A DNA stretch of 57,976 bases from Mesoplasma seiffertii ATCC 49495 (GTDB lineage Bacteria > Bacillota_I > Bacilli_A > Mycoplasmatales > Mycoplasmataceae). The notes under the pieces are model-generated. The model was not told the DNA's origin and searched no databases. It saw only the letters and a list, made by a program, of their open reading frames with translations. How positions within the stretch are numbered: position 1 is the stretch's first letter; each line of letters opens with the position of its first letter. The position numbers and the translations under genes were made by a program. Below are positions 1 through 57,976 of the stretch, piece after piece. The stretch covers positions 1 through 57,976 of the forward strand of contig NZ_JAED01000008.1 of NCBI RefSeq assembly GCF_000518725.1, in the 5' to 3' direction.

Positions 1-1
1 A

Positions 2-898
2 ATTAACGAAGAAACTCATATTTTAGAAGGTGATTCAACATTTGTGATTACTGGAGCAATTAAAGCACCAAAAACTAAAATTACTACTGAGGAAATTCAA
101 AATAACGCTAATGTTAAAGCAATTTCAAATTTAGATAATTTACAAGCTGTTAATGAAAAATTAGCATCAATTAAAATTACTGGAGTTGATAGTTTGGCTG
201 CAACTGCTATTGATGGGTCTGCAACTGATGTAACAGTTACAATAACAATTAACGAAGAAACTCATACCTTAGTTGGAGCAAACACTTTTAGAATTGAGCA
301 AGCTATCAAAGATGATTTTGTAGATCAGCGAACAATATACAAAAATTTTCAGTTAGAAGAACGAACTACTTTTGCGAAAAACTTAGCAGAAGTAGAAGAT
401 ATTTATCAGATTGTAAAAATTGGATTTTTTAAAAATGATAAAGGAGAAGTACAAGTTCCTAGAATGCCTCATAACATTGGAATTATGTCGGAAGAATTAA
501 AGTTGCCGTCAGAAGTTACAAGCTTAGAAAGCATGTTTGAGGGTTATACGGGTGATTTTAGTGGTCTCACAGCCATAATTGCAAACTGAGATGTATCAAA
601 TATAACTAATATGAGTCATATGTTTCATGGAGCTGAAGAGTTTAATGGAGATATTTCCATGTGAGATGTATCAAAGGTAACTAACATGAGTTATATGTTT
701 GCTGGAGCCAAATATTTTGATCGAGATATTTCCAAGTGAGATGTATCAAATGTAACTGACATAAGTTATATGTTTGCTGGAGCAACAATATTTAATCAAA
801 ATTTATCTAACTGAACTTTTTCAAATAATGTAAATCATGAAAATTTTGATCATTTAACTGAAGGTTGAAAAATAGAAAATAAACCAAAATTTATATAA
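2..898 (+). CDS. BspA-like surface protein, C-terminal part (partial)
   Basis: The gene is open at the left edge and ends with TAA at 896-898. It falls into two parts. The first ~100 residues carry a repeat of about 82 residues: the same 20-nt stretch occurs at 1-20 and again at 247-266, encoding INEETH followed by L.G..TF.I. From about 585 to 810 there are three or four 25-residue BspA/DUF285 leucine-rich-like repeats with the pattern WDVSxVTxMSYMFxGAxxFxxDIS, their Trp codons being TGA. Proteins of this kind in mollicutes are surface lipoproteins that bind host or neighbouring cell surfaces. The signal peptide lies outside the window, so the lipoprotein nature is inferred. The specific function is unknown. 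Confidence 0.85.
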
Positions 899-964
899 TA
901 ATTATCATAGATATTTATATTTGACAACAATATATTTTTATAATAAAAAACAAAAACATAGCAA

Positions 965-1025
965 AATGAACCCAAAAAGTAAGTACAAGTAAGATGCCTG
1001 TGCATTTCTTTTAAAAGGGTTCATT
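965..1025 (+). terminator. Long stem-loop downstream of the surface-protein gene
   Basis: Arms AATGAACCC (965-973) and GGGTTCATT (1017-1025) enclose an imperfect inner stem (AAAGTAAGTAC against GTGCATTTCTTTT), and T-rich sequence follows. A second copy of the same design lies at 35024-35087. It is most likely a terminator, but the conserved shape and length leave other roles open. Confidence 0.55.
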
Positions 1026-1089
1026 TTTATTTTTTGTCCAAATTATTTGTTTTAAAAAATATTTCAAAAAGAATTCAAAAAACAAACTC

Positions 1090-1105
1090 TTGGAAAATAT
1101 TCCAA
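1090..1105. promoter_or_regulatory. Palindromic operator candidate upstream of GH1
   Basis: TTGGAA-AATA-TTCCAA is a perfect inverted repeat with 6-bp arms, 55 bp before the GH1 start. Closely related sequences precede ptsI, the glucose-type permease and fruA in this window. A sugar-responsive regulator (RpiR or LacI type) is inferred. Confidence 0.5.
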
Positions 1106-1159
1106 TATTTTAATAAAAATGTAAAATATTATTATATTTTTAAACACTTAAGGAGTCTT

Positions 1160-2575
1160 ATGAAAATTCAATTTGAGAAAAATTTTTGATGAGGTACAGC
1201 GATTTCTGGTCCTCAATCAGAAGGAATATTTGCCAAAAGCAATTTAAATATTATGGATTATTGATATCAACAAAGTCCTGAAGATTTTCATAATCAAATG
1301 GGCCCAGAAATTGCAAGCGACATGTATCATCACTATAATAGCGACATTAAAATAATGCAAGAATTAAATTTAAATAGTTATCGAACTTCAATTCAATGAA
1401 CACGCTTAATAAAGAATATAAAGACTGGAGAAATAGATCAAGAGGGATACCAATTTTATCGTGCTTATTTTCAAAAATTGCATGATGCAAATATCAAAAC
1501 TATTGTTAATTTATATCATTTTGACATGCCAATTGAGTTAGAAAATATTGGTGGATGAACTAATAAAGAAGTTGTCGATTTATATGTTAAATATGCCCAA
1601 ATTGCCTTTGAGTGTTTTGGAGATATTGTTGATTATTGGGCCACTTTTAATGAACCAGTTGTACCAATCGAAGGTTGTTATTTATATCAATGGTATTATC
1701 CAAAAATTGTGGATTTTCAAAAAGGAATACAAGCAGGTTTTAATACTATTGTTGCTCATGCAAAAACTGTTAACCTTTTTCATAAAATGTTTAAACATAA
1801 TCCCAATAAGAAAATTACGGTGATCTTAAATTTAACGCCAGCCTATCCCAAAGACCAGCAAGCAGAAAATGTTGAAGCTGCTGAAATTAGAGATTTACTG
1901 TTTAATAAAGCATTTTTGGATACGATGGTTCTTGGGACTTTTCCTGATAAGCTAGTTGAACTTTTAAAACAAGAAAATATCCTTCCTTTTTATACAACAG
2001 ATGAAATTGAAGCTGTTAAAGATGCCCGAATTGACTTTTTAGGAGTTAACTATTATCAGCCAAGCCGAATTCAAGCTCGAACTATTCCTTGGAATAATAA
2101 TGATCCAATAATGCCTGCAAAATGGTTTGAAAATTATCAATGACCCGAACGTCGTATTAATCCTTATCGTGGTTGAGAAATTCATCCCCAAACACTTTAT
2201 GAAATTGGGATTAATATTAAAAATAACTACAATAATATTCCGTGAATTGTTTCTGAAAATGGAATGGGAGTTGAAGACGAACTTCGTTACCAAGATTCTA
2301 ATGGTCAAATTAATGATAATTATCGTATTGATTTTATTAAGGAACACTTGTATTGATTGAATCAAGCAATCAAACAGGGCAGCAATTGTTTTGGTTATCA
2401 GTTATGAACATTTGTCGATTGTTGAAGTTGAGCTAATTCTTACAAAAATCGTTATGGAATTGTAAGTTTAGATTTAGAAACTCAAACACGAACAATTAAA
2501 AAGTCTGGGTATTGGTTTAAAGAAATTATTGAAAATAACAATGTTATAGAAATTGAAGAAGGCTTAATAAAATAA
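1160..2575 (+). CDS. 6-phospho-beta-glucosidase, GH1 family
   Basis: The 471-residue product has the length usual for bacterial GH1 phospho-glycosidases, which split phosphorylated beta-glucosides imported by a PTS into glucose-6-phosphate and glucose or an aglycone in the cytoplasm. The acid/base motif TFNEP is intact with Glu165, and the nucleophile motif SENG places Glu366 in register. Near the C terminus S-Y-K-N-R-Y-G fits the phosphate-binding Ser/Lys/Tyr loop of 6-phospho enzymes. The start ATG follows AAGGAG. A palindromic operator candidate lies upstream, and the cognate PTS genes are at 5469-10548. Many Trp codons are TGA. The exact sugar (cellobiose, salicin or similar) cannot be read from the sequence. 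Confidence 0.92.
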
Positions 2576-2584
2576 AAGCAACCT

Positions 2585-2779
2585 TTATAAAAAGATTGCC
2601 AAAAGAATTAATATTAAGCCAATTAAGAAACAACCTAAAAAGGTTCAAATCAAAAGTGGTTTTTTTCAGTATAAGACACGTTGTTTTTGTTTGTCGACAA
2701 ATCTAACTACTCCTCAAACGAAAAACGGAATAACAAAGAAAAATCCGGCAACTGATGCTAATATCATTGGTAAGTCCAT
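2585..2779 (-). CDS. Small two-TM membrane protein
   Basis: This is a 64-residue protein on the minus strand, ending 9 bp from the convergent GH1 stop. It begins MDLPMILASVAGFFFVIPFF, followed by a short basic loop (VDKQKQR) and a second hydrophobic segment, so two membrane helices are predicted. The ATG is preceded by AGGAG, and Trp codons are TGA. It resembles in size and layout the protein at 5075-5260, which also sits on the opposite strand inside this sugar cluster. I do not recognise a family. Translation is supported by the clean reading frame and the ribosome-binding site. Confidence 0.65.
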
Positions 2780-2839
2780 TTATTAAACACTCCTATCATA
2801 ATTAGTATATAAAGAAAAACTAAAAAGAGGTATATAAAA

Positions 2840-4345
2840 ATGAAAACAAATAATAATCAAAGAGACTTTATCTTTTCTTGCTCGACAAATTCTTTTCAAA
2901 TTGAAGGGGGTAGAAATTTAGGGGGTCGCACTGATTCAATTTGAGATGAGTTTACTAAACGTAACTTCGTAATTCCACCAGCCAATGTAGCTGCTAGAGA
3001 AATTAATTCGATTGAAATTGCTGCAGACTTTTTTCATAAATATAAGACTGATGCCAAAATTATGAATAATCTAGGATTAAATGGGTTTGTCTATAATATG
3101 GATTGAACACGTATTTTTCCCAAAAATGAAAGCTATATAAATCCAGAAGGAATCAAATGACATGTAGACATGTTTCAAACTATGGTCGATAATGGTATCC
3201 AACCAATTCCAATTATATTTCATTGAGATACACCGCTTTGAGCTCAAATTCAAGGCGGATGAGAAAATCCTGATATTTTAAAATGATTTCGTAATTACTG
3301 CCAAGTCATATTTGAACATTTAGGAAAGTTTACCGATCTTTGATATGTTAATGATGAAAACTCGACTTTCACATTACAGGGTTATTTGTCAGATTATTTA
3401 CCACCAGCTCGAAATGATAAAACTGCTTTTGCTAAGGCAATTCACAACCTAAATATGGCAGCTGCAATTGCTAAACAAGAATTTGAGATTGCTAAAGAAA
3501 AGGGATTTATTGCAAAAACTGGAATGCTAGGAATTGATCATGATTGAACTCCAGCGATTCCTTATGACCAAACTGACAACAAAGATCTTGAAGCTTGCAG
3601 AATTTACAACCAATGATTTTTGGACTTTTGATTAGACCCTAACATGAAGGGAACATATCCTCAAATATTTATGGATTGATTGACTGATAATAAAATTGAA
3701 ATGATAATCCCGCAAACAGATTTAGAATTTTTAAAAGCCAATACCTTAGATTTCATTGGATGAAATTATTATCGTCCTTGCTATGTTGCTGATTTTAATA
3801 AAGTCATTGATTCACAAGAGTTAATTAAACCATCTGAAGAATTCTTTGTTAAGGATTTTAAAATTGTTTATCCAAAAGCAAATGTTCGCTACACAGATTG
3901 AAAATGAGTAGTTGATCCTCAAATGTTAGAGCCGGGGGCTAAAGTTTTATTTGAGCGTTATCAAAAACCATTAATGATTGTCGAAAATGGGATGGGCGCT
4001 TTTGATGATAAATCACAAGAAATGATTTTAGATGTTGAAAGAATTGAATATTTAAAAGAGCATTTACATGCTGTTTTGCAAGCAAAGGCTAACGGAGTTG
4101 ATTTTATTGGGTATTCAATGTGAACTTATTGTGATATTTTTTCTCCTTCAGGAGGATATCGTAAAGATTATGGGCTAGTGTCGGTTGACTTTAATTCTCC
4201 AATTCGTGAGCGCAAACCTAAACTTAGCTATGTATGATACAAACAAGTAATCAGTAGTGATGGTACTGACCTATCAATTAATCTTGAAAAGTTAACAAAT
4301 GGTTTACAAACTGAACTTAGAAATTGAGATTTGCATAAAAAGTAA
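2840..4345 (+). CDS. GH1-family phospho-beta-glycosidase paralogue with altered acid/base motif
   Basis: This 501-residue GH1 protein is clearly divergent from the one at 1160. The nucleophile motif is intact (VENGMG, Glu382) and YRKDYG near the end fits the 6-phosphate-binding loop. The usual TFNEP acid/base motif reads VNDENS (Asn171, Asp172, Glu173), so either Asp172 replaces the general acid or Glu173 is shifted by one. It starts at an ATG after AAGAGG and is followed after 49 bp by the DUF3284 gene, probably in one transcript. A phospho-glycosidase with shifted specificity is likely. A non-hydrolytic or transglycosylating role is possible. Confidence 0.8.
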
Positions 4346-4394
4346 TAAAATTATAAGTAGAAAGTTAAATAGTTAACAATAGAGAAGGTGTCAA

Positions 4395-5018
4395 ATGGCA
4401 AAAGAATTAAAACCGGTAATTATTTCTGATCCAATAGAAGTTGCAGAGCTTGAAAAACACTTTGCAGAGCAAGCCGCTAAAATTGCTACAAAAGTTTATA
4501 CTTCAGTCACTGAAGAAAGACTTCGTGTCAATAAGATTATTAAAACTAAAAAAATTAAAGCACCAGTTGAAGAAGTTTTTCGAACAATTATTACTAATTC
4601 AACTCATAATTTACATCCTAATTTGAATTATGAAGATTTGCAAGCAGGAGCTTTTTATCGAGCAAGTGGAAAAATTAATAAATTGCCATTTAAGATTACA
4701 AAGTTTGTCGAAAACGAAGAAATGGCAATTAAATGATATGCCAAAGATCAAGAGTTTATTAAAACATTAGTTTTTACACCGAACAAATCTAATACAGTAA
4801 CCAAAATTAGATATTCTGATATTTCAACGGGAATGGTCTCAATTTTAGGATATTTTGAAAAACATATTCGTAACTTGTATACCAAACGTCAAGTGATTGC
4901 ATTTCAAGTTCAATGCAAGCAAGCAGAAATTGATTTAGGTCTTTTAAGTCCCTTACAAGTAGAAAAAGCTAACAAAACAATTGCGAGAATGTTGAAGTAC
5001 TCAAAAGAAGCTTATTAG
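4395..5018 (+). CDS. DUF3284-domain protein
   Basis: The 207-residue soluble protein fits my recollection of the DUF3284 family, which is repeatedly found beside cellobiose/beta-glucoside PTS genes in Firmicutes and mollicutes. An SRPBCC-like fold is suggested by the N-terminal motif KIKAPVEEVFRTI and the alternating beta-rich centre. It has no signal peptide or membrane segment. The start follows GAGAAGGTG, and a strong terminator follows directly. It probably shares a transcript with the GH1 gene at 2840. Biochemical function is unknown, and the family assignment is from memory of its context and N-terminal pattern. Confidence 0.65.
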
Positions 5019-5036
5019 TAAATTCAATATGACAAA

Positions 5037-5074
5037 TAAAAAAGTTTAACCTTATCGTGGTTAAACTTTTTTTG
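5037..5074. terminator. Bidirectional intrinsic terminator
   Basis: AAGTTTAACC (5042-5051) pairs with GGTTAAACTT (5059-5068) around a 7-nt loop, with a T tract on the right and an A tract on the left. It ends the DUF3284 transcript and can also serve the convergent minus-strand gene. Confidence 0.85.
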
Positions 5075-5260
5075 TTATAAAATAACTCCTAAAATTACAA
5101 AAATAATCATTACAACTGAGCAAATAATTGAACCAAAAACATAAATTCAATTTTTGTATGTTACATATTTATGAAAGTAACGTTCCAAGATTTCAATAAC
5201 AAAGAAGGTCACTATAAAACAAACAACAGGTATAAAGGCAAAATAAATAATTGAGTTCAT
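5075..5260 (-). CDS. Small two-TM membrane protein
   Basis: This 61-residue protein begins MNSIIYFAFIPVVCFIV. It has two hydrophobic segments separated by a polar, aromatic stretch (LERYFHKYVTYKNW). Its stop touches the bidirectional terminator. GGAGC lies about 15 nt before the ATG, which is rather far. It is analogous in size and position to the protein at 2585-2779. The family is unknown; a membrane accessory role is only a guess. Confidence 0.55.
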
Positions 5261-5321
5261 CGTATATTTCTCGCTGCTCCTATTCTTTTATATTACAACA
5301 AAATTTGACAAACTCCAAACT

Positions 5322-5350
5322 TTGATTTTTGAAAATATTTTTTATATAAA
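5322..5350 (+). promoter_or_regulatory. Sigma-70-type promoter of the first EIIC gene
   Basis: TTGATT (5322-5327), a 17-nt spacer and TATAAA (5345-5350). The spacer holds GAAAATATTTTTT, which partly resembles the palindrome seen upstream of other sugar genes. Confidence 0.5.
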
Positions 5351-5468
5351 AATAGTGTAGTAAGAAGTTACTATGCCAATTTTGAGAGAACTAAAGCAAA
5401 GATTTTAAATCTTAATTTAAAAGAATAGATAAATCAGAAATTACGTCAAATAAAAGAAAGGAGAAAAT

Positions 5469-7595
5469 ATGTCGAAAACTGTTACACCGAATAATAGTCA
5501 TCCAAGAGCAAACAAAGAAGCTCAGTCATGGTTTAAAAAAGCAGTTATTCCTGCAGTTACTAAAATGGGTAACCAACGACACTTAGGGGCCATTCGTGAT
5601 GCCTTTGGAACCATGATTCCCTTAATCATTGCTGGTTCAATTGGAATTTTAGTTAACGCCATTATTTTTGGTGGAGCTGGATCAGGATATGTTTCTGTTT
5701 TGGGGTTAATTGCAAAAGCATTCAATGGAGACATGTCATGAGCAAAAGTTGGTTCAGATTTGATTGGTAACTTGGATACTGGTTGAGGTCAAACATCTCG
5801 CATTATGGGATTTGCATTTGGGTCAATCAGTACTGTAACTATGGGAATGATGTCAATCTGATTTTCATTCTTGTTTGGATACTATATCGCAGTTAGTCGT
5901 GGCTTTTCAAATCCAATTATTGCTGGAATGATATCAACAGGATCATTTATTTTAATTGGAATGGGAGAAGTTACTTTCTTCATGGATGCAAAAGGTTTAA
6001 TTGTAGCGATAATTTTTGGGTTGTTGGCAACTGAACTATTTATTAAATTATCGTCAGTAAGAGCCTTAAATCTAAAACTCCCTGATGGAGTACCCCCAGC
6101 AGTTGGAAAATCATTTGCAGTATTTTTACCAGTCGTGATTACTTTTGCTGTAATTGCTGGAATTAACATTATCGTATTTGCCCCAGCAATCGTCTTAAAA
6201 GATTTATATGTATCAGTAGGAAAATATCAATCAATTACCGGAGACGAAGTTAATAAATTGCTTGCAGCAATAAGAGAAGCAAATATAGGTCTTCCAGGAT
6301 TTGAAAATTATGGAGACTTATTAGCAAAATTACAAGCAGCTGCTATTGATAACCAAACATTTAAAGGCTTTGTTGAAGGGTTATCTGCTAGTGATAAGTC
6401 AGTAGTTGCTTCATTTATTGCAATCATTAATGGAACCACAAGCTTAGGAAATAATGCTGGAAACATTGTACAAATTGCTGATTCATCAAATATTAAATTA
6501 ACTCTTGTAAATGATCAGTTGATTGTCTCATTAAGTTGACAAGCAATTTCGTTAACTTACCAACAATTTGGAATGGGGGCAGCGATCTACAAATTCGTCT
6601 CAAGTTGATTTATCAGCTTTGCCACAGGAGATGGAGCACTAGGATTAGCAATTGTCTTTGTGCTATTCGTAGGAATTTTCTGATTCTTTGGAATTCATGG
6701 ATCAAACTTAATGGCAGGAGTTTTTGAACCAATATTCTTAATGGTGTTAGGAATTAATATGGCAATCATTGCCGAAACAGGAAGTTATGAAGTTGCTGCT
6801 GCAACAGGGTCAATGGGAGTATTCACAAAACCGTTCTTTGATGCTTATATGTATGTTGGAGGGTCTGGGTCAACTTTAGGATTATTGACAATGACTTTAG
6901 TATTTTCTAAACGTCAAGAACTTAAAGAAGTTGCTAAATATGCCACACCAGCGGGAGTATTCCAAATTAATGAACCAGCAATTTTTGGATATCCAATTAT
7001 TTTAAATCCAGTTTATGCAATTCCATTTATTTTTGCACCAATTGCAAACTTAATGGTTGGATGAATCTTTTCTCCAGCAGTACTAGGATTTGTTAATTAT
7101 TCAACCGTAGCTGCGCCATGAACAACACCTTGATTCTTAACTGCCGTAATTACATCATTAGATATTCGAGCACTAATTCCAGCAATTATTGTGTTTGGAA
7201 TGGATATGCTAATTTATCTACCATTTGTGTTATTAGACAATAAGTTATATTTCAAAAAACTAAAGCTTAATAATCCTCAACAATATGAAAACGAAATGAA
7301 ATATTTCAATGATCCAGAATATCGTTTTAATTATGATACAAACCGTAAAGTAGCAGCCTTAAAAAATAAAGGTGATTTGGCAATTGCAGATGCCATGGAG
7401 CTTAACGAGTTTTGAAAAAAACGTATGACCGATGTTAAGAAATTGGAAATTCGTACCAAAGAAATTATGGAGAAAGCTTTAGCTAAACAACAACGCTATA
7501 ATCAGAAAGCTCAAATTTTGCAAGACAAGCGCGAGCAAAAAGCTCAGACTTTGCAGTCTAAATGATCAGGACAAAAGCAAAAAGCAAATAAATAA
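5469..7595 (+). CDS. PTS lactose/cellobiose-family EIIC permease (copy 1)
   Basis: The 708-residue integral membrane component imports a beta-glucoside-type sugar while EIIB phosphorylates it. EIIC-like segments include GTMIPLIIAGSIG, LPDGVPPAVGKSF, WFFGIHGSN and the substrate-region motif INEPAIFGYPI. It is far longer than the roughly 430-450 residues usual for the family: an insert of about 130 residues (from LKDLYV to NDQLIVSLS) lies between membrane helices, and a charged, Gln/Lys-rich C-terminal tail of about 115 residues follows the last helix. The start ATG has AAAGGAG upstream. A close paralogue sits at 8416, with EIIB and EIIA between them. Confidence 0.93.
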
Positions 7596-7664
7596 TAAAA
7601 ATATTTTAATCATTTATAGCATTTTTTAGGCATAAACTGCTTAAAAAGCACCAAAAACCTATCG

Positions 7665-7702
7665 AAAAGAAAATTTTCCAAAATTTTGGAAAATTTTCTT
7701 TT
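7665..7702. promoter_or_regulatory. 38-bp perfect palindrome between EIIC and EIIB
   Basis: The whole 38 bp reads the same on both strands. The centre is CCAAAATTTTGG, flanked by AAAATTTT blocks and AAAAG/CTTTT ends. TATAAT follows at 7702-7707, overlapping its last base, which places the palindrome over the expected -35 region. It could be an operator, a terminator for the EIIC transcript, or both. Confidence 0.7.
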
Positions 7703-7765
7703 ATAATGTAATTGTAGTAGAAAAAATTATTTACTATGCAAAATTTAGAGAGAGGTTTCCAGTAT

Positions 7766-8065
7766 ATGAAAAAAATATTGTTAGTTTGTTCTGCGGGAAT
7801 GTCAACTAGTATGTTAGTTAAAAAAATGAACGATTACGCAAGTTTAAACGAGTTGGATTACGAAATTAAGGCAATGGGAATGGCAGAAGCCAAACCACAA
7901 ATTGATCAATGAGATGTTATTATGGTTGGCCCTCAAGTAAGTTATGTGTTAAATGATTTAAAATCGTTAACCGAAAAACCAGTTGAAGTGATTCCTTCAA
8001 CTATTTATGCACTAGCAAAAGGTGCTGATGCTATTAAAATGGCACAAAGACTGTTAGGAGAATAA
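7766..8065 (+). CDS. PTS lactose/cellobiose-family EIIB
   Basis: This 99-residue cytoplasmic EIIB takes phosphate from EIIA on Cys9 and passes it to the incoming sugar at EIIC. The P-loop-like motif LLVCSAGMSTSMLV is at residues 5-18, as in CelA/ChbB proteins, and the length is normal. The start ATG follows GAGAGG. EIIA begins 1 nt after the stop, so the two are translated together. No EIIC of this family is fused to it; candidates are encoded on both sides. Confidence 0.95.
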
Positions 8066-8066
8066 A

Positions 8067-8378
8067 ATGGATATAAACTTTGAAGAAATATCTTTTCAAA
8101 TTATTGCATATGCGGGAGAAGCAAAAGGCCATGCAATGCAAGCAATTTTTGAGGCTAAAAAAAGTAACTTTGCTGAGGCTGAAAAATGCTTAGAAAAGTC
8201 TGAAGAAAGCATGATTTTAGCTGAAAGGGCGCACATGGATGTTGTTTCAGCTGAAGCTAATGGAAAAGAATTTAGAATTCCTGTTTTATTCATGCATGCT
8301 GAAGATCAATTGCTATCAACCCAAACAATAATGTTGATGGCAAAAGAATTTATTGATTTATACAAATTAATTAAATAG
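8067..8378 (+). CDS. PTS lactose/cellobiose-family EIIA
   Basis: The 103-residue all-helical EIIA receives phosphate from HPr. The motif FMHAEDQLLST places the phosphorylated histidine at His77. The N-terminal part contains AYAGEAKGHAMQAI, typical of the trimeric LacF/CelC/ChbA fold. It begins one base after the EIIB stop, and the next EIIC starts 38 bp downstream, so EIIB, EIIA and EIIC copy 2 look like one operon. Confidence 0.95.
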   Translation: MDINFEEISFQIIAYAGEAKGHAMQAIFEAKKSNFAEAEKCLEKSEESMILAERAHMDVVSAEANGKEFRIPVLFMHAEDQLLSTQTIMLMAKEFIDLYKLIK

Positions 8379-8415
8379 TATTTAAAAATTTAAATATAAA
8401 AGAAAGGAGATTAAT

Positions 8416-10548
8416 ATGTCCGAAAAATTTATGCCCTCTAGCCGAGGGAAAACCGGAACCAAGAAGGTTAACGAATGATTTAAAGAGTCGTTAATTCCTT
8501 CAATTGGTAAAATGGGTAACCAAAGACACTTGGGTGCTATTCGTGATTCATTTGGAACCATGATACCGTTAATCATTGCCGGTTCAATCGGAGTATTAGT
8601 TAATGCCATCATTTTTGGTGGAGCTGGATCAGGATATGTTTCTGTTTTGGGTTTAATTGCAAAAGCAGTTAATCCCGATATGTCATGAGAAAGTATTGGT
8701 TCAAATTTAATAGGTAATTTAGAAACTGGTTGAGGTCAAACATCTCGTATTATGGGATTTGCATTTGGGTCAATTAGTACTGTTACAGTAGGAATGATGT
8801 CAATTTGATTTTCATTCCTGTTTGGATACTATATTGCAGTTAGTCGTGGATTTTCAAATCCGATTATTGCCGGAATGGTATCAACAGCATCATTTATTTT
8901 AGCAGGAATGGGAGAAATCACTTTCTTCATGGATGCTAAAGGATTGATTACAGCGATAATTTTTGGACTAATATCAACTGAGTTATTTATTAAATTATCG
9001 TCTGTTAGAGCTTTAAATATTAAGCTACCTGATGGAGTACCACCAGCAGTTGGAAAATCGTTTGCTGTATTTTTACCAGTCGTGATTACTTTTGCTGTAA
9101 TTGCTGGAATTAATATTATCGTATTTGCTCCAGCAATTGTCTTAAAAGATTTATATGTTCAAACTGGTAAATTTCAAACAATTACAGGAGATGATGTTAA
9201 TAAACTTTTAGAAGCAATAAGAAATGCAAACATTGCGATTCCAGAATTTGAAAAATATGCTGACTTGCTAGCTAAATTACAAGCATCAGCTATTGATGCC
9301 AACAGTTTTAAAGCCTTTATTGAAGGTTTAAATGGAACTGACAAGTCTGTAGTAGCATCATTTATTGCAATTGTTAATGGAAGCACAAGTTTGGGAAATG
9401 CAGCTGGAAATATTGTTCAAATTGCTAGCTCATCAAACATTAAATTAACTCTTGTAAATGATCAGTTAATTGTGTCATTAAGCTGACAAGCAATTCAATT
9501 AACTTACCAACAATTTGGAATGGGAGCAGCGATTTATCAATTTATAACTAGTTGATTTATTACATTTGCTACCGGAGATGGAGCACTAGGATTAGCAATT
9601 GTCTTTGTGTTATTCGTAGGAATTTTCTGATTCTTTGGAATCCACGGATCAAATTTAATGGCAGGTATTTTTGAGCCAATCTTCTGAATGGTGTTAGGAA
9701 TTAACTCTGCAATTGTTGCGCAAGCAGGAAGCTATGAAATTGCTGCAGCAACAGGTTCAATGGGAGTATTTACAAAACCATTCTTTGACGCTTATATGTA
9801 TGTTGGAGGTTCAGGGGCAACTTTGGGGTTACTAACTATGACATTAGCATTTTCTAAACGTCAAGAGTTAAAAGAAGTTGCTAAATATGCGACACCAGCA
9901 GGAGTATTTCAAATTAATGAACCAGCAATTTTTGGATATCCAATTATCTTAAATCCAGTTTATGCAATTCCATTTATTTTTGCACCAATTGCAAACTTAA
10001 TGGTTGGATGAATCTTTTCTCCAGCAGTACTAGGATTTGTTAATTATTCAACAGTAGCTGCACCATGAACCGCACCTTGATTTGTAACAGCAGTAATTAC
10101 ATCATTAGATATTCGAGCTTTAATTCCAGCAATTATTGTCTTTGGATTAGATATGTTGATTTACTTGCCGTTTGTATTATTAGACAACAAATTATATTTC
10201 AAAAAATTAAAGTTAAATAATCCTGACCAATATGACGTGGAAATGAAATACTTTAATGATCCGGAATATCGTTTTAATTATGATACAAATCGTAAAGTTG
10301 AAGGTTTAAAAAATAAAGGAGAATTAGCTATTGCTGATGCAATGGAAATTAATGCCTTTTGAAAAAAACGTATGACTGATGCGGAAAAATTAGAAATGCG
10401 TAAGCAAGAATCAATGAATAAAGCTTTAGAAAAACAAAAAATTTACAATGAAAAAGCTCAAGCTTTAGAAAAAAAACGTGCGCTAAAAGCGCAAATGCTT
10501 AAACCAAAATGAGATGAGCATAAAGCTAAGAAAGCCAACAAAAATTAA
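8416..10548 (+). CDS. PTS lactose/cellobiose-family EIIC permease (copy 2)
   Basis: This 710-residue paralogue of the EIIC at 5469 is near-identical over long blocks. It has the same INEPAIFGYPI motif, the same inserted domain (more diverged, for example FQTITGDDVNKLLEAIRNAN) and the same charged C-terminal tail. The N terminus and the tail differ most. The ATG follows AAAGGAG. It lies in the EIIB-EIIA transcript. Two permeases sharing one EIIB/EIIA pair suggests related substrates or a recent duplication that is diverging. Confidence 0.93.
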
Positions 10549-10566
10549 GTTTAATAACTAGTATGG

Positions 10567-10587
10567 AAAGCACGTTAGTGCTTTTTA
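10567..10587 (+). terminator. Short hairpin after EIIC copy 2
   Basis: AAAGCAC (10567-10573), loop GTTA, GTGCTTT (10578-10584), then T-rich sequence. It lies only about 20 nt before the next start, so it may attenuate rather than fully end transcription. Confidence 0.65.
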
Positions 10588-10605
10588 TAATTGAAAGGGA
10601 ACAAA

Positions 10606-11700
10606 ATGCAAAGAAAAAGAATAGGAATCAGTATTTATCCAGAAAAGGCTCCACTTGAAGAAACTTTGAAGTATTTGAAAACTGCACGTGATTTGGGATA
10701 CGAAATGGTTTTTGTAAGTTTTATTCATTTACAAAAACATCAACAAGCTGAAATTGCAGTTGTAAAGCAAGCAATAAAATATGCCAACGAATTAAACTTT
10801 TATATCATTGCCGATTTTCATTATCCTTCATTAGAAATGCTAGAAATTCCGATTGATGATTTTAAATTAATTTATGAAATGGGAATTTCTTGTGTAAGAT
10901 TTGATTCACCAGCATTGCCAAAAGAATTAGCTGATTTAACCCATAATGAGTATGGAATTGATATTCAATTAAATATGAGTAATAATGATCATTTAATTAC
11001 TAATGTTTTGGATTATCAACCGGTTTTAACTAGACTTAACGGATGTCATAATTTTTATCCTCAGAAACATACTGGATTACCTTTCGACTTTTTCCGAGAA
11101 GCTAATAAAAAGTATGTGACTAAAAATTTGGAAACATCAGCATTTATTGGTTCACACTTCGGAAATCAAGGTCCAGCAGGGGTTAATCATGAGTTGGTAA
11201 CAATTGAGGCTTTACGTTATTTACCTTGTTCAACTCAGGCTAAATATTTGTTTTATACTAATGAAATTAACAATGTGTTGTTTGGGAATGCTTTTGCTAC
11301 TCAGACTGAACTAGAAGAGTTAGTGAAAGTTAATCGTGATGAGATTACTTTGAAAATTCAGTTACAGCCAGACATAACTGACGAGGAAATGACAATTTTA
11401 AAATGAAAAAAACATTTCCGAAGAGGGGATATTACTGAAGCATTTATTCGTTCAACAATGACAAGAGTCATTTATAAAGACCTAGAAATTTTAAGTAAAA
11501 AAGGGCCCGAAACTTTTAATCGTGGAGATGTTATAGTTGTTAATAAAAATGGAAATAGCTATAAAGGAGAGTTACATATAATTCTTATTGATAATTTTAA
11601 AGTTGATAATAATGAGTATAATCTAGTAGGAAAAATTGATCAAAGTGAACTAATGCTTTTAGATTATGTTAAACCGTGAGCACACTTTAGATTTGAATAA
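10606..11700 (+). CDS. MupG-like 6-phospho-N-acetylmuramidase (DUF871)
   Basis: The 364-residue protein matches the DUF871/MupG architecture: an N-terminal TIM-barrel part (RIGISIYPEKAPLEETLKY, IIADFHYPS, VRFDS) and a C-terminal cyclophilin-like beta domain (from about residue 270, FNRGDVIVV to the end). MupG of Staphylococcus cleaves MurNAc-6P-GlcNAc taken up by a PTS. GCHNFYPQKHTGL and FIGSHFGNQGPAG look like active-site segments. ATG 10606 is chosen because AAAGGGA sits 5 nt upstream; a TTG at 10591 is less likely. It follows the PTS genes in the same direction. In a wall-less organism the substrate may be foreign peptidoglycan fragments or another phospho-disaccharide. Confidence 0.85.
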
Positions 11701-11810
11701 AAAAGACTAGTTCAAAAGATTTTAAAAAAAATAACTAGAACACATACTATTTGCAAATTCTTAAAATAGTAAAACCTTCTTTGTAGAATAAAGTAGAATC
11801 AACAATTAAC

Positions 11811-11843
11811 AAAAAAATATGCTTTTATTAGCATATTTTTTTA
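11811..11843 (+). terminator. Intrinsic terminator after the MupG-like gene
   Basis: AAAAATATGC and GCATATTTTT (stem 11813-11822 with 11831-11840) flank an 8-nt loop, with A and T tracts outside. Confidence 0.75.
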
Positions 11844-11902
11844 TCAATCATTTAGTAATATGATGCTCTCTTTAGAATAATTAAATATTTCCAAACTTTA
11901 AC

Positions 11903-12440
11903 TTAAAATTTAACTCTTTGGATCAACTTTAAACATACAAAGTTGGATATCAAAATTCCTGAAATAGATAGTGGGATGTTCAAGAACTGTTGTCATTGAT
12001 TATTGATAATTCAGTATGGTGAAGCTAACCCAGAAAAAAAGTGAATAAAGAATAAATTTAGTTCCTAACGGTAATTGAGTAATTTTTTCAGAACTTAGAC
12101 CACTTGAAAATCTTAAGGATACTAAAATGACACCCAGTACAATAAAAGTTACAATTCAGTTAAAAAAGAGTTGATGGTGACTAAGCAAACAACTACAAAA
12201 AACTTGCAATCAATAAAGAGTTAACAACAATATTAAAAACTAAAAAAACATAAGAACTTTTAAAAATATTTAAAACTAGTTAGGAATTTGCATCTACATA
12301 ACTTAAAGAGATATTAGTCAAAATATAAAGTAGTAGAAGTCTTCCTATTGATGTGGAAATTACAAAACTTAATCAGTTAGTTTTTCAGTTTATTTGATTA
12401 CATTCCAGATCTTTGAATTATGTTTTAATACTTGTATTAA
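11903..12440 (-). pseudogene. Decayed ABC-2 permease remnant
   Basis: No gene is open here, but the minus strand carries broken homology to the intact permease at 13468-14238. SPYWIINNQWQQFLNIPLSI here matches SPYWIITNQWQQYLNIPFSI there, and NIVVNSLLIASF matches NILINSFFIATF. The frame is broken by TAG and TAA codons (in NSLLIASFL and after YVDANS) and by at least two frameshifts, one in a T7 run. AGGAGGTGG on the minus strand near 12441-12449 may be its old ribosome-binding site. It is an inactivated duplicate. The rest of the 11844-12490 gap shows nothing else I can support. Confidence 0.75.
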
Positions 12441-12492
12441 AACCACCTCCTAAATAATTTTCATAATAAATATCAACAAGAGCAAAAAAATC

Positions 12493-12540
12493 AAGATAAG
12501 TTTGCAAAAATTTGCAAACTTATCTTTTTTTTTTTTTTTT
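12493..12540 (+). terminator. 16-bp hairpin with T16 tract just before a gene
   Basis: Positions 12493-12508 pair perfectly with 12511-12526 over a 2-nt loop, then T runs from 12525 to 12540. It has the shape of a strong terminator but ends only 20 bp before the next ATG, so the downstream promoter must overlap it. Length change in the T tract could alter expression. Confidence 0.7.
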
Positions 12541-12560
12541 GTCGGAGTAAAATTGAATCT

Positions 12561-13337
12561 ATGAAAGTTGAGAATAAAAGAATGAAAAATTTTATGAAAG
12601 AAAAGGTTACTATAAGTTTGTACTTATTTTTTGCAATAGTGCCGCTTTTTTGTGTAACTTTAGACTTATTTTTGTCTACAATTTTACCAGATTCTGAGTA
12701 TGGTAATATGGTTAATAATTTTGACTTTTCGATTATAAATCAGATTATTTACTTTTCTGTTTGATCAGCACTTATAACATCAGTTTGAGGGATTTGTATG
12801 TCAATTGAATACTTTAACCATAAAATGCCAAACTGAGTTAAATCACGAGATACTTTTACAATGGTAGCAGTATTTAACTTTATAGTCTTTATAGTTTATA
12901 TGTCGGGAATGATTGCTTCTATGGACAACATTGTTGGATTTAATACTTGGTATAAAATATTAAAGTCAGTTTTAGAGCATTTTATCGCCCCACCAATTTT
13001 GTTTTTGTTTTATTTTTTGCAAAAAACTGAGCGTAGAAATATTAAAGACTATTCTGTTAAGAATGGTTTAAAAACAATGATAATTCCAACTATTTATGTT
13101 ATCTTTGTAACAATTCGTTGTGTAATGATTCATACGTTTATTGATAATATTGATAATGCCTTTACGCCATTTCCATATGATCAAATTGATCCTTATACTA
13201 AGCCAATGTATCTCGTAATTCCTGGAACAATTGCTCTGATTGTTGTTCCTTATCTTTTGGGAATTGGTTTCAATTATTTAGCAAACATTAATAAATGAAA
13301 GCCAATCCCGATGATAAGTAGCTTAGATATGTCATAA
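12561..13337 (+). CDS. Multi-pass membrane protein, possibly Pr6Pr-like
   Basis: The 258-residue product has about six hydrophobic helices. The segments LEHFIAPPILFLFYFLQ, MIIPTIYVIFVTIR and FPYDQIDP recall the Pr6Pr family of six-TM bacterial proteins, whose function is unknown. The start is taken as the first ATG, with GGAG 14 nt upstream; ATGs at residues 8 and 12 are possible alternatives. It stands alone, preceded by a hairpin and T tract and followed by a terminator. The Pr6Pr assignment is tentative. Confidence 0.6.
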
Positions 13338-13420
13338 ATACTTAGGAAACACTTGAAATAAGATAAACCAAAGATTAAAACTAACAATTATGTGGTTTTG
13401 AAACATTTTAGTATATATGC

Positions 13421-13453
13421 AGAACATCTCTTCAAAAAATGAGATGTTTTTTA
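13421..13453 (+). terminator. Intrinsic terminator
   Basis: AACATCTC (13423-13430) and GAGATGTT (13441-13448) flank a 10-nt loop, followed by TTTT. It ends the plus-strand gene and lies just beyond the convergent ABC permease stop. Confidence 0.75.
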
Positions 13454-13467
13454 GTTCTATAATGGCC

Positions 13468-14238
13468 TTAGTAGTCGATTTCTTGGTACTCTTTTAATCC
13501 CAAGAAGATGAAGAATATAGATCCCAAAATGGAAAAAGGAATATTCAAATATTGTTGTCACTGATTTGTGATAATTCAGTACGGTGATGTTACTCCAATG
13601 AAAGGAAAGTATCGTAAAATTGTTAAAAAAAGACCTGAAGAGCTGGTTATTGGGAGAGTAGCTGTACCCATATTACTTATAAAAATTAAACTACCACCCA
13701 AAATATTCATTATTAAATACTGAAATGAAAATGCGTTTATAGATCACAAAAAAAATCATGTAATAAATGTGGCTATAAAAAATGAATTAATCAAAATGTT
13801 GAAAATAAGGAGTATTAATTCTTTTACCAAAAATGTTTTGAAAGCATATGTAGTAACGACAATTACAAAAAATAATAGCATTCGAGAAAAAATGTAGGAC
13901 ATTAAAAAGTAGATATTCCCCAAGTACAGGCTTCTTTTTGTCAAAGAAGATAAAAGCATAATTTGGGCTCTTTTTTTTCTTATCTCTTTTATAAAAAGTC
14001 TATTTATCATAAATGAAGTTTCAAAGAAAAGAAAAAGTCACAAGATTAGGAATAGGGAGACTGAAATATCAATCGACGCTTCCTTCGCCTCTGCTGTTTC
14101 GTTTTCCTGTATAAATCCATTAGATAATATACAAACAACTAAGTAAAATGAACTAAGACACGTAATAATAATATAGAGCAGTCAATGCCTTTTTCAAGCA
14201 ATCTTAAAAGCAATTAAAAAATTTAATCTAGATAGCAT
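13468..14238 (-). CDS. ABC-2 type transporter permease
   Basis: The 256-residue protein has about six predicted membrane helices and a soluble loop after the first (QENETAEAKEASID). It is the partner of the ATPase at 14228-14935: its ATG lies inside the last codons of the ATPase gene, an 11-nt overlap typical of translational coupling. The frame is interrupted by TGA codons at Trp positions (for example TSPYW, NQWQQ). Together they form a small exporter resembling bacitracin- or bacteriocin-type ABC-2 systems; the substrate is unknown. A broken paralogue lies at 11903-12440. Confidence 0.8.
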
Positions 14239-14935
14239 CATTTTTCAGCGGTTCCTTTCTAAAGATGTCAGCATATACTTTTTTTAAATTAGTGGATGAA
14301 TCTATACTTCTTTGCAGCAAAATGGAGTTATCTTTAATGATTACTACAGAATCACAAATCTCGGAAATTTGTTCCACCAGATGAGTACAATATATAACTG
14401 TTTTATTTTGCAATTTTTGCTTGACATAGTTTAAGAAAACAATTTGCATTAAAGGATCCAATCCATTAGTTGGCTCATCAAAAATGTAGCAATCTTTTTC
14501 AAAACCTAATGCAATACAAATTTTAAGTTTTTGCTTCATCCCAGTCGATAATTTAGCTATTTTAGTTTTTTGATTCAAATCAAATTCAAAAATAGTAGAT
14601 AGTTCAGCCAAATTATTTTCTTGATTCTTGTTAAGCTGCCTACAAATTCAAATAAAGTCCTTGACTGACATTCAATCTGGCAAATTATTTTCAGTGGATA
14701 TATAACCCACGTTATTTAAATTGAAATGAACATCTTGATTAGAAGAATTGTTCAATAAAACTTCGCCCTTATCAGGTACCAAAAAACCTAAAATAAGATT
14801 AATTAGAGTAGTTTTGCCAGCACCATTGGGACCTAATATGCCAAGCTTTTGCTGATTATAAATTGTTAGATTAATATTTCTTATCCCTGCTGTTTTATTA
14901 AACATTTTTGTTAGATTTTTAGCTTCTATTTTCAT
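14228..14935 (-). CDS. ABC transporter ATP-binding protein
   Basis: The 235-residue ATPase has Walker A GPNGAGKTT, signature LSTGMKQKL, Walker B CYIFDEP and H-loop TVIYCTH, all intact. The segment between them holds TGA Trp codons (PDWMSVKDFIWICRQ). AGGAGG lies 5 nt before the ATG, the strongest Shine-Dalgarno site of this locus. It powers the permease encoded immediately downstream. The family is the ABC-2/drug-export type (CcmA-like). The substrate cannot be inferred. Confidence 0.93.
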
Positions 14936-15110
14936 ATTGTCCTCCTCAAGTAATTATTCAAAAAGAACTTTCAAAAAGCAATTTTTTTGAATGTTAGTTG
15001 TATTCATTTTACGAATATAAATTCAAACTACGATAAATTTTCAAAATATGTATTTGAAATAGGAATGATGAATAAGATATATTAAAATATATTATGAAAT
15101 CGAGGTTGAA

Positions 15111-16268
15111 ATGGAAAAAGTTTTATTAATTACTATTATTATTTTGCTAGTTGCTTGTGTGGGAATTTTATTAGTGTTTATGGTGTTTAAGAAGGGCAAT
15201 GGAAAAGTATATGGAGAAGGAGGAATTGAAAAAAAGGATTTTGAAATATTACAAGCTAAATTATCAGAACTTAATACTAAGACTTCTAGTGAGTTAAAAG
15301 AATATATCAATTCCTTAAATAATACGAGTAACGAAAAGTTATCTACATTCGAAAGAGGTTTAAAAGAAGACATTGCAAAAAGTTTATTAAACAACTCTCA
15401 GGGATTAAATTCAGTAGAAACCGAAGTTAAAAAGTGAATTTTGGAACAAAACAAAAGTACTCAAGATAAGTTAGATTTATCTTCAAAAGAAGTGCGAATG
15501 TTATTGGGACAAGTCAAAGAGCAATCAGCACCAATAGCTGATGTCAAAGATAGAGTAATGAAATTAGACAATTTACTAAGTCAAAATAATAAAGCTGGTA
15601 AGTCTGGAGAGTATTTATTAGAAAGACTTTTTGAAAATTTTAGTGGTATTAATAAAAACACTAATCTCTTATTTGAGCGCCAATATACTTTAAATAAAAA
15701 AGTAGATGACAAAAAGTTAATTGTCGATTTATTCATTAAAGGAGATGGAGTAAAATTTAGAAATATTCCTGTTGATGCAAAGTTTCCCTTTAATGCCTTT
15801 AAGGAATTATTTGATCATGAAGAAAATACAAATGGATATAATGAAAAAGTCAAACAATTTATTGCTGATGTTAAAAAAAGAATAACTGAAACAAGTAAAT
15901 ATGTAAGTGAAGAAGATAATACTGTGTATGCGATAATGTTTGTTCCAAGTGAAGGAGTTTTTTCATTTATTAATGCAAATTCAGATTTGATAGATTTTGC
16001 CTTTAAGAATAAAGTTATCATTGCAGGACCAAGCACGCTAGTTGCAATTTTACAGTCTGTTGATAAGTACATGGAATTATTTGATAATATTGCCCAAGCA
16101 GACAAAAAGATTCAAATGCTTGATAAGACAATTAAGTATTTAGATAACTATGATGAACAGATGGAGAAATTTTTCAATTCAGTTGAGTCATTAATAAACA
16201 ACTATGAAAACGTAAAAGTTAAGGATAAAAGTCTACGTAGCCAATATAACAAACTTATAAAAGAGTAA
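15111..16268 (+). CDS. rmuC: DNA recombination protein RmuC
   Basis: This 385-residue protein starts with one membrane helix (residues 4-26) and a coiled-coil region, followed by the RmuC nuclease-like domain with VDAKFPFNAF, AIMFVPSEGVFSF and VIIAGPSTLVAIL. RmuC limits rearrangements at DNA repeats and is thought to act as a membrane-anchored nuclease. It is transcribed divergently from the ABC exporter with about 175 bp between. The ATG is preceded by GAGGTTGAA. The length is somewhat below the usual 400-480 residues. Confidence 0.92.
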
Positions 16269-16481
16269 CAAAGTACAAATAAAATATTAGTAGCAAAATA
16301 CTTTAAGTTATTATTTATTGAGGATAAGACCTATAAAAAGCTAGTAGGTTTCCAAACACTAAAATTACCAATTAGTTACTTTGTTTCGAGAATGAAATGA
16401 TATAAAGTAATTTACATTTAGGCTGACAAAATTTCACTTTATAATTAAAGGTAAGAAATAAAAAGCAAGGGAGAGTTTTCA

Positions 16482-17441
16482 ATGGCTAAGTCAATCGACA
16501 AAAGTAAAATTACCTATCATGATATTGCTGAATTTTCAGGACTTGGAGTAGGAACAGTATCAAGATATTTTAATAATTATAATATCTCAGCAGCTTCACG
16601 AAAAAAGATTGATGAAGTCTTAAAAAAGATTGATTATGTTCCAAACTATGCAGCAGCATCAATTAGAAAAAAAGTTAGAGATGTTTATTTAATGTTGCCA
16701 TTTAATAATGACGAAACAGCTAATATGGAAATCGTCAATGGGGTAAAAAGTTACTTTGAATTAAAAGATGTTAATTTCTTTGTATTTATTTCATCAGATG
16801 ATAGTGAGCAATATCAAAAAGATTTGGATTATTTAATTTCTCGAAATCCTTATGCGGTGATTTTATTGCTTCCAAAAGATACAAGCGTTGAACTTGAAAA
16901 CCGAATTGCAAAGATCAAAACAACAAAGTTAGTCACTTATAACAAAAAAATTGCTGATGTTGAGACTTATGAAATTGAAGATTATGAAATGTTCAAACGA
17001 TTGGCATTAAAAGTTTCTAAGAACTATCAAGACAAAAACATTTTATATATTGGATTACCAGAAAGTGATGTGACGACAGGAAAATTGCGTAAACAAGGAT
17101 TTAAAGAAAATCTTACAAACAACAGGGCTACCTTTCTAGAAGTTTCTAAAAATACAATTGAAATTATAAGAACTGAATTCGCAAATTGTTTACAAGATCA
17201 AAGGTTTGATATTTTTGTGTGTGGAACTCATACAATCGCATTAACAGTTAATGACTTTTTAACTAAAAAGGGTATCAGAGAACAAGTTATATTGACAGAC
17301 ATTGGAAGAATGGGTAAAACAAATGCACTAGTCAAACCTGAGTATTTAGTATTTATTGATTACTTTTTAATTGGCTGTCAAATTGCTAAGAAATTGTTAG
17401 ATATTGAGTTTATTTATAAAAAAAACTTTGAAATTATTTAA
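16482..17441 (+). CDS. LacI-family repressor of the trehalose genes
   Basis: The 319-residue protein has an N-terminal LacI helix-turn-helix (YHDIAEFSGLGVGTVSRYFN, residues 12-31), a hinge region with SRKKIDEVLKKIDYVPN and a periplasmic-binding-protein-like sensor domain. It lies directly upstream of treB, and a perfect 18-bp palindrome with a central CG, the classic LacI-type site, lies between the two genes. The inferred ligand is trehalose-6-phosphate, as for TreR of Gram-negatives; low-GC Gram-positives usually use a GntR-type TreR instead. A TATAAT at 16440-16445 may be its promoter. GGGAG precedes the ATG. Confidence 0.88.
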   Translation: MAKSIDKSKITYHDIAEFSGLGVGTVSRYFNNYNISAASRKKIDEVLKKIDYVPNYAAASIRKKVRDVYLMLPFNNDETANMEIVNGVKSYFELKDVNFFVFISSDDSEQYQKDLDYLISRNPYAVILLLPKDTSVELENRIAKIKTTKLVTYNKKIADVETYEIEDYEMFKRLALKVSKNYQDKNILYIGLPESDVTTGKLRKQGFKENLTNNRATFLEVSKNTIEIIRTEFANCLQDQRFDIFVCGTHTIALTVNDFLTKKGIREQVILTDIGRMGKTNALVKPEYLVFIDYFLIGCQIAKKLLDIEFIYKKNFEII

Positions 17442-17458
17442 TAATTTCTTTTTTTTTG
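17430..17458 (+). terminator. Terminator overlapping the repressor stop
   Basis: GAAATTAT (17430-17437) and ATAATTTC (17441-17448) flank TTA, followed by nine T. The stop codon is inside the hairpin, separating repressor and treB transcripts. Confidence 0.75.
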
Positions 17459-17490
17459 TATAATTTAGGTGTATTGGAAACGTTTCCAAT
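17459..17490 (+). promoter_or_regulatory. treB -10 element and LacI-type operator
   Basis: TATAAT at 17459-17464 is followed by the perfect palindrome ATTGGAAACGTTTCCAAT at 17473-17490. The operator would cover the transcription start and block initiation. No convincing -35 hexamer is seen. Confidence 0.8.
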
Positions 17491-17502
17491 GGAAAGGAAA
17501 AT

Positions 17503-19080
17503 ATGCAAAAGAAAAATAAGCAAGAAAAGATTAAAGCGGTTAAAGTAGATTTAACAGCTTGATCTCAAGAAATGTTAGAGCTTTTGGGTGGTTCTGACAA
17601 TATTATTTCCGTTGCGCATTGTTTAACTAGACTACGATTGGTTATTAAAGATGAAACTTTAATTAAAAAAGCTGATGTTGAAAAAATGCCCAGCGTAAAA
17701 GGTACATTTAAATCTTCAGGACAATTCCAGATTATCATTGGAACTGATGTTGAAAATTATTTTAAAGAATTTGTGAAAATTTCTGGAGTTCAAAGTGTTT
17801 CAAAAGAACAAAGCAAAGCAATAGCTGCTAATGAAAAAGGAAATTTATTTGTTCGAGGATTAAACTTTTTAGGAGAAGTGTTTATTCCAATTGTGCCTGT
17901 TTTAGTTGCCGGAGGAATTATTTTAGGTTTTAGAAATGTTCTGGAAGCTGATTTCAATGGTTGAAAAATCATTGAACAAGGCCAATTTTGAGTAGGGTTA
18001 AACGACTTTTTATGAATCCCTGCGCAAGTATGTTTCTGATGATTACCAGTTCACATTTGTTGAAGTATTTTTAGAAAAATGGAAGCAGATCAAGTTTTAG
18101 GAATTGTTGTTGGGCTTTGTTTGATGGTGCCACCACTAATTAATACTTATGAAGTTATCGGAGGAACAGGCAAAGATTCTCCAATTTGAATTTGAGATAT
18201 TATCAAAGAACTTCAACAACAAGGAAAAGATGCTGCTTTTGATTGAGGATTTATGAAGTATCCTTGAAAAATTCAGTATACTGCTCAAGTTATTCCAGCA
18301 TTTGCAATTGGGATTGTGGGAGCCCATATTAATAAATGAATTAAACGAGTATCACCAGGATACATTAGTCAAATATCAGTACCATTGGTAACAATCTTGC
18401 CAACATTTATAATTGCAATGTTTATTGTTGGACCTATTGGATTTGTAATTGCATCAGCAATAGGATATGCCGTTTCATGATCATTTACTAATCCGATTGC
18501 CAAATATTTTTCAGGATTTATTGTAGGGTTTGCGTATGCCCCAATTGTTCTAACAGGAGTTCATCATTTATTTAATGCGATCTTTATTCAAGATACTGCT
18601 CAAAATGGAGGAAACTTCCTATTTATTGGAACTTGTGCTCAAGCAATTGCACAAGGAGGAGCTGTTATTGGTTGAATCTTAGTTAACCGTAAAGACCCAA
18701 GAACTAAAGACGTAGGAATTCCATCAATTGTGTCTGCCTATTTAGGTGTAACAGAACCAGCAATGTATGGAGTAAATCTAAAACATATGTATCCATTTGT
18801 AGCTGCTTCAATTGCGACTGGAGTAGGATTAGAAATAGCTGTAATTTCTGGTACTAGTGCCTATAATTCAGGAAATGGAGCTTGATTAGGAATTTTAAAT
18901 GTTCAGGCTGAATCACAAATTTCTGGAGTTAATACATGAGCTGGAACAGGATATACATGATTTATGATTGCTATGCTTGTAACTACTGCCTTATCAATAT
19001 CATTAACAATGTTATTTTCAAAAGTTAACTACTTCAAAAAATTTAACATTGAAATGAAAGCTGCTGAATTACTAAAATAG
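17503..19080 (+). CDS. treB: Trehalose-type PTS EIIBC
   Basis: The 525-residue protein joins an N-terminal EIIB domain (phosphorylated Cys40 in AHCLTRLRL) to a roughly ten-helix EIIC of the glucose superfamily. EIIC motifs include TGVHHLFNA and GVTEPAMYGV. Absence of a fused EIIA fits TreB, which borrows EIIA-Glc (crr at 22986). Trehalose rather than sucrose is inferred from the phosphotrehalase gene 31 bp downstream. The ATG follows GGAAAGG, and the operator lies directly upstream. Confidence 0.92.
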
Positions 19081-19111
19081 AATAGTTAAGAATAAAATAA
19101 GGAGAAAGAAC

Positions 19112-20743
19112 GTGAAAAATGAACTAGTATATGAAGTCTTTATACCTACTTTTAAAGATGGATTAAAAACAGGAAAAGGAAACTTTCAAGGAGTTATTGA
19201 AAAACTAACTTATTTAAAAGATTTAGGGGTAACAAGAATTTGACTTTCACCTTTTTATAAATCACCGTTTAAAGATAGCGGATATGATGTTGCAAATTAC
19301 TATGAAGTTAATCCAGAGTTTGGTTCATTAAAAGATTTAGAGCAACTAATTAAAAAAGCTGCAGATTTAAAAATTTCGATTGTAACTGATGTTGTTTTTA
19401 ATCATACCTCGGATCAACATGAATGATTTCAAAAAGCCTTACAAGGGGATCCAAAGTATATAGGTTTTTATATATTTAAAGACCCTGTTAATGGTGGCGT
19501 ACCGACTAACTGAAAAAGTAAAATGGGTGGAAGCACCTGAGAGTTTGTTCCTCAACTAAATAAGTATTATTTACATTTATTTGCAAAAGAACAACCTGAC
19601 TTAAACTGACAAAATCATGAATTGAGACAAGAATTGATAAACGTACTTCAATTTTGAAAAAATAAGGGAATTAAGGGATTTAGGTTGGATGTCTGTAATC
19701 TATATGATAAACCAACAATTTTTGAAGATGATAATTTAGGTGATGGTCGAAGATTTTACACTGATGGAGCTAATATTGAACAATACTTCAAACTAATGAA
19801 TCAAGAGGTTTTCAGTAAAGTTGAAGACTGTTTTACAGTTGGAGAAGTATCTTCAACAACAAAAGAAAAGTCTGCTAAGTATGCTAAAAAGCATAACCAA
19901 CAATTAGATTCAGTATTTACTTTTTTACATCTTAAAGTAGATTATGTGAATAACAACAAGTGAACTTATGCTCAACCCGACCTAAATATATTTTGAAAGT
20001 TACTTAAAGAGTGACAAGAATATTATCAGCAACAAGATGCAGAATTGGCATTATTTATGAATAACCATGATCAACCAAGAGCGGTGAGTCGCTTTGGTGA
20101 TTCTGCAAATTTTTGAAAAGAAAGTGCGACTGCAATTTTTGGATTTACAGCTCTAATGAGAGGTGTACCATTTTTATATCAAGGAGAAGAAATCGGTATG
20201 ACTAATCTTGATTTAGATGACCTTGAAAAATTTGTTGATGTTGAATCTACTGGTCATATTCCAGAATTATTAGATAATCATTCTTCAGCAGACGTTTTAA
20301 AAATCTTAAATTCGAAGGCTCGTGATAATGCTAGAAGTGTAATGCAATGAAATCAACAAAGATTTGCTGGATTTACAGAAAGTGATCAATGTCATCAGTA
20401 TGTTAATCAAAACTTTTTAACAATTAATGTTGAAAATCAAATTAGCAATCCAGATTCAATTTTAAATCACTATAAAAAATTAATAAACTTGCGTAAAACT
20501 TTGAAGCCTTTGTATGAAGGAACAATTGAATTTTTTGAGAGTTTAGATTACGCTTACAAACGAATTTATCAAAACGAAGAAATTTGAGTTCTGACAAACT
20601 GAACTAAAGTTCCTAAAATAACTGAACTAAAAAATGCAGAAGATCACTTTGAAGTTGTCTACAATAATTATCAAACTTTTGACACTCAGACTTTATTACC
20701 ATATCAATTAGTAGTTTTAAAAAAGGTGTCGCATGAGATATAA
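19112..20743 (+). CDS. treC: Trehalose-6-phosphate hydrolase, GH13
   Basis: This 543-residue cytoplasmic enzyme cleaves trehalose-6-phosphate to glucose and glucose-6-phosphate. All four GH13 regions are present: DVVFNH, GFRLDV with nucleophile Asp193, GEVS with acid Glu245, and NNHD with Asp320. The start is GTG at 19112 with AAGGAGAAAG just upstream; no ATG fits as well. It lies behind treB in one transcript, and its last 11 nt overlap the next gene. The equivalent gene is called treA in Bacillus. Confidence 0.93.
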
Positions 20744-21086
20744 TTCTCGAGAAAATGCAAAGTTTGCTTTAATTTCTAGTATTGTAGTAACTCTAGTTTC
20801 AACAGCCTTGTTTGTTATTGGGGTTGTTTATGTTGGAGCAATTAAAAGCTTTCCGTATTGATGAGTGTTTCTAATTATTGTGATTATTCAAGTGATAGTC
20901 ACTTCAATTTATTGCTATGTAGCAATCTTTAAAATAAAAATTGATGGTTATTATGATCGCGAAAAAATTAGTCGTCAAATCTTTTATCTAGTAATTGCCG
21001 AAGGACTAACTTTAAATGTCTTTGCTTTTCTTTATGGGTTATATAGTTATCGAAAAGTGTTTCACAGTACCAAAATCTTCTGATAA
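20733..21086 (+). CDS. Multi-pass membrane protein coupled to the trehalose genes
   Basis: The 117-residue product has three hydrophobic segments (residues about 12-36, 45-66 and 84-102), and the last codon before the stop is a TGA Trp. Its ATG overlaps the treC stop by 11 nt with AGGTG upstream, so it is translationally coupled. I do not recognise the family. Similar small membrane proteins accompany crr (23482) and the GH1 genes in this window, which hints at a link to sugar uptake, but nothing in the sequence proves it. Confidence 0.7.
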
Positions 21087-21114
21087 TCATATTCTAAAAA
21101 AACATTCCTAATTG

Positions 21115-21144
21115 TTGTAATTAGTATGGAAAATATTCTATAAT
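21115..21144 (+). promoter_or_regulatory. ptsI promoter with embedded palindrome half
   Basis: TTGTAA (21115-21120), 18-nt spacer, TATAAT (21139-21144). The spacer contains TGGAAAATATTCT, one arm-pair short of the TTGGAA-N4-TTCCAA sites elsewhere. Confidence 0.6.
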
Positions 21145-21169
21145 AATATGTATAGTAAGGTGAGAAGAT

Positions 21170-22891
21170 ATGAGTAAAAAAATGAGAGGTATTGGTGCTA
21201 GTGAAGGTGTAGCTGTAGCTAAAGCACTAGTATTAAAAGAAGAAGAAATTATTATTAAGAAACAAACAGTTTCAGACATTGATGCTGAAATTGCTAAATT
21301 GGAAAATGCAGTTGCTAAGGCAGTTGCAGATTTAAATGGGTTAAAAGAAACAACTTTAGTTAAACTGGGAGCAGAAAAGGCAGCTATTTTTGAAGCCCAC
21401 AAAGATATTGCAGCAGATCCAGCAATTAAAGAAGAGATTGAAAATATGATTAAAAAAGATCATGTTAATGCAGAATATGCTGCCCAAACTATCACAAATA
21501 ACTATTATGAAATGTTTGCAGCGATGGAAGATGCTTACTTCCAAGAACGTTCGGCAGATATTAAAGATGTCGCATCACGAATTATTAAGCATATTATGGG
21601 AATCAAAATTATTGACTTATCAACAATTGCTGAAGAAGTAATTTTAGTTGCTGAAGATTTAACACCTTCTCAAACTGCACAATTAGACAAAAAATTTGTT
21701 AAAGGATTTGCTACTAATGTTGGAGGAAGAACTTCACATGCCGCAATCATGGCAAGAAGTTTGGAAATTCCTGCAGTTTTAGCTTTGAAAACTATTACCG
21801 AAGATGTGAAAGATGGCGAAGTTTTTGCTTTAAATGGAGCATCTGGAGAAATTGTTTTAGATTTATCAGCTAATGACATTAAAGAATATGAAGCACTTGC
21901 TGAAGAATTTGCAAATTTAAAAGCTGAATTGGCCAAATTTAAAGATTTACCTTCATTAACAAAAGATGGAGTTGAAAAGCTAATTGAAGCAAATATTGGT
22001 TCACCATCAGATGTTGAATCAGTTATTGAAAATGGTGGAGAAGGAATTGGACTTTTCCGTTCAGAATTCTTATATATGGATAATGATCACTTCCCAACTG
22101 AAGATGAACAATTTGAATCATACAAAAAAGTTATTGAAGCAATGAAAGGTAAACTAGTAGTTATTCGTACTTTAGATATTGGGGGAGATAAAAAGTTATC
22201 ATACTTTGAATTCCCACATGAAATGAACCCATTTTTAGGTTATCGTGCAATTCGTTTTACTTTAGACCGTAAAGATATCTTTAGAGACCAAATTCGTGCT
22301 TTATTAAGAGCTTCTGCTTTTGGGGAATTAGGAATTATGTTCCCAATGATTGCAACAATTGATGAATTTAAAAATGCTAAAGCGTTTGTAGAAGAATGTA
22401 AAGCAGAACTGGATAAAGAAAAAATTGCTTACGACAAAAATGTGCAAGTTGGAATGATGGTAGAAATTCCAGCAGCAGCAGTTAGCGCTGATAAATTCTC
22501 AAAATATGCTGACTTCTTCTCAATTGGAACAAACGATTTAATTCAATATTCAATGGCAGCTGATCGTATGAGCGAAAATGTTACATACTTGTACCAACCA
22601 ACAAATCCGTCAATTTTACGTTTAATTAAAATGACAATTGAAGGAGCACATAAAAATAATCGTTGAGTTGGAATGTGTGGAGAAATGGCAGGAGATATTC
22701 AAGCTTTACCATTATTATTAGGAATGGGATTAGATGCATTTTCAATGAGTGCAACTTCAATGTTACGTGCCCGTTCATTAATGAGTAAAATTGAAATGAA
22801 AGAAGCTGAAGAGTTGGCTACTCAAGCTTTAGACTTGGAAACAAGTGAAGAAGTATTAGCATTAGTAGACAAATTTTTAGCAACAAAATAA
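21170..22891 (+). CDS. ptsI: PTS enzyme I
   Basis: The 573-residue general PTS phosphotransferase takes phosphate from phosphoenolpyruvate onto His190 ([13 protein letters not shown]) and gives it to HPr. The PEP-binding C-terminal TIM barrel is complete, with [30 protein letters not shown] and CGEMAGD; the Trp before GMCGE is TGA. The N-terminal motif is [11 protein letters not shown]. The length is standard. It has its own promoter and terminator, and ptsH is not next to it. It feeds all PTS permeases in this window. Confidence 0.97.
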
Positions 22892-22916
22892 TTATTGTAA
22901 ACTTAATACAAACAAC

Positions 22917-22946
22917 AAAAGGACTTTTTAATAAGGTCTTTTTTTG
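22917..22946 (+). terminator. Intrinsic terminator after ptsI
   Basis: AAAGGAC and GTCTTTT pair (one G-U) around an AT-rich loop, followed by seven T. Confidence 0.65.
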
Positions 22947-22985
22947 TTAAAATATATTTATAAATAAAAAACCAAGGGAGAATTT

Positions 22986-23459
22986 ATGGGTCTATTTAGT
23001 AAAAAGAAAAAACAAATCGAAGTTTTCGCTCCAGTTGATGGAGAAATCATTAGTTTAGATTTAGTAGAAGATGAAGTATTTCAAGAAAGAATGATGGGTG
23101 ACGGGTTTGCTGTTATTCCTGCAAATGGTGTTTTCGTAGCACCAATTGATGGGCAATTAGTAACTGTTTTCCCAACAAAACATGCTTATGGTATTAAAAA
23201 CGATTCAGGAATTGAATTATTAATTCACATCGGATTAGATACTGTTACTTTAGAAGGAAAAGGATTTAGTTCAAAAGTTGAACAAGGTCAAAAAGTAAAA
23301 GTTGGAGATGAACTTGTTAAAGTTAACTTAAAAGAAGTTACTGCTGCAGTTCCATCAATTAAAACACCTGTTGTCTTTACAAATACAAATGGAAAAACTA
23401 TTGAAGTAGTTAAATTTGGAAAAGTAAAAAAAGGTGACTTAGTAGCTGTTTTAAAATAA
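22986..23459 (+). CDS. crr: PTS EIIA, glucose type
   Basis: The 157-residue free-standing EIIA-Glc carries phosphate from HPr to EIIBC permeases that lack their own EIIA. Both active-site histidines are present: His66 in PTKHAYG and the phosphorylated His81 in LLIHIGLDT. The N-terminal motif is VFAPVDGEIISL. GGGAG precedes the ATG. Its likely clients here are treB, the glucose-type EIICB at 23930 and the sucrose EIIBC at 39195. A paralogue without either histidine is at 47153. Confidence 0.96.
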   Translation: MGLFSKKKKQIEVFAPVDGEIISLDLVEDEVFQERMMGDGFAVIPANGVFVAPIDGQLVTVFPTKHAYGIKNDSGIELLIHIGLDTVTLEGKGFSSKVEQGQKVKVGDELVKVNLKEVTAAVPSIKTPVVFTNTNGKTIEVVKFGKVKKGDLVAVLK

Positions 23460-23481
23460 TAGATCTTAAGAGGAAATATTT

Positions 23482-23778
23482 ATGAATCAGTTAGCGATTT
23501 TTGTTATGGAAGTTTCACAAAAACGATTATCTCAAGGTGGGGCAATTGCCATGTTAGTTATAGGGATATTATGTATTATTTTAGCAATAGCTTGCGGATT
23601 TTTGTACATTCATCGCAAAAAGAAAAAAGAGTGAGAAAAACAGCAAAATTTTAAAATTGTGCAATCACGATATAAAATTTATGAGTTTTGAGGAGAATAT
23701 GCTTATATTTTTGTAATATTCGCGTGTTTGTTAGCCGCTCTAGTTTTAATTCCTGTTTCAATTGGAGCTTTAGTTTAA
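23482..23778 (+). CDS. Small two-TM membrane protein downstream of crr
   Basis: This 98-residue protein has two hydrophobic segments (about 23-45 and 74-97) joined by a basic loop rich in Lys (HRKKKKEWEKQQ). It starts at an ATG with AAGAGG upstream, 22 bp after the crr stop, so it is probably cotranscribed. The family is unknown. The terminator that follows begins inside its last codons. Confidence 0.65.
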
Positions 23779-23798
23779 AAAACTAAAGCTTTTTTTAT
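23766..23798 (+). terminator. Intrinsic terminator of the crr transcript
   Basis: AGCTTTAGTTT and AAACTAAAGCT pair, followed by seven T. The hairpin includes the stop codon of the preceding gene. Confidence 0.85.
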
Positions 23799-23850
23799 TT
23801 GCAAAAATAATCACAGCCTGACAATTTTCAAACTTTTTCTTATTAGTCAC

Positions 23851-23899
23851 ACCTTTTTTGGAAAATATTCCGAAAAAGGTTTTTTTTTTTTTTTTTTTT
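23851..23899 (+). promoter_or_regulatory. Inverted repeat and T20 tract upstream of the glucose-type permease
   Basis: Arms 23851-23863 and 23868-23880 form a near-perfect 13-bp inverted repeat containing TTGGAA-AATA-TTCCGA, followed by 20 T (23880-23899) and then GGGAATATTTT. It may act as an operator, a terminator-like attenuator, or a slippage-prone switch for the gene 30 bp downstream. Confidence 0.55.
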
Positions 23900-23929
23900 G
23901 GGAATATTTTAAAGAAAGGAAAATAAAAA

Positions 23930-25702
23930 ATGTCGAATACAGTACAAACACATAAATCAGCAGTAGCTAAAAAAGCAAAACTTAAAAAAGCTGTTGATTT
24001 AAAAACTCAAAGTGGTGGCACTAGTAGCTGGACCAAAATCTTAAATAATTTACAAGAACTTGGAAAAGCACTACAGTTCCCAATTGCAGTTTTACCCTTT
24101 GCGGCATTGTTAAATCGATTTGGAGCGTTGGGAATTACCTATACAACAACTGCAGATGGAGCAATTATCAATGAGGCTGGGTATTGAATATCATTTATTA
24201 TTCAAAAACCAGGAGCAGTTGTTTTTGATAACTTAGCATTATTATTTGCAATTGGAGTAGCATTTGGTTTGGCCAAGGACCATCGTGGGGAGGTCGCTTT
24301 AGTTGGAGCTATATTCTTTTTTACGATTACAGCTTTGACTTCTGTAGCAGGTTCACTTCCCGATATGATTTATGGAAAAGTTTTAACTTTTACAGATGAA
24401 CAAGGAAAAGTTTATTCATCATTAATATATGTTAAAAATTTTGCTGATGATGGAACAACAATTAAAGGAGCTTCTTATGTCTTAAGCATTGGAGTTTTAG
24501 GAGGGATTGTTGCAGGATGCTTCTCAGCTTATTTATATAATAAGTATAAAGAAATTAAGTTGCCAACTGCCCTATCATTTTTTGGGGGACGTAGATTTGT
24601 TCCAATGATTGCTTTAGTAGTAGCAATTCCAACAGCATTTGCTTTTGCAATTATTTGACCTTGAATTCAATATGCGTTAATGGCGTTTGGAACAAGTGTT
24701 GCTGATCCTGAAAACCCAGCAGTGGCAATTCCGGGGACATCAATTTATGCAGTTTTAAATCGTTTATTATTGCCATTTGGATTACATCAAATTTTAAATA
24801 CATTCTTCTGATTCCAATTACCAATTAATGGTTCAATTGTTGATCCAATCACAGGAACAGTTAATGCTGGAACTCAATGAGTAAATGGAGATATCAATGC
24901 CTTTGCTAAAGGAATTCAAGGATCAGGATTATTCCAAGGTGGTTTCTTCCCAATTATGATGGGTGGAGTTCCAGCAATTGCTATCGCAATGATTTTTGCA
25001 GCGAAACCAGAAAATCGTCGTGAAGTGTCAGGATTTTTAGGTGGGGTTGCTTTGGTTTCATTAATTTCTGGAATTACTGAACCAATTGAATTCTCATTCG
25101 CATTCATCTCACCAGTGTTACTAATTGTTCATGCTGTCTTATCTGGTATTTTTATGGCTATTTCTACGGCTATGCAAATTCAAATCGGATTTGGGTTTAG
25201 TGCAGGACTTATTGACTACTTAGCTTCGTTTGCACAATCATGAGGATTCGCTAATGAAGGTGGGGCAATGACAGTATCTGCTAACCCATTATGAACTCTA
25301 TTATTAACTGCTGGAGCAGGGGGAGTATGATTTGCATCATTCTACTTCTTAATTAAATGACAAGACATTCAAACACCAGGAAGAGAAAATATTTTAGTTA
25401 ATGACGAAAGAACTACCTTAAAAGCCTCAAAGGGTGCAACAAAAGTTGCTCAAGGTGATAAGTATCAAATTATGGCTGAAAATATTATTCAAGCAATTGG
25501 TGAAGACAACATTATATCAATTGACAATTGTGCTACTCGTTTACGTTTAATCTTAAAGGATAACAAAAGTATTAATGAGGCTGAAATTAAAAGTTCAGGA
25601 GCATTTGGTTTGAAACGCTTAGGAACTGAAGCACTACAAATTATTATTGGAAGTGATGTTGAACATGTTGCTAATGTTATGAAAAGACTTACTAATAAGT
25701 AA
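23930..25702 (+). CDS. PTS EIICB, glucose/N-acetylglucosamine family
   Basis: The 590-residue permease has the EIIC domain first (LGKALQFPIAVLPFAALLNRFG, GGRRFVPM, LHQILNTFFWFQ, ISGITEPIEFSF) and a C-terminal EIIB domain with Cys534 in SIDNCATRLRL. There is no fused EIIA, so it depends on crr. LHQILNTFFWFQ resembles NagE-type permeases slightly more than PtsG, so glucose and GlcNAc both remain possible. The N terminus carries a 40-residue Lys-rich cytoplasmic extension before the first helix. The ATG follows AAAGGAAAAT. Expression may be tuned by the repeat and T20 tract upstream. Confidence 0.9.
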
Positions 25703-25704
25703 CT

Positions 25705-25734
25705 AAAGCAAGGGCTTAGACCTTTGTTTTTTAT
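25705..25734 (+). terminator. Terminator-like hairpin after the EIICB gene
   Basis: An imperfect stem (AAGG with CCTT plus flanking pairs) is followed by a T-rich tract. Confidence 0.4.
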
Positions 25735-25757
25735 TTTCAAATATCTTTTTAAAAATG

Positions 25758-25786
25758 TTGTAATCACGAGTTAATACATATACAAT
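25758..25786 (+). promoter_or_regulatory. Promoter of infC-rpmI-rplT
   Basis: TTGTAA (25758-25763), 17-nt spacer, TACAAT (25781-25786). It places the transcript start near 25793, about 134 nt before the infC start. Confidence 0.7.
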
Positions 25787-25792
25787 ATTATT

Positions 25793-25926
25793 GTTTAAAG
25801 AAGAAGCACTTAGCTCACCATTAACGTTAGTGAAATGGTAGTCAAATTATATATATTATTATTTTATATAAAATGTGCTTTCTAATTCTTTAACGGCACA
25901 TTTTTTTATATTAAGGAGAATACTAC
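25793..25926 (+). promoter_or_regulatory. infC leader, L20-type attenuator candidate
   Basis: The 134-nt leader contains a terminator (AATGTGC at 25872-25878 with GCACATT at 25896-25902, then T7). AAGCAC at 25804-25809 can instead pair with GTGCTT at 25875-25880, opening the terminator. A further stem (ACCATT/AATGGT) lies between. In Bacillus, L20 binds the infC leader and causes premature termination. The same logic is inferred here. Confidence 0.6.
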
Positions 25927-26472
25927 ATGGATCAAAGAAATAGAAATTCCAAACCAGTTAAAAATCAAGATCCGATCAATGGGTTTATTAAAGCTAGAGA
26001 AATCTTTGTTATTGATGAAAATGGGGACAAGCGTGGAGTAATGTCTAAAAGAGAAGCTATTGAGTTAGCAGAATCTCAGGATTTAGACTTATTACAAGTA
26101 GGAACTCAACCAGATGGAACAGCAATTGCTAAAATTGTTAACTATGGTAAATACAAATATGAACAACAAAAGAAACTAAAAGAAGTTAAGAAAAACTCAT
26201 CAAAAACTGAAAATAAAGAAATTCGTTTAACAGTTAATATTGGACAACATGATTTAGAAACTAAAGCTCGAAAAGCTAAAGAATTTTTATTAGATGGTGA
26301 TCGTGTAAAAATTTCTTTAAAATTTAAAGGAAGAGAAATAGCATACATGGATCTTGGTGAAGAAACATTAAGAAAATTCTTTGCATTAATTGAAGACGTT
26401 GCAAAAATTGAAAAAGAACCTAAATTGACATCAAGATTCTTAGACATGTATGTTGTGCCTAAGAAAAATTAG
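25927..26472 (+). CDS. infC: Translation initiation factor IF-3
   Basis: The 181-residue IF-3 has an N-terminal domain ([31 protein letters not shown]), a Lys-rich linker ([13 protein letters not shown]) and a C-terminal domain ([38 protein letters not shown]). It binds the 30S subunit and checks start-codon pairing. It starts at an ordinary ATG with AAGGAG, unlike the AUU/AUC starts used for autoregulation in several bacteria. It is first in the conserved infC-rpmI-rplT operon. Confidence 0.97.
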
Positions 26473-26495
26473 TAAAGGATAGCGAGGACAAAATT

Positions 26496-26690
26496 ATGCC
26501 AAAAATGAAAACAAAAAAAGCTTTAGCAAAACGTGTTCGTGTTTCTGCTAACGGAAACCTAAAAAGAGGAAAAGCCTACAGATCACACCGTGCTACAGGT
26601 AAAACAACAAAACAAAAACGTCATTTAGAAAAAATGACAATCGTTCATAAAACAGATATGAAACGTTTAAAAGGTTTATTACAAAAATAG
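26496..26690 (+). CDS. rpmI: Ribosomal protein L35
   Basis: The 64-residue basic protein has the typical start [20 protein letters not shown] and the motif [15 protein letters not shown]. It is the middle gene of the infC-rpmI-rplT operon, 23 bp after infC, and the length is standard. Confidence 0.97.
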
Positions 26691-26714
26691 AAATAGGAAC
26701 GAGAGGAATATATA

Positions 26715-27071
26715 ATGGCAAGAGTTAAATTTGGAAAAGTAACTAGAGCAAGAAGAAAACGTTGAATTAAACGTGCTAAAGGATACTACGGAACTAAAAA
26801 ATCTTCATACAAAAAAGCACATGAACAAGTTGTTCGTTCTATGGCTTACGCATTTATTGGGCGTAAGCAAAAGAAACGTGATTTCAGACAATTATGAATC
26901 GTTCGTATTAATGCAGCAGTTAGACCTTATGGTTTATCATACTCAAGATTTATGAATGGATTAAAATTAGCTAACATTGATATTAACAGAAAAATGTTAT
27001 CAGAATTGGCAATTCACAATCCTGAAGACTTTGAAAAAATTGTAAAAGAAGTACAAAACAAATTAAAATAA
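26715..27071 (+). CDS. rplT: Ribosomal protein L20
   Basis: This 118-residue 23S rRNA-binding protein has [30 protein letters not shown] and [21 protein letters not shown]. Trp codons in RRKRWIK and RQLWIVR are TGA. L20 is needed early in large-subunit assembly and, in Gram-positives, represses its own operon through the infC leader; such a leader is seen at 25793-25926. Confidence 0.97.
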
Positions 27072-27077
27072 AACTAG

Positions 27078-27101
27078 TTCCTCATTCGAGGAATTTTTTT
27101 T
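27078..27101 (+). terminator. Intrinsic terminator of the rplT operon
   Basis: TTCCTC, loop ATTC, GAGGAA, then eight T. Confidence 0.88.
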
Positions 27102-27176
27102 GCAATTAAAAATACAATTATTATTTTTTAATACTTTTCTTAAAATTCTATTAAAATTATAATGAAAGAGGTATTC

Positions 27177-27983
27177 ATGTACTTAGAGAGAATTTATAAA
27201 TATAGTAAAGAACAAAATAATGTTAATGCTGATATTTCCAAAGCAATTATTGAAGAAATAATCTCAAATAAAGTTTTTGATTTAAGTGTGTCTGAATTAG
27301 CAGAAAAAAGTCAGTGTAGTCAACCAAGCGTTTCCCGTTATATCAAAAATGTTTTAGAAGTTGAATCTTACCGAACTTTGGTATTACAGTTGAATAAAGA
27401 AATTATTTCTTATTTTGAAAATAACTTTAATAAAAATAACTATGTTGAAAATAACCAATCAATTTTGAATGATATTAAGGCAACTTTAACATATTTAAGC
27501 CAAACTGATGTTGAGGCTGCAGCAAAATTAATTGTTGACGCTGAAAAAATCAATGTGACTGCAATTGGGGGAAACATTGCCCTAAAATATGAAATCGAGC
27601 ATAAACTCTCACAAATAGGTAAGTATGTTATGATCGGACCTGATTGACATCAACAATTAATTAATATTAACTTTATGCAAAAAAGCGATGTTCTTATTGC
27701 GATTTCTTATTCAGGAGATAAATTTGAAATGAATAAGGTTATTGAAAAAGCTAATGAAAAAGGAATTAAAGTTATTTCGTTAACGGGTCCATATGATTCT
27801 AATTTAAAAACAAATTCAACTTTTGCTTTTGAAATTCATTCTAAAGATGCTAAATACCGTTCGTTTTCATTTACATCACGTTTATGTGCATTTGCCATTT
27901 GAGAAGTTATCTTTAAAAACATTTTGGCTTTAGATATTGTAACATCAGATGTAATTGAAGCCTGAAAATGACAACAAAACTAA
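27177..27983 (+). CDS. RpiR/MurR-family transcriptional regulator
   Basis: The 268-residue protein has an N-terminal helix-turn-helix (LSVSELAEKSQCSQPSVSRYIKN, about residues 36-58) and a C-terminal SIS sugar-phosphate-binding domain (VTAIGGNIALKYEIEHKLSQIG, DVLIAISYSGDKFEMNKVIEKA). ATG 27177 is chosen because AAAGAGGT lies 5 nt upstream; the ATG at 27162 has no such site. It is followed by a terminator and then a fructose-type PTS gene with an inverted repeat in its promoter region. It likely senses a phosphosugar. The shared TTGGAA palindromes elsewhere could be its sites, an inference only. Confidence 0.92.
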
Positions 27984-27988
27984 TTAAG

Positions 27989-28020
27989 AATATAACCAAA
28001 CTTTAAGGTTATATTTTTTT
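27989..28020 (+). terminator. Intrinsic terminator after the RpiR gene
   Basis: ATATAACC and GGTTATAT flank a short loop, followed by a T tract. Confidence 0.8.
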
Positions 28021-28043
28021 ATACACAAATGAAAATTTCCAAT

Positions 28044-28082
28044 TTTTCCAAAAGTCAAACATTTTTGGAAAAAATATTCCAA
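28044..28082. promoter_or_regulatory. Inverted repeats upstream of the fructose-type PTS gene
   Basis: TTTTCCAAAA (28044-28053) pairs with TTTTGGAAAA (28063-28072) over 9 nt. Overlapping it is TTGGAA-N6-TTCCAA (28065-28082), a longer-spaced version of the palindrome before the GH1 and EIICB genes. The position fits a repressor or activator site for fruA. Confidence 0.55.
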
Positions 28083-28127
28083 GTATGAATAAAATTGTGT
28101 ATATTTATAGTGAAAAGGGGTGAATTT

Positions 28128-30629
28128 GTGAAAAAAGATATTTTTAGTACAAAATATATATTTCTAGAACAAGAAATTAATTCTAAAAATGAAGTGTTTG
28201 AGTTTATTGCTAATCAAGCTGTCAAGCTTAATCTAATATCTGATGAAGATGCTTTGGTCAAAGGGTTTTTAAATCGAGAAGCAGAAGGTTCTACAGGATT
28301 TGAAGACGGATTTGCAATTCCACATGCACGAATCAAAGAAATCAAAGACGCGGCAGTTTTTGTAGTTCGATTTAAAAAAAGAGTAGAATGAGAATCTTTA
28401 GACGGTCAACCAATCAAAGTAGCAATTGCTTTAATGATTCCTGACGGTCCTTCTGGAGAAGAACATTTAGCAATTTTGAGTGATATTGCAATGAGATTAA
28501 TGAAACCGGATTTTAAGCAGCAAATGTTAACACTAACAACAAACAAAGAAATTTTAGAATTACTTACAACAGAAGCTGGACTGTCTAAAAAACAAGTTAC
28601 AAAAGTAAGCCAAAAACCAACTGATGGGTTAAAAATAGTTGCTATTACTGCTTGCATTACAGGAATAGCTCATACTTATATGGCAGAAGAAAAACTTTTA
28701 GCAGAAGTTCCAAAAATGGGTCATTCAATTAGAGTTGAAACTCAAGGTTCAAAAGGCGTAGGGACTCCATTGAAACCACAAGAAATTGCAGAAGCTGACT
28801 TAGTTATTTTTGCAACAGATACATCAGTTGATAAATCTCGTTTTGCAGGTAAAAAAGTTTATCAAACAAAAGTTGCTAAAGCAATGAAAGATCCGCAAGG
28901 AACTGTTAAATTAGCTATTGCTGAAGGAACCATACAACAAGGAATGACACCAGACTTTAATACCAAAAATCGCGTTAGCGGAGAAAAAGAAGGGGTCATG
29001 CAACATATTATGGCTGGAATTTCTTACATGATTCCGATTATCGTTTTGGGGGGGATTTGTTTAGCTTTTTCTATTGGTATAGCTAAAGCAATTTGAGGTC
29101 CTGAAGCTGGAACCGCAGGTCCTGGAGATGAATATAAATGAGGAATCTTAAATGTAATGAGTCTAGTGGGTGGAGCAGCATTTGCAATGATGATTCCAAT
29201 CTTAGCAGGATTTATTGGAAACTCAATTGCTGGACGAGCAGCCATTGTTCCAGCAATGGTTGGAGCTTTTTTGGGAAACAACCCCGATAACTTTATGCCA
29301 ATGCCAGGAATGGATGCTGTTGCAACTCCTGCTGGATTTTTAGGGGCAATTGCTGCTGGGTTACTAGCAGGATACATTGTTAAATGAATTAATACTTGAA
29401 ATGTTCCCAAAACATTACAAGCAGCAATGCCAATATTCTTTATTCCGATTGTTGTTGGATTAGGAATTGGATTATTATTTATTTATGTAATTGGAGGACC
29501 AATTGGATATGTAATGGATCAAATCTCAATTGGATTTAAAAATGCTTACAGCTCTGAACTTGGTGTATGAGCTGGATTAGGATTAGGAATGGCACTGGGA
29601 GCAATGGCTGGATTTGATATGGGTGGACCAATCAACAAAATTGCTTTTGTAACTGGTTCAGCTTTGGTAACAGCAAAAATTTACGAACCAATGGGAGCAA
29701 TTGCTGCAGCAATTCCAGTTGCACCATTAGGAATGGGATTAACTACAATAGTTGTTCCTAAGTTTTTTGATAAAGATACACGAAACTTAGGAATTGCTGC
29801 AATCATCATGGGATGTATCGGAATTTCTGAAGGAGCTATTCCATTTGCAATTAGAGATCCAAAACGTGCAGTTGTTTCAAACGTTTTAGGTTCTGCTGTT
29901 GCTGGAGGAATAGCGGGAGCATTAATGGTTACAAATGCTGCTGCTCATGGAGGCCCAATTGTAGCCGTTTTAGGAGCAGTTCCTTATGGAGTTGAAACAC
30001 TATACTTCTTTATTGCGATTGCCGCTGGAGTCGCCGTAACAACATCTGTTTATTCATTTTGATTATTAAGTGATGCTGGTAAACCTGGTTCAGTTAAAGA
30101 AGCTCATGTAGCACATTTAACAAAGTTAGCTATTGATAAAAAGTCAGCTATCTCAAATATTCATGAGCAAATTAAGGAATCAAAAAAAGCTGCTAAAGTT
30201 GATATAAAAGCTGCTAAAATAGCAAATGAACAGTCGACAAAAATTGAGCAAAATTTAAAAGACACTTTAAAAAGTTTGGTCACAAAGAAAAAACAAATTA
30301 TTGAAAAATATCATAGTGATGTTTTAAAAGCAAAGGCTGCTTATAAAAAAGTAGCAAAAAGCGAAAGTGAGTTTATTAAAACCAAAACTGAAGAAGTTAA
30401 AAGATTTGTTACTACAAATAAGCAAAGTTATCAAAGTAAACTTTTAACTGTTAATTCAAGTCTAAAAGAAAATAAACTTATCGCTAATAAATTGCAAATG
30501 CATCAAAATGAAGAAGACTTATTAGAAGCAAGACAAAATCTTAAACAAGCAACTCAAGACAACTTTATACAATACCAAACAGATTTGCGTAAACGATTTG
30601 TTGAAGAATATAACAAGGCCGCAAAATAA
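28128..30629 (+). CDS. fruA: Fructose-family PTS EIIABC permease with long C-terminal tail
   Basis: The 833-residue fusion carries EIIA (phosphorylated His66 in AIPHARIKE), EIIB (Cys176 in ITACITGIAHTYMA) and a fructose-type EIIC (from about residue 285, with AGFIGNSIAGR and MPMPGMDA). After the last helix (about residue 654) comes a Lys/Gln-rich, coiled-coil-like cytoplasmic tail of about 180 residues, which typical FruA proteins lack. GTG 28128 is taken as the start, with AAAGGGG about 10 nt upstream. No 1-phosphofructokinase gene follows, so the product sugar phosphate must be handled elsewhere. Mannose- or other fructose-family substrates are possible. Confidence 0.92.
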
Positions 30630-30638
30630 AGAAAAATT

Positions 30639-30667
30639 AAAAACTAGTTTTAGACTAGTTTTTTTAT
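30639..30667 (+). terminator. Intrinsic terminator after fruA
   Basis: AAACTAGT and ACTAGTTT flank a 5-nt loop, followed by a T run. Confidence 0.85.
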
Positions 30668-30704
30668 TGCTACAATTATTAAAGATAAGAGGACTTATAA
30701 TAAA

Positions 30705-31058
30705 ATGGCAAATATTAATGAACAAACTCAAACTGTTGAATTTGAAATTGCAGAATTTGAAGCAGCATGAGAAAATGCACCAATTTTGGAAAATAAATCA
30801 AAAGATGAATATCGCTTATGTTACATTTGCAAGTTCCCAATTGGCAAAAAAAATTTTTCAGAAATAAGTAATGATGAGTTTGCTTGGACTCTAGATTTAA
30901 TTAACGCTAAGAAACCAAAATTAGAAAATGAGAACTATGTAGCTGTTCACAAAAATTGTATCCCTCAACGTCCTAAACAAGACTCTCGTCGACAGTTAAA
31001 ATTCACTTGAGCTTACAAATGATTTTATGATGAAGAATATTATAAAAATAAAAAATAA
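30705..31058 (+). CDS. Hypothetical protein with Cys-X2-Cys ... His-X3-Cys motif
   Basis: The 117-residue soluble protein has an acidic N terminus and a basic C terminus. CYICKFP and VAVHKNCIPQ supply three Cys and one His in a spacing that could bind zinc. WAYKWFYDEEYY near the end uses TGA Trp codons. AGAGGA lies about 11 nt before the ATG. It lies in a single-gene unit after the fruA terminator. I do not recognise the family. Confidence 0.7.
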
Positions 31059-31231
31059 ATATAATGCCTAATAGATTTCTGATGTTTAATTTTTTTAAAA
31101 TTAACTCTTAAAATCTATTTTATTTTTATTTAAAAAAAACTCCACTTTTTAGTTTCAAAGAGTAGAATAAAAGGCATAAGAAAAGTATCAAATAAATAGA
31201 AATCAAACTTAAAATAAATTGAGGTTAAAAA

Positions 31232-32536
31232 ATGAAAGACACTCCAAAAAAAATATCAGAAATACAATTAAAACCCGTTGTCCAAATTAAGAATATATCA
31301 AAGCTTTTTGGAAAGCATAATTGAGCAGTCAAAAATGTTAGTTTTCCAATTTATCCGAAAGAATGTATTTCATTACTTGGGAGTAATGGTAGTGGTAAGA
31401 CAACCTTAATAAGTTTAATCGCCAATAGTATTAAACCGACTTTGGGAGAAATTACTTACTCGTTTGAAGAAAGCGACTTAAATCAGATTATTGGTTTTCA
31501 AAATCAACATCAAGATTGACCTGCGGGATTTTTAGTTAAGGACATTACAGCAATTTGAATTTCGGCTTATGAAGTTATTGATCAAGAGTGAGTTATTTAT
31601 TTAAAAGAAGTTTTTGGAATCAATCAAATTTGGAATAAATATTTAGCAAAACAGTCAATAGTAACGAAACAACTATTTGCATTATTTTTAGTTTTTTTAT
31701 ATAAACCGCGATTAGTACTAATTGATCAATTATCTTCGGACATTGATTGAAAGAATTCGGAAAAAATTAGTAAATTATTGATAGATTACATTAAAGCTGG
31801 AAATACAGTAGTTTTAAATTCTCCAAGTCCGTATTTTTTAGAGCGTTTATCGACTAGAGTAATTTATATTAGCGGAGGAGAAATTATTGATGATTTAAGT
31901 AAGACAAAAATTAAACGTGAATATAAAACAATGATGAATTATAGTAAGGCATTAGTTAAAGAAGAAACAATTAAAGAACGTAGCTCAAATAATAAGCGAA
32001 AAGTTTTTTCTCCAATTGTTACTAAGCTGAACAATTATATAGTTCAATTGCAAGATGCTATTAAAGGATATGTTAATTACAAGCATTTAGAGTTAAGTAA
32101 GCTTGATGAGGAAACTATCAATACTGTTTTTGCAGTTGCCAGTTTAAAAGAAGTTATTGCCGAGTTTTATAAGCAAGAAATTAATAAGCAATCAATTAAG
32201 AATGTTATTAAGTTAATTAAAGAAACTCGAAAGTACTTATTTAAAACTCGCAAGCATATCAAAGCTTGAAACCCGCGCTTAAGCAGTAGAATAACTAAAA
32301 TATTAAAAACAATTATTAAATATTTAGAAGGGGATTTGATCGCAATTTTTGCTAATGAAAAAACTCTTTATCAACAAAGTGATGAGCAAAACATTTTGTC
32401 ATTGAAAGAACGTCAACAATTAAAACGTTTAAAACGAAAATATATTAAAGAAGAAATACGTCATCTAAAAACAATTGCTCGTCGTGAAAAACTAAAACAA
32501 ACATTGCGTTTAAAACGTATGAAGAGTAAACAATAA
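31232..32536 (+). CDS. Degenerate ABC ATPase with C-terminal extension
   Basis: The 434-residue protein has a good Walker A (LLGSNGSGKTT, Lys56) and a Q-loop-like segment (IGFQNQHQDW). The LSGGQ signature is not recognisable (AKQSIVTKQ). Walker B reads LVLIDQL, with Gln166 where the catalytic Glu should be, and the H-loop histidine is absent (TVVLNSPSP). After about residue 220 comes a 200-residue, mostly helical Lys-rich extension of unknown kind. It overlaps the next permease gene by one base. It probably binds ATP but hydrolyses it poorly, or acts as a regulatory partner. Confidence 0.85.
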
Positions 32537-33582
32537 TGAATATGAAAAATTTTAGAATATCTTTAAAGTTATTAAAAGCTCAGACGTTAAACTACTTTAC
32601 TGATCCTACGAATATCGTTTTAAACTTTGTAATTACGTCTGTAACAATGCTTAGCTGAATTGCGTTTAAACCAGTTGGTAGTGATGGTTTTTCATCTGAC
32701 CCCTTTGTTCTGGCAAGTGCAATTGCTATTAGTCAAATTAGAAACTCACAGCATACCTTTACCACAATGCTAGTTGATTGAAGAGACAAAAGTTTTTTTA
32801 AAGCAATGGCGCAAACCCCAGTTTCAAAAAGAATGGTCTATAGCTGTATGTTTATTTTTAACTGACTTATTAATTTATTAATGTTTGTATTTTTATTTAG
32901 TTTGGCAATGTTTTTTGCTAATCAACGTAATGCTTTAGCAAAAATTGATTTAATCCCATTGATTATAGGTTTTATTTTAAATGTAGTATTATCAAATCTA
33001 ATGGCCTTGGTTATCGTTCAAATTTTTAAAAACCGTGATATAGCAACAATTTTTGCTTTGATTTCATATTTTGGACCAATGTATTTATTGGGACTGGGTA
33101 TTCCTTGAAATGTTGCTGGGCAAATTAAAATGCTAAACATTATCACATATCTATTCCCTCATCGCTATCCGTTGAATTTAATTCAAGCGAGTTGGTCAGG
33201 ATTTTCAGCTAATATGGAGTTTCCAAATGTTGACCCGAATTCTTGATTGGGAATTCATGGATTTGGCTATAATGGTCAGGGTTGATGACTTCCAGCAATA
33301 ATTTCGCTAGCTTGAATTTTTGGTTTCTTGGTATTGTTTATTTTGTTAATTAATAGAAACTATCCAATGCGTTCAAAAACAAAAAAATATCAAAAGCTAT
33401 CATCTTATAACTTGCATAAAGATAGTATTGATAAAATTAAGCATTCAAATACTTTAGAAGAATTAAATCAACACATTCAGTTAATTAAAATAGATCATCA
33501 ACAATACAAAAAACAAAGCAAGAGTATTAAAAAACTAAAAGTAAAAAAGTCTAAGGAGAGTCAAAAAAATGAAGCAGTATAG
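32536..33582 (+). CDS. ABC-2 type permease (first of a pair)
   Basis: The 348-residue protein has about six membrane helices (for example MLSWIAFKP, LINLLMFVFLFSLAMFF, IIGFILNVVLSNLMALVIVQIF) and a short basic C-terminal tail. The region FPHRYPLNLIQASW is shared in form with the next permease (LHPFRYSVNIMQAGF). Its ATG overlaps the ATPase stop (TAATG), and its end overlaps the next gene by 14 bp. The three genes are translationally coupled and probably form one exporter with two different membrane halves. The substrate is unknown. Confidence 0.82.
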
Positions 33583-34519
33583 TTTCAAGCGCGAATGAAG
33601 AGTATTTTGACTTTTTCAAAAAGTACAAACGAAAAATTGATTTAAAAATTATATGAACATATTTTTAGGGTTTTTTATTTGTTTGTATACAATGTTATGT
33701 TGAATGGCATTCAAAAATAGCGATCCGTTCATAATGATTTCAGGTATTTGCGTGGCAATAATTCGAAATTCCATGTGTTGTTTTTTGAAAACTTTAAGTG
33801 AATGAAGAGAACGTGGCGTATGAGAAAAAATTACATTATCGCGAATTTCAACAATAACCAAGCATGCTGCGCTAATTTTTTTCAATATTTTTTCAACTTT
33901 AATTATTTGTCTATTAATATTTGTAATAACTATTGCTTGCTTTCCCCAGCAAATTGATTATTTAAGCAATATAAGTCCTAAAATGTTACTTTTAGGAATC
34001 CTGTTATGTTGAATCACTTGTTATGTTGTGGCATTAGCAATTCATCAAACTTTTAGAAATTATAAAGCAGCAAATATGGTGAGTCTTTTATTTTACTTTA
34101 CATCATTGCAGTTTTTAGGTTTAGGTTTTCCTTTTGAAACAATAACTGCGGTTAAATGATTAAATTATGTTTTATATTTACATCCATTTCGCTACAGTGT
34201 TAACATCATGCAAGCAGGATTTGTAAATGCGCCGAATATGCTTTATAGCTATGTTGGTTCTGAAGGAACCACAGTTGTAGTTGATTTTGGTTACAATCAA
34301 ATTAGTTGGTTACCATACTTGTTAGCTTTTGCAATCATAGTGATATTTAGTTTAGTATATTTTGTGAGATCAAAAACCTTAAAAGTATGAACTAATCAAT
34401 ATCTTGGAATTAACTTATTATCTCAATCAGCAAGCAATGAATATATTAGAAGTATCAAGTTAGCCCAAAGTTTAGAAGAAGTAAAACAGTTAAGAAAACT
34501 TAGAAAGAATAGGGATTAA
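33569..34519 (+). CDS. ABC-2 type permease (second of a pair)
   Basis: The 316-residue homologue of the preceding permease has about six helices and matching motifs (LYLHPFRYSVNIMQAG). AAGGAGAG precedes the ATG, inside the preceding gene. Trp codons are largely TGA. The C-terminal segment YIRSIKLAQSLEEVKQLRK parallels NTLEELNQHIQLIK in its partner. It presumably forms a heterodimer with the 32536 protein, driven by the ATPase at 31232. The next small gene starts one base after its stop. Confidence 0.82.
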
Positions 34520-34520
34520 T

Positions 34521-34724
34521 ATGATTTGTATTAAACATGATTGTAATCAAACTAGCAGTGCCTGAATTGAAGAAAACATTTTAGATGTTACTTCAACTGA
34601 TAATAAATGAGTTACAGCTGAGCCAACCTTTAAATTAGCACAAGTTCACTATTGTAAGCTCCACTTTCACGAAATCATTCAAGAAATCACAGGCTTCAGC
34701 GGTCACCAACATCCGTCTGAATAG
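34521..34724 (+). CDS. Tiny Cys-containing protein (paralogue 1)
   Basis: The 67-residue protein begins MICIKHDCNQTSSAW and continues VTSTDNKWVT, then YCKLHFHE. Three Cys and several His residues suggest a small metal site (C-X4-C and C-X2-H). It starts one base after the permease stop, so it belongs to the ABC operon. A close homologue lies 71 bp downstream. No family is recognised. Confidence 0.75.
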
Positions 34725-34795
34725 TTTTGTTAAATGATAGATAAATGATAAAATTATAATGCAAGTAAAAATATATTATGTAAAAGGAGAAAATA

Positions 34796-34990
34796 ATGAT
34801 TTGTATTAAAGATGATTGTAATAAACCAGCAAGTGCAACAATGGCTGAAGATGTCTTGGATGTAACTGCAACTGATAACAAGTGAGTAACTGAGGAACCA
34901 ACTTTTAAAAAGGCTAATATTGCATATTGCAAAGAGCATTTCCAAGAAATGATGGATGTGTTAGCTAACTCACGTGCGATTAAAGAATAA
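34796..34990 (+). CDS. Tiny Cys-containing protein (paralogue 2)
   Basis: The 64-residue homologue of the preceding gene shares MICIKxDCNxxxSA, LDVTxTDNKWVT, EPTFK and YCKxHF. AAAGGAG lies 5 nt before its ATG and TATAAT at 34755-34760 may give it its own transcript. The conserved residues are the likely metal ligands Cys3, Cys8 and the YCKEHF Cys/His. It arose by tandem duplication. The function is unknown; a small soluble zinc protein or metal carrier for the adjacent transporter is only a guess. Confidence 0.78.
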
Positions 34991-35023
34991 GCAATTACAA
35001 TAAAAAATATTTTATTAAGATAG

Positions 35024-35087
35024 TGAACCCCAGAAAAGTAACTACAGTAAAAACTTGTATAGTTACTTTCAAAAGGGTTCATTTTTT
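35024..35087 (+). terminator. Long stem-loop, second copy of the 965-1025 design
   Basis: GAACCC (35025-35030 region) pairs with GGGTTC (35075-35080) outside, and AAAGTAACTA with TAGTTACTTT inside, followed by T6. It has the same total size and end sequences as 965-1025. It ends the tiny-protein transcript. Confidence 0.65.
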
Positions 35088-35220
35088 ATGTGTGAAATAT
35101 GAAAAAACATTGATGATTTATTGAAAAAATTACACGAAGTCATATATCCAAAAAGTTTTTTGGTCTTTATTAATCTTTGTAATAATAAAAAATAATAATA
35201 GATTCGAAAATGATGAGAAA
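35088..35220 (+). other. Remainder of the 300-bp gap; possible 35-codon frame
   Basis: A short frame opens at ATG 35088 (MCEIWKNIDDLLKKLHE) and runs 35 residues to a TAA. It lacks a Shine-Dalgarno site and sits on the 3' side of a terminator. It may be a gene remnant. I see no other signal here. Confidence 0.25.
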
Positions 35221-35251
35221 ATAAAAACTACAAACTCTTGTAAGCTTGTAG
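35221..35251 (-). terminator. Terminator of the formate/nitrite channel gene
   Basis: On the minus strand CTACAA and TTGTAG pair across a 12-nt loop, followed by TTTTTAT. Confidence 0.7.
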
Positions 35252-35294
35252 TAAGTTAATATAAAGTTTTATTTAATCCCTATTGGGGTTCACT

Positions 35295-36416
35295 TTATTT
35301 AGATGTTCTTTTTTTATTGCTTTTAAATCTTGCTTTACGTTGGTTAGCATTTGGGTGTTCTCTTAAATATAAAATTTCTGTTAAAAATTTTAAACGAGCT
35401 TCTTTTAATAATAAAGTGTCGTAATCAATGTTAAATCATCCCATAAATAGTCCAATAATTAATGCACCCACAAAGTTTCCAACAATCGCTGGTAAAATAT
35501 TTAATAAAATAAATAATCAAGCAGCATTAGCGTTAAATACTAGCTGTGCGCTTCCGTCTAAGTTAGTATTTAAAACAATATTTCCATCAATAGCCATTAA
35601 AATTAATGATCATGCTCCATATCAGTTAGCAACTGAGTGTTGGTAACCTCCGATTGCGAAAAACATTAAAATTAGTAAATACATAATCATTGAAGCAACA
35701 GTGTTACCTTTAGTTGATTTTGCTCCTTGAGTTGCTAAACAAATCAAAAAGTTACATAAAATCGCACTTGCAAAAACTAATGTAATTGTTTTTCAAACGT
35801 CACTTCCAGTAATTGCTTCTCCAGCTCCCAATTTATGACCAACATTATATAGTTTATGCAAACCAAATCCGTCATAAACTTTAGTAATAATGTTGTTATC
35901 TGGTGCACCACCAGCAAATCCATTAGCTAAGTACAAAATTGAAACAAAAATTCCAATTCCTAAAATGTTTCCTAAATAAACTCAAGCACAAGCTTTTAAA
36001 AATATTGATCAGCGTTCAACTTTTTTAAACATTGTTCGGTTATATCACATGTGAGCTGTAACAAATCCTCCCCCAAGGAAAGAAATCATTAAAATAACTC
36101 CGGCGAATAATAATCCTGTTAGTAATTTAGCAACAGAAGGATTAGAAATTGCATATGTTGAATAAACAACTGCTGTATATGCAAACCCAATTCAAATCCC
36201 TGCTAAAAGACCTCCCATTAATTGTTTTAGTCAGTTTTGACGTAATCCATCAGAAATAACACGAAATGTGTGAATATATCCATAGTTATGATAAGCAATA
36301 TCTTTACTATATAGTGGAGTATAATCAACTTGTTCTAAACTTTGAATTTCGTTCCGAATTTCGTCGTCAGATAAGTTTCTAGTACTTTTAAAAAATCTTT
36401 TTTTTATACTTTCCAT
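35295..36416 (-). CDS. Formate/nitrite transporter family protein (copy 1)
   Basis: The 373-residue protein fits the FNT family of pentameric six-helix channels for formate, nitrite, lactate or similar small anions. Recognisable parts are KQLMGGLLAGIWIGFAYTAV, WVYLGNILG, SAILCNFLICLATQGA, GYQHSVANWY and LPAIVGNFVGALIIG. It is longer than usual (about 280 residues) owing to a 60-residue charged N terminus and a basic C-terminal tail. It has its own promoter at 36592-36620 and a structured leader. A paralogue lies upstream. In a fermenting mollicute it could export formate or lactate. Confidence 0.9.
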
Positions 36417-36540
36417 ATAACCTTTCTAAATACCATTTATTGGCACAAACAAACACTTTTTTAAATTGATGGTTTTACTAAGAGTTTTTTAAAGTTAAGT
36501 TTAAAAAAACATAAATTTAAAAAACGCATTTATCTTGTTT

Positions 36541-36600
36541 GATATAATCAGCAAAACAGTTTGTTCTGCTAATCAGAGAAACCTAAATATGATTATATTC
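36541..36600 (-). promoter_or_regulatory. Structured leader or operator of FNT copy 1
   Basis: AGCAAAACA (36550-36558) and TGTTCTGCT (36562-36570) form a hairpin with one mismatch, bracketed by GATATAATCA (36541-36550) and TGATTATAT (36590-36598). It lies at or just after the transcript start. It may be a regulator site or an RNA element; no known riboswitch pattern is recognised. Confidence 0.4.
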
Positions 36601-36620
36601 TTATAACAAAACTATTTCAA
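36592..36620 (-). promoter_or_regulatory. Promoter of FNT copy 1
   Basis: On the minus strand TTGAAA (36620-36615), 17-nt spacer, TATAAT (36597-36592). The leader to the start codon is about 170 nt. Confidence 0.7.
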
Positions 36621-36712
36621 TATAAAAAATGTCTTAAAAAATACTTTAAAATATCGATAAAAGTATGCTTAAAACTATTTATCTAAGCAACTGAAAGTAG
36701 CACTAAAGTTTT

Positions 36713-37750
36713 TTAATCGTTAGTTGATAATCGAGACTTCAAAATGCTTTGTAAAAATTTTAAACGACTACTTTGAAGCAACAAACGGTCATAGTCGTTG
36801 TTGAATCAACCCATAATTGTTCCGATTATTAATCCCCCAAAAAAGTTGCCTATAAGTGCGGGAATAATATTTACTAGGATATATCATCAAGAACTATTGT
36901 TATTAAAAGTTATTTGAAAAAGTTCTTGGTTAGAGTCAATAGTTAATAAGATCATTATTCATCCACTGTACCAGTTTGCAACACAATGTTGATAACCTCC
37001 AATTCCAAAAAATACTACAATACAACTGATCATAATCATTGCCGCAACAGCATCACCTTTAGTTGCTTTAGAACCCTGAATAGCAACACAAATCAATATT
37101 CCACATAAAATTGCACTAGCGGTGATTGTTCCAATAGTTTTCAAGATATCATTAACACTTATTGAGGTATGATTTTTTAAATGAACTCCAATAGAGCCCA
37201 TCTTATTCAAACCAAAGTTTTGATAAATTTTAGTTAGCAGCAAATTATTAGTACTATCATAACCATTAGCTAAATAAAGAATTGTTACGAAAAGTCCAAT
37301 TCCTAAGATATTACCTAAATAAACTGAACCACAAGCTTTCAAAAAAAATTCTCATTTTTCAATTCTTTTAAAAATAGCTCGAGAGAATCATAAGTAGGCT
37401 GTTAAGAAACCTCCACCCAAAAATAAAATAATCACCATTGAGCCAATAAAAATAAAGCCTGTTAATAATTTGACGACTGAAACATTATCAATTGCATATG
37501 TTGAATAAGCAATTGCAGTGTAGGCAAAACTAATCCAAATTCCTGCCAATAATCCACCCATAAACTGTTTTAAAATATTTAAATGAAGACCATCAGCAAG
37601 AAGTCTAAAAGTGTGAATATATCCAAAGCTGTGATAAGGTAAATCTTTACTATAAAGTGGACTATAGTCAATAGATTCTAATTCAGTTATTTCAGCTTGA
37701 ATCTCTTTGGTTGTTAATTTTTTTGTTGATTTGAACTTTATTGTTTTCAT
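36713..37750 (-). CDS. Formate/nitrite transporter family protein (copy 2)
   Basis: The 345-residue paralogue of the FNT protein at 35295 has the same N-terminal module (YSPLYSKDLPYHSFGYIHTFRLLADGL against YTPLYSKDIAYHNYGYIHTFRVISDGL) and the same channel motifs (ACGSVYLGNILG, SAILCGILICVAIQGS, GYQHCVANWY). It lacks the long basic C-terminal tail. No clear Shine-Dalgarno site precedes the ATG; TATAAT on the minus strand at 37798-37803 may be the -10. The two differ at residues in their loops and may carry different anions. Confidence 0.9.
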
Positions 37751-37835
37751 GTTATGAGAATGTATTTCTATATGCTTTTAAAAATATATTTACAAATATT
37801 ATAAAACATTATTTTATTGAAAAATTACAAAACAT

Positions 37836-37857
37836 TTAAAAAAGGCCGAAGCCTTTT
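37836..37857 (-). terminator. Terminator with UUCG tetraloop
   Basis: On the minus strand AAGGC-TTCG-GCCTT is followed by six T; it ends the trpS operon. Confidence 0.88.
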
Positions 37858-37861
37858 AAGA

Positions 37862-38026
37862 TTATTTAGTTTTAGTTTGCTCTTCTAAAATTTCAATCAT
37901 CACGTTGTCGCAATCTTTTAAAGGATCGTCACAACTAGCGTTGTTCATTGATTCTCATTCTTCAACAGTTAACTCATCTAAATATTTATTAAATGCTTTA
38001 ACAAAAATTCTTTCGGTTTTACTCAT
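37862..38026 (-). CDS. Small acidic protein downstream of trpS
   Basis: The 54-residue soluble protein begins MSKTERIFVKAFNKYLDEL and contains two Cys (NASCDDPLKDCDN). It starts one base after the trpS stop, with AAAGGAAA upstream inside the trpS end, so it is cotranslated. No family is recognised. Confidence 0.7.
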
Positions 38027-38027
38027 C

Positions 38028-39038
38028 TTATTTCCTTTTGTAGTTCAACCCCATTAAGTTTTGAACTTTATTTAATTTCTTGCTAGCAATTTTTCGTGCC
38101 TTAGCAGCTCCCTGATCTAATCATTGTTCAACTTCAGCAGAGTTATATAGTTCTTTGTAACGAGCTTGAATAGGTTCCATAACTTCTAATAAAGCTTCAA
38201 TAACATCATCTTTCAAATCCTTATAATTTTTACCTTCTCAACGAAGCAATGCTTGTTCTAAAGGAATATTTTTCAATGTTGTATAGATATCAATCAAGTT
38301 AGTTACTCCAGGCTTTTTAATTGGGTCATGCTTGATTAAATTTTCTGAATCAGTTACAGCAGCAGTAATCTTACTTCGAATATCGGCTGGACTATCTAAC
38401 ATTTTAATAATTGCCTTAGGATTATCTGAAGACTTACTCATTTTTTTAGTAGGGTCTTGTAAATCCATGATTTTCAGTTTGTTTTCAGTAACTAGACATT
38501 CAGGAATTACGAACATTTCTCCATAACGATTGTTCATTCGCATTGCTAAATCACGAGTTAGTTCAACGTGTTGTTTTTGGTCAATTCCGACTGGAACAAA
38601 TTCGGCATCATATAGTAAAATATCTGCTGCCATTAATGTTGGATAAGTGAATAATCCAGCAGGAATATATCCTTTTCCTGATTCTTCAGCTTTTTGTGAT
38701 TTATCTTTATATTGAGTCATTCGTGATAATTCACCAATTGTTGATTGAGTATTTAGGATTCAGCCTAGTTGCGCATGCTCCAAGACATCTGATTGTAAAA
38801 AGATCACTGATTTGTTGGGATCCATTCCACAAGCAAAATATAAAGCTGCAATTTCTTTAATATTTTTTCTTAAAACTTCTTTATCTTGGGGAACAGTAAT
38901 TGCATGTAAGTTTGCGATAAATACATGCATTTCGTATTCCTCTTGAAAATTAACCATACGCTTGACAGCTCCTAGATAATTTCCTAAAGTCATTGTTCCA
39001 CTTGACGTGATGGCTGATAACATTTTTTTCTTTGTCAT
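38028..39038 (-). CDS. trpS: Tryptophanyl-tRNA synthetase
   Basis: The 336-residue class I synthetase charges tRNA-Trp. The HIGH-like motif is SGTMTLGNYLGA (residues 13-24) and KMSKS is at 199-203. The start at 39038 is preferred over an upstream ATG at 39059 because GAGGAG lies 8-13 nt before it. In this organism the enzyme must serve a tRNA reading UGA as well as UGG. It is the first gene of a short operon with the 54-residue protein and is divergent from the sucrose operon. Confidence 0.96.
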
Positions 39039-39164
39039 AAATACTTTCTCCTCTTTCATTTAAAGATAGATTAATTTTATAGGAAAACCTCGTAAATGAA
39101 AATAAGCAAAGATAAGATAAAAGTTTAAAAAACTTATAATCATAACCCTTAATAATCGTGGCTT

Positions 39165-39181
39165 TATAAATATTATTTATA
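39165..39181. promoter_or_regulatory. Inverted repeat before the sucrose PTS gene
   Basis: TATAAAT-ATT-ATTTATA is a perfect 7-bp-arm repeat placed between TATAAT (39135-39140) and the ribosome-binding site. It is a candidate operator for the GntR protein at 40909. Confidence 0.4.
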
Positions 39182-39194
39182 CGAGGTGAAAAAA

Positions 39195-40871
39195 ATGAAA
39201 AAAGTCAATTGAAATAAAGACGCATCTCAGATTATCGAGTTTCTTGGAGGGAAAGAAAATATTAAAGATATTTTCCACTGTGCAACTCGTTTGCGTTTTT
39301 ATCTAAAAGATCAGTCATTGTTAGAAGTCGAACATTTAAAAGCAATGCCAATTGTCAAAGGTTACAATAAAGCTAACGAAGAAAATCAGCTAATTATTGG
39401 AACCGGAGTTGTTGATAAAGTTTTCAAAGCTATTCAACAAGAATTGAATGGTAGTGGAAATACAGGAAGTTTTTCTACTGAAAACTCTAAAAAAGATCGC
39501 TTATGAAAAAAAGAATTAAGCATCAAGTCAAACACTCTAATGATCAGTAAACGTGGTCTGTCATCATTTGCAGCAATTTTCGTACCATTAGTTCCCGTAT
39601 TTATTGCTGGAGGGATGAGCTTAGCATTATACTCACTTCTTCAACAAATTCATCCAAACTCAGGAATGGGGAAAATCTTAGATATTATTGGTGGAGCGAT
39701 TTTAGGTAGTTTACCAGCATTTGTTGGATATACAGCAGCCAAAAAATGAGGTGGTAACCCATTTTTAGGGTTAGCAATGGGATTAATTCTAGTTGCTCCG
39801 GGATTATTAAATTCTTATGCCACTAGTCAACCAATTTTATTAGGATTTGATATTAATACTCCTGAGGCCGATATTCAACAGGCGGCTAAGGATGCTTATG
39901 AAAATTGATTAGCAGTTAATAATGCTACTGAAGCACAATTTCCAATGAAAGATATTGTGGGAACATATAGCACATTATTTTCTGGATTTTGAAAAATTAA
40001 GTTAATTGGATATCAAGCTCAAATTGTTCCAGTTTTACTAGTACTAGCAATTTCAGTTAACGTTGAGAAATTACTACGTAAAATTACTCCGGATGTTTTA
40101 GCAATCATTGTTGTTCCATTAGTAACAGTTATCTTAACAACTTGATTAGCATTTTGAGCAATTGGGCCATTAGGTCAAATAATCGGTCAAGGTTTTGCTA
40201 AAGGAATTACTGCAATCTTCAAATACACTAACTATACTGGTATTGGATTTGGAGGAATGTTGTTTGCTGGATTCTATCCATTATTAGTTATTACAGGTTT
40301 ACACCAAGGATTCTTACCAATTGAAGCACAATTGTTAATGGATAGTAAATTACAGTTTGGTCATTCATTCTCATTTATTACTCCAGTTGCCTGTGTATCA
40401 AATATTGCACAAGGAACAGCATGTTTAATGTTAATTTTCTTTATTAAAAGTAAACAAGAAAAATCAAAAGCTATTTCCGGATCATTTGGAGCTAACTTAG
40501 GAATTACTGAACCAGCAATGTTTGGGGTTAACTTACAATTAAAACCTCTACTTGTAGGATCAATTATTGGTTCAGCTATCGGAGGGTACTGATTAGGAAT
40601 GACTCATACTGTCGCTAACTCTTTAGGAAGTGCTTCATGAATTGGGTTAGTTCAATTTGACTGAACAACCGAATTTGTGCAAAAATATTTTGCTGATAAC
40701 AATATCCATGCAACCTTTTCAAGTTTAGCCCCAGGAGTGAATGTAACAATTGCCATGCTCATTTCCATGGCTGCAACTGCAACTGCGTCATACTTCTTAT
40801 TAAAATCAAAATGAGGGAAATCTTCATTAGAACAGTATAAAAATCAAATAGTTGAATCTAAATCTATATAA
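39195..40871 (+). CDS. scrA: Sucrose-type PTS EIIBC
   Basis: The 558-residue permease has an EIIB domain first (Cys29 in FHCATRLRF) and a glucose-superfamily EIIC (GLHQGFLPIEAQL, ANLGITEPAMFGV). It has no EIIA and would use crr. Sucrose is inferred from the sucrose-6-phosphate hydrolase and fructokinase genes downstream. AGGTG precedes the ATG. It heads a four-gene operon. Confidence 0.93.
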
Positions 40872-40908
40872 TATTTAAAAAGTTAATTGGGAGAAATAAT
40901 AAATATAT

Positions 40909-41601
40909 ATGGAAAAGAAATGAAAAATTGTTTTTGACTACTTACTTAATCTTATTAAAAGTAATGAGATTGAGGATGGAGGATTACTGCCAAGTCAAAA
41001 TCGATTAAAAACCCGCTTTAAATACAGCGAGCAGCCAATCAGAATTGCCTTTAATAAACTAATTGAATTGAAACTTGTTGAATCAGTTCCGGGAAAAGGG
41101 TTTGTAGTTACTAAGAAAAGTAAAACCAATCAGCTATTTAGTTTTCGCGAATTGTTTCCAAATAGCGTAAGCGAGTTTTATGATTTAGAAGAAGTTTATG
41201 TTGATAAAACTTTATCAAAGCAATCAGGATTTTATCCCGGTTCAACAGTTTACAAATTTAAATCAAAACGTTATGTTGATAATAAAATTATGATTTATCA
41301 AGAAAGCTGATTGAATAAGGAAATCTTTAAAAACATTAGTTTGGACTATTTAAAAGAATTCGGATTAATGAAATATGTTGATGAGAAATCGGCAGTAAAA
41401 GTTAGTCACTGTTTAAAAAATATTTATGGCCAACAATCAACATCAGAACTAAATTTATCTGTAATATTTGAAGATTCTGATTGTAATCAAGCAATCGTTG
41501 ATCGTGGAATGTTATTTGATATATATAATGAACTTATTGAATTTCGCTTAAGTTACTACAAACTTAGTGATTTTAATTGAGAATTTATTGAATGAAGATA
41601 A
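40909..41601 (+). CDS. GntR-family regulator of the sucrose operon
   Basis: The 230-residue protein has a GntR winged helix (LLPSQNRLKTRFKYSEQPIRIAFNKLIELKLVESVPGKGFVVT, read in two parts at about residues 26-68) and a C-terminal UTRA-like effector domain. It lies inside the operon between permease and hydrolase, so it may control its own synthesis. The ATG is 15-20 nt from GGGAG, a weak initiation context that may keep levels low. The effector is presumably sucrose-6-phosphate or fructose. Confidence 0.88.
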
Positions 41602-41617
41602 TAGAAAAGAGAAAGAA

Positions 41618-43081
41618 ATGAACGATAAGTACCGTTTAATTGATAATCAAAACTTAAATGAGTTTGCTAGAAATCATGTTTCTAAAGAACAAGACTGATA
41701 TAACAATCAGTATCATTTAAGTGCATTTTCAGGATTAGTAAATGATCCCAATGGTTTAGTATTTTATAAGGGTAAGTACTATATCTTTATGCAAAACTGC
41801 CCATTTAGCCCTGAACATAAAAACAAGTCATGATTGTTATATACAACAGTTGACTTTGTTAATTATATTTATGAAGGAATTACAATTACTCCATCATTTT
41901 GAGGAGATAGCCATGGTGCATTTTCAGGAAGTGCCTATGTTCATAATGATGAACTATATTTCTACTATACGGGAAATATCAAAATTGGAACTGATGGAGA
42001 TCGCACAAGTTATACAATAAAAGCTAAGGTTGATATTGAAAATAAACGTGTTGATAAAAAAGTACTTTTTGAAACTGACAAGCAAGTTTATACAGGGCAT
42101 TTTAGAGACCCAATTGTTTTTGAAAAAAATAAGCAATTTTATATGTTAAACGGAGCACAAAGTTTAGATTTAAAAGGAACAATTAACTTTGCAACTACAC
42201 CAGATCTTGAAAGTGATAAATGAGTTTCATTAAAAGATGATGATTTTAATATTGGAACTCGTTTGGAAAACTATATGCTGGAGTGTCCTAATTATTTAAG
42301 TATTCAAAATCGTGATGTTATTTTCTTAAGTGTTGAACAAAAAGTCTCATTCGCGGAAGGCGGTCATCATGTTTGATACTTAACAGGAAACTTTGATAAT
42401 CAAATGAATTTTAAAGAAGTTGCTCCAATACGTAAGTTAGATCAAGGATTGGATTATTATGCACCACAAGTATTTAATAATACTGGTGATCGCAAAATCA
42501 CAATGGCATGATTGGGAAATTCTCAATCAGAACCAAAAGCTACATTTGAACATCATTGATCAAATCAATTAACTGTACCACGTGATGTAAGTTTAAAAAA
42601 TGATCATTTGTATCAAAAACCAGTTGTTGAACTAGAAAAGTTGCGAGTTAAAAACATTACTCAACAAGATAAACTTAACTACGAAAATGGATTGCTGGAA
42701 ATTGATTTATTAAATGAACAAAGTCAAAGTGAGTTTATAATTGAATTTGCTAACGAAAAAAATGAAAATATTAAAATAGTTTATAAAGATAAAAAGTTTG
42801 GTTTTGACCGTAGTCAATGTAGTTATGTAGAACCAATAAGTTTACCAAACCTTTATAGTTTTGAAATTGAAAAAATTACGGATTTAAAAATTTTGGTAGA
42901 CCGTAGTTCAATGGAAATTTTTGTTAATGAGGGTCAAGAAACGATGGCTGTTAAATTCTTTGTAAAAGAACATAAGCAAATTAAAACTAATTTAAAAATT
43001 ACTAATGCATATCAATTGCAACCGCATAAAATTATTTACAATAATATTTTATTTAGTAATCATCATGAAAGTGGAGAATAA
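41618..43081 (+). CDS. scrB: Sucrose-6-phosphate hydrolase, GH32
   Basis: The 487-residue cytoplasmic enzyme splits sucrose-6-phosphate into glucose-6-phosphate and fructose. The three GH32 acids are present: nucleophile Asp43 in LVNDPNG, transition-state Asp164 in FRDP and acid/base Glu222 in LECPN. The C-terminal beta-sandwich (about from residue 340, with VDRSSMEIFVNEG) is complete. AAAGAAAATG-like spacing gives a modest ribosome-binding site. The fructokinase gene follows after 2 bp. Confidence 0.95.
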
Positions 43082-43083
43082 AT

Positions 43084-43998
43084 ATGAAACATAAAATTGT
43101 GTGTTTGGGAGAAGCACTAGTTGATGTTTATAACAACAACGGAGTCATAACTGAACAAATTGGGGGAGCTTCATTTAATGTGGCTGCTAGCTTAGGAAAA
43201 TTACAAAATGAATTATTGTTTTTAGGAGCAGTTGGAAATGATCAACAAGGTCAAGCAATTATTCAAAAAATGAATGACTACAATATTCAAACAAAATTTT
43301 TGCAAGTTAATAATCAACCAACGACTAAAGCTTTAGTAACTTTAGATAAGTTTAATGATCGTAACTTTGAATTCATTCGTGGGGCCGACCAAAATTATCA
43401 TTTAAATATGGCAGAACTTAAAAAGGAATCAATAGCTGCAATCCATTTTGGAAGTGCAACTGCTTTTTTAGGAGGATCACTACAAGATGCCTATAATCAA
43501 CTAACTGACTATGCAATTCAAGAAAAAATATATTTTTCATTTGACCCTAATTTTAGAGACAAATTGTGAAATAGTGAAAGTAAGGTAGCAGAATTTATTC
43601 AATATTGTCAACCATTATTAAAAAATGCAACTTTAATTAAGCTAAGTGAAGAAGAATTGGAATTATTAAGTAATGGACAAAATAATGAGGATCGTTTACA
43701 TAATTTAATGAAAATTAATAGTCAAGCGCTAATTTGTATTACTCAAGGGTCAAAAAGTACTTTATTTGCTTGAAACAATGAAATTGATGAGGTTCCAGTT
43801 GTTAAAAGCGAACATGTCGTAGACACAACTGGAGCAGGTGATTCATTTATTGCAGGATTAATTAATGAGATTTTAGATCGCAAGATTAATTGTGACTCAG
43901 ACAAAGATGAAGTTTATGCAGCTATTTATGCAGCAAATAATTTTGCAAAAGCTTCAGTCGAACATGTTGGGGCGTTGACATTTCTAAACTTTATTTAG
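43084..43998 (+). CDS. scrK: Fructokinase, PfkB family
   Basis: The 304-residue ribokinase-family enzyme phosphorylates the fructose released from sucrose-6-phosphate. PfkB motif 1 is GGASFNVAASLGKL, and motif 2 is DTTGAGDSF with catalytic base Asp253. GGAG precedes the ATG, which is 2 bp after scrB. It completes the sucrose operon. Confidence 0.94.
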
Positions 43999-44001
43999 TA
44001 T

Positions 44002-44027
44002 GGCACCATTTTTAATGGTGCTTTTTA
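44002..44027 (+). terminator. Intrinsic terminator of the sucrose operon
   Basis: GCACCATT and AATGGTGC flank a 3-nt loop, followed by TTTTT. Confidence 0.9.
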
Positions 44028-44074
44028 TTTGATATATACTTTTAATAGAACAAGCTACAACAAGGAGAACATAT

Positions 44075-44803
44075 ATGAAACCAACGAAACCTCTAATTGC
44101 AATCACGGGAGCATCTTCAGGAATTGGTAAAGCAACTGCAGAGTTGTTTGCATCAAAAGGATATCCAGTATTATTAATGGCTCGTCGTATTGAAATTTTA
44201 GAAGCAATGAATATTGAAAATAAGGTTACAGCTCAAGTAGATGTAACAAAAATTGATGAGATTCGTCAAGCAATTGCTAAGGCTGAATCAATTTATGGGC
44301 CAGTAGATTTATTAATTAACAATGCTGGAATCATGCCAATGGATAAATACGTTGATCAATCACTTCAAGATAAGTACGCCACTTTAGACGTTAATATTAA
44401 AGGTGTTATTAATGGAATGGATTGTGTTTTAAAAGCAATGAATGCTCGTAAACATGGAACTATTATCAACATATCTTCAACTGCTTCACGTTGAACTTCA
44501 GTTGATCATGCACTATACAATGGTTCAAAATTCGCTGTAAATGCGATTACTGAACAAGCTCGTCGGGAAAATGCCGAAAACAATATTCGTTTTATTTTAA
44601 TTGAGCCAGGAATTGTTGATACTAATTTGTTAGATACAACAACCAACCAAGAAGTTTTAGAAGCATACTTAATTAATAAGAATAAGCTTAATGGAGGATT
44701 ATCTTCTGAAGCGATTGCTGAGGTTATCTTATATAGTTATGAACTACCGCAGCATATTAATATCAAAGAACTATTAATCACTCATACCAATCAAAAAATT
44801 TAA
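44075..44803 (+). CDS. Short-chain dehydrogenase/reductase
   Basis: The 242-residue classical SDR has the cofactor motif TGASSGIGKA, NNAG, a Ser in INISSTASRW and catalytic Tyr148-X3-Lys152 (YNGSK). ARR after the second strand favours NADP(H). It stands alone after the sucrose terminator, with AAGGAG upstream. The substrate cannot be inferred; many relatives reduce small carbonyls or are annotated oxidoreductases of the YdfG type. Confidence 0.92.
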
Positions 44804-44953
44804 AAAAGTGAAAGTAATTATTGAAAATGTAGTGTAAAATTATTAAAAATAATTACTTAATAACTAATCTAACGTTATCGCGATTAGTGAACTTTAAAAC
44901 AGAAATAATATGCATTCATTTTAAAGATTAATTTAAAAAGAAAGAGGTAGTAT

Positions 44954-46732
44954 ATGGCGAATATTCGATTTATGCCAATTGGTGGTCAAGATGAACGAGG
45001 AAAGAACATTTTTGCTTTAGAAGTTGATCAAGATTTGTTTATTTTTGATGCTGGAATTAAGTTTCCTGACAAAGGAATTTTAGGAGTTGACGTTGTCATT
45101 CCTAAATTGGACTTTTTAAAAAACAATGTCAAAAGAATTAAAGGGATTTTTATAACAAATCCAGCGTCTTACAATTCAGGGGCTATTAGTTATATTTTAA
45201 AAGAAATTGATGTGCCAGTTTATTGTAATGAAATAACAACAGTTGTATTAAAAATTAAGGCGCAAAGATTACGCGTTAAAAACAAAGAGCAAAATTTCCA
45301 TATCATTAAAGAACATGATATTTTAGAATTTGGAAAAGTTAAGGTGGAAGTTTTCCGCACAACTTCTAGTTCACCTCAATCATGTGGATTTGCAGTGCAT
45401 ACTGAAAATGGGGTTATTGTTTATGCTGGAGATTATATTATTGACGGAAAAGAACAATCATACTTTTCAACTGATTTTACTCACTTAAATGAGATAAGCA
45501 ACAAGGGTGTTTTAGCATTAATCGCTGACACTGAATTTGCTTCAAGAATGGACTTTACAGTTCCAAACCATAAAATTGAAAATTATATTGCATCACCGTT
45601 TAAAGAAAAGAAAACAAAAATTGCTATTGGAATTTTTGAAGAAGATATCTTTAAATTAGGAGAAATTTGCATGGCCGCTAAAGAAAACGGCAGAAAAATA
45701 GCTGTTTATGGTCGTACAATGTCAGCAATTATTGAGTCAAACATGATTAATGAAAATTTAGTTTTAACCAAAGATGATTTATTTTCTGTTGAAGAATATA
45801 TGAACTCAGAAAATGGAATTTTAATTATTTCAGGAACTGGTGATGTTTTATATTCTAAGTTGGCAAAAATTGCTAATGGGAATGATGAAGTTGTTGAGTT
45901 TAAGGAAAAAGATTTAATTATTTTAGCAACTCCCCCAGCAGCAGGAGTTGAGAAACGCCATGCACAAATTCTCGATGAGTTAGCAAGAACTGATGCGCGT
46001 TTAATTGCTTTAAGTGATAAAAACATTTGATCAATGCATGCTTCTTATGAAGACGTTAAAATGCTTGTTTCAATTATGAAACCAAAGTACTTTGTTCCGG
46101 TAAAAGCATTGTATAAAGATTTTTTAAAAGCAGAAAAAGCAGCCATCGAGGGTGGAGTTCATCCAGAAAATGTCGGAATTATTGATAATGGAGAGATTTT
46201 AGTATTATCAAAAAATCACTTAGCAATTAGCCAAGAGCGCGTTGAGACCGGTGATGTCTATGTTGATGGTGTTGGAATAGGTGATGTTGGAAGTGTTGTG
46301 TTAAATGAACGAAAACAATTGGCAACTGATGGTGTTATTATTGTTGGAGCTACAATTGATACAAGAAATAAAGAACTAGTTTCTTTAATCGATACTCAAA
46401 TGCGTGGAGTTTTATATATTAATGAAGATAATCCAATTTTTAAGATTTTACAAAAGCAAATTGCTGAAATTATTAAAAAAGGTGAGTCATTGTTTAGAGA
46501 AGCACCAGAACAATATGATTTAAATAACATTAAGCGTGAAATTATTTCGAAAGTTCGTTCATCAATCAAGCAAGAGTCAGGTAAACAACCAATTGTTTTG
46601 GCAATCATAAATGAAATTGATGGCAAAGAATATGTTCCGTATATTCGTAATACTCGAAACGTTACAAACTATCAAAATAAGAAAACAAATTATCAAAAAA
46701 AATCGTCATTTAAAAAGCCTAAACAAAACTAA
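44954..46732 (+). CDS. RNase J-family protein lacking the metal-binding motif
   Basis: The 592-residue protein follows the RNase J layout: metallo-beta-lactamase core, beta-CASP domain, C-terminal domain and a Lys/Asn-rich tail. It starts with MPIGGQDERGKNIFALEV. The HxHxDH metal site that should follow IFIT is replaced by NPASYN (residues 69-74). IYAGDY (VYAGDYIID) and SMHAS remain. It is therefore probably not a nuclease on its own but a partner of an active RNase J, as J2 subunits are in Firmicutes. A hairpin (44864-44887) lies in the leader. Confidence 0.88.
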
Positions 46733-46795
46733 TAATTTTTTTAAGATATTAAAAAATTATTTTAAAAACTTAAAAAACAAAGAATAAGCTTTAAA

Positions 46796-46846
46796 AACAG
46801 GAGATTTTGTCCCAATTTTGGACAAACTCTTGTTTTTTTTTTTTTT
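46796..46846 (+). terminator. Terminator with T14 tract after the RNase J homologue
   Basis: ACAGGAG and CTCTTGT, then TTTGTCC and GGACAAA, pair with a small bulge around CAATTTT, followed by T14 (46833-46846). Confidence 0.88.
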
Positions 46847-47152
46847 TGTTAAGTTATATAAAGATAGAAAACAATTAGGAAATAGCGTTGCTAATTAAAA
46901 TAACTATCAAATTGAAAAATTAAATTCTGAAAAGCAAAGAATTTAATTAGAAGGGCATACATACAAAATAAGAATATTTATTAAGTAAAACTTATTGCAT
47001 GTAAGAAAACATTTGAGTTATGTTAAGCAGATAACTTAAATCTATAGGTATATATTAAAAGTTTTAAGTAAAACTAGTAATGGTTTTTTAAAGTACATTA
47101 ATTGAAACTTATATATTAAATAACAAAAACAAAAAGAATGAGGTAAAAGAAT
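46847..47152 (+). ncRNA. Gene-free 306 bp with three tandem hairpins; structured RNA or leader candidate
   Basis: No gene is open on either strand. A two-tier stem (GATAG 46863/CTATC 46904 outside, AATTAG 46873/CTAATT 46891 inside) is followed by TTAAATTCT/AGAATTTAA (46920-46928 with 46938-46946) and AGTTAT/ATAACT (47016-47021 with 47031-47036). It lies between a terminator and the pseudo-EIIA gene, so it may be a long 5' leader or a small RNA. No known family is recognised. Confidence 0.3.
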
Positions 47153-47644
47153 ATGTTTGCTAGAAAAAAAATAACTAAAATTTTCGCCCCAGCTGATGGC
47201 GATATTGTTGAATTGAAAAATAGTACTAATCCGTTGATTAAAGAGCTTATTGCTAAAGAGGGATTTATTTTAAAAACCCATAAGCAATCATTTTTATCCC
47301 CAATTTCGGGAAAAGTGGTAATGTCTTTGAAAACCAAGAAGGCTTATAAAATCAAAAATAAAGCCGGAGTCCAAGTTCTATTATTTTTAGCGTTGGAAGG
47401 AAACTATTGAGTTTTTGATAAATTCTTTTCAAAAGTTGACAATAATCAAAAAATTAAAGCTGGTCGTCCTCTTTGTGATGTTAGTTTAAAAAGACCTAAA
47501 AGTAATTCAGAAAATACTTCAAAAACAGAAGTTAACCAAATTATTGAGATTCCTATTTTAACAACAAGTAATAATGAAAAAACCTTAAAAGTTTTAAAGT
47601 TTGGAACTGTTAAAAAAGGTGATCTAATTGCAATTTTGAAATAA
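47153..47644 (+). CDS. EIIA-Glc-like protein without active-site histidines
   Basis: The 163-residue protein is a clear homologue of crr at 22986: IFAPADGDIVEL, FLSPISGKVVMSLKTKKAYKIKNKAGVQVLLFLAL and the end LKFGTVKKGDLIAILK all align. The first histidine is Lys63 (TKKAYK for TKHAYG) and the phosphorylated one is Leu79 (LLFLAL for LLIHIG). It cannot carry phosphate. It heads a cassette with a membrane protein, an ABC ATPase and a coiled-coil protein (42 bp to the next gene). A sensor or binding role is inferred; loss of function by decay is less likely, as the frame is intact. Confidence 0.88.
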
Positions 47645-47685
47645 ATAGTCTTTAACAATTAGCAATAAAGTATGCAGGAGGAAAA

Positions 47686-49575
47686 ATGGCATCAAATCTT
47701 AAAACAGAAAATAAAGCAGTCTTATCTGAAACAAAAAAAATCCAAACAGCAACAAACATGAAAAAAGGAAGCACAGTAAGTTTTTATAGACTGCTAAGTT
47801 ATTTCATTAAACTTATTTTTATTGATAAAGCCTTTTTAATCATCTTTGGTATTGGAATTGCGTTTGGTATTGGATTTGGTATTTTAGCAAGTGTCCAAAA
47901 ATCACCGATTACAATTTTTAACTGATACTACTTAATTAATACAGTTTTGCTATTGCTATTAATTGCTAGGCTAGTGACTTACTTTTTACATAACAAATTT
48001 GAAGATCAAACGATGACAATTATTATTCAACAGAAAACAAAAAGAATTTATATTTTGTTAAGTATTTGGTTAGCAATTTTTTTAAGTGTTTTAGTTTTAA
48101 ACCTAATTGCGACAATGGCCATGGTTTTACTAAATGTAAGTAACCTTTACTCAATTCACTACTTAATGGTGAATATAATTTATCAAACTGCTTGTTCAGT
48201 GTTTTTAATAAGTTTCATGTTTTTCTTAACATTAACTTGCAAGCAACAAATCGTTTCGATAATTTTGTCATTTGTACTATTATCACTATTCATATCTAGT
48301 TTACCGCAACAATTTTATGATACAAAAATGAACAATACTCAAATAACTTTTGTAGATAAAAATGGAGGTCAAATCATTTATAAAGCTTCTGAAATTAATG
48401 AAGCAATTGCATTTAATGAAAACGTAAGCAAGGGACAAATTAGATTTCCTCACTTAAGCAAGTATATTAATGATTACTATATTAAAAATCATTATACAAT
48501 TGCAAACTTTGAAAATAAATCTGAAATTCAATCACGATTAAAAATGTGAAGTGACCTAAATCTTATAAATACTAGAGAAGAGACAATCATAATTGGTGGT
48601 CAAGATAGCACTCAACTTAAAATTGAAAGCATCAATGCTCGAAGTGGATTAGAAGGTTTTGAAAAAGATGATATTGTAGAAATCAATTTGGTTTTTAAAA
48701 ACAAATTTAAAAGCATTAATGAAATTAAACAATTGGAAAAAAATGAAAAAAACAGTGCCAAAAAATCAATTTTAAAAGACTTAGTTAGTTTTTATGATTA
48801 TTACGATGCGACATTTAAAGCTGCCTATCAAAATCTAAATACTTCAAATAAAGTTTTAGAAAAAATGTGAAGTATTAATTATTCTAACTTCGGAAAATAC
48901 TTATCATTGCAATTAGTCAGTGATGAATCAGTAATCACTGTAGTTGATAATGTTGGAGGAGTACAAACTAAAAAAGGCGCAAGTGCAAACATTTCAAATG
49001 GATTGTTCCAAACTTACTTATTTAATAACTATTTTGCTTCATCAAGTTCAAAAAATTATGATTTGCTTTTTGCAACTGAAAGAAGTAGTGGCGAATATGC
49101 TGATAACTATAAAATGCTAATTGATAGCATTTCAAGAGAAATGTATTTTGAGTTATTCATTAGAGTTTTAGAAGATAACTTTATTAATCAAACTTCAAAT
49201 TACGTAATTATTACTGAATCTCAAGTCATTAATAACGATCAGTATAAAGCTTACGAAAGCTATGCTAATAACTTTAACTTACTAAGTTTAGGATTATTTC
49301 CCGCTAATATGAACAGTTATTTTGAAACTTTCGCTGGTAAAGCATGAGATCAATATTGATTCAATTTTAACAGTAAATCATTTATTGATTTTAAAACTCA
49401 AGACAACATCTTTTTCACAAAAGTGAAGTTTAAATTTGCTGTAAATGATCAAACTCGCCAAATTACTGGTGTTGATAGACCAAATATTCATTTTTATGTT
49501 GGAACACAAGTTATTTTCCTAATAATTACTGCAACTTCATCAATCATTATGTTCATCAGAAAGGACTTAAAATAG
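47686..49575 (+). CDS. Large membrane protein, ABC permease-like, with ectodomain
   Basis: The 629-residue protein has five hydrophobic helices in the first 215 residues (for example FLIIFGIGIAFGIGFGILA, YLINTVLLLLLIARLVTYF, LLSIWLAIFLSVLVLNLIATM), a roughly 380-residue hydrophilic region rich in Asn, Ser and Lys, and a last helix at the C terminus (VIFLIITATSSIIMFI). This five-plus-one layout fits an ABC-2-type permease with a large external domain between helices 5 and 6. GGAGG lies upstream of the ATG. The ATPase gene begins 2 bp after its stop. No family is recognised. Confidence 0.8.
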
Positions 49576-49576
49576 T

Positions 49577-51094
49577 ATGGCAAAAAAACAAATACTTAGT
49601 TCACAACAAAGTGAATCAATGACTACCGATATTGTTAAGTTTGACAATTATTTAAAAAGGTTCACATACAAGGAACAAATTGGTCCTTTAAATTTCACAA
49701 TTAGAAAAAACAAAGTGACGATTATTATTGGACGAAGTGGTTCAGGAAAATCTGTAATTTTAAATTCAATTATGGGTTCATATGCGCGGTATAAGGGAAC
49801 TATTGATATTGCTGGTTACCGAAGAAAGTCAAGAAATGGTTATAAAGTTAATAACGAAATTGGATTTTATACCCAAATGGATTTTATAAATTATGATATC
49901 ACTTTAAGAACTTATTTAAATCAAATTGCAAAAGTAATGGGATTAACTAAAGAGTTTTCTGAATTTCAAATTCAGCAGTTACTAGATTTATTTCAGCTAA
50001 ATGAGCACAGTGAAAAAAAACTAAAGGACTTTTCATGAGGAATGAAAAATAGGTTAAATTTAATTATTAGTTTATTAAAAGATCCAAATCTGATCATTTT
50101 AGATGAACCTGGTGCAAACTTAGACTCATTATGAAGAAAAAAGATTAAGGAAATTTTATTGGAGTATAAAAACAATGATAAGACAGTGATTATAGTTGTC
50201 CATAATATTGATGAAGTCTTTGATATTGTTGATGACATTATCTTAATTGAACAAGGACAGATTATCTATAAATCAGAGTTAAAGGATTTAAAACTTTATT
50301 TGCGAAGCAGACTTTTTTTCAAAACAGATATCGCAAAACATCCATCATATAACGAATTTAAAAAGCAACTTTTAGAATCTGGTTTTGAAATTTTTGAAGA
50401 GGATTTAGAGAGTAAAACTTTAGAAATTGGAGTTTTAAAAGAAGAAGCTCATAAAATTAACTTTTTAGTAGCAATGATCATTAAGTTCAATATGTTTTTA
50501 GAAGAAATAATTAATGTACCAATGAATTTTGAATCAATTTATAACTCATTAGTTTTCTCTGAGAATCTTAAGGAGCTAGAGTTTTATGTTAAAAGAATTA
50601 GTCCTATAAGTAGAGTAAGATTACGCTCATTATTGAGAACATCAAAACATAAAATAAAAAATCAAATTAAAAATTCATCAAGTGCAGAATTTGTTGAAGA
50701 AAAACGTCGATTACTTTTAGAAAATAAAATGCTAATAAAAAATTTAATGCGAAAAAAATATGATTCCAAAAATGTGAATATTCTTAATAACATTTTAGAA
50801 AAACATTTTCATAACAGTAAACCTTTAAATACGACAGAAATGGATCTATTAAAAAATACTTTGAAAGAAATGTTATCCCAAAATCTTTTATGCAAATATG
50901 AAGCAAAAATTATTAAATTGGGACTTGAAGTTGCTTTACGCCAAACTAAAAATGAAAAAGCATTTTCTGCATTTGAAAGTCTACTAAAAATGAATTCTGG
51001 AAATCCAAAAAACTTAAAAGTTACTCATGTAAGCAAAAACTTGATTAAAAATAACCCAATCATACAAGATCATAAAAATCAATTATTTTGATAG
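49577..51094 (+). CDS. ABC ATPase with long C-terminal extension
   Basis: The 505-residue protein has an intact nucleotide-binding domain: Walker A GRSGSGKS, signature FSWGMKNRL, Walker B LIILDEP and H-loop VVHN. After about residue 245 it carries a 260-residue, mainly helical charged extension without a family match (KRRLLLENKMLIKNL, ALRQTKNEKAFSAFESLL). The true stop is TAG at 51092, one codon after a TGA Trp. It should drive the membrane protein encoded just upstream. Its length parallels the extended but degenerate ATPase at 31232. Confidence 0.88.
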
Positions 51095-51111
51095 ATCAGA
51101 AAAGAGGCTAT

Positions 51112-52209
51112 ATGAATAAAAATTTACGAACAAAATACTTTTCGATTGAAGAAAGTGGAAACACCTTTAATATCAAGGACTACAATAATAATTTAGTTCA
51201 AAACTATGAAAACTATTTAGATGCAGTTGTTGATATTCAACTGCTTAATGAAAAAATGAGTCAAACTCAAAAATTGGAAAATGAAGTAAATTTGAAACTT
51301 AAGAGTGTTAAGGTTCAAGCAAATGTGCATCATGAAAATAATGTTCTTGATATTGACGAAGAAAAATATTTAGATATTTTAGAAAAAACAGAAATTTTAA
51401 AACAAAATCTTGAAAAATTGGGAGCAGAAGCTGAAGCATTAAATCAAAAAAAACTTGTCAAGCAACAAGCCGCAGCTAATCAAAAAGTTGAAAAACAAAC
51501 GTCAGTAAGAGTTTTAAAAGATTTTTTAGAATATGAAAATAATGTCTCTCAGCAAGATCTAGAAACTTTAAAATCAGAAATTTTGAGTAAGGTTAAAGAG
51601 ACTCTTAACAGTATTAATCTTGCCCAACTTAATGAAATAGTTGTTAAAAATAAAAGTTTAGAAAAAGCATTTTTAGTTATTCAAGAGCAAGTAACTAAAA
51701 ACTACGCCGAAATGATAACTTTCCAAAATGAAATTCGCAGCGCGTTACAAGAGCTAACAAGTGACCAAAAAGCTTTTTTATCAAAAGATGAGTTTGATAA
51801 AAGTCAACTTCTGCTAAACGAATTCAATACTGCTCAAAATGATCAACGGTATATCAAAATTGACCAGATTGAGTTGTTATTTGAAAAATATTTGAACTTA
51901 AGCAAACCTAAGGCAGCTAGTAAAAACCCAAAAAAAGCAACGTCAACTAAATCAACTTCTAAAAAAGTTGGGGTGAAAAAACCAACAACTAAAAAAGTAG
52001 TTGAAAAGAAGACATTATCTAAACCTCCGACTAAAAAAATAGCTGTTCCTAGTCAACCATTAGCTGACGAATTTGATGTCGAACCTATTATGAATTCAGA
52101 TTCTAAAGCAACTGAATCAAAGGACTTACTCGACTATGAAAAAGCTTTTTTGGAATTACAAAAAAATGGTTCACTTAAAAGCTATATAAAAAATCTGATT
52201 AAAAAATAA
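51112..52209 (+). CDS. Coiled-coil protein with Lys/Pro/Thr-rich segment
   Basis: The 365-residue soluble protein consists of helical, heptad-like segments (residues about 30-240; ILEKTEILKQNLEKLGAEAE) and then a histone-H1-like basic segment (about 260-315: KKATSTKSTSKK, KKPTTKKVVEKK, KPPTKK), ending in an acidic short tail. ATG 51112 is chosen because AAAGAGG lies just upstream. It follows the ATPase by 17 bp. It could be a scaffold linking the ATPase extension to nucleic acid or cytoskeleton. Function is unknown. Confidence 0.78.
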   Translation: MNKNLRTKYFSIEESGNTFNIKDYNNNLVQNYENYLDAVVDIQLLNEKMSQTQKLENEVNLKLKSVKVQANVHHENNVLDIDEEKYLDILEKTEILKQNLEKLGAEAEALNQKKLVKQQAAANQKVEKQTSVRVLKDFLEYENNVSQQDLETLKSEILSKVKETLNSINLAQLNEIVVKNKSLEKAFLVIQEQVTKNYAEMITFQNEIRSALQELTSDQKAFLSKDEFDKSQLLLNEFNTAQNDQRYIKIDQIELLFEKYLNLSKPKAASKNPKKATSTKSTSKKVGVKKPTTKKVVEKKTLSKPPTKKIAVPSQPLADEFDVEPIMNSDSKATESKDLLDYEKAFLELQKNGSLKSYIKNLIKK

Positions 52210-52232
52210 AGAATGAGTTAAAGGAAAAAAAT

Positions 52233-55190
52233 ATGAAAAAATTATTAATGACTTTAGGAGCAGTAAGTTTATCTGTTCCCCTTGTAGCATCTACAGTATC
52301 TTGTTTTACTAATACATCAGTTATTAACCCTGAAAAAGAAGACAATGGGTTTGAAACTGGAAAAGAATGAATGGGTAAAGGAAGTTTAGAAGAGCTTTAT
52401 GCAACAAAAGAACTTTCTGTTAAAAATCAAAAATGACAAGATGTTTTAAAAACAGATTATTCTCAAAAATCAGTTAATTCTTATAAATTAGCTAATCCAA
52501 AAGTAATAAACGACAAATCGACACTTGCTAATAAAAGTATTTTACAAGTAAATGATCGTTTAGAATTTACGCCATATGCAGACATGGGAATTGTTGAGGA
52601 TACAGCTGAATATCTTATGAAAGAAAAAGGGAAAAGCTCAGGTACTCGTACTGAAGCAATGGAATCATTAGAAAATCATCAAACAAACAACATTGTTTAT
52701 AATGACTTAGGAGAAATTTCTGCTAATAAAGAGGTTATTACTGATGCTAGCGAAATTACTTTAGGATTTATGCAAAATGCATCAGATACTGGAGAGCTAG
52801 TACCAATGTGAAATGCTGCTCCTGCTAAAGATAAGTTAGGAATCCTGGCTGATCAAAAAGATGAAACTGAATATGCAAAATGATTTAATGATCGCTACCG
52901 TAACTGAACTGGGGCAAGTGAGCAAAATACTCGCTGAGAAGCAAACGAAAAGACAGGACATTTAGATTCTCAAAAACTGCGAATTTCTTTTGGTCCATTT
53001 GCGAATTCATTGTGACATACAGCTTGACAAAATAACAAGACTCCAGAGCAATTGGCTACAGTTTTAGAAAAAATTGCTGCAAAATATGATACTAAAAAGT
53101 TTGACTTTTACTTTGCTGCTCCATATTTATCAGCTAGTGGTAACTACGCTGATTCTCAAAGATTATTAGCCAGTGCGTTGAAAATTTTAATTGAGAAAGA
53201 TAGTGAATATGATATTCAATTGTCACTAGTTATGTCTACAAAAGATGGTGTTGCAATTCATCCAGGATTCTTAGAAGGCAGCAGTGCTGGAAATCTAAAA
53301 TTATTAGGAGATGAAGCATTCCCATTATATAACTTTACTAAATACTTAGGAATGAACTTTAGATTAAACTTAGTTTCAGGTTACTTAACTCTTCCAAATG
53401 ATCCAGCAAATAATCCCGATTGAGAAATTGAAGCAATGAAATCAGGAGTTTTACAAACTCACGAAAACTGAAGAAAAATGCATGAAGTAATTAATGAGGG
53501 AACAGAAGCAACATTAGAAAAATCTTCACGAAAAATCAAAGTGACCCCATGAATTGGTCGTAGAGCAGAAGCTGCTGCATATAACTTTACTCCAAAAAAT
53601 GCTGTTGAGTTACGTTCATGAGCTGAAGAACAAAAACTAGGTGGAGTAGGGATGTTTTATATCTCTCGTGATACACCAAGTTTGTTTGAAGACAATGGTC
53701 AAGAAGGACCAGCTCAAGCTGATAAAAATGCTTTAAACGAGAACATTCGTTCAGGGTCAGGATTTGAACAGTTTACTTATGCAAAGGCTTTAAATGGTAC
53801 TTTTGAAACTAAAGATTTAAAACCTGAAGAAGTTGTAGATATTAAAAATGTTGGTGGAATTGATTATAAAGAAGATATTCAAAATAATACTGACTTAGAT
53901 AATCTAGAAAATCCTGGTTCTTGAGAAGGTCCCAATGTTGGTGGGCCTGGAGAAGGAGCAGGAGGTGCTGGGGAAAGTGAAGGAACTAATCCTCCTCCAC
54001 CAACTGGCCCAGGAAAAAGTATGTATAGTTCATGAGAAGAAGCTAACCCAAATAGAACTGACAAGATTACTAAAAAAGAGCAAGCAAACAATCAAACTTA
54101 TTTCTCGCCATATTTAGATGCTGGTTTATACCAAGGAAATGATATGCAGGAAATTTTAACATCAGTTGAAAGCATGGATCATTTGACATTAGCCTTTGTT
54201 CAACAAGTAAATGAACACAATGACAAAATTGAAATGTCAATTGCTGGTCAAGCTAAAAATAACGAAGGTTATACTTGATGAGAAGAAACACAGTTCTGAG
54301 GAAAAATGTTGAAACCGTTAGCAGAGCAAAATAACTTTGAAAATATCAAAGTTGCTTATGGTGGAGCAACAACTGGTGGATTTACAGAAAAAAATCCATG
54401 AACATTAGCTAATAAGCTTAATCCAAATGATCCTATCAAGGCTCAACAAGATTTAAAAGAGGCCTTAATTGGTTACCAACAAGAACTAGTTGACGTTGTC
54501 CAAAAATACGGACAACAAACAGTTGGAATGCCAAAGGCAATTGACTTTGATATTGAAGGGCATGCTCAAGAATTAGATGCAGATAATCATTTATTGGCAA
54601 AAACATTAGCTGAAATGAAAAAAGCTGATTCAAGTTGAGATTTCTCAGTTACTTTACCGGTTCTTCCAAGTGGTTTAACAAGTGTTGGATATAACGTTAT
54701 GAATATTTTTGTTGAAGAGTATCAAAAAGCGGGACTTTCACAAAGCGACTTACCAGTAATTAACTTAATGCTAATGGATTATGGTGATCCGATTTATGTT
54801 AAAGCTCGTGATGTTGATAAAGTAACCAACTTTGATTTAGCTCGTGATGCAATCAACGCTACTAAAAATAATTTAGCAACTTCAATTGAAAATAATTATG
54901 GAAGTGTGGAAATTGGCAATCAAGGTTTATACAAACTAATTGGAGCAACACCAATGATTGGAGTCAATGATACAGTTCATGGGGTCTTTACTTTAGAAGA
55001 TGCTAAAGAATTATACAATTGAAGTCATAAAAATGGTTTAGCTTATATTGGAATATGATCAATGAACGATGATCGTGGCTTCAATATAGATACTCAAAAG
55101 CCGGGTAATAAATCATTAACATCCCATGGTCTAGCATATCTTAATGAATACGATTTTGCTAAAGCCTTTAGTGGAAACTGAAAGTTCTAA
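52233..55190 (+). CDS. Two-domain GH18 chitinase-like lipoprotein
   Basis: The 985-residue lipoprotein has a signal peptide with lipobox Cys24 (STVSC). The C-terminal half, from about residue 610, is GH18-like: AIDFDIEG supplies Asp771, Asp773 and catalytic Glu775 of the DxDxE motif, and LMLMDYGDP fits the substrate-binding strand. The N-terminal half (about 90-540) has a similar barrel-like pattern (RISFGPFAN, FDFYFAAPYL, VGMFYISRD) but no catalytic motif. A Gly/Pro-rich linker (about 570-600, GGPGEGAGGAGESEG) separates the halves. It would act on chitin or glycans outside the cell, fitting an arthropod host. It is the first gene after the cassette at 47153. Confidence 0.85.
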
Positions 55191-55225
55191 AAATAAAGAC
55201 ACAAAAAGAAAAGGACAATTTTAAT

Positions 55226-55254
55226 CAAAAGGCGCCCTAAACGGGCGCCTTTTG
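55226..55254 (+). terminator. Very GC-rich intrinsic terminator
   Basis: CAAAAGGCGCCC and GGGCGCCTTTTG form a perfect 12-bp stem around TAAAC. The GC content is unlike the surroundings. Confidence 0.88.
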
Positions 55255-55387
55255 TGATTAACCTAAATCAATAAGTTTGTAAGTATACAAAAAAATAAAA
55301 AAACTAAAAATTTAATTCCTTAAGAAATTTAGAGTATTAAAAAATAAAGTCGTAAAACAATGAAAGCAAATAATTAAGGAGTAAGAT

Positions 55388-57478
55388 ATGAAAAATTTTT
55401 TATCTGTCTTGGGAGCTGTTATGTTAACAACTTCTACAGGTTTAACAGTTATTGCATGCAGTAATAGTGAAACCATTTCAATTCCTACATCTGAAGAAAC
55501 AATCAGTGAGTATAAAACGGAATTAAATAACATTTGAAATACAGTTTATAATCAAAATACTAGTAAATTTGTAAGAAAAATTTATAACGAAGAAGATACA
55601 GAAAATTATAACCTGTTTAATTTTAATTATTTAAAAACACATTTTAGTGGTTCAGAAAATGCATCTTTTAATTTATCAAATGATCTTATAAGTCAAACTT
55701 TGTTTTTAAGAGATTTAGCGATTTTATTTCCTGAAGACCAGTTTGCCAAAGAAATTCAAAGTAATTTGGCTACAGGAAAAAATTCAGTCAAATATCGTAA
55801 TACCTACATGGGTAGTACAAAAGCGACCTTAGGAGATTTTAAAATTTTAGAAAACAGTGACTTTTCATTAACAAGAACAAATTATAAAAACTTGGAAACT
55901 GGAGCAACTGAACTAATTTTTACGATTAATGTAACAATAAGCCGACAAATGCACTATAAAAATCCTCAAGGTTTAGTTGAAATGCATAATGTTAATCAAA
56001 TCCCATTAAGTATTTTAATAGGAAAAGATGGAAAAGCTCTATCAATTATTCAAAAAGTTATTACCGAACTCCCAAAGCAAATATTTGCAAATGGGGAATC
56101 CCAATTTAAAGCTTCAACATTTAAAAATCTGTATAGTGATTTTAAAGCATATACCAAAGCTTTTGATTTAAGTCTTTATGACTATCTTAATAGTCCAACA
56201 TACAAAAAACTTATAACAAAGAATATAGAAATTCTTAACAATCAAGAAAATCAGTACAAATTAGTATTGGGAGACATAGTCGCAAGTGCTGCAGAAATCA
56301 AAGTACTTTCTGAAATGATACAAAACAATACTAAAGAAAATCAGGCAAATCTTGAAACAAAAATTCTTTATGATCTGCAACGAAACCCATTAGCTAATAG
56401 TTTAATTTTAAAGAAGACAGAAACTGAAGTTTTGAAAAAAGACTATGCCTTGGAGATGCTGCAAGAAATTGTACCAGAATTAGACTTCAAGATTGATGAA
56501 TATGAAGAAAACCTAAGTGAGTTTTTAAGGGCAAATATTCCACAAGAAAGTATAAATGATTTGATAGAAACAACGTATAGCTACGGATTTTTCAGGCTTC
56601 AAAATATTTATTTGGAGTTTGATGAACACTCAAAATTAGAGTTGCCAAGTCTGACAATTCCTTGAACATACGAAAATGATATTGTTGAAACTAATAAAAA
56701 AGAAGCTTGATTACTATCAATTTATGAAGCCTTGAAAATTGTCAATGAAAATGTTCTTAGAGCCAATTCAATTATTCCGACAAGTTCAGCGCCAAATATT
56801 TTTGCTGAATCAACTTTAATTAATGAAAACTTAAAAGCATCATTCAATAAACCATGATCTGAAATTGTTAATGATACAGGAGTTTCAAGCAAAAATTGAA
56901 ACATTGAAGATGATAACATTTTTGATTTTGATGAGGGGAAAAGCTTGATTACGTCTAAGCTAGTTTCTGAAAAAAGTAGACAAAAAATTGCTAATAATAT
57001 GCAATATGATTTTGACTCATTTTCAGCGGATATGTTGAATACTTACTCAGTTGATCAAGAGGTCAATAGGTTGGAATATCCATTAGATTATTTATCGCAT
57101 TTGCAGCTCAATGTTTTTGGTTCAAATTATCAATCAAATAATACTTTTGAATTACCAAACACTAGTAATTATTGAGTCAAAGCATCAGAGTATCCTACAA
57201 CATATTTAACGTACAAATTTAGCTTAAGTTGAATAAATTTTAGTATATCATTGCCGTTTGATGAAGGATATCGCTTCTATGATACTTACGAACCTGAAAA
57301 AGTTTGAAGCGGTGAAAAGTACTGAGAATTGAGTAATGACAGAAGTTTGTTTGCAGATTCAACAGATTCAGAAAAATTTGATTGAGAATATCCAAATCGG
57401 TATAAACTATCAAGTTATAACGAATCAGGAAGCATTTATGCAATACCAGCTTTTATTATGTTTACTATAAAAAATTAA
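55388..57478 (+). CDS. Lipoprotein of unknown function
   Basis: The 696-residue protein has a signal peptide with lipobox Cys24 (TVIAC). The mature part is hydrophilic, rich in Asn, Ser and Glu, with mixed helical and strand patterns and no membrane segment. It begins at ATG 55388 after AAGGAG, 198 bp after the GH18 gene and a strong terminator. Trp codons are TGA. I recognise no domain. It is presumably anchored outside the cell membrane. Confidence 0.8.
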
Positions 57479-57589
57479 TTTCTGCATAAATATCAGACAA
57501 AATTAAAAGTTTGTATAAAAGTTAATCATTATGAGAATTCAAAAAATGCTATTGACATCTTATAAATAATTAACATTCAAAGGAGAACT

Positions 57590-57976
57590 ATGAAAAAATT
57601 ATTAACCTTATTAGCAGCAATTGGACTAACAGCAACGACAACAACTTCAGTTGTTGCTTGTGGAAACTCTAAACAGTTACAACCAGTTGATACCACTGAA
57701 TTTGAAAAACTAGCCATCACTGAAGCCCAAGGAAAATACTTTACTATTGAACAAGCAGTTGAGGGAATTAATAAAATTAATAACCTTCCTGAAGGCATTG
57801 AATCAATTAATGTTTCAATTTTAGAATCACCAACCATTCAAGTTGAGTTTATTGCTCAAAAAGGCTATGAAACTCCGAAACCTTTTACCGTAAATTTTAA
57901 AGCAAAGCAACAAACAGGAAAATCTAAGATTAATCTTTATGAAATTGAGGAAGCTGTTAAGGTTAGAAACATTCAA
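57590..57976 (+). CDS. Lipoprotein, N-terminal part (runs off the window)
   Basis: The visible 129 residues start with a signal peptide and lipobox Cys24 (SVVAC) and continue with repeat-like segments (FTIEQAVEGINKINNLPEGIESINVSI, then KINLYEIEEAVKVRNIQ at the edge). AAAGGAG precedes the ATG. The pattern resembles the roughly 80-residue repeat of the surface protein at 2-898, so it may be another member of that lipoprotein family. The rest lies outside. Confidence 0.75.
   Translation, partial: MKKLLTLLAAIGLTATTTTSVVACGNSKQLQPVDTTEFEKLAITEAQGKYFTIEQAVEGINKINNLPEGIESINVSILESPTIQVEFIAQKGYETPKPFTVNFKAKQQTGKSKINLYEIEEAVKVRNIQ

Follow-up and report, generated by a model that had tools for sequence, protein, structure and literature searches.

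Spiroplasma-type wall-less bacteria widely share a membrane machine that has not been described, and the four codirectional genes at 47153-52209 of the window (i.e., the whole 57,976-nucleotide stretch of DNA that was analysed) encode its richest version. The conserved core of this machine is a permease and an ABC ATPase, often with a lipoprotein, and not the four-gene unit put forward in a first-pass annotation of the sequence. That annotation had also called the gene set undescribed, which is consistent with our finding no description of it in the open-access literature subset. The genomes of Spiroplasma, Mesoplasma, and their relatives are very small; still, most sampled species of the family retain the machine, some in at least a dozen copies, and it may be the means by which wall-less bacteria handle the surface lipoproteins that meet an insect or plant host.

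Organization of the cassette

The window was read with genetic code 4, under which the four ORFs are found in the positions and the common orientation originally noted. The features discussed below are as follows:

46806..46826, + strand: terminator-like hairpin with a T-rich tail, a consensus match only, at the 3' end of the transcript of the upstream RNase J-like gene
47153..47644, + strand: pseudo-EIIA (P0001, 163 aa), EIIA-Glc fold family, with K63 and F78 replacing the active-site histidines
47686..49575, + strand: permease (P0002, 629 aa), with a predicted ABC-2/NosY-type membrane domain and an ectodomain inserted ahead of the last TM helix
48301..49485, + strand: permease ectodomain, 395 residues; a solved structural relative was not found
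49577..51094, + strand: ABC ATPase (P0003, 505 aa), with a nucleotide-binding domain, a DrrA-type C-terminal domain, and a ~175-aa extension ending in LFW
51112..52209, + strand: fourth protein (P0004, 365 aa), helix-rich and cytoplasmic; its N-terminal domain (FxIExxxNxFxIKD) is specific to the clusters, and its tail is lysine-rich
52233..55190, + strand: GH18 lipoprotein (P0005, 985 aa), with a GH18 chitinase-like domain and its DFDIE motif making up the C-terminal half
55388..57478, + strand: lipoprotein (P0006, 696 aa), of a family recurrently adjoining the permease in relatives
~22987..23459, + strand: ordinary EIIA (crr-like) with both histidines intact, outside the cassette and used for comparison only

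The gaps between the four genes are 41 (initially given as 42), 1, and 17 bp, and that between P0004 and the GH18 lipoprotein gene is 23 bp. A consensus scan, which found 4 terminator-like sites against 3.1 expected in shuffles, placed none on the + strand between 46830 and 57976; the only + strand site in 46600-57976 is that at 46806-46826, 5' of the cassette, which makes a single transcript from the EIIA-like gene through at least the GH18 gene plausible. The GH18 lipoprotein, previously described as following the cassette, does lie immediately downstream, but the unit itself would extend into its gene, and the GH18 similarity is confined to the C-terminal half. Directly 5' of the RNase J-like gene and the cassette, positions 41567-44803 carry genes for a GH32-like sucrose/fructan hydrolase, a fructokinase-like protein, and a short-chain dehydrogenase.

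The permease and ATPase core

Searches of Pfam/NCBIfam models, including any named ABC-2 permease family, gave no credible match for P0002 or 20 of its relatives, and a profile of 21 permeases touched only one ABC permease in the PDB, PmtD, at E 1. The fold is clearer from structure prediction. The AlphaFold2 model of the permease had a mean pLDDT of 85.7 and a pTM of 0.80, and its top Foldseek rows were NosY, PmtD, and ABCG proteins, albeit with weak E-values. Alignment by VIA-align gave Z 21.1 for NosY (rmsd 3.3, 260 residues aligned), 18.1 for a mycobacterial efflux pump, 17.7 for ABCG2, and 15.2 for PmtD, all four matches spanning ~31..627 of the permease. Because of these matches, the membrane part of the model is an ABC-2/type V domain (i.e., a six-helix ABC-2 membrane domain plus an N-terminal connecting helix, both of which it has), with the ~395-residue ectodomain inserted between TM5 and TM6. 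An external domain of about 380 residues had been anticipated, close to the roughly 395 aa of the confident model. Each of the 44 permeases examined has such a domain, 336-416 residues long. Folded alone, that of P0002 gave a pLDDT of 89.5 and a pTM of 0.86, yet it had no Foldseek match in the PDB at E <= 0.001, and VIA-align against the Foldseek-ranked chains gave a best Z of 3.7, with none >= 5. The model thus suggests a new fold, absence of a match being of course no proof of one.

P0003 is a member of the ABC transporter ATPases (PF00005; 85.5 bits, cut-off 25), and its Walker A, LSGGQ-equivalent FSWGM (signature FSWGMKNR), Walker B Glu, and H-loop are essentially invariant among 21 relatives. 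The best named model was DrrA (TIGR01188; E 9e-39 over residues 33-311), but a score of 133.5 bits against a curated cut-off of 312 makes P0003 a relative and not a member; the best PDB sequence matches were ABCA ATPases. The description of P0003 as an extended ABC ATPase holds, as complete ABC motifs are joined by about 175 extra C-terminal residues that distinguish the present clade from relatives, whose ATPases are often no longer than about 300-320 residues. The extended ATPases of the clade end in [FV]W, with LFW in 4/5 proteins, and these shared residues are possibly a docking peptide. The individual C-termini (window 51080-51094 and loci L039, L040, L041, and L042) read KLFW, QLFW, or KLVW. 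ATPases of the Mesoplasma-type genomes carry ~600 extra C-terminal residues (L051:7173-10247, L053:9200-12088, and L057:9383-12253), with significant heptad periodicity in the one tested (L053); this extension may replace a separate P0004-like protein by fusion. A gliding role was also considered and rejected: the ATPase scored 109.5 bits with GldA (TIGR03522), far below the curated cut-off of 402.6, leaving the motility option raised at first without support. A gliding-family match in 1/23 lipoproteins (E 0.0037) was disregarded.

The permease family was found in 58/248 genomes of the order and 45/60 of the family; of the four species sampled in the genus, two lack it. An ectodomain search over a sample of the phylum had matches only in this order, and no plasmid-borne homologues were found. 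Of 43 clusters, 38 have an ATPase no more than two genes from the permease, and permease and ATPase distances are correlated with r 0.927 (shuffle maximum 0.16), part of which is shared species history. Together with the restriction of the P0004 N-terminal domain to such clusters, this pairing bears out the original proposal that the genes belong together. The ATPase signature motif occurs in 14 copies in genome G013 and 12 in G030, with 0 in the reversed control. On synteny, which had been suggested as a check, the cassette gene order is conserved in the sister species, which speaks for the same proposal, and the EIIA-like gene is present in only two genomes; adjacency that is conserved counts for little, as the synteny extends to the flanking genes.

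Decayed permease and ATPase copies with in-frame stops were seen beside intact ones in the same genome (L046:3085-5246 and G036:C2:512107-513810). An apparent replacement of the permease by a giant M. florum-type lipoprotein proved to be an artefact of masked N in the record: L127:1-15000, from a 793,224-base genome, is N-masked exactly at the expected permease site, and absence of a permease there is not evidence.

Lipoproteins adjoining the permease

P0005 matched the exochitinase 9buf with E 3.7e-16 over residues 769-948, and both the homology and the DxDxE motif (as DFDIE) assign that region to GH18. The whole protein had no Pfam match at E up to 1, and comparison of its two halves gave no significant similarity indicative of a tandem duplication. 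An exclusive tie between the chitinase and the cassette was rejected, as three more copies occur elsewhere in the genome. These other GH18-type lipoproteins are at G000:C9:6030-8861 and G000:C1:213220-216939; one is 66% identical to P0005 near full length, and two shorter ones are in tandem.

P0006 matched only lipoprotein signal models (LP_plasma above its cut-off, spiralin far below); it had no match to MOLPALP lipoproteins (TIGR04547), and its family has no Pfam entry and no solved relative by profile. Members of this family recur beside permeases, with matches reaching well past the signal peptide, and three more long members lie away from permease genes in the same genome. More generally, lipoproteins made up 44/112 of the genes within two of a permease but only 9/135 of those further away (OR 9.1, p 3e-10), and a regex search saw none within two genes in 14/43 clusters. 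In G013, lipoprotein-permease-ATPase units of ~6 kb and ~93% identity form a tandem array, a pattern suggestive of a surface system undergoing gene amplification or variation. The array (L129:204-19901; G013:C1:225000-244900) encodes a lipoprotein of ~616 aa, a permease of 585 aa, and an ATPase of 305 aa per unit, and one of the lipoproteins is broken.

Lineage-specific and probably dedicated components

P0001 is a member of the EIIA_1 fold family (PF00358; 61.1 bits, cut-off 27.2). Its closest solved relative is the Mycoplasma EIIA 2gpr (E 1e-22), and the EIIA chain of entry 4jbw, a complex of EIIA-Glc with MalK, was also matched. A functional EIIA-Glc has two active-site histidines, H75 and H90 in E. 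coli numbering. The corresponding residues of P0001 are K63 and F78, and the sister species (G003) has R and F there, whereas 10/10 crr homologues aligned, including the ordinary crr of the same window, have H at both. P0001 is therefore phosphorylation-dead, as first described, and the loss of both phosphoryl-acceptor histidines contradicts the simple form of control by sugar status, in which this protein would be phosphorylated. The two pseudo-EIIAs group on a single long branch apart from the crr proteins (support 100/100) and are 63% identical to each other. Between the two species pN/pS is 0.36 for the pseudo-EIIA, 0.36 for the permease, and 0.34 for the ATPase; because its value equals those of its neighbours, the pseudo-EIIA is judged from these sequences to be constrained and not decaying. 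The part that holds the dead active site, residues 31-82, is 73-77% identical, the C-terminus 79%, and the rest 44-50%. Only these two sister species among 60 family genomes have the gene, which is a lineage-specific addition to the conserved permease and ATPase core. A conserved dead EIIA beside an ABC ATPase also offers a case in nature for asking if an EIIA fold can act within an ABC machine as a fixed subunit that carries no signal.

P0004 had been called histone-H1-like, a label that does not stand: its score with the histone H1-like HC2 family (PF07382) was 14.7 bits against a cut-off of 40, and the lysine-rich basic tail is absent from its relatives. Residues 55-262 contain 0.5% Pro+Gly and are rich in likely helix formers; hydrophobic heptad periodicity was not above that of shuffles. 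The clearest feature is the N-terminal 60 residues (FxIExxxNxFxIKD). Five strong copies of this domain were found in 60 genomes, all within permease/ATPase clusters (the present species and its sister have two each, and Williamsoniiplasma lucivorax, of another genus, has one), and none outside the clusters at E < 1e-20; a scan of the named genomes with a single pattern recovered three loci. Of the neighbouring genomes, W. lucivorax and M. grammopterae are the ones whose names enter the evidence. With the paralogous clusters L048 and L049 counted in, there is good evidence from the sequences that P0004 is a dedicated cluster component. The second cluster of the same genome (L048:1392-9838; G000:C1:361900-370340) is without the EIIA-like gene and encodes an ATPase (430 aa), a lipoprotein (539 aa), a permease (599 aa), a P0004-like protein (465 aa), and a further lipoprotein (677 aa).

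How the machine may work

The evidence for the anatomy of the machine is strong; how it works, and on what, we infer. The NosFY part of the NosDFY complex has the ABC-2/type V fold and acts by mechanotransmission to the periplasm, and MacB is an analogous mechanotransmission machine. Our working proposal, which we rate at somewhat less than an even chance, is an ATP-driven surface machine that acts on lipoproteins by NosFY/MacB-like mechanotransmission, with the pseudo-EIIA as a fixed modulator and P0004 as a tether. Two ATPase chains would power two permease chains in a NosY/DrrB/ABCG architecture, the 2+2 stoichiometry being that of the known architecture, and a pair of ~395-residue ectodomains would face the exterior. 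As ATP drives the membrane helices to move, the motion would be passed to the ectodomains, which would then act on the co-encoded surface lipoproteins in their release, folding, assembly, or remodelling. The lipoproteins, having signal peptides of their own, should reach the outer face unaided by Sec and Lsp; as the machine is then not needed for their membrane crossing, these signals favour mechanotransmission over export. By analogy with EIIA-Glc and MalK, where unphosphorylated EIIA-Glc docks on MalK, the pseudo-EIIA of the present and one sister species is probably a fixed modulator that binds the ATPase and is deaf to PTS signals, and P0004 probably tethers the ATPase on the cytoplasmic side. 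The proposed link between the pseudo-EIIA and the ATPase draws on only two genomes, in which the wider region is also syntenic. Also counting against the proposal are the 14/43 clusters with no lipoprotein seen within two genes and the full-length P0006 relatives located away from permease genes. It is rather doubtful that the whole makes up a class of its own among ABC mechanotransmission machines of wall-less bacteria, with a novel fold outside the cell, dedicated lipoproteins, amplified cassettes, and a captured dead EIIA as a permanent regulatory subunit.

A secretion or adhesion role is possible, and the machine might simply export a peptide, lipid, or glycan as ordinary ABC-2 exporters do, with an ectodomain that merely gates or shields the exit and lipoproteins that adjoin only because surface genes cluster. 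The permease fold and the ATPase are indeed nearest to exporters such as PmtCD, DrrA, and ABCG, and several clusters have no nearby lipoprotein. However, no biosynthetic or precursor gene recurs in the clusters, the lipoproteins are 9-fold enriched and part of a tandem-amplified unit, and none of the 44 permeases has lost the large ectodomain; we regard export as a serious contender, but one more likely wrong than right. The earlier idea, in which the EIIA domain lets sugar status switch a complex for secretion, adhesion, or motility, appears very improbable. EIIA-fold homology, the sucrose-use genes upstream, and the GH18 lipoprotein downstream speak for it, but K/R and F occupy the phosphoryl-acceptor positions in the two species against H and H in ten crr homologues, the genome retains a normal crr, and the GldA match is far below its cut-off.

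A narrower question is whether the pseudo-EIIA and P0004 are subunits at all, or operon passengers beside a cooperating permease and ATPase. Both genes are missing from most clusters, the permease family itself is absent from two sister species in the genus, and, with the flanking genes syntenic too, conserved adjacency says little for either protein. Passenger status nevertheless seems rather doubtful to us: outside the pair of paralogous clusters that each of the two species carries and the one in W. lucivorax, the P0004 domain was not found at E < 1e-20 among 60 genomes, and the pseudo-EIIA is as constrained as the permease and ATPase, with its dead active-site region kept.

Comparison with known systems

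P0001 is a divergent homologue of EIIA-Glc (crr), which acts with MalK, but it has lost both histidines and is encoded with an ABC-2 machine instead of a sugar importer, and the cassette ATPase is without a recognised MalK-type regulatory domain. The DrrAB and PmtCD exporters resemble the cassette in that its ATPase is closest to the DrrA model over residues 33-311 and PmtD shares the permease fold (Z 15.2); they differ in that scores are under the curated cut-offs and the cassette has a large ectodomain, a C-terminal extension of the ATPase, and accessory proteins. With ABCG and ABCA proteins the machine shares the ABC-2 fold and, as a general design, large extracellular insertions (ABCA), but its permease and ATPase are separate polypeptides, and its ectodomain has Z < 5 with every Foldseek-ranked chain. 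No Pfam match to a NosD-type beta-helix protein, which serves in Nos copper-site maturation, was found among the cassette or following proteins, and, unlike NosY, the permease has a ~395-residue ectodomain ahead of the last TM helix and its partners are lipoproteins. NosFY is nonetheless alike in the membrane-domain fold of the model (Z 21.1), in its paired ATPase, and in having extracytoplasmic partners that are co-encoded.
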